A program made the translations under genes and the position numbers. Below the pieces are notes generated by a model. It did not search any database. It saw only the letters and a program-made list of their open reading frames with translations, and was not told where the DNA came from. A DNA stretch of 55,870 nt from Pseudochrobactrum sp. sp1633 (GTDB lineage: Bacteria; Pseudomonadota; Alphaproteobacteria; Rhizobiales; Rhizobiaceae): assembly GCF_030376605.1 (NCBI RefSeq), contig NZ_JARRAE010000018.1:1-55870 (forward strand), given 5' to 3'. The first letter of the stretch is position 1. Every line of letters starts with the position of its first letter. Shown one piece after another: positions 1-55,870 of the stretch.

Positions 1-47
1 CGATTTAAATTGCATAATCTATCTTATGGAACTTTTATTATTGCTTA

Positions 48-893
48 TTACAAAGCCTGAAATGCGCTTGTCAGACGGCGCAAGACAGAAGTCACGCGCT
101 CACCTGTAACATTGGAAATAATCACCACATCACGGTTCGGCAAAGGCGGCAGGTTGATTTTATCGCTGATCTCAATCAGATGCGATGGTGCCGCCTTATG
201 TGCCAGCAATGCCACTGCCAATCCGGCCTCCGCAGCCGCAGCTACAGATATAGCACCGGTTCCGACAAAAGCTTCGCGCCATGATATTCCTGCTGCTTCC
301 AGCGCTTTGAGCGCCATAGCACGCAGGTTACAAGGCTCAGGCTGGATTGCGAGCGGTAACGGGGTTCCTTTCGGCATGGTGAAATCCGGTGCTGCAAACC
401 AGCCAAAACTTTCAGTCATTAAAACTTCACTATCACGCCGGCTTTCATCATGACGCAAAACAACCACAGCATCCAGATCACCGGCATCATACAAATCCAG
501 CAAAGCTCTGGTGCCGGCCGTGCGTAGATGAAGCGCCACACCGGTTTCGCGTTCATTTACAAAATGCAGTAATCTTGGCAGGTTCGGGCCAACTAGATGA
601 TGCGTTATGCCGATGGAAAGGCGGGCAGGTGTTTCAGCAAAAATTTCTGCTGCACGGCGTCCTGCTGCCACAAATGCTCTGGCAGGCTCCAGAAAATGCG
701 CCCCGGCAGCGGTAAGGCGAACATGCCTTGGCGTGCGTTCTAACAAACGCTGGCCTAATGCTTCTTCTAACCGGCGCAGACGCAGCGAGATAGCAGCCTG
801 CGTTGTGTTAAGCGCACCGGCAGCCCGTGTGAAAGACTGCAACTCGGCAACGAGGAGAAAGGCTTCAACCGCCTCAGGAACAAGCAACTGCAT
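48..893 (-). CDS. LysR-family transcriptional regulator
   Basis: DNA-binding regulator of about 281 residues, a little shorter than the usual 290-310. The N-terminal winged helix-turn-helix (about residues 1-60) has the typical LysR pattern: AFLLVAELQSFTRAAGALN, then a recognition helix with TQAAISLRLRRLEEALG and the LLERT segment. The rest matches a periplasmic-binding-like effector domain. The ATG at 893 is preferred, with a TTG two codons upstream as alternative; neither has a good ribosome binding site. It is transcribed divergently from an MFS transporter 100 bp away, so by LysR convention it probably controls that transporter. The effector cannot be read from the sequence. Confidence 0.9.
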   Translation of the reverse strand: MQLLVPEAVEAFLLVAELQSFTRAAGALNTTQAAISLRLRRLEEALGQRLLERTPRHVRLTAAGAHFLEPARAFVAAGRRAAEIFAETPARLSIGITHHLVGPNLPRLLHFVNERETGVALHLRTAGTRALLDLYDAGDLDAVVVLRHDESRRDSEVLMTESFGWFAAPDFTMPKGTPLPLAIQPEPCNLRAMALKALEAAGISWREAFVGTGAISVAAAAEAGLAVALLAHKAAPSHLIEISDKINLPPLPNRDVVIISNVTGERVTSVLRRLTSAFQAL

Positions 894-993
894 AACCAAT
901 CATAAAAAATTGTTATCATTGAAATATAGAAACACATCTTTCTGATTATGTTACTCCAAGGCTAACTGAGAGCACAACAGGAAATGTTTTCTT
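894..993. promoter_or_regulatory. Divergent LysR/MFS promoter region
   Basis: A 100-bp AT-rich spacer between the divergent LysR and MFS genes. An imperfect inverted repeat (ATAACCAAT near 892-900 against ATTGTTAT near 912-919) spans the LysR start and could be the LysR binding site, but one arm has a gap. AGGAAA about 10 bases before the ATG at 994 is the likely ribosome binding site of the transporter gene. Confidence 0.4.
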
Positions 994-2238
994 ATGTCTC
1001 AGTCCGATACACAAATCGATTCCCGCGCTTTATCTGCCACGCCCTATATATGGAATATCCTTGCAATTGCAGTCGGCACCCAGGCCGCAGGCTCTATTGT
1101 TTCGCAGGGCGTTTATATTCTTGTTCCGTTTTGGCGCGAGGCCTTTGGTATTACGCTTGCTTCTGCATCACTTGCTGTAACGGTGATGAACGGCGTACAA
1201 ATTGCAACAATGTATAGTTTTGGCCGCGCGATCGACACCTATGGCGAGCGCAAAGTCGTCAGCCTTGCCATGCTTGGTATGGCTCTGGCCATGACAGCTG
1301 CCGCCGCCTTTGCCGAAAACCTGATAGTCCTGTTGATTTGCATGGCTTTTCTGGGCGGCACCTATGCAGCAGTCCAACCAGGCGGAACGCGGGCGATTAT
1401 GCGTTGGTTTCCGCCAAACCGCCGCGGAATTGCAACAGGCTTCCGACAGGCTGCTGTTCCTTTCGGCACCATGATTGCCGCAGCTGTGCTGCCCTATTTC
1501 GCTGTGCGCTATGGCTGGCATATGGCCGCGTGGATTGGTGCCGGTGTTTCCTTATTCGGCGCCCTGCTCTTTTGGGGATTATATCGGGAAGGCAATATGG
1601 TTACCGCGAAAGCCGCTGCCCCTCTCCCGCTCAAAACCCTTATTCAAACCGTGGGGAAAGAAGCTAATTTCTGGCCGGTGCTGCGGCTCGGCATTGCCAT
1701 GTCTGCTTTTCAGTTTACATTTACCGCACATGTTATCAGCTATTTAGTCGATCATTTTGGACTTAGTATTGTTGTTGCAGCTTCTCTTTTCGCCGCAACG
1801 CAGTTTGCGGGCATACCCGGCCGCGTATTGCTGCCCTGGCTGAGTGACCACTATCGCCCTTCGCGTCGCGCGCACTCTCTGGCTGTAATTTCCCTGATGG
1901 CCGCAGGCACTGCCGTGATATTGGCACTCTTGCCAACCAATGTGCCATTGCCGGTTGTGCTGGGTGTTCTCGTTGTGCTGGGGCTTTTCGGAATCGGATG
2001 GTTTCCGCTCTACTTGTTAGAAATAGCAGAGGCTGCACCTAAAAGCTCAATTGTGTCCACGGTAGCGTTTGCCTCAACGATCTGTCTCGCTGTTATGGCG
2101 CTTGGCCCTTATATATTCGGGCTGATCGCAGATAACTTTGGCTATGAATTTGCCTGGGCTGCTTTAATATTGCCGGTGCTGATTACAGGCTGTCAGCTTT
2201 TACCGCGGCGCGCTTCTCTGAACAGCGACAGCATTTAA
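994..2238 (+). CDS. MFS transporter
   Basis: Integral membrane protein of 414 residues with about 12 hydrophobic segments, the usual length for the major facilitator superfamily. The loop between helices 2 and 3 carries a degenerate MFS signature (GRAIDTYGERKV), and a charged RWFPPNRRGIATG loop follows helix 4, as in many organic anion or drug permeases. The substrate cannot be assigned. It is a single-gene transcript facing the LysR gene and ends at a strong hairpin terminator. The divergent LysR is the likely regulator. It could be an uptake carrier or an efflux pump. Confidence 0.88.
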   Translation: MSQSDTQIDSRALSATPYIWNILAIAVGTQAAGSIVSQGVYILVPFWREAFGITLASASLAVTVMNGVQIATMYSFGRAIDTYGERKVVSLAMLGMALAMTAAAAFAENLIVLLICMAFLGGTYAAVQPGGTRAIMRWFPPNRRGIATGFRQAAVPFGTMIAAAVLPYFAVRYGWHMAAWIGAGVSLFGALLFWGLYREGNMVTAKAAAPLPLKTLIQTVGKEANFWPVLRLGIAMSAFQFTFTAHVISYLVDHFGLSIVVAASLFAATQFAGIPGRVLLPWLSDHYRPSRRAHSLAVISLMAAGTAVILALLPTNVPLPVVLGVLVVLGLFGIGWFPLYLLEIAEAAPKSSIVSTVAFASTICLAVMALGPYIFGLIADNFGYEFAWAALILPVLITGCQLLPRRASLNSDSI

Positions 2239-2250
2239 AACACTATAAAA

Positions 2251-2283
2251 AATAACGGCCTGTTCCAAGAACAGGCCGTTATT
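2251..2283. terminator. Bidirectional intrinsic terminator
   Basis: A perfect 15-bp stem (AATAACGGCCTGTTC against its complement) with a 3-base loop lies between the convergent MFS and ABC binding-protein genes. The AT-rich outer ends of the stem can provide a U-rich tail on both strands. Confidence 0.85.
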
Positions 2284-2289
2284 GTATGC

Positions 2290-3867
2290 TTATTTTACTG
2301 GTTTGATATTCATCGCCAGCGTGTCTTCATCAGCACGCGGTGTCAGTTCCACCTTGTCCTTTTTCACTGCCCATGCACTCAGCTGAATGGCCAGCGGCAG
2401 ATCCGGACGATCTGTTGCCACCAGATTATTGGCTTTTTCAAGCAAGCTACGGCGCTCATCTGCATCCATTGCGGCGGCCGCATCTTCAATCAGCTTGTCC
2501 ATTTCCGGATTGGCATAACCGCGCACGTTAAACGCGCCCAGCGATTTTGCCGGCTCGTTGGAATGCATCAACGATGACAGCATGTAATTGGCTTCACCCG
2601 TCAGCGTGCCCCAGCTTGCCATATAGAGCGAATATTCACCGCGGGTTTTCGCAGGGTTGAACACGGCTGCCGGAACGCCGTTCACATCGGCAGTAATGCC
2701 GATAGGAGCGAGCATCTGTGCAATTGTAGGTCCCAACTCATTCGGCATACGGTCATTCGAATAGCTCAGCGTAATTTTGAAACCATCCGGATAACCTGCT
2801 TCTGTCAGCAGTTCTTTTGCACGTTTAATGTTAAATTCAGGTGCCTGCAGCGACTTGTCATAGCCGAAAATATTGGACGTTACCAATTGTGTCGGAACGG
2901 CAGCCATGCCTTCCAGAGCAAATTCAACAATGGTTTCACGATCAATCGCGAGATCAAAAGCCTCTCTCACACGCGGATCAAGCAGCGGATTTTTATCCAG
3001 TTTGCTGCCGTCCTTGGCAAAAACCAACGGGCTTTTTTCGCGGAAGTCAAATTCCAGATAGCTGATATAGATGCTTTCGTTTTTGATGACAGTCAGCGAT
3101 GAATCCTGCTCAAGCACAGGCACATCCGAGGCAGGAACCTTGGAAATAACATCAACCTGACCGGCTTTCAGCTGCGCCACACGGGCTGCATCATTCGGAA
3201 TTTCCTTGCGGATAACGCGGTCCCAAGGCTGTGCGCCGCCCCAATAGCCGTCAAAACGCTCCAGAACCAGATCCTGTGTCGGTGCCCATGATACAAATTT
3301 ATAAGGGCCGGTGCCGATTGTGGCTTTACCGGTATTGAAGCCCTCTGCCGCAGTTTCCTGCGTTGAATAAGCGGCCGCTGCCTTATGCGATGTGATGAAC
3401 AGGCGGATAAAGTCATTCGGCAATGTCGGTGCTGGTGCACTTGTTGTTACGCGCACAGTCAGCGGATCTACCACTTCAACGGATTTAACACGGCGCACGA
3501 AAATAGTTGCCGGATTAGGCCCTGTGACATGCGGAATGCGCTCGATTGAGAACTTCACATCTTCCGCAGTGAAGTCTGAACCATCGTGGAATTTCACGCC
3601 TTCACGTAGTTTGAATTCCCATGTGGTATCGTCCAGTGTTTTCCAGCTGACAGCCAGCGACGGCTCAAGCTCAAGATTATTGCCGGAACGGATCAGCGTA
3701 TCGAAAATATGTTTCGTTGCCTCAGCATTGGCCGCCGTTGCCGTGAAATGCGGGTCCATCGAGGCCGGACCGGCCTTAATTGCCATCACCAGATCGGCGG
3801 CAAAAACCTGACCGGCGGTAAAAAGCAATGTTGTGCCAAGCATTAATGCATGCAGTGTTTTTTTCAT
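2290..3867 (-). CDS. Peptide/opine-type ABC transporter substrate-binding protein (SBP family 5)
   Basis: Periplasmic binding protein of 525 residues, the normal size for the DppA/OppA family. It starts at the ATG at 3867 (MKKTLHALMLG), which gives a standard Sec signal peptide ending near QVFAAD; an in-frame upstream start inside the MarR gene would add 15 hydrophilic residues before the signal. Family hallmarks include the SMDPHFT segment, the EPSLAVSW and WEFKLREGVKFHDG blocks, and GTGPYKFV. It lies 19 bp downstream of a MarR gene on the same strand and is probably co-transcribed with it. The matching permeases and ATPase are on the opposite, divergent transcript (5473-9004). The ligand is unknown; peptides or modified amino acids are possible. 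Confidence 0.92.
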   Translation of the reverse strand: MKKTLHALMLGTTLLFTAGQVFAADLVMAIKAGPASMDPHFTATAANAEATKHIFDTLIRSGNNLELEPSLAVSWKTLDDTTWEFKLREGVKFHDGSDFTAEDVKFSIERIPHVTGPNPATIFVRRVKSVEVVDPLTVRVTTSAPAPTLPNDFIRLFITSHKAAAAYSTQETAAEGFNTGKATIGTGPYKFVSWAPTQDLVLERFDGYWGGAQPWDRVIRKEIPNDAARVAQLKAGQVDVISKVPASDVPVLEQDSSLTVIKNESIYISYLEFDFREKSPLVFAKDGSKLDKNPLLDPRVREAFDLAIDRETIVEFALEGMAAVPTQLVTSNIFGYDKSLQAPEFNIKRAKELLTEAGYPDGFKITLSYSNDRMPNELGPTIAQMLAPIGITADVNGVPAAVFNPAKTRGEYSLYMASWGTLTGEANYMLSSLMHSNEPAKSLGAFNVRGYANPEMDKLIEDAAAAMDADERRSLLEKANNLVATDRPDLPLAIQLSAWAVKKDKVELTPRADEDTLAMNIKPVK

Positions 3868-3886
3868 TTGAGTATTCCAGTCCCCA

Positions 3887-4474
3887 TTATTGGTCTTGTT
3901 CGAAGTCTTCATCGCTCTCTGGCAGGTCAGAAGCGATTGTTTCCGGCCATTCGCGGGATGCGATGACCAGTTTGGTCAGTATTTCCGAGAGCATCATGCG
4001 TTCTGCAGGGCTGAGCGTTTCCAGCATCAGGCGTTCACGCTCGAGCATTGGCGTCATCTTGGCTTCGACGATAGCGCGCCCTTCATCGCTGAGGTACAGC
4101 ACAACGCGGCGCAGATCATCGGAATCGCCCTCGCGCAGCACAAGCTTCAGACGGGTCAGCTTTTTGGTGGCGCGGCTCAGTGTATTTTTAGGAAAACCAG
4201 ACCCGCCCACAATTTCTGACAGTGTTGTGCGATCACGCAGAAACAGCGAATACAGCACCACAAATTCCGGCCGCAGCAGATCATGATCCGCGCCGATCAA
4301 TCCATAGATCGGATTGTTATAATGCAGCGCCAGATAGTTGATCCGGAAGGACAACCAGCATGGATTTTCCCATAATTTTGTATGCAGAATATCGCTTTCG
4401 CTGATGCGGCTGTCTGCCGCCTCACTGCGTCCGGCGCGCCCCTCCAAAAGGGCAATTGCAACACGCTCCTCCAT
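3887..4474 (-). CDS. MarR-family transcriptional regulator
   Basis: Winged-helix regulator of about 195 residues, longer than typical MarR proteins (140-150) because of an N-terminal extension of about 40 residues and an acidic tail. The core shows the MarR pattern: a dimerisation helix (LALHYNNPIYGLIG), a recognition region (TTLSEIVGGSGFPKNTLSR), then the wing (REGDSDDLRRVVLYLSDEG) with the characteristic D..R pair. The ATG at 4474 follows an AGGGGAGG ribosome binding site; GTG at 4477 is an alternative. It is followed by the binding-protein gene and is divergent from the creatininase/ABC operon. The palindromes in the intergenic region suggest autoregulation and control of both transcripts. 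Confidence 0.92.
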   Translation of the reverse strand: MEERVAIALLEGRAGRSEAADSRISESDILHTKLWENPCWLSFRINYLALHYNNPIYGLIGADHDLLRPEFVVLYSLFLRDRTTLSEIVGGSGFPKNTLSRATKKLTRLKLVLREGDSDDLRRVVLYLSDEGRAIVEAKMTPMLERERLMLETLSPAERMMLSEILTKLVIASREWPETIASDLPESDEDFEQDQ

Positions 4475-4505
4475 CACCCCTCCCCTGGGACAATTCAGCG
4501 ATTAA

Positions 4506-4519
4506 GTTCCATTTAGAAC
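4506..4519. promoter_or_regulatory. Candidate MarR operator, site 1 (imperfect palindrome)
   Basis: GTTCCATTTAGAAC is an imperfect copy of the perfect palindrome at 4559-4572, with the same GTTCC/GAAC arms. It is 32 bp upstream of the MarR start. Start-to-start distance to site 2 is 53 bp, close to five helical turns, so two dimers would sit on the same DNA face. Confidence 0.6.
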
Positions 4520-4534
4520 AAGATATAGCTTGTT
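4517..4534. promoter_or_regulatory. Overlapping palindrome AACAAG-N6-CTTGTT
   Basis: A perfect 6+6+6 inverted repeat overlapping the right arm of the 4506-4519 site. It may be the true operator, a second half-site arrangement, or part of the MarR promoter. It lies wholly in the non-coding divergent region. Confidence 0.45.
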
Positions 4535-4558
4535 ACATGGATGTCAAACGTAATTTTT

Positions 4559-4572
4559 GTTCCAATTGGAAC
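4559..4572. promoter_or_regulatory. Candidate MarR operator, site 2 (perfect palindrome)
   Basis: GTTCCAATTGGAAC is a perfect 14-bp palindrome in the divergent region between the MarR gene and the creatininase gene, 87 bp before the creatininase start. Its size and symmetry suit a MarR dimer. Confidence 0.6.
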
Positions 4573-4659
4573 TTGTCTACGCAATAATTTCATGGATAAT
4601 GATTTCAGAAACCCATGAGCGCAGACTCGGGAACCACATTGAAATGAGAGGATTTTCAC

Positions 4660-5367
4660 ATGCATATTAACGCCATGCACTGGGCACAGGTTGAAGAGCG
4701 CGTCAAACAGGACGACCGCTGTATTCTTCCGATTGGCAGCGTTGAGCAGCATGCCCGCATCAGCCTTGGCACCGATATGATCCTGGCGGAGAAGGTCGCG
4801 CTGGATGCGGCAGAGCCTCTCGGCGTGCCGGTTTTTCCGGTTCTGCCTTATGGCCTCGCATCAAGTTTTGCGGATTTTCCGGGCACAGTGTCACTCAGCC
4901 TGCGCACCTATATCGGCGTGATTGAAGATATTCTCGACAGTATTTACCACGCCGGTTTTCGCCGTATCCTGATTGTTAACGGGCATGGCGGCAATGCCCC
5001 TGCCGGAACAGTTGTGTCCGAATGGCTGAACCGCAACCGCGATGCCAGTGTCAAAATGCACGACTGGTGGCGCGCGCCTGAAACCATGGGAAAGGTGCTG
5101 GAAATTGATAGCCGCGCCTCCCATGCGTCTTGGATGGAAAATTTCCCGTGGACACGCCTTAAAGGCATTGCCCAGCCTGACCATGCGGTAGATCGTGTGG
5201 ATTTTGGTGCGATGGCGCGCGTTGATGCCGGACGCAAACGCACAATACTGGAAACATGCGAAGGCAATTATCACGGCCTGTTTGAGCGTCCTGATGCCGA
5301 TATGCTGGCGATCTGGGATGTTGCCGTGCGCGAAACGCGCAATGAGCTGGAAAACGGCTGGCACTAA
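4660..5367 (+). CDS. Creatininase-family amidohydrolase
   Basis: Enzyme of 235 residues in the creatininase family (metal-dependent cyclic amide hydrolases and relatives). Visible metal-site motifs are GSVEQHA (Glu29, His31), the TD that follows (Asp39) and NGHGGN (His109), with family-typical spacing. It has no signal peptide, so it is cytoplasmic. It is the first gene of a rightward operon with two permeases and a double ATPase, and is divergent from MarR and the binding protein. This implies it acts on the imported compound or a breakdown product, perhaps opening a lactam or cyclic amide. True creatininase activity is not shown: members of this family also act on formamides and modified peptides. 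Confidence 0.88.
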   Translation: MHINAMHWAQVEERVKQDDRCILPIGSVEQHARISLGTDMILAEKVALDAAEPLGVPVFPVLPYGLASSFADFPGTVSLSLRTYIGVIEDILDSIYHAGFRRILIVNGHGGNAPAGTVVSEWLNRNRDASVKMHDWWRAPETMGKVLEIDSRASHASWMENFPWTRLKGIAQPDHAVDRVDFGAMARVDAGRKRTILETCEGNYHGLFERPDADMLAIWDVAVRETRNELENGWH

Positions 5368-5472
5368 ATAGTGCGGCAGCTTCAGAGGGGCGGGAAGCTA
5401 CCTGATTATAACAAGAAATGAAGCAGATGCCGCAGAGTGATCTGCCGCATACTGCTTGAGGGGAACAAGCTG

Positions 5473-6447
5473 ATGATTGCATTTATTGTCAGGCGTTTAT
5501 GGCAGGCAGCACTGGTTATGCTTGTCATGTCGCTGTTGGTTTTTATGGGGGTCTTTGTCATCGGCAATCCTGTCGATGTGCTAATCTCGCCGGATGCGAC
5601 ACAGGAAATCCGTGACAGGGTTATCGCCCAATATGGTCTCGATCTGCCGGTGTGGCAGCAATATCTGCATTTCATGAGCAATCTGCTGCACGGTGATCTC
5701 GGGCGTTCATTCGTCTATAATATGCCGGTATCAGAGCTGATCGCATCGCGCTTGCCTGCAACGGCAGAGCTGGCGCTGACAGCTGTTTTCATGGCCAGTC
5801 TCATCGGTATTCCGCTCGGTATTTATGCCGGTTATAAGCCTGACAGCTGGGGCTCAAAAGCCATTATGGCACTGTCTATTCTCGGCTTTTCTGTGCCAAC
5901 CTTCTGGATTGGTCTGATGCTGATTATGGTTTTTGCTGTGCAACTCGGCATTATGCCCGCAGGCGGGCGCGGCGCAACCGTTTCCGTTTTCGGTGTGCCT
6001 TTAAGCTTCCTCACGCTCGATGGTCTGCATCATCTTGCTTTGCCTGCCATTAATCTGTCGCTGTTCAAACTGTCGCTGATGATCCGCCTTGCCGCTTCCG
6101 GCACGCGTGAAATCATGCTCACAGATACGATCAAATTTGCCCGTGCAGCCGGTATTCAGGAGCGCACAATTCTGCGCCGCCATGTGCTGCGGCTGATCTC
6201 CATTCCGCTTGTTACTGTGTTTGGTCTTGAGCTTGGTTCCACGGTTGCTTTCGCCGTTGTGACTGAGACAATTTACTCGTGGCCTGGTCTTGGCAAGCTG
6301 ATCATTGACAGTATCACATCTCTCGACCGGCCGGTGATGGTTGCCTATCTCATGCTTGTGTCGCTGCTTTTCATCACGATTAATCTGATTGTGGATCTGT
6401 CCTATGCCCTGCTTGATCCGCGCATGCGTCAGGGAGGTGGCAAATAA
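5473..6447 (+). CDS. ABC transporter permease, DppB type
   Basis: Inner-membrane permease of 324 residues with six predicted membrane segments. The DppB/OppB layout is clear: N-terminal helix, periplasmic loop with the QYGLDLPVWQQY block and the GDLGRSF motif, and the cytoplasmic EAA-like loop (FARAAGIQERTILRRHVLR). The start at 5473 is chosen because GAGGGGAA lies just upstream and MIAFIVRRL is the conserved N terminus; an earlier ATG at 5437 adds 12 unconserved residues. It ends in a TAATG overlap with the next permease, so translation is probably coupled. The spacer of about 105 bp after the creatininase gene has no clear terminator. Confidence 0.93.
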   Translation: MIAFIVRRLWQAALVMLVMSLLVFMGVFVIGNPVDVLISPDATQEIRDRVIAQYGLDLPVWQQYLHFMSNLLHGDLGRSFVYNMPVSELIASRLPATAELALTAVFMASLIGIPLGIYAGYKPDSWGSKAIMALSILGFSVPTFWIGLMLIMVFAVQLGIMPAGGRGATVSVFGVPLSFLTLDGLHHLALPAINLSLFKLSLMIRLAASGTREIMLTDTIKFARAAGIQERTILRRHVLRLISIPLVTVFGLELGSTVAFAVVTETIYSWPGLGKLIIDSITSLDRPVMVAYLMLVSLLFITINLIVDLSYALLDPRMRQGGGK

Positions 6448-7328
6448 TGGCATTGCTCAACAACAGATCATTACAATTCTGGTCAGAATTTAAGCGTCAT
6501 CCGGTACCGGTTATCGCTGCTTTGGTGGTGCTCACCATTATTTTTCTGGCGGTGTTTGCGCCGTTGATTGCACCACAAGATCCTTATGATCTTTCAAGTC
6601 TGGTCTTGCGGGACGGACGCCGTGCCCCCGGCTATATTGGCCAAGGCGGCTATATCCATATTCTGGGTACTGACGGTCAGGGACGCGATCTTTTCTCGGC
6701 CATTCTTTACGGTTTGCGCATCTCGCTGGAGATGGGTTTACTTGCAGGTACCATCGCTTTTGCCATCGGCGCATTAGTCGGCTCAACGGCTGCCTATGTC
6801 GGCGGACGGTTCGAAGCTTTCATCATGCGCGTCATCGACCTCCAGCTTTCCTTTCCGGCAATTTTGCTGGCCTTTGTGGTGGCTGCCTTGCTCGGACAAG
6901 GCAAAAGCCAGCTGATTATTGCTCTGGTCTTTTCGCAATATGCTTATTTTGTCCGCACAGCACATGGTGCAGCAGCGGCGGAGCGCAATAAAGACTATGT
7001 GGAAGCAGCACTCTCTGTGCCGATGAGCGGCTGGTTCATTGTTACCCGCCATATTCTGCCCAATGCCATGCCGCCGCTGATTGTTGTGGCAACGGTTCAG
7101 GTCGCCTCGGCGATTTCACTGGAAGCAACACTGTCCTTCTTAGGCGTTGGCCTGCCGCCGACAGAGCCTTCCCTTGGTATGCTCATTTCCAATGGCTTCC
7201 AATATTTGCTGTCCGGCCGCTACTGGATTGCGATTTATCCGGGCGTTGCTCTGATCATTCTCATCATGGCGATCAATCTTGTTGGCGATCAAATCCGCGA
7301 CCAGCTCAATCCGAGGTTGAACAAATGA
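6447..7328 (+). CDS. ABC transporter permease, DppC type
   Basis: Second permease of the heterodimer, 293 residues. It shows the DppC/OppC pattern: first membrane helix followed by APLIAPQDPYD, the LGTDGQGRDLFS motif, five further helices, an EAA-like loop (AALSVPMSGWFIVTRHILPN) and LEATLSFLGVGLPP. The start codon overlaps the stop of the preceding permease by one base (TAATG), and the stop overlaps the next start (ATGA). Substrate specificity resides in the binding protein encoded at 2290-3867. Confidence 0.94.
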   Translation: MALLNNRSLQFWSEFKRHPVPVIAALVVLTIIFLAVFAPLIAPQDPYDLSSLVLRDGRRAPGYIGQGGYIHILGTDGQGRDLFSAILYGLRISLEMGLLAGTIAFAIGALVGSTAAYVGGRFEAFIMRVIDLQLSFPAILLAFVVAALLGQGKSQLIIALVFSQYAYFVRTAHGAAAAERNKDYVEAALSVPMSGWFIVTRHILPNAMPPLIVVATVQVASAISLEATLSFLGVGLPPTEPSLGMLISNGFQYLLSGRYWIAIYPGVALIILIMAINLVGDQIRDQLNPRLNK

Positions 7329-9004
7329 CAGCGCATCTTCTCGAAGTTACCGATCTGCATACGCATTTTGAAACCCGCGCAGGCACGGTCAAATCTGTCG
7401 ATGGTGTTTCTTTCTATCTCGAGCGCGGGGAAATTCTAGGCCTTGTGGGTGAATCCGGCTCCGGCAAATCCATCACCGGTTTTTCTCTGATCGGGCTGAT
7501 CGACAAGCCGGGACGCATCACGCAAGGATCAATCAAACTGGAAGGCCGTGAGCTTGTCGGCCTGAGTGAAACTGAACTGCGTAAATTGCGCGGACGTGAA
7601 ATCTCGATGGTCTTTCAGGATCCGATGATGACGCTCAATCCGGTGCTGACAGTTCTTGACCAGATGACACTGGCGCTGCGTGCCCATGAAAAGCTTTCAG
7701 ACAGTGCAGCACGCATACGCTGCGTGGAAGCGCTTCGCCGCGTGCGCATTGTTGATCCGGAACATAAGGTTGATTTTTATCCGCACCAGTTTTCCGGCGG
7801 TATGCGCCAGCGCGTAGCCATTGCAATTGCACTGCTGCATAATCCGAAAGTGGTGATTGCGGACGAACCGACCACGGCGCTCGATGTTTCGGTGCAGGCA
7901 GAAATTCTCACCGAGGTGAAAGCGCTTGTGGCCGAGCTTGGCATTTCAATGATCTGGATCAGCCATGATCTGGCAACCGTTGCCTCGATTTCTAAGCGCA
8001 TTGCGGTGATGAAGTCAGGCAAAATCATTGAAACAGGTTTGGCATCCGACGTCTTAAAAGCACCGAGCCATCCTTATACACAAGGACTGCTGGATGCCCT
8101 GCCCTCGCGCTCAAAACCGGGTCAGATGCTGGGTAAAACGGCAGAGGATGAAACTGTTCTGCTCACCGACACAGCACCGGCTGCTGAAGCGGTGCCGGAC
8201 TTTGTAACCGTTCGCAATGCTGTGAAACGCTTTGAATGGAAAAGCGACTTCTGGGGCAGACTTGGCCAGAAAATTGGCCTCGTAAAGCCGACGAAACCGG
8301 TTATTGCGGTTAATCATGTAGATCTGACCATTGCTAGAGGCGAAGCCTTGGGACTGGTCGGAGAATCCGGCTCCGGCAAATCCACGCTCGGCCGTATGGT
8401 CTGCGGTATTTATCAACCGACCGAAGGCGAAGTCCGGTTATCCGGCCAGCCGGTGATGTCTGACAAGGTTCACGGCCGCAAACTGACAACCAAAATCCAG
8501 ATGATCTTTCAGGATCCGTTTGCCTCGCTTGATCCGCGCCGCACCATCGGCCAGTCGATTGCAGAAGGGCCGATTGCCCACGGTCTGACCACCAAAGGGG
8601 AAGCCCGTGCCTATGTGGCACACTGGTTGAGAGCGGTGAGCCTTGATCCGGCTTTTGCTGATCGTTATCCGCATCAGTTCTCCGGCGGGCAGCGTCAGCG
8701 TATTGCCATTGCCCGCGCATTGGCAATGAAACCGGAGGTGATTGTCTGCGATGAGCCGGTTGCGTCTCTTGATGTTTCCATTCAGGCGCAAATTCTCAAC
8801 TTGCTGTTGCGGTTGCGCAAAGAGCTGAACCTGACGCTTCTGTTCATCAGCCATGATCTGTCGGTCGTGCGCCATCTCTGTGACCGCATTATCGTGATGC
8901 ATCACGGTAAGATTGTTGAAGAAGGTATAGCAGAGGCGATTTTTGAAACACCGCAGCAGCCCTATACAAAAATGCTGCTGAATGCCATTCCGAAGCTGGC
9001 ATAG
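7325..9004 (+). CDS. ABC transporter double ATP-binding protein (DppD-DppF fusion)
   Basis: Cytoplasmic ATPase of 559 residues with two complete nucleotide-binding domains in one chain, replacing separate DppD and DppF. The first domain has Walker A GESGSGKS, signature FSGGMRQR and Walker [13 protein letters not shown]. The second has GESGSGKST, FSGGQRQR and VIVCDEPVASLD. Each half ends with the oligopeptide-type C-terminal segment that includes HPYTQGL or QPYTKML. It overlaps the permease gene by four bases (ATGA) and is the last gene of the creatininase operon. Both sites look catalytically intact. Confidence 0.95.
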   Translation: MTAHLLEVTDLHTHFETRAGTVKSVDGVSFYLERGEILGLVGESGSGKSITGFSLIGLIDKPGRITQGSIKLEGRELVGLSETELRKLRGREISMVFQDPMMTLNPVLTVLDQMTLALRAHEKLSDSAARIRCVEALRRVRIVDPEHKVDFYPHQFSGGMRQRVAIAIALLHNPKVVIADEPTTALDVSVQAEILTEVKALVAELGISMIWISHDLATVASISKRIAVMKSGKIIETGLASDVLKAPSHPYTQGLLDALPSRSKPGQMLGKTAEDETVLLTDTAPAAEAVPDFVTVRNAVKRFEWKSDFWGRLGQKIGLVKPTKPVIAVNHVDLTIARGEALGLVGESGSGKSTLGRMVCGIYQPTEGEVRLSGQPVMSDKVHGRKLTTKIQMIFQDPFASLDPRRTIGQSIAEGPIAHGLTTKGEARAYVAHWLRAVSLDPAFADRYPHQFSGGQRQRIAIARALAMKPEVIVCDEPVASLDVSIQAQILNLLLRLRKELNLTLLFISHDLSVVRHLCDRIIVMHHGKIVEEGIAEAIFETPQQPYTKMLLNAIPKLA

Positions 9005-9025
9005 AAAGATACTGGGTACAGAATA

Positions 9026-9057
9026 ATTCAACGCGACATTCTTATGTCGCGTTGAAT
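9026..9057. repeat. Perfect inverted repeat after the ABC operon
   Basis: A 14-bp stem (ATTCAACGCGACAT) with a TCTT loop, 21 bp after the ATPase stop. No T-run follows on either strand, so it is not a canonical intrinsic terminator. It may protect the mRNA 3' end or act with Rho. Confidence 0.6.
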
Positions 9058-9129
9058 AGCACAGCAATGACAGATAACAATCAGACAAAAGTCGCCGTTA
9101 CAGGGTGCGTCTTAGTCTGCGTCAGGGAG

Positions 9130-9438
9130 ATGTCATTGAAAAATTGGTTATTTTTCTTACTGCTGGCACTCTTGTTACTTGTGACCGCTTTTTTCAATGT
9201 GTTGCTGAACCCTGCGCCACCGCGATACCCATCAATCGGCGGTGGCGGATATGATCTTTCCGGATTTGTCTACACGCTGAGCTTGCTGCTTTTTACCTGT
9301 GCCTGGTCAGTCATCATGCTTATAGCCGGTCTGTGTTTCAAAAATCCGGTCATAGCACGGCGGCTTTTTATACTCGCAATCATCGGTGCATTGACCTTTA
9401 TTGTTACGCTTGTGCTGTATCACGGCAATCTGCAATAA
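9130..9438 (+). CDS. Small hypothetical membrane protein
   Basis: Unrecognised protein of about 102 residues with three hydrophobic segments (roughly residues 5-25, 42-65 and 75-95), a short N terminus and a glycine-rich loop (YPSIGGGGYDL). The ATG at 9130 puts the first membrane helix at the N terminus. AGGGAG abuts that ATG and is too close for an ideal ribosome binding site. Upstream starts at 9067 (ATG) or 9052 (TTG) would add a non-hydrophobic leader and have no better site. It lies between the creatininase operon and the convergent MFS gene. Coding status is likely from the consistent transmembrane pattern, but the function is unknown. Confidence 0.6.
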   Translation: MSLKNWLFFLLLALLLLVTAFFNVLLNPAPPRYPSIGGGGYDLSGFVYTLSLLLFTCAWSVIMLIAGLCFKNPVIARRLFILAIIGALTFIVTLVLYHGNLQ

Positions 9439-9465
9439 CAGTCTGCGCATAATGAAATCATTATC

Positions 9466-10671
9466 TTACAGTTCAGACGCACTTACGGATTCAGAAAACA
9501 ACACCATTGCCGGACTATAACTCTCGGGATCAAGACGTCTTGTCAGTATCGCCGCTATGGCAATGACAAACATGTGCCACTTCCAGCCTGCTGAAAAACC
9601 GCCGGTTTGCTCATAGAGCCCCGATACAAGCACTGGCGAGATTGCCGCCAGCAAAAAGCCCCCGCCTTGCATAACGGCGGACAATGCTCCGGCCTGCAAT
9701 GGGTCTGGCAGATGTTCGAGCGCCACCACCAGTAATAATGAAAAACAACCGCCGAGACCCGCTCCGACAAGTGCTACGAAGACAAAGGGTGCCGCATCCG
9801 GCGCGAATGCAAAGCCGGCAAAACCTGCGAGCTGAAAAGTCAGTGCCAGCCAAAGCCACGGCCTGCGATCTGCGCCGCAGCGCTGCGCTAAAACCGGCAA
9901 AACAAAAGCCGAAACAGCCTGACACAGCGCCATCACCGCCAGCAAACTGCCGCTTGCGGTAACGCCCCAACCCATCTCCTGATAATATGGTGCAAGCCAT
10001 GCTATAACGGACGAATAACCGCCATTTACCAGCCCGAAGGCAACCATCAGCAGCCATGTTCTCGGACGGGAAAGAAACAACCGCAAACTATGAGTTCCTG
10101 ATTGCGGGGATACTGTATTTGGCAGAACCAAACAGGCCAGAAGGGTTGCGATTATTGCCAGTGGTGCAAGCGCGCCAAAACCTATCTGCCATATGCCAGT
10201 GAGTTGCGCGATGAAAGGCGATATTTGCGCGCCGAGCGCGCCACCAGCCAGCAGCATAGCGGAATAAAGCCCCATAACACTCGCAAAACATGCGGGAAAA
10301 CGTTGTTTGATAATGCCGGGAAAAATGGCCTGAACAAGTGCGACACCAAAGCCGATCAGGGCAGCCGTGCCCAGCAAGGCCGGTCCTGTAGTTACTTCCA
10401 GCCGCATGAACGTGCCGATAGTGATAAAAACGAGCGCTGCGATAATGAATATACGCGCATCGCTGAGGCGCAATAAAAATGGCCCTGCAAAAGCCACGCA
10501 TCCCATGAGCGCCATTGGTATTAATGTCAGCAGTGCAATGCCGTGATGCCCCAGACCCGTCGTATTCCGGATATCCTCGGTCAGTGGTCCTACACCGGCA
10601 ATAAAGGGGCGCAGGTTCAACGCTATAAGAACAACAGCAATCAAAAAAACATAATTTTTGCCCCCCTTCAT
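9466..10671 (-). CDS. MFS transporter, CynX/NimT-like
   Basis: Twelve-helix membrane protein of 401 residues. The N terminus (ALNLRPFIAGVGPLTEDI) is characteristic of the CynX/NimT branch of MFS (cyanate and 2-nitroimidazole transporters), and the FPGIIKQRFP block after helix 4 is also typical. It lies downstream of the second ABC operon on the same strand with a gap of about 106 bp, so it may be partly co-transcribed. No cyanase gene is nearby, so cyanate is not supported as substrate. The small plus-strand membrane protein gene converges on its 3' end. Confidence 0.88.
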   Translation of the reverse strand: MKGGKNYVFLIAVVLIALNLRPFIAGVGPLTEDIRNTTGLGHHGIALLTLIPMALMGCVAFAGPFLLRLSDARIFIIAALVFITIGTFMRLEVTTGPALLGTAALIGFGVALVQAIFPGIIKQRFPACFASVMGLYSAMLLAGGALGAQISPFIAQLTGIWQIGFGALAPLAIIATLLACLVLPNTVSPQSGTHSLRLFLSRPRTWLLMVAFGLVNGGYSSVIAWLAPYYQEMGWGVTASGSLLAVMALCQAVSAFVLPVLAQRCGADRRPWLWLALTFQLAGFAGFAFAPDAAPFVFVALVGAGLGGCFSLLLVVALEHLPDPLQAGALSAVMQGGGFLLAAISPVLVSGLYEQTGGFSAGWKWHMFVIAIAAILTRRLDPESYSPAMVLFSESVSASEL

Positions 10672-10712
10672 ATTCCGCCCCGTTTCCTGTCAGTTTACCT
10701 GCATCAGCAACG

Positions 10713-10734
10713 GGCCGGACATATATCCGGCTCG
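10713..10734 (-). other. Weak stem-loop between ABC ATPase and MFS gene
   Basis: GGGCCGGA-N6-TCCGGCTC can pair with G-U wobbles in the 106-bp spacer. There is no U-tract. It is possibly an mRNA 3'-end or processing structure separating the ABC operon from the CynX-like gene. Confidence 0.3.
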
Positions 10735-10777
10735 TCAGATTTTACGTCATGTGAGAAGAAAAAGCCCGGCGCAGCAT

Positions 10778-12544
<1,767 letters not shown>

Positions 12545-12575
12545 AATATTCTCCGGGAGCCAGGCTTTTATGATC

Positions 12576-12938
12576 TCAGCAGGCGGCGTAAGCGCGAATT
12601 TCAACCGCGCAATCCCGCCGTGCAGCATGACCTGTTACGACCGACAGTGCAGGCACCCCTTCAGGATCAATCCAGTCATTCCACAACTCACAAAAAGCAT
12701 CATATTCGCTGATGTCGAACAGCCAGACCTGAACCATAAGAATGTCTTTACGGGACGCACCGACACTCTGAAAATAGTCGTCAATAATATTCAAAATCTG
12801 CAAAGACTGCTCTTTAACGTCACCGGATTTATCCGGAGCTGTCAGGCAGACGGATGCAAGTTTATCTGATGCTTTGCCGAGGCAAATTCTCGGCTGATGC
12901 CCTGCCCCGTCGATCCGGCCAAGCTCTCTCAGTTCCAT
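12576..12938 (-). CDS. RidA/YjgF-family protein, atypical (conserved Arg replaced)
   Basis: Protein of about 120 residues with the chorismate-mutase-like RidA fold pattern, including the VKEQSLQILNIID helix and the LMVQVWLFD strand. At the position of the RidA catalytic arginine (PARxxV) it reads PALSVV, so arginine is replaced by leucine; the later Glu (VEIRAYA) is kept. Classical enamine/imine deaminase activity is therefore doubtful, and it may belong to one of the Rid subfamilies without the arginine. The ATG at 12938 has GGAGAG upstream; a TTG at 12950 is less likely. It lies between a typical RidA gene and the ABC ATPase gene in one operon. Confidence 0.88.
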   Translation of the reverse strand: MELRELGRIDGAGHQPRICLGKASDKLASVCLTAPDKSGDVKEQSLQILNIIDDYFQSVGASRKDILMVQVWLFDISEYDAFCELWNDWIDPEGVPALSVVTGHAARRDCAVEIRAYAAC

Positions 12939-12977
12939 GTGTCTCTCCAATTCTCAGGCTTGGTTTCAGTCTGCGTT

Positions 12978-13337
12978 TCAGCTGCGATAGGCAATCACAA
13001 CAGCTTCCACGAGCACATCTGAACGATAAAGCTCACCGCTGACACAGGTACGCGCAGGCGGATTGGCAGGATCAGCCCATTCATTCCACACGGAATTCAT
13101 TGCTCCGAAATAGCGCATATCTTTCAGCCAGACATGGACGACAAAAATAGATTTATGGTCGGAACCGGCAGCCGCAAGAAGGCGATCAATCGTCTGCAAA
13201 ACCTCGCGGGTCTGTTCCTTGATATCGCCGCTTGTGTCTGTTGCATGCACGCCGGACAAAAATACCATGTCATTATGGACAACGGCCATGCTTTTCAGAG
13301 CGCCATCAGTCTTTGTAATTTCAATACGTTCGGCCAA
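12978..13337 (-). CDS. RidA/YjgF-family protein (arginine-containing)
   Basis: Protein of 119 residues with RidA features: FLSGVHATDTSGDIKEQTREVL, VVHVWLKD, and the active-site PPARTCV with the conserved arginine, followed by VEAVVIA. RidA proteins hydrolyse reactive 2-aminoacrylate and other enamines/imines to ketoacids and ammonia. Its place between an ABC permease gene and a second RidA gene suggests that the imported amino acid or peptide derivative passes through an imine or enamine intermediate. It is probably cytoplasmic and trimeric, as the family is. Confidence 0.92.
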   Translation of the reverse strand: MAERIEITKTDGALKSMAVVHNDMVFLSGVHATDTSGDIKEQTREVLQTIDRLLAAAGSDHKSIFVVHVWLKDMRYFGAMNSVWNEWADPANPPARTCVSGELYRSDVLVEAVVIAYRS

Positions 13338-13375
13338 AGTGGTTGTTCCTTCTGTTCTGGTTAAAGAGGATTTGG

Positions 13376-14230
13376 TTATCGCGTGCTCAATCGGGGATCA
13401 AAATGCGTTCTGAGAACGTCACCGAGCAAGTTAATGGCGAGAACCGTGGTGAAGATGCAGAGCCCCGGGAAGAATGCCATCCACCATGATGTGCTGATAT
13501 AAGAGCGCGCATCGGCAAGCATACCGCCCCATGTTGGTGTGGAGGCAGGCACGCCCAAGCCCAGAAAACTGAGGCTTGATTCAGCAATAATGGCCGTTGC
13601 CATAGCAAAAGTGCCCACAATCAATGAGGACTGGATGAGATTTGGAAGAATGTGCTTCCACAGAATATGGCCGTCCTTTGCACCAAGCGAGCGTGCAGCA
13701 ACAACAAAATCCCTTTCACGCAAGCTCAGTGCTTCCGCTCTGGCAAGGCGGCAATAAGGAATCCAGCGTTGCGATGCGAGTGCAATAATCAGAATGCCGA
13801 GACTTTGCCCGAGGAACGCCACGATGGAAATCGCCAGCAGCAATGGCGGGAAAGCCCAGACAACTTCGAGAAATTTCTGAATGGCAGAGTCAACGCGCCC
13901 GCCATAATAACCGGAGACAACGCCAAGGGTTACGCCGACAACGCCGGAGAAAATCACCACTGCGATGGCAATAATCAGCGAGACGCGCGAGCCGTAAATG
14001 ATCCGGCTCAGTAAATCCCGTCCGACATGATCGGTACCGAGAAAATGAGGCCCTGTTAGTTGCGGTGGCATCAGCGCCAGCATCAAATCCTGCTTATTGG
14101 GATCAAACGGCGCCAGCAGGGGTGCAAAGATGCTTGCGATCAAAAGTAATGCAACAACACCCAAGCCGAAGATTGCCTTCGGTGATCTGACGATCTCGGC
14201 AAGTTTGTCTGCTCTGAACCGGAAAGCCAT
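13376..14230 (-). CDS. ABC transporter permease, DppC type
   Basis: Permease of 284 residues with six membrane segments. It has the DppC-type APFDPNKQD segment, the LGTDHVGRDLLSRI motif, an EAA-like loop (AARSLGAKDGHILWKHILPN) and AESSLSFLGLGVP. It starts five bases after the DppB-type gene, giving tight coupling. It pairs with the permease at 14236-15240 to form the translocation pore for the TetR-linked system. Confidence 0.94.
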   Translation of the reverse strand: MAFRFRADKLAEIVRSPKAIFGLGVVALLLIASIFAPLLAPFDPNKQDLMLALMPPQLTGPHFLGTDHVGRDLLSRIIYGSRVSLIIAIAVVIFSGVVGVTLGVVSGYYGGRVDSAIQKFLEVVWAFPPLLLAISIVAFLGQSLGILIIALASQRWIPYCRLARAEALSLRERDFVVAARSLGAKDGHILWKHILPNLIQSSLIVGTFAMATAIIAESSLSFLGLGVPASTPTWGGMLADARSYISTSWWMAFFPGLCIFTTVLAINLLGDVLRTHFDPRLSTR

Positions 14231-14235
14231 CAGTG

Positions 14236-15240
14236 TTACCTCAAGCGGATACGCGGATCGACGATCGTATAGATGATGTCAATCACGAGATTTATGAAAA
14301 CGAAAAGCGAGGTGTAGACGAGCACAAGGCCGGTAATCAGCGGAAAATCCCTGAAGGTAATACCTTGTAACAGCAGGTAGCCAATGCCGGGCCAGGAGAA
14401 GACCGTCTCGACAATAATGGCACCGCTGATCAGCGTGCCGAACTCCAGCCCGATGATGGTGACAACTGAAATCAGAGCATTGCGGAATGCATGTCGCCAC
14501 AAGACGACACGGGCAGACATGCCTTTGGCGCGGGCAGTCATGACATAATCTTCCTGCAGATTTTCCAGAACCGAAGCCCGTGTAATCTGCATGATAATAC
14601 CGGCCATATTGGTTCCGAGAACAATCACAGGCAGGGTCAGATGGCGGGCAGCATCCAGAAATGCGTCCCATCGCCCGGCGAGCAATGCATCAACCGTCAG
14701 AAAGCCGGTGATAGCCGGAACATCCATGCCCCATGTTGCACGTCCGCCTGAAGGCAGAAGGTTGAACATACCCGCAAACAGAAGAATGAGGAGAATACCG
14801 AGCCAGAAATTAGGAAGGCTGATGCCGAAAAAGCCGCCGATTGAACCGATCGTATCGACAAAGGAATTGGGACGGCTGGCAGCCCAGACCCCGAGCGGAA
14901 GACCTAAAACAACTGCAAGCAAAGTCGAGTAGAGTGCAAGCTCGATACTCGCTGGCAGCCGTTGCAGAATGAGTTCCATAACCGGCTCACGATAGCGGAA
15001 GGATTCACCTAAATCCCCCATGACCGCATTTTTTATAAATGCCAGATATTGAATATAGATGGGCTGATCGAGCCCCCAACTCGCGCGGATACTTTGCCGG
15101 ATCTCTTCGGTTACTTCGTCGCTGACCAGCATATCCACGGGGTCACCGGGAGCGAGTTTAATCAGTATAAAAATCAAAAGCGTTACCATGAAGAGCACAG
15201 GAATGGTGCCCAACACGCGCTTCAGCGTATAGCCAAGCAT
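14236..15240 (-). CDS. ABC transporter permease, DppB type
   Basis: Permease of 334 residues with six membrane segments. MLGYTLKRVLGTIP is the conserved DppB-like N terminus, so the ATG at 15240 with GAGGAT upstream is chosen over a start 47 codons earlier. Motifs include APGDPVDML, GDLGESFRYREPV, and the EAA-like loop (TARAKGMSARVVLWRHAFRN). It follows the binding-protein gene after a 162-bp spacer holding a stem-loop. Confidence 0.94.
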   Translation of the reverse strand: MLGYTLKRVLGTIPVLFMVTLLIFILIKLAPGDPVDMLVSDEVTEEIRQSIRASWGLDQPIYIQYLAFIKNAVMGDLGESFRYREPVMELILQRLPASIELALYSTLLAVVLGLPLGVWAASRPNSFVDTIGSIGGFFGISLPNFWLGILLILLFAGMFNLLPSGGRATWGMDVPAITGFLTVDALLAGRWDAFLDAARHLTLPVIVLGTNMAGIIMQITRASVLENLQEDYVMTARAKGMSARVVLWRHAFRNALISVVTIIGLEFGTLISGAIIVETVFSWPGIGYLLLQGITFRDFPLITGLVLVYTSLFVFINLVIDIIYTIVDPRIRLR

Positions 15241-15367
15241 GGGAGATCCTCGGAATTTTGCCAAGGCATGCCGCAGAGCAAAGAAAACTCTGCTCCGGTT
15301 ACAGCATACGCGAGGTAAAAGAATGATATGTACTTGTATGAATACACAGTTCCGGCGTGTTCTGAGT

Positions 15368-15393
15368 TTCGGGCAGGACATATCCTGCCCGAA
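15368..15393 (-). other. Intercistronic stem-loop after binding-protein gene
   Basis: An 11-bp perfect stem (TTCGGGCAGGA) with a 4-base loop, ten bases beyond the stop of the binding-protein gene and inside the operon. No T-run follows. Such hairpins often protect the upstream mRNA so that binding protein is made in excess over permease. Confidence 0.65.
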
Positions 15394-15402
15394 GTGCGGG
15401 GA

Positions 15403-16923
15403 TTAACGCAGGTATATTTCCCAGCCGTTCACACGGTCAGCTTTGCTCGGTTTGAAATCGACGCTTTTGGAAACACCCCATGCCAGACGGTGCAGCCAGA
15501 GAAAACAGGCCGGTGCGTCTTCTGTGATTGTCACCATCGCTTTGTTCAGCGTGGCAACCCGCTTATCGAAATCAAATTCCTCACGCTCGGCCTTGAGCAA
15601 GGTATCCACGGATGGGTTTGAATATTTCAGACGCGGGGATGCACCGGTTTCAAAATATTGCGCCAGCGCAGGGGACGGATCGAGCATATTGCCACGCCCC
15701 ATATAATAGAACGGTGTTTCGCCTCGCTGGACATTCGTCCATAAGGTTGCCCATTCCGGTGTCTTCAACGTTGCTTTGAAGCCCGCCTCTTCCAGCATCG
15801 GAATCATCGCTTCTGTGATCTGGCGATCTGCAATATAGCGCCCGACCGGCGAGTAAAGATCGACAACCGTACCCAGTGCTCCGGCCTCCTCCAGAAGGCT
15901 TCTGGCTTTTTCCGGATTGTAGTCGAACGGTGTTTTATAGTCCGCATCAAAGCCGAGCTGCCCTGCACCAACCGGTCCGTTCAGAAGCGTTGCCTGATTA
16001 CCCAGAATAGCGCGGGCAATCCCCTCACGATTAATCGCGTGACAAACGGCCTTGCGCACTCTCGCATCGTCCCAAGGCTTTGTTTTCGGGCTCATGGCAA
16101 TGAACATTGCCTCTGCGGAATCCACCATTTCAACCGTTGCATTCGACATCTGCTGCACACGATTGATCAGCTGCGGCGGAATACCTTGTGCAATCTGCAC
16201 TTCGCCATTGGCCAATGCGGTCACACGTTGTTCCGGCTCGGTCATCATGCGGTAGAGAATGCGCTTCGGGTTTGCCTCACTGATCATCGGGTGGCCGTCA
16301 ACACGCTCGATCACAATATGGCTGCCGATGCCGACTTCCACTAATTTATACGGGCCTGCTCCGACCGGATGCTGACGATCGGCCGCCTGAGCGCCGTATT
16401 TGTCGTAAATCGCCTTAGAGGTAATCTGCATGAATGCCAGATAATTCGGCAGTGTGGAGACCTTCTGCGTGGTCGTTATGCGCAACCGTTGGTCATCAAG
16501 CGCTTCAACAGCTTTAATATACTGAACGGAGGCCTGCGACATGCTTTGCGGGTCGTTGCGCGCGCGCTCCATAGAGTGGATGACATCCGCAATCACAACT
16601 GGATCACCGTTATGGCGCTTCAGATCCGTCCGCAACGTCAAAATCCAGTTGAGGTCATCTTCCGGCTCAAGGCTTTCGGCAAGAAACGGGACAAATTTAC
16701 CCTTCTCAAAATCCCAGCGCGTCAGGCAACCATAAATTTGGCACCAGATAGAACCGATCAGCACAACCGAATCTGCATAGGGATTGTAGCCCGTCACACC
16801 CTCGGTAATTGCCACGGTTATCTGCTCGGGCTTTTTCGCCTGTGCTTGTGTCGGCGATCCGGCGCTGGCCATCGCCAGTGCAGCCCCCAGCAACAGCGTA
16901 TTTTTAACTCCCTTAAACATCAT
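15403..16923 (-). CDS. Peptide-type ABC transporter substrate-binding protein (SBP family 5)
   Basis: Periplasmic binding protein of 506 residues with a Sec signal peptide (MMFKGVKNTLLLGAALAMAS, cleavage near TQAQA-KK). Family blocks include the SLEPEDDLNWILTLR segment, HNGDPVVIADV, GAGPYKLVEV, and the C-terminal PEWATLW region. A GAGGAGGGG ribosome binding site precedes the start. It is the first gene of the leftward ABC/RidA operon and faces the TetR gene. The substrate is not evident, but the RidA genes in the operon point to an amino-acid-derived compound. Confidence 0.93.
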   Translation of the reverse strand: MMFKGVKNTLLLGAALAMASAGSPTQAQAKKPEQITVAITEGVTGYNPYADSVVLIGSIWCQIYGCLTRWDFEKGKFVPFLAESLEPEDDLNWILTLRTDLKRHNGDPVVIADVIHSMERARNDPQSMSQASVQYIKAVEALDDQRLRITTTQKVSTLPNYLAFMQITSKAIYDKYGAQAADRQHPVGAGPYKLVEVGIGSHIVIERVDGHPMISEANPKRILYRMMTEPEQRVTALANGEVQIAQGIPPQLINRVQQMSNATVEMVDSAEAMFIAMSPKTKPWDDARVRKAVCHAINREGIARAILGNQATLLNGPVGAGQLGFDADYKTPFDYNPEKARSLLEEAGALGTVVDLYSPVGRYIADRQITEAMIPMLEEAGFKATLKTPEWATLWTNVQRGETPFYYMGRGNMLDPSPALAQYFETGASPRLKYSNPSVDTLLKAEREEFDFDKRVATLNKAMVTITEDAPACFLWLHRLAWGVSKSVDFKPSKADRVNGWEIYLR

Positions 16924-16973
16924 TCCCCTCCTCTTTTTATGTCATGTGCGACAAGCGGTAGTTTTTTTTAAAT

Positions 16974-16993
16974 AAGTAAGCTATTACTTACTT
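16974..16993. promoter_or_regulatory. Candidate TetR operator
   Basis: AAGTAAG-N6-CTTACTT, a perfect 7-bp inverted repeat in the 143-bp divergent region between the binding-protein and TetR genes. Size and position fit a TetR-dimer site that blocks the binding-protein promoter and possibly the regulator's own promoter. Confidence 0.6.
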
Positions 16994-17066
16994 TCTTGTC
17001 AATTGCCCTCCGCACAAAATACGTAAATATAAGACCGGAATTATCGGAGCGTTTAAGGATTACAGA

Positions 17067-17732
17067 ATGAGCAAAGTGGAAACGAACACTTCCAAAGCTG
17101 TGCGCTCACGCAATGCACAAGCCACGCGGCAGGCGATCCTCGAATCGGCCATTATAGAATTTTGTGATAACGGGCTTAGCGGCGCCAATACATCACGTAT
17201 TGTTGAGCGCGCAGGCTGCAATATCCGTATGCTTTATCATTATTTTCAGAACAAAGAGACATTGTATAAAGCGGCTCTGGAGCAGGTCTATAATGAGCTG
17301 CGCAGCAAAGAAGCCGAGCTGAGTATTCTCGACCGTGCTCCGATGGATGCAATCAAAACGCTGACGGCATTCACCTTCGATTATATGAAAGATACGCCAT
17401 CATTCATTAAGCTGGTGCTTGGCGAAAATCTTTTGCAGGGAGAGTTCATCAGCACAATTCCAAGCATACCGCGCTCATCACGCCCGCTTATCCAGTCTAT
17501 CCAGACTTTACTCGAGCGTGGTGCTGAGGCTGGCGTGTTCAGATCAGGGATCAATGCCACCCAGCTTTATATTTCGATCGTGTCCTTAAGCTTTATGTAT
17601 ATTTCCAGTCAGTACACGCTGTCTGTCACATTTGGTGTCGACATTTCATCCGAGCAGAACATCGTAACAAGACGACTTCATGTAATTGATATGATTGAAA
17701 AATATCTGATACCAAGCTCAGCGGCGGCTTGA
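17067..17732 (+). CDS. TetR/AcrR-family transcriptional regulator
   Basis: Regulator of 221 residues. The N-terminal TetR helix-turn-helix (about residues 17-65) has the standard layout: RQAILESAIIEFCDNGLSGANTSRI, then AGCNIRMLYHYFQNKETLY. The C-terminal ligand domain is all-helical and resembles the RutR-like subgroup. It is divergent from the ABC/RidA operon and has a palindrome in the shared upstream region, so it is likely the repressor of that operon, with the imported compound or a metabolite as inducer. Transcription ends at the hairpin at 17749-17781. Confidence 0.93.
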   Translation: MSKVETNTSKAVRSRNAQATRQAILESAIIEFCDNGLSGANTSRIVERAGCNIRMLYHYFQNKETLYKAALEQVYNELRSKEAELSILDRAPMDAIKTLTAFTFDYMKDTPSFIKLVLGENLLQGEFISTIPSIPRSSRPLIQSIQTLLERGAEAGVFRSGINATQLYISIVSLSFMYISSQYTLSVTFGVDISSEQNIVTRRLHVIDMIEKYLIPSSAAA

Positions 17733-17748
17733 TAAAGCACGGACTGAC

Positions 17749-17781
17749 AATCAAGCGCATTCCAGTTCAATGCGCTTGATT
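17749..17781. terminator. Intrinsic terminator between TetR and FkbM genes
   Basis: A 13-bp perfect stem (AATCAAGCGCATT) with a 7-base loop, followed by GGGTTGTTT on the plus strand. It serves the convergent TetR and methyltransferase genes. Confidence 0.75.
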
Positions 17782-17798
17782 GGGTTGTTTACACCAGC

Positions 17799-18506
17799 TT
17801 AAACCATCAGATCAGCTGCATCTTCTTCATATTCGCGCACAGTTTCGTCCTTGGCGAATAGAACACATGGGCCGTAAGACCCGCGCGGATCATAGGCATA
17901 GCCTTTTTCAGCCAGCGCCTGCGTGATATCGCGGATCCCGGCCAGACCATAGAGATGGTCATGGAGCTCGAGGAAGATACGCTCCACGCCTTGCAGATCA
18001 GCTTTTTGCAGCAAATCCCGCTCGGCGCCTTCAATATCCATCACCAGAACATTAATATTCTGCGCAGCTATGAAGTCATCAATATTGGCTGAAGCCAGCA
18101 ATATTTCATGCTCATAAGGCCCCTGATCCTTGTCCATTGAAGACATCCAGAGATCTTTGCGAACATAAAAGCGATGTTCCGTTGGCTCACCGGCAGTCAG
18201 AATACCCTGCGTCAGTGTCACATTACCGGCTGTATTTGCCTCGATCACGCGCTGTGCAAGCGCGGCGGTCGTAGGATTGGCTTCAAAAGCCCATATCCGC
18301 ACATCCGGAATCGTTGCCATCAATGATGTGATGACCCCGATGCCCGAACCCAATTCCAGCACGCGATCACCGCGTTTCACCGCTTTGAAAACCCATTTGG
18401 CTTCTTTAGCTTCATAGCGACCGCTTGTAATGGCCTGCCATATAACGGGGGAAACCTCGTCAGGGGACAGAGGAATTTTGATTCCGTGCAACGTGACTAA
18501 TTCCAC
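17799..18506 (-). CDS. FkbM-family SAM-dependent methyltransferase
   Basis: Protein of 235 residues with a Rossmann methyltransferase core: motif I VLELGSGIG (about residues 49-57), an acidic strand end AFEANP, and the FkbM-type VLVMDIEGAERDLL block. FkbM-like enzymes methylate hydroxyl groups of sugars or natural products, but the family is broad and no glycan gene neighbours this one. The start is a GTG with AAGGAG seven bases upstream. It is a single-gene transcript. The substrate is unknown. Confidence 0.85.
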   Translation of the reverse strand: MELVTLHGIKIPLSPDEVSPVIWQAITSGRYEAKEAKWVFKAVKRGDRVLELGSGIGVITSLMATIPDVRIWAFEANPTTAALAQRVIEANTAGNVTLTQGILTAGEPTEHRFYVRKDLWMSSMDKDQGPYEHEILLASANIDDFIAAQNINVLVMDIEGAERDLLQKADLQGVERIFLELHDHLYGLAGIRDITQALAEKGYAYDPRGSYGPCVLFAKDETVREYEEDAADLMV

Positions 18507-18638
18507 ACCCGAGCTCCTTGGCGCTTGACGTTTTAAGCGCTTACAGGTGCGAAGTTCAGCTGCCCGTTTACGCTCATCTCAAAGATGACGCAGGGCATAA
18601 CATATATATGAAATATAGTATATTTTTAACGTAACAAA

Positions 18639-20570
18639 TTACTTACGCAGATGCGCAAGTTCTGATGCCGGAACCGGCCGTCCGAACAAGTAGCCCTGAA
18701 GCTGATCGCAACCGACCCGCTTCAGACATTCCAGCTCTTCTTCCGTTTCAATACCTTCCGCAATCGTAATCATGCCGAGGCTCTGGCCGATGCCGGTCAC
18801 CAGTTCCACAATGGCCAGCGCATCTGCTCTTGTCGTCACATCACGGATGAATGAGCGGTCAATTTTGATTTTATCAAACGGGAAGCTGCTCAGACTGCCC
18901 AGCGAAGAATAGCCCGTGCCAAAATCATCCATCGCAATCTGAATACCGATGGCTTTCAACTGGCGCAAAATGCGCAAAGTCTGCTCATTTTTATCCAGCA
19001 GCACAGATTCTGTGATCTCCAGCTCAAGCCGCTGCGGATCCAGCCCGCTCTCCTTCAGGATCGCTTTCACTCTCTGGATCAGATCTTTGGTGATAAACTG
19101 CACCGGTGAAAGATTGACCGCCACTTTAAGCGGCCTGTTCCAGAGCACAGCTTCGCAACATGCGACTTTCAGCACCCAGTCACCCAGTTCATGGATCATG
19201 CCGGTTTTTTCAGCAACCGGAATAAATTCCGAAGGCGGCACAGCCCCGCGCTTTGGATGCGTCCATCTTAACAAGGCCTCATAGCCGCAAATCTCGCGGG
19301 TAAATGTATCGACCTGCGGCTGATAATAGACCTCCATCTCACCGTTTTTCAGTGCATCGTGAAGGTCTGCTTCAAATGCTTTTTTCTCCAGCAAACGCGT
19401 CTGCATATGCGGCTGGAAAATACAAACATGACCTGTGCCAAGTGCCTTAGCCTCATAAAGCGCCAGATCGGCGCGTTTGAACAATTCTTCCATATCCGGT
19501 TCGCTGGAAGAAATGGCGACACCGATACAGGTGCCGATTTTAATTTCATGGTCTTTGATGTGGTAAGGCGAACTCACAACATTCATCAGGTGCTGGGCAA
19601 ATTCATAGGCCGGTTCAGGTGCAAGACCTGCGGATACAACAGCAAATTCATCACCGCCCAACCGGCAGATCAGATCATCTCTGTGGCTGAACTCCGTCAG
19701 CCGTCCCGCAACCGCCTGCAGCAGCACATCCCCGACATCATGCCCTAGCGTATCATTCACATCTTTAAAACCGTCGAGGTCGAAGAGCAGCACCACCGCC
19801 GCACCGCCGCCCTCGCGTGCGGTTTTCATTCTGGCTTCCAGATCCTGACGGAACAGAATGCGGTTCGGCAGGCCGGTGAGCGCATCATGATGGGCTGAAT
19901 GTTCCAGCCGGTAATTCTGCGACTGCAATTCTCCTGAGGTTTCGCGAAGATCATCCGTCAGACGCTTCATCCGCCCATGCGCATTATTCAGAAGCTTGTT
20001 TTGGCGTAAGAGCAGGATAATCAGAGCAATTCCGCAGAGAATAAGCCCGCCTGCAAGTGCAGTATAGATATAGTGCAGCTTTTGCACTTCCCGCTGTGCA
20101 GTATCAATCACACCGACATCATATTCAACCGACGAGGCAGCAAGCGCTGTCAAAGGCCCGTCCAGCGCGATCATGTCAGGGAGTAACGCCTTAACATGGT
20201 CGACATCCAGGACATCAAACTGCTGATCAAGCTTATCGAGCAATGATTTGAGATTGGCAATCAGCTGGCGACGCGATGCATTTTTCTCGACGAATTCATA
20301 CAATGTGCCCTGCTGCATGAATTCCAGCCGACTGATGATAATATCCAGACGAAGATGCACCTCGTCCAGATCAACACTTTCTACCCCAAGGGCATAAGCG
20401 GCAAGCCGCTGCTCAAGGCGCATATATTCAGACAGCATCTGACTGACTGCCCAGGAGTCATTATAGCGTGCAAATTTCTGCAGTGCAGTTTGCCGCTCTG
20501 CAATAACGTATGCGATGTAACCTGTCGCCAGTACGAAGCAACAGATGATGACCCCGAGTATGCGTCTCAC
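18639..20570 (-). CDS. Membrane-bound GGDEF-EAL cyclic-di-GMP protein
   Basis: Signalling protein of 643 residues: a membrane helix at about 4-23, a helical periplasmic sensor region (25-165), a second helix (168-188), a GGDEF domain and an EAL domain. GGDEF at about 305 is intact, preceded by FDLDGFKDVND. The usual RxxD inhibitory site reads HRDD, so product inhibition may be absent. The EAL side keeps its key residues (EALLRW, NLSPVQF, ELEITES, DDFGTGYSSL, KIDRSF, AEGIET, QGYLFG), so phosphodiesterase activity is expected. It starts at a GTG with AGAGGGTAA upstream, nine bases after a periplasmic-protein gene, and is probably co-transcribed with it. Confidence 0.94.
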   Translation of the reverse strand: MRRILGVIICCFVLATGYIAYVIAERQTALQKFARYNDSWAVSQMLSEYMRLEQRLAAYALGVESVDLDEVHLRLDIIISRLEFMQQGTLYEFVEKNASRRQLIANLKSLLDKLDQQFDVLDVDHVKALLPDMIALDGPLTALAASSVEYDVGVIDTAQREVQKLHYIYTALAGGLILCGIALIILLLRQNKLLNNAHGRMKRLTDDLRETSGELQSQNYRLEHSAHHDALTGLPNRILFRQDLEARMKTAREGGGAAVVLLFDLDGFKDVNDTLGHDVGDVLLQAVAGRLTEFSHRDDLICRLGGDEFAVVSAGLAPEPAYEFAQHLMNVVSSPYHIKDHEIKIGTCIGVAISSSEPDMEELFKRADLALYEAKALGTGHVCIFQPHMQTRLLEKKAFEADLHDALKNGEMEVYYQPQVDTFTREICGYEALLRWTHPKRGAVPPSEFIPVAEKTGMIHELGDWVLKVACCEAVLWNRPLKVAVNLSPVQFITKDLIQRVKAILKESGLDPQRLELEITESVLLDKNEQTLRILRQLKAIGIQIAMDDFGTGYSSLGSLSSFPFDKIKIDRSFIRDVTTRADALAIVELVTGIGQSLGMITIAEGIETEEELECLKRVGCDQLQGYLFGRPVPASELAHLRK

Positions 20571-20579
20571 GCTTACCCT

Positions 20580-21086
20580 CTATTCGATTATGAGCTTGGC
20601 AACCTGCCATGCTGAGCGTGTATAATAAATTTGACTCTGCAGTTCTGCCTGACTGTCATAAGGGTAGATAATAAAAAGCGGCCCTTTTTCGCGAACCGTC
20701 ATGACATTTCCATCACGCTTCATGGCCAGTATGACGTTAAATTTCTTAAAATCGTCTAACGGTATCGTCGTCACATAATCATTCAACGCAATTGCGGTGA
20801 CAGTGGTTCCCTTGGCGCCTACCATTGTCATGAGCTTATCCAGAGACACGCCTTCAAAACGGGTGCGACCGCTATACCAGGGATTTGCAGTCTCTATGGT
20901 CTGCAAGCCGGTTGCTGTCAGCATTTCACGGTCAAACTCTGCGGTATCACCGTTATTCGTATTTTCGATGGCGCCGGAGATCACCAGAATCGGCTTGTTA
21001 GCCGGTTTCGCAAGTTGATCGGCAGCCGCGCCGGAAATCATAATGCAGGACAGGACCAGATAGATAACGAAGCGCTTTAAGATCAT
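20580..21086 (-). CDS. Periplasmic molybdopterin-oxidoreductase-like domain protein
   Basis: Exported protein of 168 residues with an N-terminal signal peptide (about 1-22, ending GAAAD). The body resembles the sulfite-oxidase/YedY molybdopterin-binding fold: the RFEGVSLDKLM block, then ALNDYVTTIPLDDF and GPLFIIYPYD. It is shorter than real molybdoenzymes and has no cofactor-ligating cysteine in the expected region, so it is probably a non-catalytic sensory or binding protein. It lies nine bases upstream of the GGDEF-EAL gene, which suggests it works with that protein's periplasmic sensor. Confidence 0.8.
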   Translation of the reverse strand: MILKRFVIYLVLSCIMISGAAADQLAKPANKPILVISGAIENTNNGDTAEFDREMLTATGLQTIETANPWYSGRTRFEGVSLDKLMTMVGAKGTTVTAIALNDYVTTIPLDDFKKFNVILAMKRDGNVMTVREKGPLFIIYPYDSQAELQSQIYYTRSAWQVAKLIIE

Positions 21087-21218
21087 TATATTTCTCCCTG
21101 ATAATTTAGAACAATATATTGAAATCCATCAATCAGTACATGGGAAATTATGCGCATCCCAATCTATTTGTTTTAAGGTGAACGAGTTCTGAATCGAAAG
21201 AAAGTGCTTGCGAATCAC

Positions 21219-21234
21219 ATAAGCATACACTTAT
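21219..21234. promoter_or_regulatory. Possible ArsR operator
   Basis: ATAAG-N6-CTTAT inverted repeat just upstream of the preferred ArsR start at 21243. Short, so low weight. If the GTG at 21204 were the real start this would be coding. Confidence 0.35.
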
Positions 21235-21242
21235 CTGTTGGC

Positions 21243-21557
21243 ATGACAGAAAATGATATCTTCAAGGCTTTGGCCGATCCGACACGACGTGCTGTTTTTG
21301 AAAAACTGGCAACAGGCAGCATGAATGCCAGTGCCTTGCGCGAAGGTATGGATATCAGCCAGCCTGCCATGTCTCAGCATCTCTCGGTTCTGCGCGGCGC
21401 GCAGCTCATCAGAGAAGAACGGCAGGGACGCTATGTGAATTATGAGGTCGATCCGGAAGGACTGGCGCTGATAGCGCAATGGCTGTCAAAATACCGCGCT
21501 TATTGGCCTGCACGGATTGATGCCCTCAAAACGCTGCTGAAGGATATGGATCAATGA
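21243..21557 (+). CDS. ArsR-family transcriptional regulator
   Basis: Winged-helix regulator of about 104 residues. MTENDIFKALADPTRRAVFEKL, with recognition helix SQPAMSQHLSVLR and wing EERQGRYVNYEV, is the classic ArsR pattern for the subgroup paired with AHSA1/SRPBCC proteins. No metal-binding cysteine pair is present, so it is unlikely to sense metals. The ATG at 21243 matches the family N terminus but has no clear ribosome binding site; GTG at 21204 is an alternative. The stop overlaps the next gene by four bases (ATGA). Confidence 0.9.
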   Translation: MTENDIFKALADPTRRAVFEKLATGSMNASALREGMDISQPAMSQHLSVLRGAQLIREERQGRYVNYEVDPEGLALIAQWLSKYRAYWPARIDALKTLLKDMDQ

Positions 21558-21910
21558 CGCAAGAAGAGAGCCGCAAGCCAGCCGTCAGACTTGTCTTTGA
21601 ATATGAGCTTGATGCCAGCCCTGAGAGAGTCTGGCACGCCATCAGCATTCCTGAGCTGCGTGCCAACTGGCTGCCTGAACAGGATCTGGCCTGCTCAGAG
21701 CCTGCCGGCATCATACCGGAACAAGAAGCCGTCTACAAAATGCGGGAAACCACGCCGCCTTTTCTTGTAAGCACCGTCACATTTCAGATTGCCGCTAATG
21801 ATGACGGCGGCACAAGCTTAAAAATCATTCACGAGCTTGAGGATGCGCAGCTCAGCCGCAAAACCACAGCTGCGAACGGCAATAGTCCGGTGCTTATGCG
21901 CGCAGCCTGA
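21554..21910 (+). CDS. SRPBCC/AHSA1-domain protein
   Basis: Protein of 118 residues with the START-like SRPBCC fold pattern: [26 protein letters not shown], and a C-terminal helix. It is somewhat short for AHSA1 proteins (about 150), with a compact middle. It is translationally coupled to the ArsR gene (ATGA overlap), the usual arrangement for this family. The ligand is unknown. Confidence 0.85.
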
Positions 21911-21954
21911 CACGCTGCCATCCCTTCCGTAATCTGCAAGAAAGGAGGTCGCCG

Positions 21955-22554
21955 ATGCGCGACATGATGCAACTCGTCCCTATGGTGGTTGAACAGTCAG
22001 CCAAAGGAGAGCGCTCTTTCGATATCTATTCGCGGCTGTTGCGTGAGCGGATCATCTTTCTCAACGGTGAGGTCAATGACACCGTGGCCGCTCTCGTCTG
22101 CGCGCAATTACTGTTTCTCGAAGCGGAAAACCCGAAAAAGCCGGTCAGCCTTTATATCAATTCCCCCGGCGGCTCGATCACCAGTGGCTTGGCGATTTAC
22201 GATACGATGCACTACATTCATGCGCCGGTGCACACATTATGCATGGGAACCGCCCGTTCCATGGGTTCATTCCTTCTCATGGCCGGAGAACCGGGCTGTC
22301 GCGCCGCACTGCCCAATGCCAGCCTGCATGTGCATCAGCCGCTTGGCGGTTTTCAGGGGCAGGCATCGGATATTTTTATTCAGGCAGAAGAAATGCGCAA
22401 AACCAAACATCGCGTCATTGAATTTTACGCCAGACATTGCGGTCGCAGTTATGAGGAGGTTGAGCAAACCCTCGACCGCGACCGTTTCATGGATGCGCAG
22501 GAAGCGCTGGAATGGGGGCTGATTGATACCGTCCTCACCCATCGCTCCCTTTGA
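21955..22554 (+). CDS. ClpP-family serine protease (ClpP paralogue)
   Basis: Protein of 199 residues, normal for ClpP without a long propeptide. The catalytic triad is present: Ser102 in GTARSMGS, His127 in HVHQPLGG, Asp176 in RDRFMDA. The nucleophile loop differs from the usual [16 protein letters not shown] forms the oxyanion region and the N-terminal handle is conserved. It has a strong AAAGGAGG ribosome binding site 45 bases after the AHSA1 gene, on the same strand. No clpX neighbours it, so it is an extra paralogue rather than the housekeeping clpP. Confidence 0.92.
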
Positions 22555-22562
22555 AACAGTAT

Positions 22563-22586
22563 CGGGGGCGGCACGACACGCCCCCG
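22563..22586. terminator. Hairpin between convergent ClpP and monooxygenase genes
   Basis: A perfect 8-bp GC-rich stem (CGGGGGCG) with an 8-base loop in the 41-bp space between the two stops. It is followed by CCTGATATTTTA on the plus strand, a weak U-tract. Confidence 0.55.
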
Positions 22587-22595
22587 CCTGATATT

Positions 22596-23882
22596 TTATA
22601 CCGGTGGCAGTGACAGATGCCCGCGCAGTGTATCCGTTTGATACTCCGTGCGGAACAATCCCCGCTTTTGCAGAACCGGCACCACCTGATCGACAAAATC
22701 CTCGATATCTGAAGGCAAGGACGGCGGCATCAGATTAAAGCCGTCAGCCCCATCATTGCGCCACCAGTCTTCCATCCGGTCCGCGATCATCTCCGGCGTG
22801 CCGACCATCGTGCAGTGTCCGCCACCTGCTGCCAACCGACCAAGCAGCTGGCGCAGTGTCGGCTGCTCGCTCCTGATAATCCGCAGAACGGTTGCATAGC
22901 GCCCTTTGGGCCCTGTGAAGTCTTCCAGCGGTGGCAAGGCAGGCACCGGCGCATCCAGTTCCCAGCCGGAGCAATCCTGTGCAATAAAGCTCTCCAGCTG
23001 GCGCAGTGACGTTGCAACAGGCAACAATTCATCCAGCGCCTGCTGCTTGGCTTTTGCCTCAGCCTGTGTGGAGGCCACATAGGTCACCAGCCCCGGCATC
23101 ACCGGAATACCTTTCTCCCGACCCGCCAGTTTGGCACGCCGTTGCATATCACGGTAATAGTCTTGTGCTGCCTCAAGGTCATAGGCAACTGCATAAATTG
23201 CCTCGGCCTTTGCGGCGGCCACTGCCCTGCCCTCCTCCGAGGCTCCGGCCTGAAACAGCACCGGATGCCCCTGTGGTGGGCGTGGAATGGTCAAAGGCCC
23301 CTGTGTTGAAAAATGCTCGCCCTTGTGGTTGACCGCCCGCACCTTGTCTTTGCAGGCATAGTCACCGTGACGGTCATTGATCACTGCATCAGCATCCCAT
23401 GAATCCCACAATTTCTGCACGGCATCGATGAACTCTGTTGCACGGCCATAGCGCCATGCATGAGGCGGCATGGCATCATAACCATGATTGCGCGCCTCAC
23501 TGTCAAACATCGACGTGACCACATTCCAGCCGATACGACCCTTCGATAAATGATCGAGCGAGGCCAGTGTACGCGCCGCATGGAACGGCGTGGTGAACGT
23601 GCTGGAGACCGTGCTGATAAGGCCGATTTTCTCTGTTGCGCGGGCAAGCGCTGCCAGCAAAGTCAGCGGGTCGAAATAGCTGCGCGGCCCGTCCGCAATA
23701 TTATCGATTGCATGCCAGTCGGCGAAGAAAATCGCATCAAATTTGCCGCGCTCGGCGGTTTGCGCGAGGCTTTCGTAATAACGTGCATCATTGAGCCGCT
23801 CTATTGCCGATGCAGGATGGCGCCATGCAGCACGGTGATGCCCGCAGCCGAAGATAAACAGATTGAGGTGCATTTCCCGCAT
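22596..23882 (-). CDS. NtaA/SnaA/DszA-type FMN-dependent monooxygenase
   Basis: Flavin-dependent monooxygenase of 428 residues in the bacterial-luciferase-like superfamily. It has the group's segments: an N-terminal HHRAAWRHP block, FDAIFFADW, TEKIGLISTVSSTFTTPFHAAR, DHLSKGRIGWNVVTS, and the GHPVLFQAGASEEGR block. Such enzymes use FMNH2 from a separate reductase to oxidise amines, sulfonates, thioethers or nitrogen heterocycles. The ATG at 23882 overlaps the preceding SDR stop by one base (TGATG), so the two are coupled. The operon sits behind a TPP riboswitch, suggesting a role tied to thiamine or one of its fragments. The substrate is unproven. Confidence 0.92.
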   Translation of the reverse strand: MREMHLNLFIFGCGHHRAAWRHPASAIERLNDARYYESLAQTAERGKFDAIFFADWHAIDNIADGPRSYFDPLTLLAALARATEKIGLISTVSSTFTTPFHAARTLASLDHLSKGRIGWNVVTSMFDSEARNHGYDAMPPHAWRYGRATEFIDAVQKLWDSWDADAVINDRHGDYACKDKVRAVNHKGEHFSTQGPLTIPRPPQGHPVLFQAGASEEGRAVAAAKAEAIYAVAYDLEAAQDYYRDMQRRAKLAGREKGIPVMPGLVTYVASTQAEAKAKQQALDELLPVATSLRQLESFIAQDCSGWELDAPVPALPPLEDFTGPKGRYATVLRIIRSEQPTLRQLLGRLAAGGGHCTMVGTPEMIADRMEDWWRNDGADGFNLMPPSLPSDIEDFVDQVVPVLQKRGLFRTEYQTDTLRGHLSLPPV

Positions 23883-24661
23883 CAGTTTTTCACCAAGCCA
23901 CCGTCCACAACCAGATTTTGACCGGTCACAGAACGCGCCCACGGCGAGGCAAAAAATAGAGCTGTATCAGCGAATTCCGCAGGCGTGGTTACACGGCGCA
24001 ACGGCGTGGCAGAGGCGATATAATCAAACACCGCTTCCGGTGTTGCAGCCGACGCATCAGTCGTGCGCAGCAAACCACCGGACAGCATATTGACGGTGAT
24101 ATTCTTCTCGCCCAGATCTTGCGCAAGTGTGCGGGTCAACGACAACAGAGCAGCCTTTGCCGCCGTATAATCGTGATAAGGTACCACCGGATTTTGAAAC
24201 AGGTTGGTACCGATATTGATGATGCGGCCGAAACCGGCTTTTTCCATCCCTGCCAATGCTGCCTGTGTGGTGTTGAGCGTACCACGCACAATACCCTCCA
24301 TCTGCTGATTTATTTGCTCCCAGCGGATCACATCGGCATGGGCGCGGGCATCGCCGTTGAAGCTGAAAGCAGGTAGCGCATTGTTCACAACAGTCGTGAC
24401 CGGCTTGCCGAAATGCTGCTCTGCGCGGGCAAACATGGCCTGTACAGCTGCAGGGTCTGTCACATCTGCCTGCACGGCCAGTGTTTTTTCCGGTGCAAGC
24501 TCTGCCAGCTCTGCCGCTGCATCAGCACTGTTGAGATAGTTGATCACAACATTTGCACCCTCGCCCAAAAATGCTTTGACGAGATCGCGCCCCAGACCGC
24601 GCGCGCCGCCGGTGACAAGTACGAGTTGCTGACGGAGTGACAGTGTAACAGGATCAGACAT
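23882..24661 (-). CDS. SDR-family NAD(P)-dependent oxidoreductase
   Basis: Short-chain dehydrogenase/reductase of 259 residues. It has the TGGARGLG nucleotide motif near the N terminus, NNAL in place of NNAG, YTAAK at the active site and a C-terminal TGQNLVVDGG. The catalytic serine position appears to be threonine (IGTN), a substitution worth noting. The ATG at 24661 has AAGGGAA upstream; an earlier in-frame ATG lies inside the riboswitch leader and is unlikely. It is the first gene after the TPP riboswitch and is coupled to the FMN monooxygenase gene. Confidence 0.92.
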   Translation of the reverse strand: MSDPVTLSLRQQLVLVTGGARGLGRDLVKAFLGEGANVVINYLNSADAAAELAELAPEKTLAVQADVTDPAAVQAMFARAEQHFGKPVTTVVNNALPAFSFNGDARAHADVIRWEQINQQMEGIVRGTLNTTQAALAGMEKAGFGRIINIGTNLFQNPVVPYHDYTAAKAALLSLTRTLAQDLGEKNITVNMLSGGLLRTTDASAATPEAVFDYIASATPLRRVTTPAEFADTALFFASPWARSVTGQNLVVDGGLVKN

Positions 24662-24668
24662 GATAGTT

Positions 24669-24700
24669 CCCTTGCCTAAAAGAATACGGACGGCAAAGGG
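24669..24700 (-). promoter_or_regulatory. Possible Shine-Dalgarno-sequestering hairpin (riboswitch expression platform)
   Basis: In the mRNA, CCCUUUGCC (24700-24692) can pair with GGCAAGGG (24676-24669), the latter containing the ribosome binding site of the SDR gene, with one bulged base. This would let ligand binding in the upstream aptamer control translation. Confidence 0.45.
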
Positions 24701-24740
24701 AGATATGAGCATAGACCGCATGAGATACGGTTTGGCTGCA

Positions 24741-24823
24741 CAGACATCCCTTCGCCAGTATGAGCTGGATCAGGTTCAACGGGTTTAAAATCTCAGCCCT
24801 GCAAAACAGGACACCCCGTGTCA
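24741..24823 (-). ncRNA. TPP riboswitch (THI element)
   Basis: On the minus strand the conserved THI-box elements appear in order: CGGGGTGTCC, GGCTGAGA, ACCCGTTGAACCTGATC, and ACTGGCGAAGGGA. The outer P1 helix can form from GACA (24823-24820) and TGTC (24745-24742). The CTGAGA and GAACCTGATC cores match the thiamine pyrophosphate aptamer closely. It lies about 80 bases before the SDR start, in the leader of the SDR/FMN-monooxygenase operon. Confidence 0.93.
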
Positions 24824-24907
24824 TTCGGATCAGGCTTAGCAAGTTTAATTGCAGCGGACAAGCCTTCCGCGGTTGTCCTGTTGACCTAAGCTGGTTTAAG
24901 AAACCCT

Positions 24908-25882
24908 ATGTCTGAAAATAACACTGCCCCTTCATCCGACCGGTTCTGGCTCAGTATCATTGCAACAACGCTCTATGCGGTGCTGCTATACATCCTCATA
25001 TGGCTGATACGCGAAGGCAGCGGCATGGCCTTTATCACCGGACTGATCCTGATGCCGATGGCGATTACCAGCCTGCTGATCATTCAGATTGACCCGCAAG
25101 GCACAGGCAGCAATCGCAAGCATATGAAAACCGCCATGCTATGCATGCTCGGCTTTATTCTGATTTCGATGATTATCTTCGGTGAAGCCGGTATCTGTGT
25201 GGCAATGGCCGCGCCGTTTCTCTTCGCAGGCACAGCACTCGGCGTTTATGTTACCATGCGGCTCTTACGTAATTATCAGGCTAAACGCAGTGTTACATTT
25301 GTCATCGCGCTGCCTTTTCTCGCATTACCGCTGGAAAATCAGATTGAGTATCAGGATCATTTCAGCTCGGTCACAACCGTGATTGAGATCAATGCCCCTG
25401 CTGATGTGATCTGGAACAATACGCTGGAAATTCCTGATATCCGCCCCGATGAATTGGGTATGACTTTCAGCCATAGTATTGTCGGCGTGCCGAAGCCGGA
25501 AGATGCGCGCATTACCGGCTCAGGCGTTGGAGCTGTGCGCCATCTGAAATGGGGCAAAGGCGTCAATTTTGAAGAAGTGATTACCGGCTGGCAGGAAAAC
25601 CGCTATCTGCGCTGGGATTTCCGTTTCAGCGACACCTCAATCCCGAAAGCAGTGGAAGCGCATATCAGCGTCAACAGTGATTATCTGGGGCTGGACTATG
25701 GTGAATATCTGCTGGAACCGATTGGCGAAAACCGCACCCGTCTGACGCTGAAAACGCAGTATCGTATTGCAACGCCGATCAATATTTACTGCGACTGGTG
25801 GGGGCAGATTTTCCTCAATGATTTCCATTCCATCGTGCTGAATGTCATTAAGGAACGCTCGGAAAGCGCAGTTCAGGCTTAA
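24908..25882 (+). CDS. Membrane protein with C-terminal SRPBCC domain
   Basis: Protein of 324 residues. The first 145 residues contain four to five membrane segments. The C-terminal part (about 155-320) has a polyketide-cyclase-like SRPBCC pattern beginning TTVIEINAPADVIWNNTLEI and ending in a long helix. I do not recognise a specific function; a lipid- or hydrophobic-ligand role would fit membrane tethering. It is divergent from the riboswitch-controlled operon, and its start lies 85 bp beyond the aptamer. AAGAAA precedes the ATG. Confidence 0.78.
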   Translation: MSENNTAPSSDRFWLSIIATTLYAVLLYILIWLIREGSGMAFITGLILMPMAITSLLIIQIDPQGTGSNRKHMKTAMLCMLGFILISMIIFGEAGICVAMAAPFLFAGTALGVYVTMRLLRNYQAKRSVTFVIALPFLALPLENQIEYQDHFSSVTTVIEINAPADVIWNNTLEIPDIRPDELGMTFSHSIVGVPKPEDARITGSGVGAVRHLKWGKGVNFEEVITGWQENRYLRWDFRFSDTSIPKAVEAHISVNSDYLGLDYGEYLLEPIGENRTRLTLKTQYRIATPINIYCDWWGQIFLNDFHSIVLNVIKERSESAVQA

Positions 25883-25886
25883 AAAA

Positions 25887-25911
25887 TGCGGCGGATTATA
25901 AACCCGCCGCA
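25887..25911 (-). terminator. Intrinsic terminator of the acetolactate-synthase-like gene
   Basis: Stem TGCGGCGG/CCGCCGCA with a 9-base loop. On the minus strand it is followed directly by TTTTTT, a canonical terminator downstream of the gene ending at 25985. It may also slow plus-strand transcription from the SRPBCC gene. Confidence 0.8.
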
Positions 25912-25984
25912 ACTTTAAATTATTTGTTTTTACGCATTATCCTTCGCAAAACCGCTACACACTTTTGCTGGAAATGCTATAATT

Positions 25985-27535
25985 TCAGATCATCGCTTCG
26001 ATCAGGAACGGGCCTTTGCGTTTGCTGGCTGCGGCAAACAAATCAGCAAACTGTTCAGCCGTTGTGGCGCGTGCGCCTTCAACACCAACACCTTTGGCAA
26101 GGCTCACCCAGTCAATCGTCGGCTCGACCAGATCGAACATGCGCTGCGCATTGCGTCCCGGTGCACCGGCACCGACATTCTGCAATTCGCCATGCAAGAT
26201 CGCATAACGCTGATTAGCAAAAATGACGGTGATGATATTCAGGTTCTCGCGGGCATGTGTCCACAGTGCCTGCATCGTATACATACCACTGCCATCAGCC
26301 TGCAAAGCAACGACCTGACGATCCGGACAGGCCACAGCCGCACCGGTTGCCAGCGGCAGACCGATACCAATTGCACCACCGGTCAATTGCAGAAAATCAT
26401 GCGGCGCTGAATTATGCGTCAGCCCGAACATTTCACGACCGGATGTAATGGATTCATCAACGATAATCGCATTTTCCGGCAGGAGTGACGCAACAATCGC
26501 GCTGATTTTATCATCATCGAGCGTGCCGGTCGGCATCACTTTCTCACCACGCTGATTGAGCAATGGAGTAACAGATGCCGGAATGTTCATTTCATCGGCC
26601 AGCGCCTGCAAGGCGTAAAGCTGGTCGTCGGCTTCACCGGCATAATCAACCACAGCGCAGCCTTCCGGCAGGAAAGTGCTAGGTTTGCCCGGATAGGCAA
26701 AGAAGGCGACCGGAATTTTAGCACCGAGCAGCACAACCTGTTCAATATCTGCCAGATCGGCCAGTGCATCATCCACACGATAGAGCACACGATTAACCGT
26801 AACACGCCCTGCTCCGCGTTCAATACGGCCATTGGATTGCTGCGCCTGAATGCGTGCACCAGTGCTTTGAGCAATGCGGCTGGCGATTTCCAGCGCATTG
26901 GCACGCAGAGCAAGATTGCCAAGCAGGATGAGCGTGCGCTTACCATTGCGCAATGCCTGAGCTGCTTCACGTACGGCCTCCGCATCAACTTTACGACGCT
27001 CCGGACGGATCAAAGGCTGCACAATTTGCTGCGGTGCTTCTGTCCATGCGGTATTGGCAGGCAGGATCAGCGTTGCCACCTGTCCCGGTGCATTGCAGGC
27101 CGCGGCAAAAGCTTCAGCCGTATCTGCCGAAATATCATCAGCGGATTTCGAGGTTTTAACCCAGCCGGAAACCGGACGCGCCAGCGATTCAATATCACTG
27201 GTCAGCGGTGCATCATATTTCAGATGATAAGTGGCATGATCGCCGACAATATTCACAATCGGTGTCTTGGCACGTTTCGCATTGTGCAGATTGGCAACGC
27301 CGTTACCAAGACCGGAACCCAGATGCAGCAAAGTTGCTGCCGGTTTATCCGCCATACGGCCATAGCCGTCCGCGGCACCTGTTACCACGCCTTCAAACAG
27401 GCCCAGCACGCAGCGCATCTGCGGCTTGCGATCCAGCGCCGCCACAAAATGCATTTCAGATGTGCCCGGATTGGCAAAACAGACATCGATCCCGTGCGCC
27501 AGCAGGGTGTCGCAAAGGCTATCAGCACCGTTCAT
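25985..27535 (-). CDS. TPP-dependent acetolactate-synthase-like enzyme
   Basis: Thiamine-diphosphate enzyme of 516 residues, somewhat shorter than biosynthetic IlvB/IlvG (about 560-590). It has the N-terminal PYR domain with the catalytic glutamate (GLFEGVVTGAADGYGRM), a central domain, and a C-terminal PP domain with ADGSGMYT and FANQRYAIL as the cofactor motif. No small regulatory subunit or other branched-chain gene is nearby, so a role in valine/isoleucine synthesis is doubtful. Decarboxylation of a 2-ketoacid, as in benzoylformate decarboxylase relatives, is equally possible. GGGAGTGAGAA precedes the start. It is a single-gene transcript. Confidence 0.88.
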   Translation of the reverse strand: MNGADSLCDTLLAHGIDVCFANPGTSEMHFVAALDRKPQMRCVLGLFEGVVTGAADGYGRMADKPAATLLHLGSGLGNGVANLHNAKRAKTPIVNIVGDHATYHLKYDAPLTSDIESLARPVSGWVKTSKSADDISADTAEAFAAACNAPGQVATLILPANTAWTEAPQQIVQPLIRPERRKVDAEAVREAAQALRNGKRTLILLGNLALRANALEIASRIAQSTGARIQAQQSNGRIERGAGRVTVNRVLYRVDDALADLADIEQVVLLGAKIPVAFFAYPGKPSTFLPEGCAVVDYAGEADDQLYALQALADEMNIPASVTPLLNQRGEKVMPTGTLDDDKISAIVASLLPENAIIVDESITSGREMFGLTHNSAPHDFLQLTGGAIGIGLPLATGAAVACPDRQVVALQADGSGMYTMQALWTHARENLNIITVIFANQRYAILHGELQNVGAGAPGRNAQRMFDLVEPTIDWVSLAKGVGVEGARATTAEQFADLFAAASKRKGPFLIEAMI

Positions 27536-28045
27536 TTCTCACTCCCATTATGCTTGCTCTCACAGCATCCGGCAGCGCGTTTCCTCCATGCGCAACCACT
27601 ATGAGCCGCAACAGCTATATCCGGCGAACAGGCTGTTCTGCAAGTTTTGCGAAAATTATTTCAAAATCAGTCCCTACTGACAGAATATTTTTATACACAA
27701 GCCGGCAAAACCAACAAGTGAAGCAAAAACAAATATTTACAAGTCTACATGACAGTATTGCAATTGCCTGCGCGTGACAGAAAAATTTTTAGTTGCACAA
27801 AGCAGCAAGTTCATAAAAACTCGCACCGGAAATTGAGCAATTATACGCATCAAATCAACCAATCTAATACTTTAGGATGATTGCGGCTCTTTTTGTACAT
27901 ATGATGTCTTGGTGATGTTAACTGGTGACTGTTTTGCAAACATCAGCATACTGACAAGACATGACACAGGGTTGGTGCGGCCATATTCAAAGTAAGAATA
28001 CCGGCTGCGGGAGAACCGGCCTGAGAATGAAATATGGAGGGTTTC
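27536..28045. other. Non-coding region upstream of the first TAXI TRAP operon
   Basis: 510 bp without a credible gene between the divergent acetolactate-synthase-like gene and the TRAP operon. The left half is AT-rich and featureless. Nested inverted repeats occur at 27904-27962 (see separate entry). GGAGGG just before 28046 is the TAXI ribosome binding site. No tRNA or known riboswitch pattern was seen. Confidence 0.6.
27904..27962 (+). promoter_or_regulatory. Nested inverted repeats with sigma-54-like promoter match
   Basis: Outer arms ATGTCTTG (27904-27911) and CAAGACAT (27955-27962) enclose inner arms TGATGTT (27913-27919) and AACATCA (27939-27945). The loop contains TGGTGACTGTTTTGCA (27923-27938), which has GG and GC separated by ten bases, as at sigma-54 promoters, although the middle of the -24 element is non-consensus. 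It could be an operator, a promoter or a leader RNA fold. Confidence 0.35.
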
Positions 28046-28999
28046 ATGACTTATCTGAGCAAGAAAACAATTTTCTCAACTTTTGCAGCACTGACGCTGA
28101 CATTTGCAGCAGCTGAAGCAAAGGCACAGGACTTCATTAATATTTTGACCGGCGGCACAAGCGGTGTTTACTACCCGATGGGCGTGGCGCTTGAAAAAAT
28201 TTATTCCGGCATTCCGAATGCCCGCCCTTCTGTGCAGGCAACCAAAGCCTCGATTGAAAATATCAATCTGATCAATAGCGGGCGTGGCGAAATCGCTTTC
28301 ACATTGGGCGATTCCCTGCGTGATGCATGGGAAGGCAATGAAGAAGCCGGCTTCAAAAAGAAGCTGGAAAATATCAGCACAATGGCCGCAATTTACCCGA
28401 ACTATGTGCAGATTGTTGCTTCCAAGGAATCCGGCATCAAAACGCTGGCGGATCTGAAAGGTAAACGCCTTTCCGTCGGCGCCCCAAAATCCGGCACTGA
28501 GCTGAATGCGAAAACCATTCTTCATGCAGCCGGTCTTTCCTATGATGATCTCGGCAAAGTGGAATATTTGCCATTTGCGGAATCCGTGGAACTGATGAAA
28601 AACCGTCAGCTGGATGCCACGCTGCAATCCTCAGGTCTCGGCGTTGCATCGCTGCGCGATCTGGCCAATGCGGTTGAGATCAATGTGGTGGAAGTGCCTG
28701 CCGATATTATCGAAAAAATCGGCGCGCCTTATCTGGTCAACACTATTCCGGCAAATACCTATACCGGTCAGGACAAAGATGTGACCACCGCATCGGTGAT
28801 CAACTATCTGATTGTGCGTCCGGATATGAGCGATGAGCTGGTGTATCAGATGACCAAAGGCCTGTTCGAAAATCTGGATCAGCTGACAGCAGCCCATTCG
28901 GCAGCCAAAATGATCAAGCTCGACAAGAGCACCATCGTGTCGCCTACACCGGTTCATCCGGGCGCGATGCGCTACTACAAAGAAAAAGGTATTGAATAA
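28046..28999 (+). CDS. TAXI-family TRAP transporter solute-binding protein
   Basis: Periplasmic binding protein of about 317 residues with a signal peptide ending near AEAKAQD. The TAXI hallmark is ILTGGTSGVYYPMG, followed by ASIENINLINSGRGEIAFTLGD, and the C-terminal VHPGAMRYYKEKGI. The start at 28046 has GGAGGG immediately upstream; the ATG at 28034 lies within that site. It is the first gene of an operon with a fused permease and a DUF1850 protein. Known TAXI ligands include glutamate and other carboxylates; this one is unknown. Confidence 0.94.
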   Translation: MTYLSKKTIFSTFAALTLTFAAAEAKAQDFINILTGGTSGVYYPMGVALEKIYSGIPNARPSVQATKASIENINLINSGRGEIAFTLGDSLRDAWEGNEEAGFKKKLENISTMAAIYPNYVQIVASKESGIKTLADLKGKRLSVGAPKSGTELNAKTILHAAGLSYDDLGKVEYLPFAESVELMKNRQLDATLQSSGLGVASLRDLANAVEINVVEVPADIIEKIGAPYLVNTIPANTYTGQDKDVTTASVINYLIVRPDMSDELVYQMTKGLFENLDQLTAAHSAAKMIKLDKSTIVSPTPVHPGAMRYYKEKGIE

Positions 29000-29022
29000 A
29001 AACGCCTGAAGCGGGTTTTGAG

Positions 29023-29065
29023 GGCTGTATCATTTGCCTTTATGGCAGGTGATGCAGCCGCTTTT
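29023..29065 (+). terminator. Attenuator-like hairpin between TAXI protein and permease genes
   Basis: A 16-bp stem with three G-U wobbles (GGCTGTATCATTTGCC against GGCAGGTGATGCAGCC) and a 5-base loop, followed by GCTTTTT. It looks like an intrinsic terminator located inside the operon, so only part of the transcripts would reach the permease. Confidence 0.7.
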
Positions 29066-29102
29066 TACTCTTGTTCATATCATTTTGCGTGGTTTGAAAT
29101 TG

Positions 29103-31208
29103 ATGACATCTACAGAAACCAATGCGGTTGAATCAGCCGAGCATATTCCGGGCTGGGGTCTTAGTACCGGCGCCCGGATATTGTTTGGTATTGCCGTTAC
29201 TTTTTCCGTTTTTCAGCTCTGGACTGCGGCCTATTCTCCATTGCCAAGTCAGGTTGTGCGCTCCGTTCATGTGGGCTTTTTGCTGCTGCTGCTGTTTGGC
29301 CTTTATGCCAATGCAGCCCCGCGCGGTTCCTTCACAAAAATCCTGCTGTGGTCGACGGCCATTCTGGCTTTTGCTGTCAGTTTCTACCACTGGGTTTTCT
29401 ATAATGATCTGATCCTGCGTGCCGGTGAGCCGGAAATGCAGGATATTGTGATCGGTGTGCTGGCCGTTGGTCTGGTGTTCTGGGCTGGTCAGCGCATGAT
29501 GGGCTGGACACTGCCGCTGATCTGTTTGATTTTCCTGATGTACGGACTGTTTGGCCAACATCTGCCCTCGCCGCTCAACCATCGCGGCTATGATTTTGAG
29601 CAGGTTGTCGAAGTGCTGTTTCTGGGAACAGAAGGTATTTACGGCACCCCAATTTATGTCTCATCCAGCTATATTTTCCTGTTTATTTTGTTTGGCGCTT
29701 TCCTTGAACGTGCGGGCATGATCCAGCTGTTCAATGATGTGGCAATGGGTTCTGTCGGCTCGTCGCGCGGCGGCCCTGCTAAAGTTTCGGTGATCTCCTC
29801 CGCCTTGATGGGCACCATCAACGGTTCCGGCGTGGCCAATGTGGTGACCACCGGTGCTTTCACCATTCCGCTGATGAAACGCTCCGGCTTCAAACCCGCT
29901 TTTGCCGGTGGGGTGGAAGCAGTTGCCTCGATGGGCGGACAGATTATGCCGCCGGTAATGGGTGCTGTCGCTTTCATCATGGCCGAAACGCTGGGTCTGC
30001 CTTATCTTGAAATCGTCAAAGCAGCGATTGTTCCGGCCATTCTCTACTTCATCACCGTCTTCATTATGGTGCATCTGGAAGCCGGACGTCTTGGCCTGAA
30101 AGGCCTGTCAAAAGCGGAGCTGCCAAGTGCCCTTGGTGCCCTGCGCAAGCACTGGTATCTGATCCTGCCGCTTGTAGCTCTGGTCTGGCTGCTGTTCTCC
30201 GGCTATACACCGCTTTTTGCCGGTACCGTGGGCATGGGGCTGACCGCGCTGATTATTCTCGGCGTGCCGGTTTCCACACAAATGCCAATGGCAGTGCGCG
30301 TGCTGTTCTGGATTGCACTCGGCCTGATGTCAGCAGCAGCGTTCAGCACCAGCTTTAGTATTCTGGGTTTTGAAATCCGCGGCATCACCCTGATCCTGCT
30401 GTTGCTCGCCGTGCTGGTTCTGGTCAATTTTACCATTCGCGGTGGCCGCGAGACATTGCGTCTCTGTCTTGAAAGTCTTGCGGAAGGCGCCAAAAATGCC
30501 CTGCCGGTTGGCGTGGCCTGTGCGCTTGTCGGCGTGATTATCGGCGTGCTGGCGCTCACCGGTGCCGGATCGAGCTTTGCCCGTGTGATTGTGAGTGTGG
30601 GTGAAAACTCCCTGTTCCTCTCGCTCGTGCTGACCATGATTACCTGCCTTATTCTCGGCATGGGTATTCCGACAATCCCGAACTATATCATTACCTCATC
30701 GATTGCAGGCCCTGCTTTGCTGATGCTGGATGTGCCGCTTCTGGTGTCACATATGTTCGTGTTCTATTTCGGAATCATGGCTGACCTGACGCCGCCGGTC
30801 GCACTGGCTGCTTTTGCCGCCGCGCCGATTGCCAAAGAGTCCGGCATGAAAATCGGAATGCAGGCGGTGCGTATTGCCGTTGCCGGTTTTGCCGTACCGT
30901 TTATGGCGGTTTATGCGCCGGTTATCATGTTGCAGGATGGCGGCCCGCTGGCGGAGAGTATGGGCTACTGGCCTGCTGTTGCCTATATGATCGGCAAAGC
31001 CTTGCTCAGTATCGTGATGTGGGGTGCAGCGGCGATCGGCTTCCTGCGCGGTCACCTGAAAATCTGGGAACGTGTCTGGGCATTCCTTGCCGCAGCCATG
31101 ATGCTGGCAACCTATCCGCTCAGCGATGAGATCGGCTTTGCTGCCTGTATGGCTTTCCTTCTCTGGCACTGGTGGAATACCAGAGAGCCGCAGATGAAAG
31201 CCGCCTGA
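29103..31208 (+). CDS. TRAP transporter fused permease (DctQ-DctM, 4TM/12TM type)
   Basis: Large inner-membrane protein of about 701 residues, the usual size of TAXI-associated fused TRAP permeases. The N-terminal third corresponds to the small DctQ-like subunit and the rest to DctM. Diagnostic motifs include GGPAKVSVISSALMGTINGSG, GGQIMPPVMGAVAF, LGMGIPTIPNYI, and DLTPPVALAAFAAA. The start at 29103 is preferred because it gives the usual hydrophilic N terminus, though the ribosome binding site is weak. It is coupled to the DUF1850 gene by a TGATG overlap. Confidence 0.93.
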   Translation: MTSTETNAVESAEHIPGWGLSTGARILFGIAVTFSVFQLWTAAYSPLPSQVVRSVHVGFLLLLLFGLYANAAPRGSFTKILLWSTAILAFAVSFYHWVFYNDLILRAGEPEMQDIVIGVLAVGLVFWAGQRMMGWTLPLICLIFLMYGLFGQHLPSPLNHRGYDFEQVVEVLFLGTEGIYGTPIYVSSSYIFLFILFGAFLERAGMIQLFNDVAMGSVGSSRGGPAKVSVISSALMGTINGSGVANVVTTGAFTIPLMKRSGFKPAFAGGVEAVASMGGQIMPPVMGAVAFIMAETLGLPYLEIVKAAIVPAILYFITVFIMVHLEAGRLGLKGLSKAELPSALGALRKHWYLILPLVALVWLLFSGYTPLFAGTVGMGLTALIILGVPVSTQMPMAVRVLFWIALGLMSAAAFSTSFSILGFEIRGITLILLLLAVLVLVNFTIRGGRETLRLCLESLAEGAKNALPVGVACALVGVIIGVLALTGAGSSFARVIVSVGENSLFLSLVLTMITCLILGMGIPTIPNYIITSSIAGPALLMLDVPLLVSHMFVFYFGIMADLTPPVALAAFAAAPIAKESGMKIGMQAVRIAVAGFAVPFMAVYAPVIMLQDGGPLAESMGYWPAVAYMIGKALLSIVMWGAAAIGFLRGHLKIWERVWAFLAAAMMLATYPLSDEIGFAACMAFLLWHWWNTREPQMKAA

Positions 31209-31567
31209 TGGCACTCTGTGCACTATCCGCAGCCGGTGTGCTGCGGATAGCAACCACCACTTTCATGCTGCAATGGACACATAGTGTCGAGAAAATACCC
31301 TGGCAGGAAGACTGGCAGATGACACCGGCAGGTTTTGTGCTGACGCAAGCCCGCATACAAGGCTCCGGCGCGGGTATGGAACCACCGGAAGGCGCAGTGT
31401 TACGGGATGGCTGGTATCATTATGTGCCGAAAATTCCGCCACGTCAGGAGCTGGTGCTGGCGGCCTCCGGCGAAACGGTCAGCGGCTGGAAACTTTGCGC
31501 CAACGGGCAATGTCACGAGCTTGGCACGACAGCAGAACAGCCAATTAAAATCACGCAATGCAAATAA
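31208..31567 (+). CDS. DUF1850 protein, TRAP-associated
   Basis: Protein of 119 residues that starts in a TGATG overlap with the TRAP permease. The body has the DUF1850 pattern, including a W.HSVEKIPWQEDW segment and the central GSGAGMEPPEGAVLRDGWY block. Its N terminus is hydrophobic (ALCALSAAGVL), consistent with a membrane or exported location. DUF1850 proteins are usually next to TAXI TRAP genes, and their function is not established. The strong terminator at 31570-31605 follows. Confidence 0.88.
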   Translation: MALCALSAAGVLRIATTTFMLQWTHSVEKIPWQEDWQMTPAGFVLTQARIQGSGAGMEPPEGAVLRDGWYHYVPKIPPRQELVLAASGETVSGWKLCANGQCHELGTTAEQPIKITQCK

Positions 31568-31569
31568 AA

Positions 31570-31606
31570 AACGCCCGATGCCATCTCCGGCATCGGGCGT
31601 TTTTTT
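31570..31606. terminator. Bidirectional intrinsic terminator
   Basis: A 13-bp stem (AACGCCCGATGCC) with a 6-base loop and T-runs on both strands, between the convergent DUF1850 and EfeM genes. Confidence 0.92.
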
Positions 31607-31619
31607 GAACATTATCAGA

Positions 31620-32438
31620 TTAGTTCAGGCCGAGCTTGCCGCGCAGAGTGGAAAGGTCTTCCGCCAGTGTGTTCACTGCAATGGAGAGCACTTTGCGGTC
31701 TGCTTCTGTCAGCTTGTCATAGCTCTGGTAGCCGTCGCCTTCTTTGTATTTATCAAGTGTCTGGGAAACGGTGTTGAAGTTTTCATCCACTTTTTTGGTG
31801 AATTCAGCTTCTTTCGCTTCAATCAGTGGGCGAACCAGATCAAAAATCTTGCGGGAACCGTCAAAATTGCCTTTGAAATCCCAAAGATCAGTGTGGCTGT
31901 AGCGGTCTTCTTCACCGGAGATTTTGGTGGCTGCAACTTCTTCCATCAGCACCGCTGCACCGCCGACAACTTTTTCCGGCGGGAAGGTCAGGTCAGCAAT
32001 ACGCTTGTTCAGCTCGCTCACATCGGCCATCAGCTTGTCTGCAACCGGTGTCAGCTCATCGGTCGAATTCTTTTCCCACAGACCATATTCGATGCGGTGG
32101 AAGCCGGTGAAACCCGGATCCTGTTCAGCCTTTTCCCAGTCATCCGCACGGCTGTCGATCGACACGTCCAGATCGCTGAACAGTTCTGCAATCGGCTCAA
32201 TGGCTTCATAGCTCAGGCGGGTTGAAGCAAAGAGAGACTTTGCCTTTTCCACATCACCGGCTTTCACCGCATCGGTAAAGACCTTGGTGTCTTCTTCCAG
32301 CTTCTGCACTTTTTCACTGACATAGATTTTATATTCAGCCAGCGGCTCAACGAGGTCATAGGTAGTATCTTGCGCAAAAGCCTGAAAGGACAGGCACGAG
32401 GCAAAAACCGAGGCGGCAAGTAAAGATCCAAACTTCAT
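31620..32438 (-). CDS. efeM: EfeM/EfeO-like imelysin-family periplasmic protein
   Basis: Exported protein of 272 residues with a signal peptide ending near FQAFAQD and a single imelysin (peptidase M75-like) domain. The [10 protein letters not shown] segment contains the HxxE metal-binding motif. It lacks the cupredoxin domain of full-length EfeO, which is why EfeM is preferred. It is the last gene of the efeUOB-M operon and should bind iron in the periplasm for delivery to EfeU. AAGGACG precedes the ATG. Confidence 0.9.
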
Positions 32439-32503
32439 TACAGACGTCCTTTTGGTATGCTTATGTTTAGTGTTGCAGCCGCTTTTCTTAAAACGGCCTA
32501 AGG

Positions 32504-33811
32504 TTAAACTTTGTTATCCGGATGGTTGCGGATGGCCTCAACCAGAGTGCGGCCGAGATAATCCTTCTCGTCCACAGCCCCCGGCAGAATGAAGAAATAA
32601 CCGCCGCCGACCGGCTTGATATATTCCTCCAGCGGCTCGCCATCGAGCTTGCGCTGCACAGCGATAAAGCCCTGTTCCAGATCGGCCTGGTAGCAGATGA
32701 AAAGCAGCCCCTGATCAAGCTGGCCGGATTTGGTGACACCGTTGGAGTAGTTGAACGGACGGCGCAGAATGAGATTTTTCTGTGTGGCATGGGTGCGGTC
32801 ATTGGCAAGCCGGATATGCGCATCCATCGGCGTGACCTTGCCTTCAGGGTCTTTGGTATAGTCAGGAACCTGACTTTCATTGGTGCCGTCCATCGGCGCG
32901 CCGGACATTTTCTTACGCCCGAAAATCAGCTCCTGCTCCTGCAAAGGCGTGCGATCCCAACGCTCCACAAAATTGCGGATGAGACGCACCGCCTGATAAG
33001 AGCCATTGGCTGCCCAGTCCGGCTCCTGATGGGCTTCACCCACCCAGACCAGCTGGTTCATCAGGCTCTTGTCACCGGCATCAGGATTGGCGGAACCATC
33101 GCGGAAGCCTAAGAAATTGCGCGCACTTTCAATCTCACCAGAAGGCGATGGCGGAATCACCGGCACATTGCCTTCCTGTTTCCAGCGCAGGAAAACCAGA
33201 TCGGACATGGTTTTGAGAATATCGCGCAAGGCGTGAATATTGGTGTCCGGCGTGTTGGCACAGAATTGCAGCGAAAGATCACCGTGGCACAGATCAGCCA
33301 CCAGAGCATCATTCGGGAATTTGGTCATGCGCTGCAACAGCTTCGGCTTATGCGGCTTCAACCACGGATGATGCTCAAACAGGCTGTCGCCCAGACCCAC
33401 AGTCATCGTCAGATTATCGGGGCGGATATCAGGACCGAGAATACCGGAATCCGCCGGCGGTAATTTCGGGTCGAAATCCTGCGGTGTGCCGCCCTGTGTG
33501 AGGAAGGCAATGCGCTGCGTAAGCGTGCGGAACAGGCGCTCCAGATCATCAGGCGTTTTCACCAGCACATCAAAGGATGCAAGCAGCCCGTGTGCAGGGC
33601 GGGCATTGGCGATGCCAGATTGATGAATACCGTAAAAAGGCTGGCGCTGATGAAAACCATCGCTGCCAACCGGCGCGTCGGTTACATGATGTTCAACCGG
33701 AGCAGATGCGGCTTGCGCATAGCCCCCAGTTATGGTGCCGCCAAGTGCCAGTCCCAATCCTTTGAGGACATTGCGGCGGCTTGCAGTGAGCTTGTTCTCT
33801 TGCTTTGTCAT
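32504..33811 (-). CDS. efeB: EfeB deferrochelatase/DyP-type haem peroxidase
   Basis: Protein of 435 residues with a twin-arginine signal ([10 protein letters not shown]), as expected for a folded haem protein sent to the periplasm. DyP features are the GFRDGSANP motif with the catalytic aspartate and the HIRLAN segment with the proximal histidine. EfeB takes part in ferrous iron uptake through EfeU and may remove iron from haem. The ATG at 33811 follows GGAGTAAG and sits just after the efeO stop. Confidence 0.95.
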
Positions 33812-33814
33812 CAC

Positions 33815-35005
33815 TTACTCCAGTCCGATTGCCGACATCAGTGCGGTGATTTTCTGGCTGAGTGTTTTCACTTTTTCCGCCAGCACGCGGCGTGCAGCCT
33901 CATCAATTTCCGTGTAGGAACGCTCGGGATTTCCCGCCGACAGAGTTGCCAGTTCCTGACGCAGGTTCTGCAATGCTGCCAGCGCATTCTGCGTGTCCGT
34001 CGCGGCAGGTTTTTCACTGAGCGGCCGCAGCAGGATCAGCACCTTTTCCACGCCATCGAGCTTTGCAGTCAGATCAGCCAGATCGAGATGCGAATAGGCA
34101 TTATCTCCGGCCATCACCGCGCCCTCAGCCTGCTGATTGAGATAGCCTGCAACATTGCGCAGCAGCATATCCGGCGTGAGTTTTGTTGTTTTCAGACGCT
34201 CTTTCAGCGTGGTCAGATCAGCCGTCAGCTGGTTTGCGAAAACGCCCAGCCCCTCTGTGCTGTTCTTATCCCACAGACCATATTCAATACGGTGAAAGCC
34301 GGTAAATGCCGGATCTTCTTCACGCTTTTCCAGATAGCTTGCGACAGGATCAATTTTTGAAGCCAGATCGGCAAAGCGGCTGGAAAGCACGTCTGTGCGC
34401 TCATAAGCTTCACGCGTCTGTAAAAACGCTGCGCGCGCGGCCTGCACATCACCGGCGTTGATCGCTGCCTGCAAGGCCTCCGCCCCTTTGAGCGCGGCAT
34501 TGCTCTGCATCACCAGAAACACTTTATATTCCGAGAGCATCCCGATGAAAGCGCGGGTATCCGGCTTAGCAACAGCAGTCTGCGCAGAATGTTCCGACGG
34601 TGTTACCGTCAGCTTACCGCGCGGGTTGGAGAGCAGACCGCAGGTAATTTCATAATCACCCGGCTGCAATTGCGCACGCAGGACAGCCTTCATCCCCGGA
34701 ATGATATTCTCCCGCTCTTCCACCACCATCACACCGTCGAGAATTTCCCACTCAACAGGACGGTCAGAGCGATTATGAATTTCAAAACTGTGATGCGCTG
34801 AAGGCAAGGTCAGGTTCATCGGGTCGCAGGCCTTGGCACCGACCTCAATCGCGATCAACTTTTCATTGCCAGCGGATTTTTTGGTAATGGTTGCGTAATA
34901 AAACAGACCACCGGCAGCAACAGCCAGTACGGCAGAACCGGCAACGGCCAGTTTCATCATGCCTGAAGACGGTTGTGAGGACGGCGAAGATTGACGTTTG
35001 CTCAT
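33815..35005 (-). CDS. efeO: EfeO iron-uptake protein (cupredoxin plus imelysin domains)
   Basis: Protein of 396 residues. The N terminus has one membrane helix (about 18-42), a cupredoxin-like domain (50-140) with the ITCGLLSNPRG segment, and an imelysin domain (155-390) containing [14 protein letters not shown] with the HxxE motif. It resembles the EfeM neighbour in its second half, so the two probably arose by duplication. It is thought to bind and possibly oxidise ferrous iron for EfeU. It lies nine bases after efeU. Confidence 0.94.
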   Translation of the reverse strand: MSKRQSSPSSQPSSGMMKLAVAGSAVLAVAAGGLFYYATITKKSAGNEKLIAIEVGAKACDPMNLTLPSAHHSFEIHNRSDRPVEWEILDGVMVVEERENIIPGMKAVLRAQLQPGDYEITCGLLSNPRGKLTVTPSEHSAQTAVAKPDTRAFIGMLSEYKVFLVMQSNAALKGAEALQAAINAGDVQAARAAFLQTREAYERTDVLSSRFADLASKIDPVASYLEKREEDPAFTGFHRIEYGLWDKNSTEGLGVFANQLTADLTTLKERLKTTKLTPDMLLRNVAGYLNQQAEGAVMAGDNAYSHLDLADLTAKLDGVEKVLILLRPLSEKPAATDTQNALAALQNLRQELATLSAGNPERSYTEIDEAARRVLAEKVKTLSQKITALMSAIGLE

Positions 35006-35014
35006 AACAGCCTC

Positions 35015-35836
35015 TCAGACCGTTGCGGTTTTTTGTGCAGGGGCAGGCTTGAGATAGATGGCCAGCGCTGCAAACAGAAAAATGACATAGGCGATAACTT
35101 CACCCACTGCCGGTGTATCGTGATAGCCGAGCAGACCGGACAGCAATGTGCCAAGTGGTGAAGACAGCGGCAGCACATGGCTCAGATCCCATGCCGGTGC
35201 CTGCAAATAATTCCAGATACCCGCCTCATGCAGGCTGCGCAGGGAACCGGACAACAGACCAGCCGCGACAAAAATAATCAGGATACCCGTCCAGCGGAAA
35301 AACACCCGTAAATTCAGACGCAGCCCGCCCTGATAAATCAGCACGCCGAGCACCACGGAAACAGCTACACCTAAAAACGCACCGAGCGGAGCGGAATAGC
35401 CTTCACTTTGCTGAAAAATTGCCAGCAGGAAGAACACGGATTCCAGCCCCTCACGCGCCACGGCAAAAAACACCATGCCGATCAGCGCCCATGTGGCAGA
35501 TTTTGCTGCGAGCGCATGTTCAACAGAATGCTGGAGCTCATCTTTGAGAGAGCGTGCGGCCTTCTTCATCCACAGCACCATAGACATCAGCACGATCACG
35601 GCAATGAAGCCGACAATGGCCTCAAACAATTCCTGCATTTTTTGCGGAAATTCAGCACTGATAATCTGCAAGGCGGCACCGGCCAGAAAGGACAGCGCAA
35701 TGGCCAGAAATATACCAACCCAGACGGCAGGCATATAGGAAGAACGTCCGGTCTTGTTCAGATAAGAAGCAATAATACTGGTCAGAAGAGCGGCTTCCAG
35801 CCCCTCGCGCAGCATGATCAGAAATGGTGCCAACAT
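35015..35836 (-). CDS. efeU: EfeU ferrous iron permease (FTR1 family)
   Basis: Inner-membrane protein of 273 residues with about seven helices. It contains both REGLE motifs: LREGLEAAL at residues 9-17 and AREGLESVF further on, the iron-translocating signature of FTR1/EfeU. It is the first gene of the operon efeU-efeO-efeB-efeM. No unmistakable Fur, Irr or RirA box is visible upstream, although iron control would be expected from the family. Confidence 0.96.
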   Translation of the reverse strand: MLAPFLIMLREGLEAALLTSIIASYLNKTGRSSYMPAVWVGIFLAIALSFLAGAALQIISAEFPQKMQELFEAIVGFIAVIVLMSMVLWMKKAARSLKDELQHSVEHALAAKSATWALIGMVFFAVAREGLESVFFLLAIFQQSEGYSAPLGAFLGVAVSVVLGVLIYQGGLRLNLRVFFRWTGILIIFVAAGLLSGSLRSLHEAGIWNYLQAPAWDLSHVLPLSSPLGTLLSGLLGYHDTPAVGEVIAYVIFLFAALAIYLKPAPAQKTATV

Positions 35837-36231
35837 CGGCTTGCTCGCAGTGTCATTAATAAATGTGCAGGCCGGAAAAAACCTGCGTTACAATGAAAAT
35901 GCCCGGGCCGGAACAATCACTCATTCAGTAAAAGCAGAGGTCTAAGCAAAGACGAAGAAATATGTGAATTACAGTCATCTTTTACACGAGCATATAATTT
36001 CCGGCAATGCAAAAACACGGACGCACGCAGATTTTTACGAACCGGCACCAGCCGGGAAAAACTTGATATTTTATTTTAAAAACATTGGAAAAGACAAAAG
36101 ACTGCATAGCAGCTCAGGCTGGTCTGAGCGTGATTATCTCTGCGTCACCCCCCCTCTGCAAAGCACGAAACAAAAAAACCTGCACCGGTGATTCCGGTGC
36201 AGGTTTGATAGATGAAGTTCTGCTTGCAGGA
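35837..36231. other. Non-coding region between efeU and the zf-TFIIB gene
   Basis: 395 bp without a credible gene. It must contain the efeU promoter (leftward). A short inverted repeat GCAGG/CCTGC at 35867-35886 lies in the presumed efeU leader. The right end holds the terminator of the zf-TFIIB gene. Nothing else is recognisable. Confidence 0.55.
36176..36206 (-). terminator. Intrinsic terminator of the zf-TFIIB gene
   Basis: A 13-bp stem (AAACCTGCACCGG) with a 5-base loop. On the minus strand the stem runs into seven T residues, a textbook terminator 26 bases after the gene's stop. Confidence 0.9.
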
Positions 36232-36531
36232 TCAGAAATCGAACAATTCACCCAGCAGCGACTTCTTCTTACGGTATGGCTTGCCATGTCCGTAATCATC
36301 ATAGTCGCGGCGGTCGCGATCCCGATCATGGTCGCGGTCACGGGAGCGTTCATCAGAGCGATGCTCTTCCTTAGCAGCGGTACGCACAGGCTCGGCAGGT
36401 ACGGAACGCTCAATAATCTTGTCCAGCTCACCGCGATCAAGCCAGACACCACGGCATTTCGGGCAGTAGTCGATTTCAATTCCCTGCCGGTCAGACATGA
36501 CAAGCTCGGTATTATCGATAGGGCAAAGCAT
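36232..36531 (-). CDS. zf-TFIIB-domain protein
   Basis: Small protein of 99 residues. The N-terminal zinc-ribbon-like part has CPIDNTELV and YCPKCRGVWLDRGELDKI, matching the zf-TFIIB family; the second ligand of the first pair is Asp, as in many relatives. A charged low-complexity stretch rich in Arg, Asp and His (about 55-80) follows, and the C terminus is LLGELFDF. The function is unknown. It may bind zinc or nucleic acid. Confidence 0.88.
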   Translation of the reverse strand: MLCPIDNTELVMSDRQGIEIDYCPKCRGVWLDRGELDKIIERSVPAEPVRTAAKEEHRSDERSRDRDHDRDRDRRDYDDYGHGKPYRKKKSLLGELFDF

Positions 36532-36558
36532 TATTGAGGGCCTCCTGATTGGTCAGGA

Positions 36559-36598
36559 TTTGCACTTGGGTTGGCAATTGCGGTTTTTCAAGTGCAAA
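36559..36598. repeat. Inverted repeat between zf-TFIIB and prpB genes
   Basis: TTTGCACTTG and CAAGTGCAAA, 10-bp arms separated by 20 bases, in the 104-bp spacer. No T-run follows. It could end or stabilise prp mRNA or serve the zf-TFIIB promoter. The TTTGC arms resemble the repeats upstream of prpD. Confidence 0.45.
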
Positions 36599-36635
36599 AT
36601 CATTGTTTTATCCCTTAAAGCCTGCCTTATTCCTT

Positions 36636-37547
36636 TTAATCCATTGTCGGCACAATGCTTTTGATGATGGTGCGGTCAAGTTCCTCATATTGGTTCAGGC
36701 CGATTGCCTCATAAAGCTCGGCGCGGGTCTGCATTTCACCGACCATCGCTTCAGTGGCACCGTCGCGTTTGATGGTGGCGTAGAGTTTTTCCTGCGCTTT
36801 GTTGGCAACGCGTAGAGAAGACACCGGCCAGATCACCATTTTATAGCCCATCTCCTCAAATTCCTGCGCAGTGAAGAAAGGCGTGCGGCCAAATTCGGTC
36901 ATATTGGCGAGCAGCGGCACACCGGGCATGCGTCTGGCGAATTCGCGGAACATTTCTGCCGTATTCAGCGCCTCCGGAAAAATCGCATCGGCACCGGCCT
37001 CCATATAAAGTTTGGCACGTGCCACAGCGCCGTCCATGCCTTCACTCGCCGCCGCATCTGTGCGGGCAATCAAATACAGATGACGACGCGCCTTGGCAGC
37101 AGCGGCCACTTTCGCCGCCATATCCTCAGCACCGGCCAGTTTTTTATCATTCAGATGGCCACATTTCTTTGGCAGTAACTGGTCTTCAATATGTACGGCG
37201 GCAGCGCCTGCATCCTCGAATGTACGCACCATATGCATCACATTGAGCGCCTCACCATAACCGGTATCGCCGTCCACCACGAGCGGCAAACCGCTGGAAC
37301 GGGCGATCTGGCGGATGAAAAACGCCACCTCATCCACGGTGATAATACCGAGATCAGGCAAGCCCATTGAGGCTGTCATGGCCGCGCCGGAGAGATAAAG
37401 CCCTTCAAAACCGACATTGCGGGCCTGAATGGCCGCCATACCATTATGCGCACCCGGCAATTGCACAATGCCGGGTCTGTTCATCAATTCACGGAACCGC
37501 TCACCGGCGGGTTTGGTTGGCAGATCGGAAGCAGATAAATAAGGCAT
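36636..37547 (-). CDS. prpB: Methylisocitrate lyase
   Basis: Enzyme of about 303 residues that cleaves 2-methylisocitrate to pyruvate and succinate, the last step of the methylcitrate cycle. Signatures are the isocitrate-lyase superfamily KKCGH motif, DGDTGYGEALN and VHIEDQ for magnesium and substrate binding. ATG at 37547 is preferred; GTG at 37556 is possible and neither has a strong ribosome binding site. It is the last gene of prpD-prpC-prpB. Confidence 0.96.
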   Translation of the reverse strand: MPYLSASDLPTKPAGERFRELMNRPGIVQLPGAHNGMAAIQARNVGFEGLYLSGAAMTASMGLPDLGIITVDEVAFFIRQIARSSGLPLVVDGDTGYGEALNVMHMVRTFEDAGAAAVHIEDQLLPKKCGHLNDKKLAGAEDMAAKVAAAAKARRHLYLIARTDAAASEGMDGAVARAKLYMEAGADAIFPEALNTAEMFREFARRMPGVPLLANMTEFGRTPFFTAQEFEEMGYKMVIWPVSSLRVANKAQEKLYATIKRDGATEAMVGEMQTRAELYEAIGLNQYEELDRTIIKSIVPTMD

Positions 37548-37570
37548 AATACTCACTCAGACTGTCTCAG

Positions 37571-38761
37571 TTAAATAGGCTTGGGAGTTGCTGCGGATCG
37601 TTCATCAATCGGCACAAAAGTCAGATTATCAGGGCCGATATAATTAGCGGACGGACGGATGATCTTATTATCAATACGCTGCTCGATGATATGCGCTGCC
37701 CAGCCGGAAGTGCGGGCAATCACAAAAAGCGGTGTAAACATTGCAGTCGGCACACCGAGAATATGGTAAGAAACCGCGCTGAACCAATCGAGGTTCGGGA
37801 ACATTTTCTTGTTGTCCATCATCACCGTTTCAATACGCTCGGCAATATCGAACATTTTGGTGGTACCGGCTTCTTCCGACAATTCCAGCGCAACTTTTTT
37901 GATGATCTCATTACGCGGATCGGCAATCGTGTAGACCGGATGGCCGAAACCGATGACCACCTGTTTCTGCTCCAGTTGCCGCAGAATATCGGCCTCTGCT
38001 TCATCAGGATCGGCATAACGTTGTTGGATTTCCAGCGCCACTTCATTGGCGCCGCCATGTTTCGGGCCCCGCAGCGCACCGATGGCACCGGCTATGCAAG
38101 AATACACATCCGAACCCGTGCCCGCGATGGTACGCGCTGTGAAAGTCGAAGCGTTAAACTCGTGTTCGGCATAGAGGATCAGCGAAATATTCATCGCCCG
38201 CACGGCAGCCGGTGTCGGCTCTTTGCCATGAAGAACGCGCAGGAAATGACCGCCGATTGTGTCATCATCGGTTTCCAGCTCAACCCTGCGGCCATGATGG
38301 GCAAAGTGATACCAATAGAGCAGCATCGAACCGAGGGAAGCCATCAGCCGGTCTGCAATATCTTTAGCTCCGGCCTGCGGATGCCCGCTGACTTCCGGCA
38401 GTACGCAGCCGAGAACGGAGACGCCGGTACGCATCACATCCATCGGATGACTTGCAGCGGGCAGCAATTCGAGCGCGGCCTTCACATTGGTCGGCAGACC
38501 GCGCATCGCTTTGAGTTTTTGCTGATAGGCAATCAATTCACGTTTGGTCGGCAGCGTGCCGTGCACCAGAAGATGTGCAACCTCTTCAAAATCACACTGC
38601 AAAGCGAGATCATGAATATCGAACCCACGATAATGCAGATCATTGCCGCTGCGCCCGACTGTGCACAGCGCTGTATTACCGGCCACCACACCCGACAAAG
38701 CCACGGACTTCTTTTTAACGGGGGCTATCGGGGCATTTGTTGCACTTTCTGTCATGCTCAT
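37571..38761 (-). CDS. prpC: 2-methylcitrate synthase
   Basis: Enzyme of 396 residues that condenses propionyl-CoA and oxaloacetate to 2-methylcitrate. It has the citrate-synthase fold motifs: [14 protein letters not shown] with the catalytic histidine, [16 protein letters not shown], and the C-terminal RPSANYIGP. The start at 38761 follows GGGAGAGAG. It lies 27 bases after prpD and 23 bases before prpB. PrpC rather than housekeeping citrate synthase is supported by the neighbours and the length. Confidence 0.95.
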
Positions 38762-38788
38762 CACTCTCTCCCTGTTTCCGCCCTTTGT

Positions 38789-40303
38789 TCAACCTTGCCA
38801 GTCGAAGATGCCATGCGCTTTACCCGGCTCGCATTTGCCCGGCAGCGCAGTAATATTAAGCCCTGCCAGTTCATCGGCAGTCAGCTCAGTCAGGCGTTCA
38901 ACGGTTTTGATGAAACGATCCTGCTCCTGCTCGCTGATAATACCCTCAGCCAATGTGCGGAATTTGCGGATATAATCCGGTCGTTTGAACGGACGGGCAC
39001 CCAGCGGATGCGCATCGGCCAATGCCAGCTCATCCTCAATCACCGAGCCGTCCTGCATGGTGATGACAACACGCGCACCAAAGGCTTTTTCATTCGGATC
39101 ATGGCTGTGATAGCGCTTCGTCCATGCCGGATCTTCCACCGTGCTGACCTTGCGCCACAGTGCCACCGTTTCAGGGCGCTTGGCACGTTCCGGCGCATAA
39201 GAATGCTCATGGTGCCATGTGCCGTCTTCCAGCGCGACCGCAAAAATATACATGATCGAATGGTCAAGCGTCTCGCGGCTGGCATTCGGATCCATTTTCT
39301 GCGGATCATTTGCACCGGTGCCGATCACATAATGGGTGTGATGGCTGGTATGCAGCACAATGCTGGCAATCTTGGCAAAATCCTTAACGTTTGAGCGCAT
39401 ACGGCGAGCCAGATCAATGAGCGCCTGACTTTGATACTCCGCCGAATGTTCTTTGGTATAAGTATCCATGATCGCACGTTTGCGCTCACCGATTTCCGGC
39501 ACCGGCACAAAATATTCGGCTTTTGGGCCACCAAGCAGCCATGCGATGAAACCGTCTTCACCTTCCCATGCCGGAGACGGTGCGCCCTCACCGCGCATAA
39601 TACGGTCAACTGCTTCCACTGCCATTTTACCGGCAAAAGCTGGCGCATAGGCTTTCCAGCTGGAAATCTCGCCCTTGCGGGACTGACGCGTGGTGGTTGT
39701 AGTATGCAGACCCTGCTGAATAGCCTGATAAATCTGCTCGGTGCTTAATCCCAGCATGGTGCCAATACCGGCCGCGGCCGAAGGCCCGAGATGAGCAATA
39801 TGGTCGATTTTAAACTCATGCAGGCAGATGCCTTTCACGAGATTGACCTGAATTTCATAACCGGTAGCAATACCACGTGCCAGTGCGGAACCATTGAGCC
39901 CGCAATGCTGCGCAACCGCCAGCATCGACGGAATATTGTCCGCCGGATGGGAGTAATCTGCTGCAAGGAATGTATCGTGGAAATCCAGTTCACGTACCGC
40001 AACACCATTCGCCCACGCCGCCCATTCCGGTGACACGCGCTGATCCGCAGGCAGACCGAACACGGTGGCTCCACGCTTATATGGATGGACAAGTGCCTGC
40101 ATGCGCGCACTGACAACCGGACGGCGCATCAGCGATGCCGCTGCAACTGACGCATTGTCGATGATACGGTTGCCGATCATTTCAACCACATCATCATCCA
40201 GCGGCACATCATCGGCAGCCATAGCTGCAAACTTCCATGCCAGCTGATCTTCACGCGCCAGATGTTCAGCAGATTTATAGGTACGCACTTTATGGAGTTT
40301 CAC
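38789..40303 (-). CDS. prpD: 2-methylcitrate dehydratase
   Basis: Enzyme of about 504 residues of the MmgE/PrpD family that dehydrates 2-methylcitrate in the methylcitrate cycle. Visible blocks are [29 protein letters not shown] near the active site, and GWQRG-like [11 protein letters not shown] at 40303 (AAGGAT upstream) is chosen because the family N terminus begins shortly after. The longer upstream frame runs through the promoter region and is not supported. It is the first gene of the operon and faces the regulator. No acnD/prpF pair is present, so PrpD is the dehydratase used. Confidence 0.94.
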
Positions 40304-40381
40304 AGACCAGATCCTTTTCTGCCATAGCCAAGGGCTATAACGGTCATTTCTGCCGTCATCAGACAGCAGCCCAATGTGTAA

Positions 40382-40513
40382 CTTGCGAAGCCGAATGCAC
40401 TCTTGAAACCGACTATACAGCGGCAAAACTTTGCGCCTATGGTTGAAAAAGCGAAGTGACGGCGGTGATTTTTTGTGAAATTGTGAAGTTTGCGAAGTTA
40501 CTGCCTTTGCGCA
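40382..40513. promoter_or_regulatory. Candidate PccR-type operator cluster (TTTGC repeats)
   Basis: The prpD/regulator intergenic region contains a 12-bp palindrome GCAAA-AC-TTTGC (40423-40434) and further TTTGCG copies at 40489-40494 and 40506-40511, plus a CTTGCGAAG at 40382. The known sites of the PccR and RamB regulators are TTTGC/GCAAA repeats, so these are likely binding sites. Confidence 0.6.
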
Positions 40514-40578
40514 GGGACTGCTCAGAATATGGAAATGGAGTGTCAGCGTTCATCTGACTGGTCGGGAGGACCTGAGGA

Positions 40579-42000
40579 ATGCGTAAGACTTTTGTTGGCA
40601 TAAAACTGAAAAAGCTACGGGAAGAACGCCGGCTCACACAGGATGCTTTGGCAAAATCCCTTGGAATTTCTTTAAGTTACCTCAATCAAATTGAGAATAA
40701 TCAGCGCCCTTTAACCGTGCAGGTTCTGCTGCGGCTCAACGAGGCTTTCGGCATTGATGTGCAGTTGTTTTCTGAAGCCGATGAAGCACGTCTCTTTGGC
40801 GATCTGCGTGAAGTTTTTGCCGATCCACGCCTGAATGAGCAACTCGGCAAAACAGAAATCCGTGAACTCGCCGCTAATATGCCCGCAGTCGGGCGTCTTT
40901 TAGTGGAAATGCATAAGCAGCTGGGAGAAGCGCAGGAGCAGGCTGCATATCTTGCGAACCAGCTGGGCAATGACCGCTCTGCCGATCTGCCGGTGATGCT
41001 CTCCACGCCTTATGAAGAAGTGCGCGAATATTTCTATGCCCACCGTAATTATATTGCCGAGCTGGATCAGGAGGGCGAGGCGCTGAGCCACAAAATCGGC
41101 ATGCCGGTGGGTAAAATGAAACATGCGCTGGCAGAACGGCTGATGCAGTTGCATGGCGTAAGACTGGTGGAACAGACAAGCGACGACAGCAACAACACCG
41201 TGCGCCATTTTGACAGCGGTACCCGCATTGTCAGCCTCTCTCCCCGCCTTGATGAGGGGCAGCAAGCCTTTCAGCTGGCAACGCAGATTGCGTTTCTCGA
41301 ACAGAAACAATTGCTGGATCAGCTCTTAGAGAAAACCGTTTTCTCCAGCTCTGAAGCGCGGGTGCTGGCGCGGATTGGCCTCGCCAATTATTTCGCCGGT
41401 GCGGTGCTGATGCCCTATATGCATTTCTGGCACAGTGCCGAGCAGCTGCGCTATGATATTGAACTGCTTGAACAAAAATATGCGGTGAGTTTTGAAACCA
41501 TCTGCCATCGTCTGAGCACTTTGCAACGGCCTGAGGCGCGTGGTGTGCCGTTTTTCTTCATCCGTGTGGATCGGGCGGGCAATATTTCCAAGCGCCAATC
41601 CGCCACCGATTTTCACTTTTCACGCTTCGGCGGCACATGCCCGTTGTGGAATATCTACGCGGCCTTTTCCTCGCCCGACCGGATTCTAACCCAGCAGGCC
41701 GAAATGCCGGACGGCCGTACGTATTTCTGGATTGCCAAGATGATCCGTCACCGGCAGGGCGGCTTCAAAGCACCTTCCAAAAACTTTGCCATCGCGCTTG
41801 GCTGCGATCTGCACCACGCAGACCGGTTGGTCTATTCCAAGGGGATGATTTTGGATGATCCCGCCGCACGCACGCCCATCGGTGCAGGCTGCAAAATCTG
41901 CGAACGGCAGAAATGCCCGCAGCGGGCGTTCCCTGCCCTTTATTCAACGATACAGGTCGATGAGGCACAGACGAATTTTGCCCCCTATATGACAGCATGA
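40579..42000 (+). CDS. PccR/ScfR-type propionate-responsive transcriptional regulator
   Basis: Regulator of 473 residues with the short-chain-fatty-acyl regulator architecture: an N-terminal XRE helix-turn-helix (about 7-62, LTQDALAKSLGISLSYLNQIENNQRP), an IrrE/DUF955-like middle domain, and the C-terminal DUF2083 region ending in a cysteine cluster (GAGCKICERQKC). Relatives such as PccR and RamB sense acyl-CoA intermediates. It is divergent from prpDCB with TTTGC repeats between, so it most likely controls the methylcitrate operon. Confidence 0.94.
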   Translation: MRKTFVGIKLKKLREERRLTQDALAKSLGISLSYLNQIENNQRPLTVQVLLRLNEAFGIDVQLFSEADEARLFGDLREVFADPRLNEQLGKTEIRELAANMPAVGRLLVEMHKQLGEAQEQAAYLANQLGNDRSADLPVMLSTPYEEVREYFYAHRNYIAELDQEGEALSHKIGMPVGKMKHALAERLMQLHGVRLVEQTSDDSNNTVRHFDSGTRIVSLSPRLDEGQQAFQLATQIAFLEQKQLLDQLLEKTVFSSSEARVLARIGLANYFAGAVLMPYMHFWHSAEQLRYDIELLEQKYAVSFETICHRLSTLQRPEARGVPFFFIRVDRAGNISKRQSATDFHFSRFGGTCPLWNIYAAFSSPDRILTQQAEMPDGRTYFWIAKMIRHRQGGFKAPSKNFAIALGCDLHHADRLVYSKGMILDDPAARTPIGAGCKICERQKCPQRAFPALYSTIQVDEAQTNFAPYMTA

Positions 42001-42048
42001 AACAAGGGTCGCCTCCGCCATGCATCTGAAATCAATAGGAATTTTCTT

Positions 42049-42066
42049 ATTATACTAAAGTATAAT
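42049..42066. promoter_or_regulatory. Perfect palindrome upstream of the second TAXI operon
   Basis: ATTATACTAAAGTATAAT: 8-bp arms with a 2-bp centre, about 90 bp before the TAXI start. It includes a TATAAT that could be a -10 box, so a bound protein would block or direct transcription. The cognate regulator is not identified. Confidence 0.5.
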
Positions 42067-42153
42067 GTGGTTTCTATCTATATCAGAAAGGTTGACAAGT
42101 TGCGTCAGCCTTTTCATGTTCACCGCTGAGGAAGTTATATTGGGAGGGTAACT

Positions 42154-43143
42154 ATGAAACTTGGTAAGAATTTTCGCCGGTTTATGGCAGCAGCAGTGTT
42201 GGGAACCGCTGCACTGGGCATAACCGTTGCAACAGCACAATCACCGGCATTTTTCCGCATCGGCACCGGCGGCACTGCAGGGACTTATTATCCGATCGGC
42301 GGTCTGATCGCCAATGCGATTTCCGGTAACGGTGATCAGGGTGTGCCGGGTCTGGTTGCCACCGCTGTGTCTTCAAACGGTTCGGTCGCGAATATCAATG
42401 CAGTGAAAAGCGGTGGTCTTGAAGCCGGTTTCACGCAATCTGACGTGGCCTACTGGGCCTATACCGGCACCGGCCTTTATGACGGCAAAGGCAAAGTTGA
42501 AGATCTGCGCCTGATCGCAACACTCTATCCGGAAACAGTGCATCTGGTTGCCCGCAAAGATGCAGGCATCAAATCTGTTGCAGACCTGAAAGGCAAACGC
42601 GTTTCGCTTGATGAGCCGGGCTCCGGCACCATTGTTGATTCCCGTATTGTGCTCGCGGCCTATGGCATGACAGAAAAAGACGTAAAGGCAGAATACCTGA
42701 AACCGGGTCCTGCCGGTGACCGTCTCAAAGACGGCGCGCTGGATGCCTATTTCTTCGTTGGCGGTTATCCGACCGGTGCTATTTCCGAATTGGCCAGCAC
42801 CAACGGCATTTCTCTGGTTCCGATTGAAGGGCCTGAGATGGATAAAATCCTGAAAGAGTACAGCTTCTTCGCCAAGGATACTGTTCCTGCTGACACCTAT
42901 AAGGATGTGGCAGCAACCAACACGATTTCTGTGGCTGCACAGATGGTGACAAGCGCCAAGCAATCTGATGAGCTGGTCTATAACATCACCAAGACCATGT
43001 GGAATGATGCAACCCGCAAGGCACTCGATGCCGGCCATGCCAAAGGCAAGATGATCACTCTGCAAAATGCAGTGACCAGCCTCGGCATCCCGCTGCATCC
43101 GGGTGCAGAGCGCTTCTATAAAGAAGCAGGCTTGCTGAAATAA
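42154..43143 (+). CDS. TAXI-family TRAP transporter solute-binding protein
   Basis: Periplasmic binding protein of 329 residues with a signal peptide ending near VATAQS. It has the TAXI pattern: RIGTGGTAGTYYPIGG, GSVANINAVKSGGLEAGFTQSD, and LHPGAERFYKEAG at the C terminus. GGGAGGG precedes the ATG. It is a paralogue of the protein at 28046-28999 but clearly diverged. It is followed by a hairpin and a fused TRAP permease. Confidence 0.94.
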   Translation: MKLGKNFRRFMAAAVLGTAALGITVATAQSPAFFRIGTGGTAGTYYPIGGLIANAISGNGDQGVPGLVATAVSSNGSVANINAVKSGGLEAGFTQSDVAYWAYTGTGLYDGKGKVEDLRLIATLYPETVHLVARKDAGIKSVADLKGKRVSLDEPGSGTIVDSRIVLAAYGMTEKDVKAEYLKPGPAGDRLKDGALDAYFFVGGYPTGAISELASTNGISLVPIEGPEMDKILKEYSFFAKDTVPADTYKDVAATNTISVAAQMVTSAKQSDELVYNITKTMWNDATRKALDAGHAKGKMITLQNAVTSLGIPLHPGAERFYKEAGLLK

Positions 43144-43156
43144 TCACAACAATCAT

Positions 43157-43189
43157 CCCGCACCAGAATCTCAATATTTCCGGTGCGGG
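43157..43189 (+). other. Intercistronic stem-loop after TAXI gene
   Basis: CCCGCACC/GGTGCGGG 8-bp stem with a 17-base loop, 14 bases after the TAXI stop and followed by CATTTTCTTG, within the operon. It resembles a partial terminator or an mRNA-stabilising element. Confidence 0.6.
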
Positions 43190-43296
43190 CATTTTCTTGT
43201 GACTTTCAATACGCATTTTGAATGGATGTGCGCGTCCGGCTGATAGAAATAGCCCGTGAACGCCAGCGCCTTAGCTATATTTTCAGGAAATTTCCC

Positions 43297-45345
43297 ATGA
43301 CCACAGAGCAACAACCGTTGAAGCCGATGGAACTGGATGAAGAAAAAGCGCGTGAGCTCGAAGAGAAATTCGACTCTGAGATCCGCTTTCGTCCCCTGTT
43401 GCCTGTCACTGCGCGTATTGTCGGCGCGTTGCTGGTCGTTCTCTCGCTGTTTCATTATTATACAGCAGGTTTCGGCATTCTGTCTGAAACCATGCATCGC
43501 GGCATCCATCTGGCATTCGTACTGGGTCTGGTGTTTCTCGTTTTCCCGTTTTCGCCAAAAGGCTATTCAGAACCGGCAAAATCCACGCTGCTGCGCCCGC
43601 TTGGTATTTCCATCATCGACTGGGCGCTGGCAATCGGTGCAGTCGTCGCGGTGATGCATGTACCGCTTATTCCGCTGGATGATCTGGCCTTCCGCGTCGG
43701 CAACCCGACACAAACAGATGTGATGCTTGGCGGCTTGCTGATTATTGTGCTGCTGGAAGCCACGCGCCGCTCAGTTGGCTGGCCGCTGCCGATCATCGCC
43801 GTGCTGTTTATGACATATGCCTATTTCGGCCCTTCAATGCCCGGCATTCTCGTGCATCCGGGCTCGTCAGTTTCGCAGATTATCGACCATCTTTATCTGA
43901 CAACACAGGGCGTTTACGGCATCGCGCTTGGCGTTGTCGCTACCTATGTGTTCCACTTCGTGCTGTTTGGTGTTTTTGCCACCCGTATCGGTCTGGGGCA
44001 GTTGTTTCTTGATTGTGCGGCATGGGTCGCAGGGCGTTATGCCGGTGGTCCCGCCAAAGTATCTATCTTCGGCTCTGCGCTGTTCGGCATGATTTCCGGC
44101 TCATCCGTCGCCAATACGGTGACAGTTGGTTCCCTCACCATACCGGCGATGATCCGCCTTGGCTATAAACGCAATTTCGCTGCTGCGGTTGAAGCCGCGT
44201 CTTCGACCGGCGGTCAGATCACCCCGCCGATCATGGGCGCTGCCGCGTTTTTGATGATTGAGTTCCTCAATCTGCCTTACACCACCATTATTATTGCCGC
44301 CATTGTACCAGCCTTCATGCACTTCTTCGGCGTGTTGATGCAGGTGCATTTTGAAGCCAAACGCACCGGCTTGCGCGGTATGACACCGGAAGAAATGCCG
44401 GATCTGAAAGAAGCGTTTAAACGCGACTGGCCAACCGTCATTCCGCTTGTGGTGCTGATTGGCGTTCTGCTCTCCGGCTACACACCTTATCTCGCGGCAT
44501 TCTGGGGGATTACACTGTGTATTGCCGTTGGCCTGCTTAATCCGCGCAAACGCATGTCCGTCAAAGAAGTTTTCGACAGCCTGCGTGACGGCGCAAAATA
44601 CGCGCTGGCCGTTGGTGCCGCAGCCGCAACCGTGGGTATTGTTGTCGGCGTGGTCACCCTCACCGGCGTCGGCTTTAAAATCTCTTATATTGTTACCACA
44701 ACAGCAGCGGACATCGCGACTTGGTTCGGCACATTCCTGCCTGCTTCGCTTGTTGGCGGAGCAACACTGACACTGTTGTTCACGCTGATCATGACCGGTA
44801 ATGTCTGTATTCTGATGGGTTGTGGTATTCCAACAACCGCGAACTATATCATCATGGCAACCATTGCTGCCCCTACGCTGGCAATGCTCGGTGTTGAACC
44901 ACTCGTCGCGCATTTCTTCGTGTTCTATTACGGTATTCTGGCTGATATCACGCCACCGGTGGCACTCGCGGCCTATGCAGCGGCGGGTATGGCGGGAGCT
45001 GATCCGTTCAAAACCGGCAATACCGCCTTCCGCCTCGGGCTTGGCAAAGTGCTGGTGCCATTTGTGTTCGTGTTCTCGCCGTCTCTGTTGCTGGTCAATG
45101 CCAACTTCTCGTGGAGCGAATTTGTGGTCGCATTCCTCGGTTGTGTGATCGGGATTACCGCCCTTGGTGCAGCGCTTTCCGGTTTCATGCTAATCCGCAC
45201 AAAAGTCTGGGAACAGGTCTTGCTGATTATCGCAGCCATCCTGCTGGTGGTGCCGGAAATCTATAGCTCACTGCTTGGATTAGCTCTGCTGACCCCCGTG
45301 CTGATGCGTCAAGTTACGGGCTTCAGGCAACCGCAAATGGTATAA
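43297..45345 (+). CDS. TRAP transporter fused permease (DctQ-DctM type)
   Basis: Inner-membrane protein of about 682 residues with the same fused layout as the permease at 29103. The motifs are GGPAKVSIFGSALFGMISGSS, GGQITPPIMGAAAF, LMGCGIPTTANYI, and DITPPVALAAYAAAG. The start at 43297 has AGGAAA upstream; the frame extends 25 codons further but without conservation. Unlike the first TRAP operon, no DUF1850 gene follows. A strong terminator follows immediately. Confidence 0.93.
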   Translation: MTTEQQPLKPMELDEEKARELEEKFDSEIRFRPLLPVTARIVGALLVVLSLFHYYTAGFGILSETMHRGIHLAFVLGLVFLVFPFSPKGYSEPAKSTLLRPLGISIIDWALAIGAVVAVMHVPLIPLDDLAFRVGNPTQTDVMLGGLLIIVLLEATRRSVGWPLPIIAVLFMTYAYFGPSMPGILVHPGSSVSQIIDHLYLTTQGVYGIALGVVATYVFHFVLFGVFATRIGLGQLFLDCAAWVAGRYAGGPAKVSIFGSALFGMISGSSVANTVTVGSLTIPAMIRLGYKRNFAAAVEAASSTGGQITPPIMGAAAFLMIEFLNLPYTTIIIAAIVPAFMHFFGVLMQVHFEAKRTGLRGMTPEEMPDLKEAFKRDWPTVIPLVVLIGVLLSGYTPYLAAFWGITLCIAVGLLNPRKRMSVKEVFDSLRDGAKYALAVGAAAATVGIVVGVVTLTGVGFKISYIVTTTAADIATWFGTFLPASLVGGATLTLLFTLIMTGNVCILMGCGIPTTANYIIMATIAAPTLAMLGVEPLVAHFFVFYYGILADITPPVALAAYAAAGMAGADPFKTGNTAFRLGLGKVLVPFVFVFSPSLLLVNANFSWSEFVVAFLGCVIGITALGAALSGFMLIRTKVWEQVLLIIAAILLVVPEIYSSLLGLALLTPVLMRQVTGFRQPQMV

Positions 45346-45350
45346 ACAAT

Positions 45351-45378
45351 AAAAAGGGCAGCTCAGGCTGCCCTTTTT
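45351..45378. terminator. Bidirectional intrinsic terminator
   Basis: A 12-bp stem (AAAAAGGGCAGC) with a TCAG loop and A/T-runs at both ends, between the convergent TRAP permease and LysR genes. Confidence 0.92.
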
Positions 45379-45381
45379 ATA

Positions 45382-46299
45382 TCAACCAGCTTCTTTATTT
45401 TGCTCCGGAGCATCAAGCTTGCTCCAGAAGCGCTCAATCACTGTGCGCTGATTGCTTCTGGAACGGTAGAGCCGGATTTCCAGTGAAATATTCCATGACG
45501 GATCGGCACCTGGCACCAGCTGACCACTTGCCAGCTCCTCTGCAATCAGACTGGCAGGCACCCATGCCACGCCCCATCCGGCCATTGCCATGCCCTTCAG
45601 GCCGATGGACATGCTGCCTTCATGAACAAGCCGGTGTTCCGGCATTTTGCGTGCAAAAAGCTCACTCAGCAAATGACCGAAAAAGGACGATTTTTCATAA
45701 CCGATGTACTCAAAGGACTGGTCATCGCGACCAACCATATGCAGCGGCCTGCCCGTGGCATCCGGCGTGCTGATCGGGATAATCTTCTCATAACCAACGA
45801 CCTTGTAATCAAAATCTGCAGCATCCAGTAACAAAGGCACCGACGGATGCACATAGGTCAGCAGGAAATCGCAATCACCGTCGACAAGCGCATTCACATT
45901 GCCTTCAACGCTACCGCTATCGGGACGCAGGCGGGTAAAAACCGGCGATGTGGTGTCACTGATTTCTTTCAGCCATTGCGGGAAAAAAGTGAAAGACAAT
46001 GTGTGCAGCGCAATAAAAGAAATCGTCTGCGTTTCCAGTGTCTGGTTTGCCTGAAAACCGTGGCGCACCTGATAAAGGGATCTGAGCGTTTCCTGCGCGA
46101 CCGGAATAAATTTCTCGCCCGCTTCAGTCAGACGTGACGGATAGGTTGCACGGTCAATCAGGGTTGTGCCGAGCCATGTTTCCAGCTGCTTGATGCGACG
46201 GCTGAAGGCAGACTGGGTAACGTGGCGTTCATCCGCCGCCTTGGAGAAATTCAAGGTATGAGCAAGCGCCAGAAAGTCTTCTACCCACTTGATTTCCAC
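45382..46299 (-). CDS. LysR-family transcriptional regulator
   Basis: Regulator of 305 residues with a typical LysR helix-turn-helix at the N terminus (FLALAHTLNFSKAADERHVTQSAFSRRIKQLE) and an effector domain. It is encoded next to, and on the same strand as, the D-aminopeptidase-like/dpp gene set, and converges on the TRAP permease. A short palindrome lies 33 bases upstream of its start. It may regulate the hydrolase and dpp operon, or the TRAP system; the sequence does not decide. Confidence 0.92.
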   Translation of the reverse strand: MEIKWVEDFLALAHTLNFSKAADERHVTQSAFSRRIKQLETWLGTTLIDRATYPSRLTEAGEKFIPVAQETLRSLYQVRHGFQANQTLETQTISFIALHTLSFTFFPQWLKEISDTTSPVFTRLRPDSGSVEGNVNALVDGDCDFLLTYVHPSVPLLLDAADFDYKVVGYEKIIPISTPDATGRPLHMVGRDDQSFEYIGYEKSSFFGHLLSELFARKMPEHRLVHEGSMSIGLKGMAMAGWGVAWVPASLIAEELASGQLVPGADPSWNISLEIRLYRSRSNQRTVIERFWSKLDAPEQNKEAG

Positions 46300-46331
46300 A
46301 ATACTGATCCTTCGTCATGATTGCTTCTCCC

Positions 46332-46345
46332 GCATACGGATATGC
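46332..46345. promoter_or_regulatory. Short palindrome upstream of LysR gene
   Basis: GCATA-CGGA-TATGC in the 164-bp spacer before the LysR gene. It fits a LysR autoregulatory site in size, but the evidence is only symmetry. Confidence 0.3.
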
Positions 46346-46404
46346 AAGCTCAGAAGAGGCCTTATACGACATGTCGGCATATTTGAACAGAAACATAAAA
46401 AACG

Positions 46405-46442
46405 GCCGCCCTCTTAAATATTCGCAAATATCAGAGAGCGGC
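46405..46442 (-). terminator. Intrinsic terminator of the hydrolase gene
   Basis: On the minus strand GCCGCTCTCT pairs with AGAGGGCGGC (one G-U), with an inner ATATT/AATAT helix, followed by CGTTTTTT. It is 21 bases beyond the stop of the serine hydrolase gene. Confidence 0.8.
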
Positions 46443-46463
46443 AATCACTTCAGTTGCTGACGA

Positions 46464-47963
46464 TCAGCGGGTATATTCCAGCATGCGGCTGCGGCTCAGC
46501 ACCAGTTCCACACGATCGTCACTCAGACGGTTAATGCAAACGCGCTTGACCCACGGTCCATCATGGAGTGTAAACAGATAACGACCATAGCCCAAATCTG
46601 TGATCGGCATGGTCTGCTGCACAGGGCCAACGCCCATAATTGCAGTGCCGTTGACGATTTCGAAGGACGCGCCGTAAACCGACTTCCAGTTGCCGTCGAG
46701 TTCACTGCCCGCAGACTTTGGCGTTACCGGATAAAGGTTACGTGGCGCATGGCCAAGTTCACCTTCAAGCACTTCACCAGTCCAGTGCAGCAAGATTGGC
46801 GAGGTTGCCGAGCGCGATGAGAACCAGCCATTGCCTTCATCATAAAGCGCATCTTCATTGTCGATATAAGTGACGTTCCCGCCCTTCATCTCAACCCAGT
46901 GATGACCGGTTTCCGTGACGTAAAAACCATCCGGAATTGTACTGCCAGCCTGTGGCAAGTTACGACCTGTCAGAGCGGCCAGTGCAGCCTGTGCCATTTT
47001 GCTGCCATTGGCATCGTCGCGGTTGGCAACAACAACAAAACCACATTGATGTTCAGGGCAGATCAGCACATAGCTCTTATAGCCCGGATGCGAGCCACCG
47101 TGGCCGACCAGTTTCAGATCATCGAGTTCAGAGCCGACAAAACCGAGGCCATAGGCAGACAGACGGCCATCAGCCATTTTGCGTGGCGCGCTGATCTTTT
47201 CAATCACACCGGAAAGCTGGCCTTTGCCACACATCAGCGCCTGCGCCCATGTCGCCAAAGCAGTACCGCTACCGGTGAGGCTGCCCGCCGCAGAAATATA
47301 GAGACCGGCTGAACTCAGCTGCCATTTTTTACCATCATGCCAATACCCCGGCACCAGACCATCCACCGGATCATTCCAGACATCCGGCGCTTTCAGCTGC
47401 ACGCCCAGCAGCGGAACAATTTCATTCTGCAGGTAATCATCAAAGCGCAAGCCCAGACGCTCAAGCGCAATTTCCACCAGACGGTAGCCGGTATTGGAAT
47501 AGGACACCTGCGTACCGGCATCAAAATTGAGACGCTCCATCGTCGCGTGGAAATCCATCAGACGATCATTCTGCGTTTCCGTATAGATGGAAAGACCCAG
47601 CAATGTCAGGCATTCGCGGCTATCCGGCAGACCGCCGCTCATATCCAGCGCCTGACCAACACTCACTTCGCTCAGCGGCTTTTTCAGTTCCGGCAGATGT
47701 TTGCCAAGAGGGTCATCAAGACTGATTTTATCTGCATGTTTCAGCACCATCGAAACGAAGACATGCTTGGTAACAGAGGCGTAGCGCACAACACTGTCGG
47801 CAGAAAACGGCTGATGGGTTGCCAGACTTTCCACACCGCTGGCAGCGCTAAAACGGATGCCATCGGCATCGAAACCGATAATCACTCCGCCCGGCTCATT
47901 GGCAGGCCATTGTGCAGCCAGTTTTTGTGCAGTTGTTAAGGCGGCGTCCCAGTTCATAGCCAT
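46464..47963 (-). CDS. D-aminopeptidase-like serine hydrolase (S12 beta-lactamase-related)
   Basis: Cytoplasmic enzyme of 499 residues with no signal peptide. The penicillin-binding-protein-like catalytic domain has SVTK at Ser63-Lys66, YSN at Tyr155-Asn157, and a late HGGSHPG. The two C-terminal beta-barrel-like regions (from about residue 330) match the three-domain layout of Ochrobactrum anthropi D-aminopeptidase (about 520 residues, catalytic Ser62/Lys65, Tyr153). That enzyme removes N-terminal D-amino acids from peptides. The adjacent dpp operon and M19 dipeptidase fit a peptide-degrading role. D-specificity is an inference, as other S12 family activities are possible. Confidence 0.85.
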   Translation of the reverse strand: MAMNWDAALTTAQKLAAQWPANEPGGVIIGFDADGIRFSAASGVESLATHQPFSADSVVRYASVTKHVFVSMVLKHADKISLDDPLGKHLPELKKPLSEVSVGQALDMSGGLPDSRECLTLLGLSIYTETQNDRLMDFHATMERLNFDAGTQVSYSNTGYRLVEIALERLGLRFDDYLQNEIVPLLGVQLKAPDVWNDPVDGLVPGYWHDGKKWQLSSAGLYISAAGSLTGSGTALATWAQALMCGKGQLSGVIEKISAPRKMADGRLSAYGLGFVGSELDDLKLVGHGGSHPGYKSYVLICPEHQCGFVVVANRDDANGSKMAQAALAALTGRNLPQAGSTIPDGFYVTETGHHWVEMKGGNVTYIDNEDALYDEGNGWFSSRSATSPILLHWTGEVLEGELGHAPRNLYPVTPKSAGSELDGNWKSVYGASFEIVNGTAIMGVGPVQQTMPITDLGYGRYLFTLHDGPWVKRVCINRLSDDRVELVLSRSRMLEYTR

Positions 47964-48022
47964 GATCGCGTCTTCCCATGCCCCTGTTTATGCAGGTCTG
48001 TATAATTTTTTCTTTGATAAGA

Positions 48023-48047
48023 AACAGGCCGGAAAATCCGGCCTGTT
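48023..48047 (-). other. Stem-loop at the end of the third ABC operon
   Basis: A perfect 11-bp stem (AACAGGCCGGA) with a 3-base loop, ten bases after the dppF-like stop. On the minus strand it is followed by TCTTATC, so termination may be partial and the hydrolase gene could be reached by read-through. A TTATAC further downstream could be the -10 of a separate hydrolase promoter. Confidence 0.65.
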
Positions 48048-48056
48048 GCACTCTCA

Positions 48057-48797
48057 TTATTTTGGTTCTTCAACCGTTATGCTCAACTCGCGTAGTTCTG
48101 TTGTATGCGGATGCGTGGTGCGGCCTGCGCGCAGATCTTCTGCGGAGAGCTGCTCGACCATGATACCATTCTGCATCACACCCACTTCAGGGCAGAGATG
48201 GGCAATAACCGCGAGGTTATGGCTCACCAGCACATAGGTCAGATTGCGCTCTTCACGCAGATCCGACAGCAGGTTGAGAATTTCTGCCTGAACAGAAACG
48301 TCCAATGCCGAAGTCGGCTCATCGAGCAACAATACCTGCGGGTCTGCAATCAGAGCACGGGCAATTGCCACACGCTGACGCTGACCACCGGACAACTGGT
48401 GCGGATAGCGGAAGCGTGACGTCTGCGGCAGAGCCACATCAGACAGAGCCTGCTTGATGCGTCCTTCAACATTGTCGATCTTGTGAACCAGCAACAACTC
48501 GCTCAGAATACGGTCAATGGTCTGGCGTGGATGCAGGGAGCCAAACGGATCCTGAAACACCATCTGCACAGAGCGGAAGAATTCCGGTGTGCGCTTCAGC
48601 GGTGCATCTTTACCATCAAAGGAAATGCGGCCGCTCCAGCTTTCATTCAGACCGGCCATCGCACGCAGAATGGTCGATTTACCCGAGCCACTCTCACCCA
48701 CAATACCAAAGCTGCCGCCTTTTTCGACGTTAAACGAAACGCCTTTAACGACCTGCTTGTCACCGAACTGAATTTTCAGATTATCAACTTCAATCAT
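48057..48797 (-). CDS. Dipeptide ABC transporter ATP-binding protein, DppF type
   Basis: Single nucleotide-binding domain of 246 residues: Walker A GESGSGKST, signature LSGGQRQR, Walker B LLLDEPTSALD. Start and preceding stop overlap (TAATG). With the DppD-type protein it forms the ATPase pair of this system, in contrast to the fused ATPases of the other two ABC systems in the window. The C terminus is short and lacks the usual iron-sulfur-type oligopeptide tail. Confidence 0.94.
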   Translation of the reverse strand: MIEVDNLKIQFGDKQVVKGVSFNVEKGGSFGIVGESGSGKSTILRAMAGLNESWSGRISFDGKDAPLKRTPEFFRSVQMVFQDPFGSLHPRQTIDRILSELLLVHKIDNVEGRIKQALSDVALPQTSRFRYPHQLSGGQRQRVAIARALIADPQVLLLDEPTSALDVSVQAEILNLLSDLREERNLTYVLVSHNLAVIAHLCPEVGVMQNGIMVEQLSAEDLRAGRTTHPHTTELRELSITVEEPK

Positions 48798-49624
48798 TAT
48801 TTCAGCCACTCCGGATCACGGGTCATCACCGGCAGACGATCGCGCGGATGCGTCAGCGACGGAATGCAGTTCAGCAGACCCTTGGTGTAAGGATGCTGAG
48901 CATTGTTGAGTTCCGATGCTTTCAGCTCTTCCATCACCTGCCCCATATACATAACCATAACGCGGTCACAGAAATGGGAAACAAGCGGCAGATCGTGGCT
49001 GATCAGGATCAGACCCATGCCACGGCTGTCCACGAGATCATCAATCAGACGCAGAATTTCGGCCTGCACAGTTGCGTCAAGCGCCGAGGTCGGCTCATCA
49101 GCAATCAACAGTTCCGGATCCGGCGCCAGCATCATAGCGATCATGACACGCTGTCCCATACCGCCCGAGACTTCGTGCGGATAGGTATGTGCCACTTCAC
49201 GCGGATTGCGGATTTTCACCTGATCCAGCAGATCAATCGCCGCTTCCATTGCCTGTTTTTTGCTGCCGCCCTTATGGGTGCGCCAGCTTTCAGCCACCTG
49301 AACACCAATGGTCTTCACAGGATTGAGCGAATATTTAGGGTCCTGCAGAATGAAACCAACGCGCTTACCGCGGATCTGACGCATCTGTTTTTCAGATGCG
49401 GTGAGCAGATCCTGTCCGTCAAAGCTAAGCTTGTCAGCTTTGACTTCCGCAATATTCGGCAGAAGTTTCATCAGGGCACGGGCAGTCAGAGACTTGCCCG
49501 AACCGCTTTCGCCCACAATACCCAGCTTTTCACGGCCGAGTTGCAGAGAGAGCCCCCGCACCGCTTCAAAGCGTGTGGTGCGGGTTTCAAATGCGATTCT
49601 TAAATTCTTGATATCTACCAGCAT
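48797..49624 (-). CDS. Dipeptide ABC transporter ATP-binding protein, DppD type
   Basis: Nucleotide-binding protein of 275 residues: GESGSGKS, VSGGMGQR signature, [12 protein letters not shown]. The signature has VSGGMGQR instead of the usual LSGGMRQR, so the residue after Met is Gly rather than Arg. It starts at the ATG at 49624 behind GAGGG, just after the permease stop. The C-terminal HPYTKGLLNCIPSL block is the oligopeptide-type tail. Confidence 0.94.
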   Translation of the reverse strand: MLVDIKNLRIAFETRTTRFEAVRGLSLQLGREKLGIVGESGSGKSLTARALMKLLPNIAEVKADKLSFDGQDLLTASEKQMRQIRGKRVGFILQDPKYSLNPVKTIGVQVAESWRTHKGGSKKQAMEAAIDLLDQVKIRNPREVAHTYPHEVSGGMGQRVMIAMMLAPDPELLIADEPTSALDATVQAEILRLIDDLVDSRGMGLILISHDLPLVSHFCDRVMVMYMGQVMEELKASELNNAQHPYTKGLLNCIPSLTHPRDRLPVMTRDPEWLK

Positions 49625-49632
49625 TTCAACCC

Positions 49633-50535
49633 TCAATTCTGCTTCGGATCGAGGACGTCACGCAGACCATCGCCGAGGAAGTTGAAAGCGAGCGAAACGA
49701 AGAAGATCGCAAGACCCGGGATTGTGGCAACCCACCATTGCTCAAAAATAAAGCGCTTGGCAGTTGCAATCATCGCACCCCATTCCGGTGAAGGCGGCTG
49801 AGCGCCCATACCGAGGAAGCCAAGGCTTGCCGCGGTCAGAATGATCGAGCTCATATCCAGCGTAATACGCACAATCAGGCTCGGCACGCACAAAGGTGCG
49901 ATGTGACGGGCGATGATACGTGCAGGGCTGGCACCGGTCAGACGGTAAGCTGCGATATAGTCTGTGTTACGGATGGTCATGGTTTCCGCACGCGCCAGAC
50001 GCGCATAAGGCGGCCATGCGGTGAGTGCAATCGCCAGAACCGCGCTTTCAACACCCGGTTTCAGCGCTGCTACGAAAGCCAGAGCCAAAATCAGACGCGG
50101 GAAAGCGAGGAAAACATCGGTCACGCGCATCAGGATTGTATCGACGATGCCGCCGAAATAACCCGCCACACAACCAATGATCAGACCAAGCGGCGCAACC
50201 AGAATAACAACGGCAATAACCATGCCGAGCGTTACACGGCCACCATAGAGGATACGCGAGAAAATATCGCGTCCCAGCTCGTCCGTTCCGAACCAATGCT
50301 CAGCAGAAGGTACAGCAAGACGATTACCGAGATTCTGAATGCTCGGATCATAGGGCGCAAGCCACGGCGCAAAAATTGCGATGAACACAAACAGAAGGAT
50401 GATGAACAGGCCGATCATCGCCAGCGGATTTGACTTCAGGTTAAGCCAGATACGGTAGCGCCGACCCCAGAGTGCCTGCGACGGCGAGGACGGAGTTTCG
50501 TCCAGCGCCCAGTTATGAAAATTTGAGAAAATCAT
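49633..50535 (-). CDS. Dipeptide ABC transporter permease, DppC type
   Basis: Permease of 300 residues with six membrane segments, APYDPSIQNLGNRL, GTDELGRDIFSRI, and the EAA-like loop (AAYRLTGASPARIIARHIAP). The stop of the preceding gene and its start overlap by four bases (ATGA). Confidence 0.94.
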   Translation of the reverse strand: MIFSNFHNWALDETPSSPSQALWGRRYRIWLNLKSNPLAMIGLFIILLFVFIAIFAPWLAPYDPSIQNLGNRLAVPSAEHWFGTDELGRDIFSRILYGGRVTLGMVIAVVILVAPLGLIIGCVAGYFGGIVDTILMRVTDVFLAFPRLILALAFVAALKPGVESAVLAIALTAWPPYARLARAETMTIRNTDYIAAYRLTGASPARIIARHIAPLCVPSLIVRITLDMSSIILTAASLGFLGMGAQPPSPEWGAMIATAKRFIFEQWWVATIPGLAIFFVSLAFNFLGDGLRDVLDPKQN

Positions 50536-51545
50536 CTGACGCGTGGATCCAGTACCTTGTAAAGAATGTCAGCGAGCAGGTTAAGCCCGACATAGATAAC
50601 ACCAATCAGAAGAGTGGCGCCGACGACAGGGTTCATGTCTGCATTCATCAGTGAAACAGTCAGATACTGGCCAAGGCCAGGCCAGCTGAACACGGTTTCC
50701 GTAACCACAGCACCTTCAAGCAGACCGGCATAGGTCAGGGCAAGAACGGTAACGAGTTGCACGGCAACCGTCGGGAAAGCATGTTTCCAGATCACTGCTG
50801 TGCCGGACAGGCCCTTGGCGCGGGCTGTGACAACGAACTCACCCTTAAGGGCATCCAGCATGAATGCACGGGTCATACGGGTGATATAAGCCATGCTGAA
50901 ATAAGCGAGAATGATAACCGGCTGGGCCATATGCGCGAGCGCATCCCAGAAAGCTTCCATGTCTCCGGCGATCAGCGTATCAATCGTCAGAATACCAGTG
51001 ACATGTGGGATCATGTCCTGAAAGATAATATCCTGACGGCCTGGTCCCGGTGCAATACCGAGAGCGGCGTAGAAAACCAGAAGCGAAATCAGAGCCAGCA
51101 CGAATGTCGGCACGGAGTGACCGGCCAGACAGATAACGCGGATCGTCTGATCCGTCAGTGTGCCCTGACGCACAGCAGCCCATACACCCAGCGGAATACC
51201 GATCAAGGCAGCGAGGAGGAGCGCTGCGGTTGCCAGTTCAAGGGTCGCCGGAAAATAGCGGGCAATATCTGTGGTCACAGGGTTGCGGGTCAGAATGGAG
51301 TTGCCGAGATCACCGTGCAAAACCTGACCGATATAGTGGAAAAACTGCACGACGAGCGGCTGATCCAGCCCCATCTCCGCGCGCACACGCTGGATAACAG
51401 CCTCCGGCGCGTTATCGCCGACGGCTGCAATCACAGGATCAACCGGCATAACGCGGCCAATCATGAAAGTGACAATGGCTAGTCCGAACAGCGTGATTAA
51501 CACGCTGCTCAGAGTACCAGTCAGAGTTTTCAGTCTCTTATTCAA
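50532..51545 (-). CDS. Dipeptide ABC transporter permease, DppB type
   Basis: Permease of 337 residues with the DppB pattern: VMPVDPVIAAVGDNA, MGLDQPLVVQFFHYIG, GDLGNSI, and the EAA-like loop (TARAKGLSGTAVIWKHAFP). The only sensible start is a TTG at 51545 in a TTGA overlap with the binding-protein stop, so translation is likely coupled to it. Confidence 0.92.
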   Translation of the reverse strand: MNKRLKTLTGTLSSVLITLFGLAIVTFMIGRVMPVDPVIAAVGDNAPEAVIQRVRAEMGLDQPLVVQFFHYIGQVLHGDLGNSILTRNPVTTDIARYFPATLELATAALLLAALIGIPLGVWAAVRQGTLTDQTIRVICLAGHSVPTFVLALISLLVFYAALGIAPGPGRQDIIFQDMIPHVTGILTIDTLIAGDMEAFWDALAHMAQPVIILAYFSMAYITRMTRAFMLDALKGEFVVTARAKGLSGTAVIWKHAFPTVAVQLVTVLALTYAGLLEGAVVTETVFSWPGLGQYLTVSLMNADMNPVVGATLLIGVIYVGLNLLADILYKVLDPRVR

Positions 51546-53140
51546 GCTTTCGCAATCCCTGCGTAAGAGTGGCTGTCAGACAGAACGCCGAGGCGCATGC
51601 CAGTAACGTCTTTACGGCAAGCGGCTGTCATAACAGTCTGCAGCATGACAACAAACGGGCTGTTGTTCATGAATTCACGCTGCAGGTCTTCATAAAGTTT
51701 AACGCGTGTTGCCGGATCTTTTTCATCGCGTGCAGCCAGAGATTTCTTAGCAAAATCTGCATTCTGGTAGTTTGAACGCCATGCAAAAGGTTTGGTTTTC
51801 GCATCGTCAGACAGATCGGTCACATTGCAGAATACGTCCGCATTGGTGTTCGGATCAAAATAGTCCGAGCCCCATGATGTCAGAGCGATTTCATGCTCAC
51901 GGGCACGCATCTTGGTGAGAACCTGACGGTTTTCAGCGGCACGCAGTTCTACTTTGATGCCGATTTCAGCAAGGTTTGCCTGAATTGCCTGAGCAACATC
52001 CGGCCAAGGCTGTGCGGAATAATGATCCATGCTGATGGAGAAACCATCGGCCAGACCAGCTTCAGTCATCAGAGCCTTCGCTTTGGCAACATCTTTCTGG
52101 AATGGAGTGTCATTGACTGCACCCGGGAAACCTTCAGGAATAATTGTCTGATGGATCTGGTGGGTCAAAGGTACGATATTTTCCTGAATGCCCTTATAGT
52201 CGATCGCCCATTTGATCGCTTCCCAGAGCTTCGGATTGGTCAGTTTTTCAACTTTCTGGTTGAGCGACATCAGACCGATACCGGCGATACCTTTACGCAC
52301 GAGCGTAAAGTTTTCGTCTTTCTGGATCACGCGAAGCTGCTCGGAAGTCAGGTTACGCGCAATATCCACGTCACCTTTCTGGAGCATCAGGAGCTGGGAT
52401 GAAGGATCAGCAACGTGACGCAGAACGATACGCTTCACATTGCCTTTATAGGCGCCGTGCGGGTTCAGGTTCAGCATAACGCTTTCGCTTGGCTTCCATG
52501 CAGCCAGTGTCCACTCAGCGGAACCGGCGCTATTTTTGCGCAGCCATTCATTGCCGAGATCATCGCCGGAAGCATTTTCCATAACGACTTTCTTCTCAAC
52601 AACACTACCAACGCTTGAAGACAGGCAATAGAGCAGGAAGGACAGGGAAGTCGGGGTTTCGAGAGAGATGGTCAGCGTACCGGCATCGGTCGCGACAACA
52701 GCTTTCTCAACATTCTCAGGGGTCAGACCGAACTGGCCGATGATGAAAGCAGGGCCTTTGTTCAGCTTGATCGCACGGTGCAGCGAGAACGCAGCATCTT
52801 CAGCGGTGATCGGGTTGCCGGTGGCAAATTTTGCATCCGGGTTGATTTTGAAAGTATAGATTTTACCTTCAGCATCAGCTTCCCATGAAGTGGCTACGCC
52901 GCCTTCAATCTGCTCCGGATTTTCAAAGCTCGGATGAACAAGACGCTGATACATGTTGTTGCAGATTTCGCTGCCAACAGCTTCAAAGCTTTCATGCGGA
53001 TCCAGCGAAGTCATGTTGTCCAGCTGCATGGCCACAACCAGAATGTCCTGACGACCGGCAGCAATCGCAGGCAAGAGGCCTGCATATGACAGAAACGGAA
53101 CAGCAGCAGCGCCCGCCAAAAAATTACGTCTTGAAATCAC
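51542..53140 (-). CDS. Dipeptide-type ABC transporter substrate-binding protein (SBP family 5)
   Basis: Periplasmic binding protein of 532 residues with an N-terminal twin-arginine-like signal (SRRNFLAGAAAVPFLS, cleavage near PAIAAG). The DppA-like blocks include TSLDPHESFEAVGSEI, EADAEGKIYTFKINPDAKF, and SAEWTLAAWKPSE. The GTG start follows GAGGAAATCACC. It is the first gene of the operon and overlaps the DppB start by four bases, with no hairpin between, unlike the other binding-protein genes here. Peptides, perhaps with D-residues, are the likely ligands given the flanking hydrolases. Confidence 0.93.
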   Translation of the reverse strand: MISRRNFLAGAAAVPFLSYAGLLPAIAAGRQDILVVAMQLDNMTSLDPHESFEAVGSEICNNMYQRLVHPSFENPEQIEGGVATSWEADAEGKIYTFKINPDAKFATGNPITAEDAAFSLHRAIKLNKGPAFIIGQFGLTPENVEKAVVATDAGTLTISLETPTSLSFLLYCLSSSVGSVVEKKVVMENASGDDLGNEWLRKNSAGSAEWTLAAWKPSESVMLNLNPHGAYKGNVKRIVLRHVADPSSQLLMLQKGDVDIARNLTSEQLRVIQKDENFTLVRKGIAGIGLMSLNQKVEKLTNPKLWEAIKWAIDYKGIQENIVPLTHQIHQTIIPEGFPGAVNDTPFQKDVAKAKALMTEAGLADGFSISMDHYSAQPWPDVAQAIQANLAEIGIKVELRAAENRQVLTKMRAREHEIALTSWGSDYFDPNTNADVFCNVTDLSDDAKTKPFAWRSNYQNADFAKKSLAARDEKDPATRVKLYEDLQREFMNNSPFVVMLQTVMTAACRKDVTGMRLGVLSDSHSYAGIAKA

Positions 53141-53576
53141 GGTGATTTCCTCTTCCCTATCCGTAAACGCAAGAAACTGGCCGAGAGCCCCCGCCAGTGA
53201 TTATTTCTGTTCTATATAAGAAAACCGTCAATAAACCCGGCTTAATTATCATGAAGCCCAATAACGCGGCCAATGCAGATTTTGCCAGCCCTCATGCAGA
53301 GCTTGCATGCAGAATCCTGTTCAAAACTTCGTTATTTAGTAAAATAAAAGGCTATGCAGATGCGGACTATGCCTTGCAAGAAAACGCATTTGCAATTTCC
53401 TTGTAAAATGTTCAGTTACACACTTCCAGCAGCACGCTTTGATAAGCGCCTGCCCCTGCCTTTCCGACACACCAAAACCATCGCTCCAGTGACCGTAAAA
53501 TCTGCAAACAAAAACTAAGTCTATCTGTTTGCGACATATTTTATGGCACTTTCCAGAATGAATAAGGTTCTTCCCT
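53141..53576. other. Divergent non-coding region with ATGCAGA repeats
   Basis: 436 bp without a credible gene between the leftward ABC operon and the rightward dipeptidase. ATGCAGA occurs four times on the plus strand (53273, 53294, 53307, 53354). The 8-bp palindrome TGCATGCA is at 53304. These may be regulator sites. No intrinsic terminator or RNA gene was seen. Confidence 0.5.
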
Positions 53577-54626
53577 ATGTCCAATTCTTCATCGGCAGAT
53601 ACCCTTACACCTGTCTTTGACGGCCACAATGATGTGCTTCTGCGTCTGTGGACAGACTCTGAAGCCAATCCGGTCAAGCGCTTCATCGAAGGCGAAAAGG
53701 TCGGCCATATCGACCTGCCACGCGCCAAAAAAGGCGGTCTTGCCGGTGGTCTTTGCGCTATTTATGTGCCGTCGCCGTCGATGGAAAAAGATGCAAACGG
53801 CGATTATCCGACACCGGAACAGGGCGACGCTCTGAGAATCACTCTCGGCATGGCCGCCCTTTTGGCAAAGATTGAGGCGCAATCGAACGGTGGCCTGAAG
53901 ATTTGCCGCAGCGCGGACGACATCCGCACAGCAATGAGCAATGGCTCATTTGCGTCAGTATTGCATATTGAAGGTGCTGAAGCGATCAGCGCTGATCTGG
54001 ATGCGCTTTATGTGCTGCATCAGGCTGGTTTGCGCACACTGGGTCCGGTCTGGAGCCGCCCGAATATTTTCGCTTACGGCGTACCGTTCCGCTTCCCGAG
54101 CACACCGGATATCGGCCCGGGTCTTTCTGATGCCGGTAAAGACCTGATCCGTGCCTGTAATGAGCTGAAGATCATGGTTGACCTATCGCATATGAATGAC
54201 AAGGGCTTCTGGGATATTGCTGCCATTTCCGATGCACCGCTTGTGGCCAGCCATTCCAATGCGCACACGCTCTGCACCCATAGCCGCAATGTGACTGAAA
54301 AGCAGATGGACGCTATCAAAGAAACCGGCGGATTGATGGGCATCAATTTCGGCGTGTCTTTCCTGCGTGCAGACGGCCAGAAAATCACTGCCACACCATT
54401 GAGCGAAATGGTGCGTCATATTGATTATATCATCAACCGTATCGGCGTGGATCATGTGGCGCTCGGCTCGGATTTTGACGGCACAACCATTCCTGATGCA
54501 CTTGGCAGCGCAGCTGATCTGCCGCTTCTGATCGAAGAACTGCGCAAAGCCGGTTACGATCAGGAAACCATCGACAAGATCGCCCATAAGAACTGGATCC
54601 GCGTCCTCGAAAAGACATGGGCGTAA
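53577..54626 (+). CDS. Membrane-dipeptidase-family (M19) peptidase
   Basis: Metallopeptidase of 349 residues of the M19 renal-dipeptidase family. The metal and active-site motifs are DGHND near residue 15, HIEGAEAI (Glu), SHSNAH (His), and HVALGSDFDG. There is no signal peptide, so it is cytoplasmic. M19 enzymes cleave dipeptides and many accept a D-residue at the C terminus. It is divergent from the dpp operon, so imported dipeptides are the likely substrates. Confidence 0.94.
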   Translation: MSNSSSADTLTPVFDGHNDVLLRLWTDSEANPVKRFIEGEKVGHIDLPRAKKGGLAGGLCAIYVPSPSMEKDANGDYPTPEQGDALRITLGMAALLAKIEAQSNGGLKICRSADDIRTAMSNGSFASVLHIEGAEAISADLDALYVLHQAGLRTLGPVWSRPNIFAYGVPFRFPSTPDIGPGLSDAGKDLIRACNELKIMVDLSHMNDKGFWDIAAISDAPLVASHSNAHTLCTHSRNVTEKQMDAIKETGGLMGINFGVSFLRADGQKITATPLSEMVRHIDYIINRIGVDHVALGSDFDGTTIPDALGSAADLPLLIEELRKAGYDQETIDKIAHKNWIRVLEKTWA

Positions 54627-54658
54627 AATCGCTGCGATTACGACCCGTAAAATGATAG

Positions 54659-54689
54659 AAGGCCTCCGCTAAGATACGGAGGCCTTTTT
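54659..54689. terminator. Intrinsic terminator after dipeptidase
   Basis: AAGGCCTCCG/CGGAGGCCTT stem with an 8-base loop and a T5 tail, 33 bases after the dipeptidase stop. It faces the convergent acyltransferase gene and may serve both. Confidence 0.88.
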
Positions 54690-54697
54690 CATAACAT

Positions 54698-55783
54698 TCA
54701 GGATGGCTGCGGCACCGGATTCCCGAGCTTCGCTTTTTTACGCCCTAAGCGCATAAACGGCTTTTCAATAATCAAATAAGAAATTTTTGCCCCGATAAGG
54801 CTTGCAATGATAATTGCGATCACAGCCAATGGAAAAGCCCAGCCGCTCAAACCAAGCCGGTTGAAAACCGCCCAGCCCGCACCGACAACAAACATATGGG
54901 TCAGGTAGAGCGAATAGGAACTGTCGCCAATTTGCACGAACAGATTGCGTGGCGAGATATCCTTGACCCAGCGATCCGTACAAAGCGCCGTCACAACCAG
55001 CAAGACAGATGCAAGCAGATAAGCAAGGCTTTCTATAAAGAACGGTATTCTGGTCAGATCAATACTGAAGAGAGCCGCAATACTGAGTGCTACAAAGAAC
55101 AGCAGCACAGGCAGAGAATTCACCGAGAAATCGCTCCAGACACCTCTGCGCTGCATTTCAGCCAGCCACATACCGGCAAGAAACGGCATCAGATTAAAGT
55201 TGAAGTAAAAAGCCGCGATACTGCCGTTTCGCTCAACAAAAAATGCACCGGAAATCAGAGCACCAAGAACCAAAGTCATCAGCACTGTTCGCCGCAAACT
55301 GTTCTCACACCACCAGAACAGCACAAAAATGATATAAAAGAATATTTCATAATTGAGTGACCAGCCGGGCTTCAGCAATGGTCGCCAGTCATCCACTGTC
55401 CCCGGTACCAGTGCCGGAAGAAAGGCGAGCGAGTTAAACAAATAGTCTGGTGTAAAGCTTGTCGATTTAAACAGGCTTGGCAAATACACGGCACAAAGAG
55501 CAAGAAATACCGTGCAGATCCAATAAAGCGGCACCACACGTATAATCCGTCGCCACATAAAACCTGCCGGCGTAAAGCCGCGCGGATTAATATAACTGAT
55601 AATAAATCCGCTGATGACGAAGAAAATAGATACGCCGAAAGCACCGAAAACACCCAGAATTCGCGGCGGCTCAGCCATCGGATGTTGCAATGTGTGCCCG
55701 ATAACGACCAGTAATGCCGCCAGCCCGCGCAAAATCTGCACTGAGTTGAATTTTTCAATCTGAAGAACAGTGTTTGTCTGCAT
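54698..55783 (-). CDS. Acyltransferase family 3 membrane protein
   Basis: Integral membrane protein of 361 residues with about ten helices. It has the acyltransferase-3 (OafA/ExoZ-like) pattern: NSVQILRGLAALLVVIGHTLQHP near the N terminus and FFVISGFIISY. Such proteins O-acetylate polysaccharides or lipids. The ATG at 55783 follows GGTGGGG; a longer frame upstream is unconserved. No polysaccharide gene is adjacent in the window. Confidence 0.9.
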   Translation of the reverse strand: MQTNTVLQIEKFNSVQILRGLAALLVVIGHTLQHPMAEPPRILGVFGAFGVSIFFVISGFIISYINPRGFTPAGFMWRRIIRVVPLYWICTVFLALCAVYLPSLFKSTSFTPDYLFNSLAFLPALVPGTVDDWRPLLKPGWSLNYEIFFYIIFVLFWWCENSLRRTVLMTLVLGALISGAFFVERNGSIAAFYFNFNLMPFLAGMWLAEMQRRGVWSDFSVNSLPVLLFFVALSIAALFSIDLTRIPFFIESLAYLLASVLLVVTALCTDRWVKDISPRNLFVQIGDSSYSLYLTHMFVVGAGWAVFNRLGLSGWAFPLAVIAIIIASLIGAKISYLIIEKPFMRLGRKKAKLGNPVPQPS

Positions 55784-55870
55784 TTGCCCCACCCGATCAC
55801 ATTCCTCAAATGCGCACAGACCGCTGTAACGCATTGATTTGTTTGTTTCGGCAAGACTTCAAGCAGAAGC

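Follow-up and report, generated by a model that had tools for sequence, protein, structure and literature searches.

A TPP riboswitch precedes an SDR-monooxygenase gene pair that may salvage the pyrimidine half of thiamine

The known route for the salvage of degraded pyrimidines runs through TenA. A THI-element-linked reductase gene, OarX, was reportedly noted by Rodionov et al. in 2002, and it may be of the same family as the riboswitch-linked short-chain dehydrogenase/reductase (SDR) of family NF006393 considered here. This SDR is encoded beside an NtaA/DmoA-family FMN-dependent monooxygenase (LLM), and the pair shares its class of riboswitch with the thiMED, thiXYZ, and thiBPQ salvage operons. 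In contrast to the products of those operons, SDR and LLM fall outside the classical set of thiamine enzymes, as the initial annotation had recognized, and the catalytic role assigned to them here is a proposal. Their proposed product, HMP, is also that of TenA/YlmB salvage, and the starting compounds of that route, FAMP and AmMP (PMC10470507), may be shared as well. However, the TenA/YlmB route is hydrolytic, whereas we propose an oxygenase and a reductase, and TenA (PF03070) was detected in none of the 11 genomes tested, including the source genome of the locus; the same model was positive in 7 of 14 control genomes.

By sequence, LLM belongs to the NtaA/DmoA two-component flavin monooxygenases, which include YtnJ/CmoJ, the NTA and EDTA monooxygenases, DszA, and riboflavin lyase, and its nearest solved relatives are YtnJ/MoxC (E about 2e-88). 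The SDR-paired LLMs differ from the rest of the family in forming a clade of their own under TPP riboswitches (100/100 in an LLM tree that left out the L095 LLM, which matched over 129 residues only, and in which L096 and L112 are distant homologues with no adjoining SDR), and no flavin reductase gene is among the annotated neighbors. Cleavage of a C-S bond by CmoJ yields an aldehyde (PMC10863075). The LuxC-LuxE fatty acid reductase is absent at the locus analyzed here; sister SDR operons encode a ligase resembling LuxE and a reductase resembling LuxC, a combination that implies the conversion of an acid to an aldehyde. Unlike the Lux enzymes, these copies lie under TPP riboswitches, mostly with ThiZXY-type genes. 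Because they score far below the Lux equivalog cutoffs (69 of 550 and 94 of 750 bits), acid reduction is itself a putative activity for them.

The window, i.e., the whole stretch of 55,870 nt that was analyzed, contains a single Rfam match at the gathering score, the TPP riboswitch RF00059 (E = 1.2e-11) (Table 1). The four core motifs of a THI box that the initial annotation had read on the minus strand are present, and the P1 helix that it considered possible is paired in the Rfam alignment; its placement of the aptamer at 24741 to 24823 was right in position, with the full extent being slightly wider. The two downstream genes are of the families originally named, and their junction is the TGATG already described, in which one base is common to the SDR stop codon (23884 to 23882) and the LLM start codon (23882 to 23880). 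The conserved ATG of SDR lies at 24661, downstream of the start of its longest listed open reading frame (24721).

Table 1. Features of the riboswitch-linked SDR-LLM locus, in window coordinates
Feature	Position	Strand	Score or energy
TPP riboswitch aptamer (THI element)	24730..24828	-	RF00059, 69.5 bits, gathering score 54.3, model 1-105 (full length)
Aptamer 3' strand, alternative partner of the sequestor arm (predicted ON pairing)	24747..24759	-	Duplex energy with arm, -18.6 kcal/mol
Sequestor arm, common to the predicted ON and OFF pairings	24692..24701	-	
Ribosome-binding stretch GGCAAGGGAA of SDR, masked when the arm adopts the predicted OFF pairing	24667..24676	-	Duplex energy with arm, -14.8 kcal/mol
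Short-chain dehydrogenase/reductase (SDR), 259 aa; proposed pyrimidine aldehyde reductase	23882..24661	-	NF006393, 426 bits, cutoff 292
NtaA/DmoA-family FMN-dependent monooxygenase (LLM), 428 aa; proposed aldehyde source	22596..23882	-	TIGR03860, 525 bits full length, cutoff 279.7

The leader is predicted to act as an OFF switch. Two pairings that exclude each other are open to it, one freeing the ribosome site of SDR and the other hiding it, and each can form in all eight leaders compared, with the whole leader folding marginally better than its shuffles (z = -1.56). At low TPP, the aptamer 3' strand would bind the sequestor arm and leave the ribosome site exposed; with TPP bound, that strand would be retained in the aptamer and the arm would cover the site, turning off both overlapping genes. 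This model follows from the sequence and the pairing energies, and a switch of this kind would fit supply better than breakdown. The source genome (99.96% complete) has four RF00059 matches in 3.9 Mb, the other three preceding thiBPQ-like, thiM-thiE-thiD, and thiXYZ-like genes, the last with a score (51.2 bits) slightly below the cutoff. By rough arithmetic from four sites in 3.9 Mb, the probability of such a site within 300 bases upstream of any given gene on the same strand is about 1.5 in 10,000, indicating that the placement before the SDR-LLM pair is more than chance.

The riboswitch-linked SDR stands apart from the other SDRs of its genome, the next best of which scores 130 bits against NF006393. 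Its active-site Tyr and Lys lie in YTAAK, with Thr replacing Ser, and a PYHDYT segment ahead of the catalytic Tyr occurs in all 22 LLM-type SDRs and in 7 of 10 LuxEC-type SDRs but in none of five other SDRs from the source genome. In the nucleotide fold, the second strand has NY and no acidic residue at its end, an arrangement suited to NADP(H). NCBIfam names the family 3-oxoacyl-ACP reductase, and the operon context speaks against this activity. For LLM, family membership suggests FMNH2-dependent oxygenation.

The pairing of these genes behind a riboswitch is recurrent. A TPP riboswitch lies directly upstream of 20 of the 22 SDR-LLM pairs compared, and riboswitch-linked pairs occur in Alphaproteobacteria, Burkholderiales, and Actinomycetes. 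Among 27 SDR neighborhoods surveyed, 20 have an RF00059 match at the gathering score upstream and on the same strand, and the match is weaker at 2 others; a nearby riboswitch was not found at the remaining 5 (L101, L102, L104, L105, and L107), nor was one found at either Caballeronia plasmid locus. A single origin of the LLM-type SDRs was neither recovered nor rejected on the SDR tree (p-AU = 0.076), from which the L046 SDR (37% identity, not adjoining its LLM) was dropped. Distant LLM homologues (L026 to L046; <50% identity) have no TPP riboswitch by a pattern search and model R1, used there in place of Rfam, and no adjoining SDR of the NF006393 type. Within the order the pair is rare, since in a sample of 297 genomes (source genome included) the best LLM match outside the source genome is only 48% identical. 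At six loci, the pair stands head to head with a symporter gene that has a TPP riboswitch of its own; PF00474 identifies the symporter as one of the sodium:solute type in L022 only, the other five having been assigned by tblastn or used as the query. This likeness, at the family level, is to ThiV, a sodium:solute symporter given as a pyrimidine transporter in PMC10881298.

The same SDR family also occupies the last position of two other types of TPP-riboswitch operon: thiM-thiE-thiD-SDR, at six loci (L081 and L087 to L091), and LuxE-LuxC-[ThiZXY]-SDR, at ten (L108 to L117). Pfam confirms LuxE/LuxC in 3 of the 10 LuxE-LuxC operons, and 7 of the 10 include genes of the ThiZXY type, transporters of pyrimidine precursors as described in PMC10881298. 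At L116, one riboswitch lies ahead of thiD-luxE-luxC-thiZXY-SDR-thiE-FAD oxidoreductase-thiG, and ThiC was not found in that genome. LuxE and LuxC imply that an acid is converted to an aldehyde, and SDR is thus most simply the final reductase, taking an aldehyde to an alcohol, a direction that we infer from these operons.

The distribution of thiamine genes points to the pyrimidine half of the vitamin. ThiG (counted at >300 bits) occurs without ThiC in 10 of the 37 SDR-carrying genomes, and ThiC without ThiG in none, which favors HMP over the thiazole as the moiety concerned; together with the operon neighbors, this pattern suggests HMP as the product of SDR. The source genome, which has ThiM, lacks both ThiC and ThiG and so by itself gives no preference for the pyrimidine. 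Genomes with the pair need not be HMP auxotrophs, as 9 of the 19 tested have ThiC. Loss of ThiC was not enriched overall among SDR genomes, with ThiC in 14 of 26 surveyed SDR genomes versus 33 of 54 SDR-negative controls (Alphaproteobacteria, 0 of 6 versus 10 of 18; Actinomycetes, 4 of 9 versus 9 of 18; Burkholderiales, 10 of 11 versus 14 of 18); the ThiC/ThiG pattern covers SDR genomes, and the counts for controls are of ThiC only.

A role of the SDR-LLM pair in thiamine supply is well supported, and the best reading of the locus is the one originally suggested, that a thiamine fragment is salvaged or converted; the genome survey proposed with that suggestion was favorable to it (20 of 22 pairs). 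More specifically, and with a confidence just short of even, we propose a TPP-repressed operon that salvages the pyrimidine half of thiamine. With FMNH2 and O2, LLM would oxidize the methylene adjoining nitrogen or sulfur in an imported or damaged pyrimidine, for which formylaminomethylpyrimidine, aminomethylpyrimidine, and other adducts are candidates, and would release 4-amino-2-methylpyrimidine-5-carbaldehyde by oxidative dealkylation. SDR would reduce this aldehyde to HMP with NADPH, and ThiD and ThiE would carry HMP on to thiamine phosphate. Where LuxE-LuxC takes the place of LLM, as in certain other bacteria, this aldehyde could instead be produced from a carboxylic acid.

Supply under TPP repression would also result if SDR acted on the thiazole side chain, turning its aldehyde or acid form, with LLM as the source of the aldehyde, into the thiazole alcohol (HET) or into thiamine itself. 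The position of ThiM, the HET kinase, at the head of the thiM-thiE-thiD-SDR operons suits such a role, as does a source genome with ThiM and with neither ThiG nor ThiC. It is nonetheless unlikely, given the one-sided retention of ThiG, the L116 operon that joins the module to thiG and thiE in a genome where ThiC was not found, and the pyrimidine precursor transporters, so described in PMC10881298, in most LuxE-LuxC operons. That the pair might instead oxidize a thiamine-derived alcohol, with SDR as a dehydrogenase and LLM oxygenating the product, so as to convert or degrade thiamine or one of its parts, is very improbable. SDRs are generally reversible and LLM is from an oxygenase family, but the predicted OFF switch suits supply, the LuxE-LuxC enzymes upstream of SDR would provide an aldehyde to reduce, and the NY end of the nucleotide fold suits NADP(H). 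The same switch and operons, with ThiG kept where ThiC is missing, argue against the oxidation of a thiazole or side-chain alcohol offered as an example in the initial annotation.

Removal of a toxic antimetabolite or damaged pyrimidine at low TPP would be another use for an oxygenase, which could conceivably demethylate or open bacimethrin, a natural HMP analogue that enters through HMP transporters (PMC12637900). Detoxification would have no need of acid-to-aldehyde enzymes, and SDR without LLM is placed within synthesis and salvage operons of ThiM, ThiE, ThiD, and ThiG, making this explanation highly improbable. Least credible is an ordinary SDR-LLM catabolic operon with a captured riboswitch, or a function in fatty acid metabolism. 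In its favor are the family name and the absence of a riboswitch at some SDR loci (L079, L080, and the five listed above); against it is a linkage that holds for nearly all pairs and extends to two further operon types. Chance capture of the riboswitch was rejected because the linkage recurs in three operon types and in as many bacterial groups.

In the literature searched, we noticed no account of either the SDR-LLM pair or the LuxE-LuxC operon; the scope took in a minority of subscription papers and does not imply absence from print. Somewhat more tentatively than the salvage proposal itself, we suggest that these operons represent an undescribed modular pathway to HMP, in which a single TPP-controlled SDR aldehyde reductase receives its substrate from either of two interchangeable modules. 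One is an NtaA-type monooxygenase, which would release the pyrimidine aldehyde from nitrogen- or sulfur-linked pyrimidines; the other is LuxE-LuxC, which would reduce a pyrimidine carboxylic acid. Among thiamine auxotrophies, that for HMP is described as the most prevalent (PMC12637900). If the proposal is true, oxidized and adducted pyrimidines would be a pool from which bacteria can make vitamin B1, and on which some ThiC-less bacteria live; new vitamin B1-related compounds would be predicted, the module would fill an enzyme gap for some thiamine-requiring bacteria, and an SDR family currently named for 3-oxoacyl-ACP reduction would gain a function.

The initial annotation's TPP riboswitch was borne out by RF00059, the Rfam model of the THI element, which matches over its whole length (69.5 bits, E 1.2e-11) and is the sole Rfam match at gathering score in the entire window. 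The TGATG overlap that it described between the genes for the short-chain dehydrogenase (SDR) and the flavin monooxygenase (LLM) is likewise present. The next-best SDR of the same genome scores 130 bits against NF006393, and the solved relatives closest to the LLM include YtnJ and MoxC (E about 2e-88). Pseudochrobactrum supplies the closest named relatives, so that the window would come from that genus or a closely allied one. Near the operon lies a gene for an acetolactate-synthase-like enzyme carrying TPP-binding domains (NF005760, PF02775/PF02776), and the plasmid locus of Pseudochrobactrum sp. XF203 holds one as well.

Positions of features in the window and in compared loci (L-numbers)
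Locus	Feature	Position	Strand	Model, score
Window	TPP riboswitch	24828-24730	-	RF00059
Window	aptamer segment ACTGGCGAAGGGA	24759-24747		
Window	pairing arm TCCCTTTGCC	24701-24692		
Window	ribosome site GGCAAGGGAA	24676-24667		
Window	SDR	24661-23882	-	NF006393, 426 bits (cut-off 292)
Window	LLM	23882-22596	-	TIGR03860, 525 bits
Window	acetolactate-synthase-like gene	25985-27535	-	
L021	two head-to-head TPP riboswitches in one intergenic region, pair and divergent symporter	4887-5153		
L022	same	4890-5156		
L103	same	6541-6946		
L106	same	7877-8161		
L095	short LLM	6584-6970	-	
L109	second TPP riboswitch	12541-12650	-	60.2 bits
L112	distant LLM	812-2101	+	

The leader, as computed, is a translational OFF arrangement. 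Its arm has two possible partners, the aptamer segment (-18.6 kcal/mol) and the ribosome site (-14.8 kcal/mol), and the two pairings are mutually exclusive because the one arm is common to both. Either is possible in all eight leaders compared (the window, L016-L020, L024 and L077), which are close relatives of one another. The region 3' of the aptamer folds more stably than its shuffles (z -2.44), and the whole leader only slightly better than its own (z -1.56).

The SDR-LLM pair was compared at 22 loci: the window, L016-L025 (10 of 31 loci from a search for LLM homologues, the others, L026-L046, lacking the pair), plasmid loci L077 and L078, and survey loci L092-L095, L097-L099, L103 and L106. 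Seven of the 22, the window not counted, are near-identical Pseudochrobactrum-like loci and not independent. A TPP riboswitch lies immediately 5' of the pair in 20 of 22 cases (19 by Rfam gathering score, L077 by a riboswitch model, R1); in L023 and L025, the sole riboswitch found between the genes belongs to a divergent symporter gene. SDR-paired LLMs form one clade (support 100/100; 21 rows, L095 excluded) in a tree with 23 other homologues. Hosts of the pair include Brucellaceae, Burkholderiales, and Rhodococcus-type Actinomycetes, a spread that suggests horizontal transfer. Among 297 sampled genomes of the window's order, its own included, the best LLM match beyond its own genome has 48% identity, and the pair is therefore rare in the order. 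One record titled Bacillus subtilis SK6B4 (L018, JAHREI010000003.1) holds a Pseudochrobactrum-like locus with the same leader (SDR 93%, LLM 87% identity) and is probably mislabelled or contaminated. Genome G1045 has two SDR copies (L095 and L099); the alignment of the L095 LLM covers only 129 residues, and this LLM is possibly truncated.

At L021, L022, L023, L025, L103, and L106, a symporter gene stands head to head with the pair and has a TPP riboswitch to itself; the L022 copy belongs to PF00474. Among pyrimidine transporters, a list in PMC10881298 gives the sodium:solute symporter ThiV, which a passage of PMC12637900 names as a transporter of HMP, the pyrimidine half of thiamine.

Of 385 Alphaproteobacteria surveyed at E <= 1e-80, 7 carry the SDR; the corresponding figures are 9 among 394 Actinomycetes and 12 among 399 Burkholderiales, and these counts include the centre genomes of the searches. 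From the surveys, 27 SDR neighbourhoods were taken (the window's genome and G303 excluded). RF00059 reaches gathering score in 20 of them, upstream and in the same direction; R1 gives weaker matches in L114 (36.9 bits) and L100 (18.4 bits, E 0.018), and L101, L102, L104, L105, and L107 have no riboswitch match. Sixteen plasmid records carry the SDR, of which nine were inspected and eight scanned with Rfam; six of the eight have the riboswitch, and both Caballeronia records lack it. Solitary SDRs form a Burkholderiales clade (L079, L080, L102, L104, and L105; support 99 in a quick tree), with neither LLM nor nearby TPP riboswitch found.

Three operon types emerge: riboswitch-SDR-LLM, riboswitch-thiM-thiE-thiD-SDR (L081 and L087-L091, their SDRs one clade, 100/98), and riboswitch-LuxE-LuxC-SDR (L108-L117, 10 of 10). 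This last type places LuxE-like and LuxC-like acid-reduction genes under the riboswitch with the SDR last, mostly with ThiZ-ThiX-ThiY-type transporter genes (7 of 10 operons; absent from L108, L110, and L111). Pfam models confirm LuxE and LuxC in L108, L109, and L114; in the remaining loci the two were traced by tblastn. The SDRs of this type share 39 to 47% identity with that of the window (clade support 92/87), and several straddle the NF006393 cut-off (271 to 301 bits versus 292), making them a sister branch. In L109, the second riboswitch lies ~5 kb past the operon on the opposite strand; in L112, the distant LLM (43% identity) is encoded just 5' of the operon's riboswitch on the same strand.

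In luminescence, an aldehyde is made from a carboxylic acid by LuxE, which activates the acid, and LuxC, which reduces it; the copies in SDR operons are distant from these enzymes. An SDR ending such an operon would most simply reduce the aldehyde to an alcohol. The motif PYHDYT, preceding the catalytic lysine, occurs in 22 of 22 LLM-type and 7 of 10 LuxE-LuxC-type SDRs (of the other three, one has PYHEYT and two have PYPDYA); five further SDRs examined in the window's genome all lack PYHDYT. The pattern suggests that both types act on a common substrate. Sequence relatives of the LLM include EDTA and nitrilotriacetate monooxygenases, dimethyl sulphide monooxygenase, DszA, and riboflavin lyase; YtnJ is presumably CmoJ. 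Cleavage of a C-S bond by CmoJ gives an aldehyde (PMC10863075). Because of these relatives and this chemistry, the LLM would plausibly oxidize the methylene joining the pyrimidine to nitrogen or sulphur, setting free the aldehyde that the SDR requires. Formylaminomethylpyrimidine (FAMP), which forms when thiamine degrades and which marine microbes use (PMC10470507), is a candidate substrate.

The window's genome has four RF00059 matches, upstream of thiBPQ-like, thiM-thiE-thiD, and thiXYZ-like genes (the last match, at 51.2 bits, narrowly below the cut-off) and of the SDR-LLM operon. It encodes ThiM, ThiE, ThiD, and thiamine pyrophosphokinase domains; ThiC, ThiG, and TenA were not found there, and a requirement for an outside supply of both thiamine halves, or of complete thiamine, is predicted for the cell. 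None of 11 genomes searched yielded TenA, the enzyme of the known conversion of aminomethylpyrimidine to HMP.

ThiC and ThiG (>300 bits) were scored in 37 SDR-carrying genomes: 18 have both and 9 neither, whereas the other 10 all carry ThiG and lack ThiC, and the reverse case does not occur. This distribution favours the pyrimidine half as what the module would supply. The ten genomes comprise four of LuxE-LuxC type (G624, a single-contig genome, G701, G535, and G1340), four of LLM type (G973, G778, G308, and G298, the last with a lone ThiG in contrast to five close relatives), and two with an SDR lacking an LLM (G825 and G928). In L116, from G1340, the riboswitch, thiD, luxE, luxC, thiZ, thiX, thiY, SDR, thiE, an FAD oxidoreductase gene, and thiG run in one direction; ThiC was not found in that genome, and the module takes up the position that calls for ThiC. 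Of 26 surveyed SDR genomes, 14 have ThiC, versus 33 of 54 SDR-negative controls (scored for ThiC alone), so its loss in SDR genomes is not general. Alphaproteobacteria alone stand out (0 of 6 versus 10 of 18 controls), on few lineages. ThiC also occurs in 9 of 19 tested genomes with the pair, including four Alcaligenaceae-type genomes, and HMP auxotrophs are common in any case.

In 2002, Rodionov et al. reportedly linked a reductase, OarX, to THI elements; OarX may be the window's SDR, and the SDR-thiamine link may therefore already be published. A literature search found no account of the SDR-LLM pair, the LuxE-LuxC operon, or the aldehyde-reductase reading, and the passages searched in two riboswitch surveys (PMC3766115 and PMC2211319) contain no such pair or operon. 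The finding is best read as TPP-controlled salvage of thiamine precursors through unrecognized enzymes.
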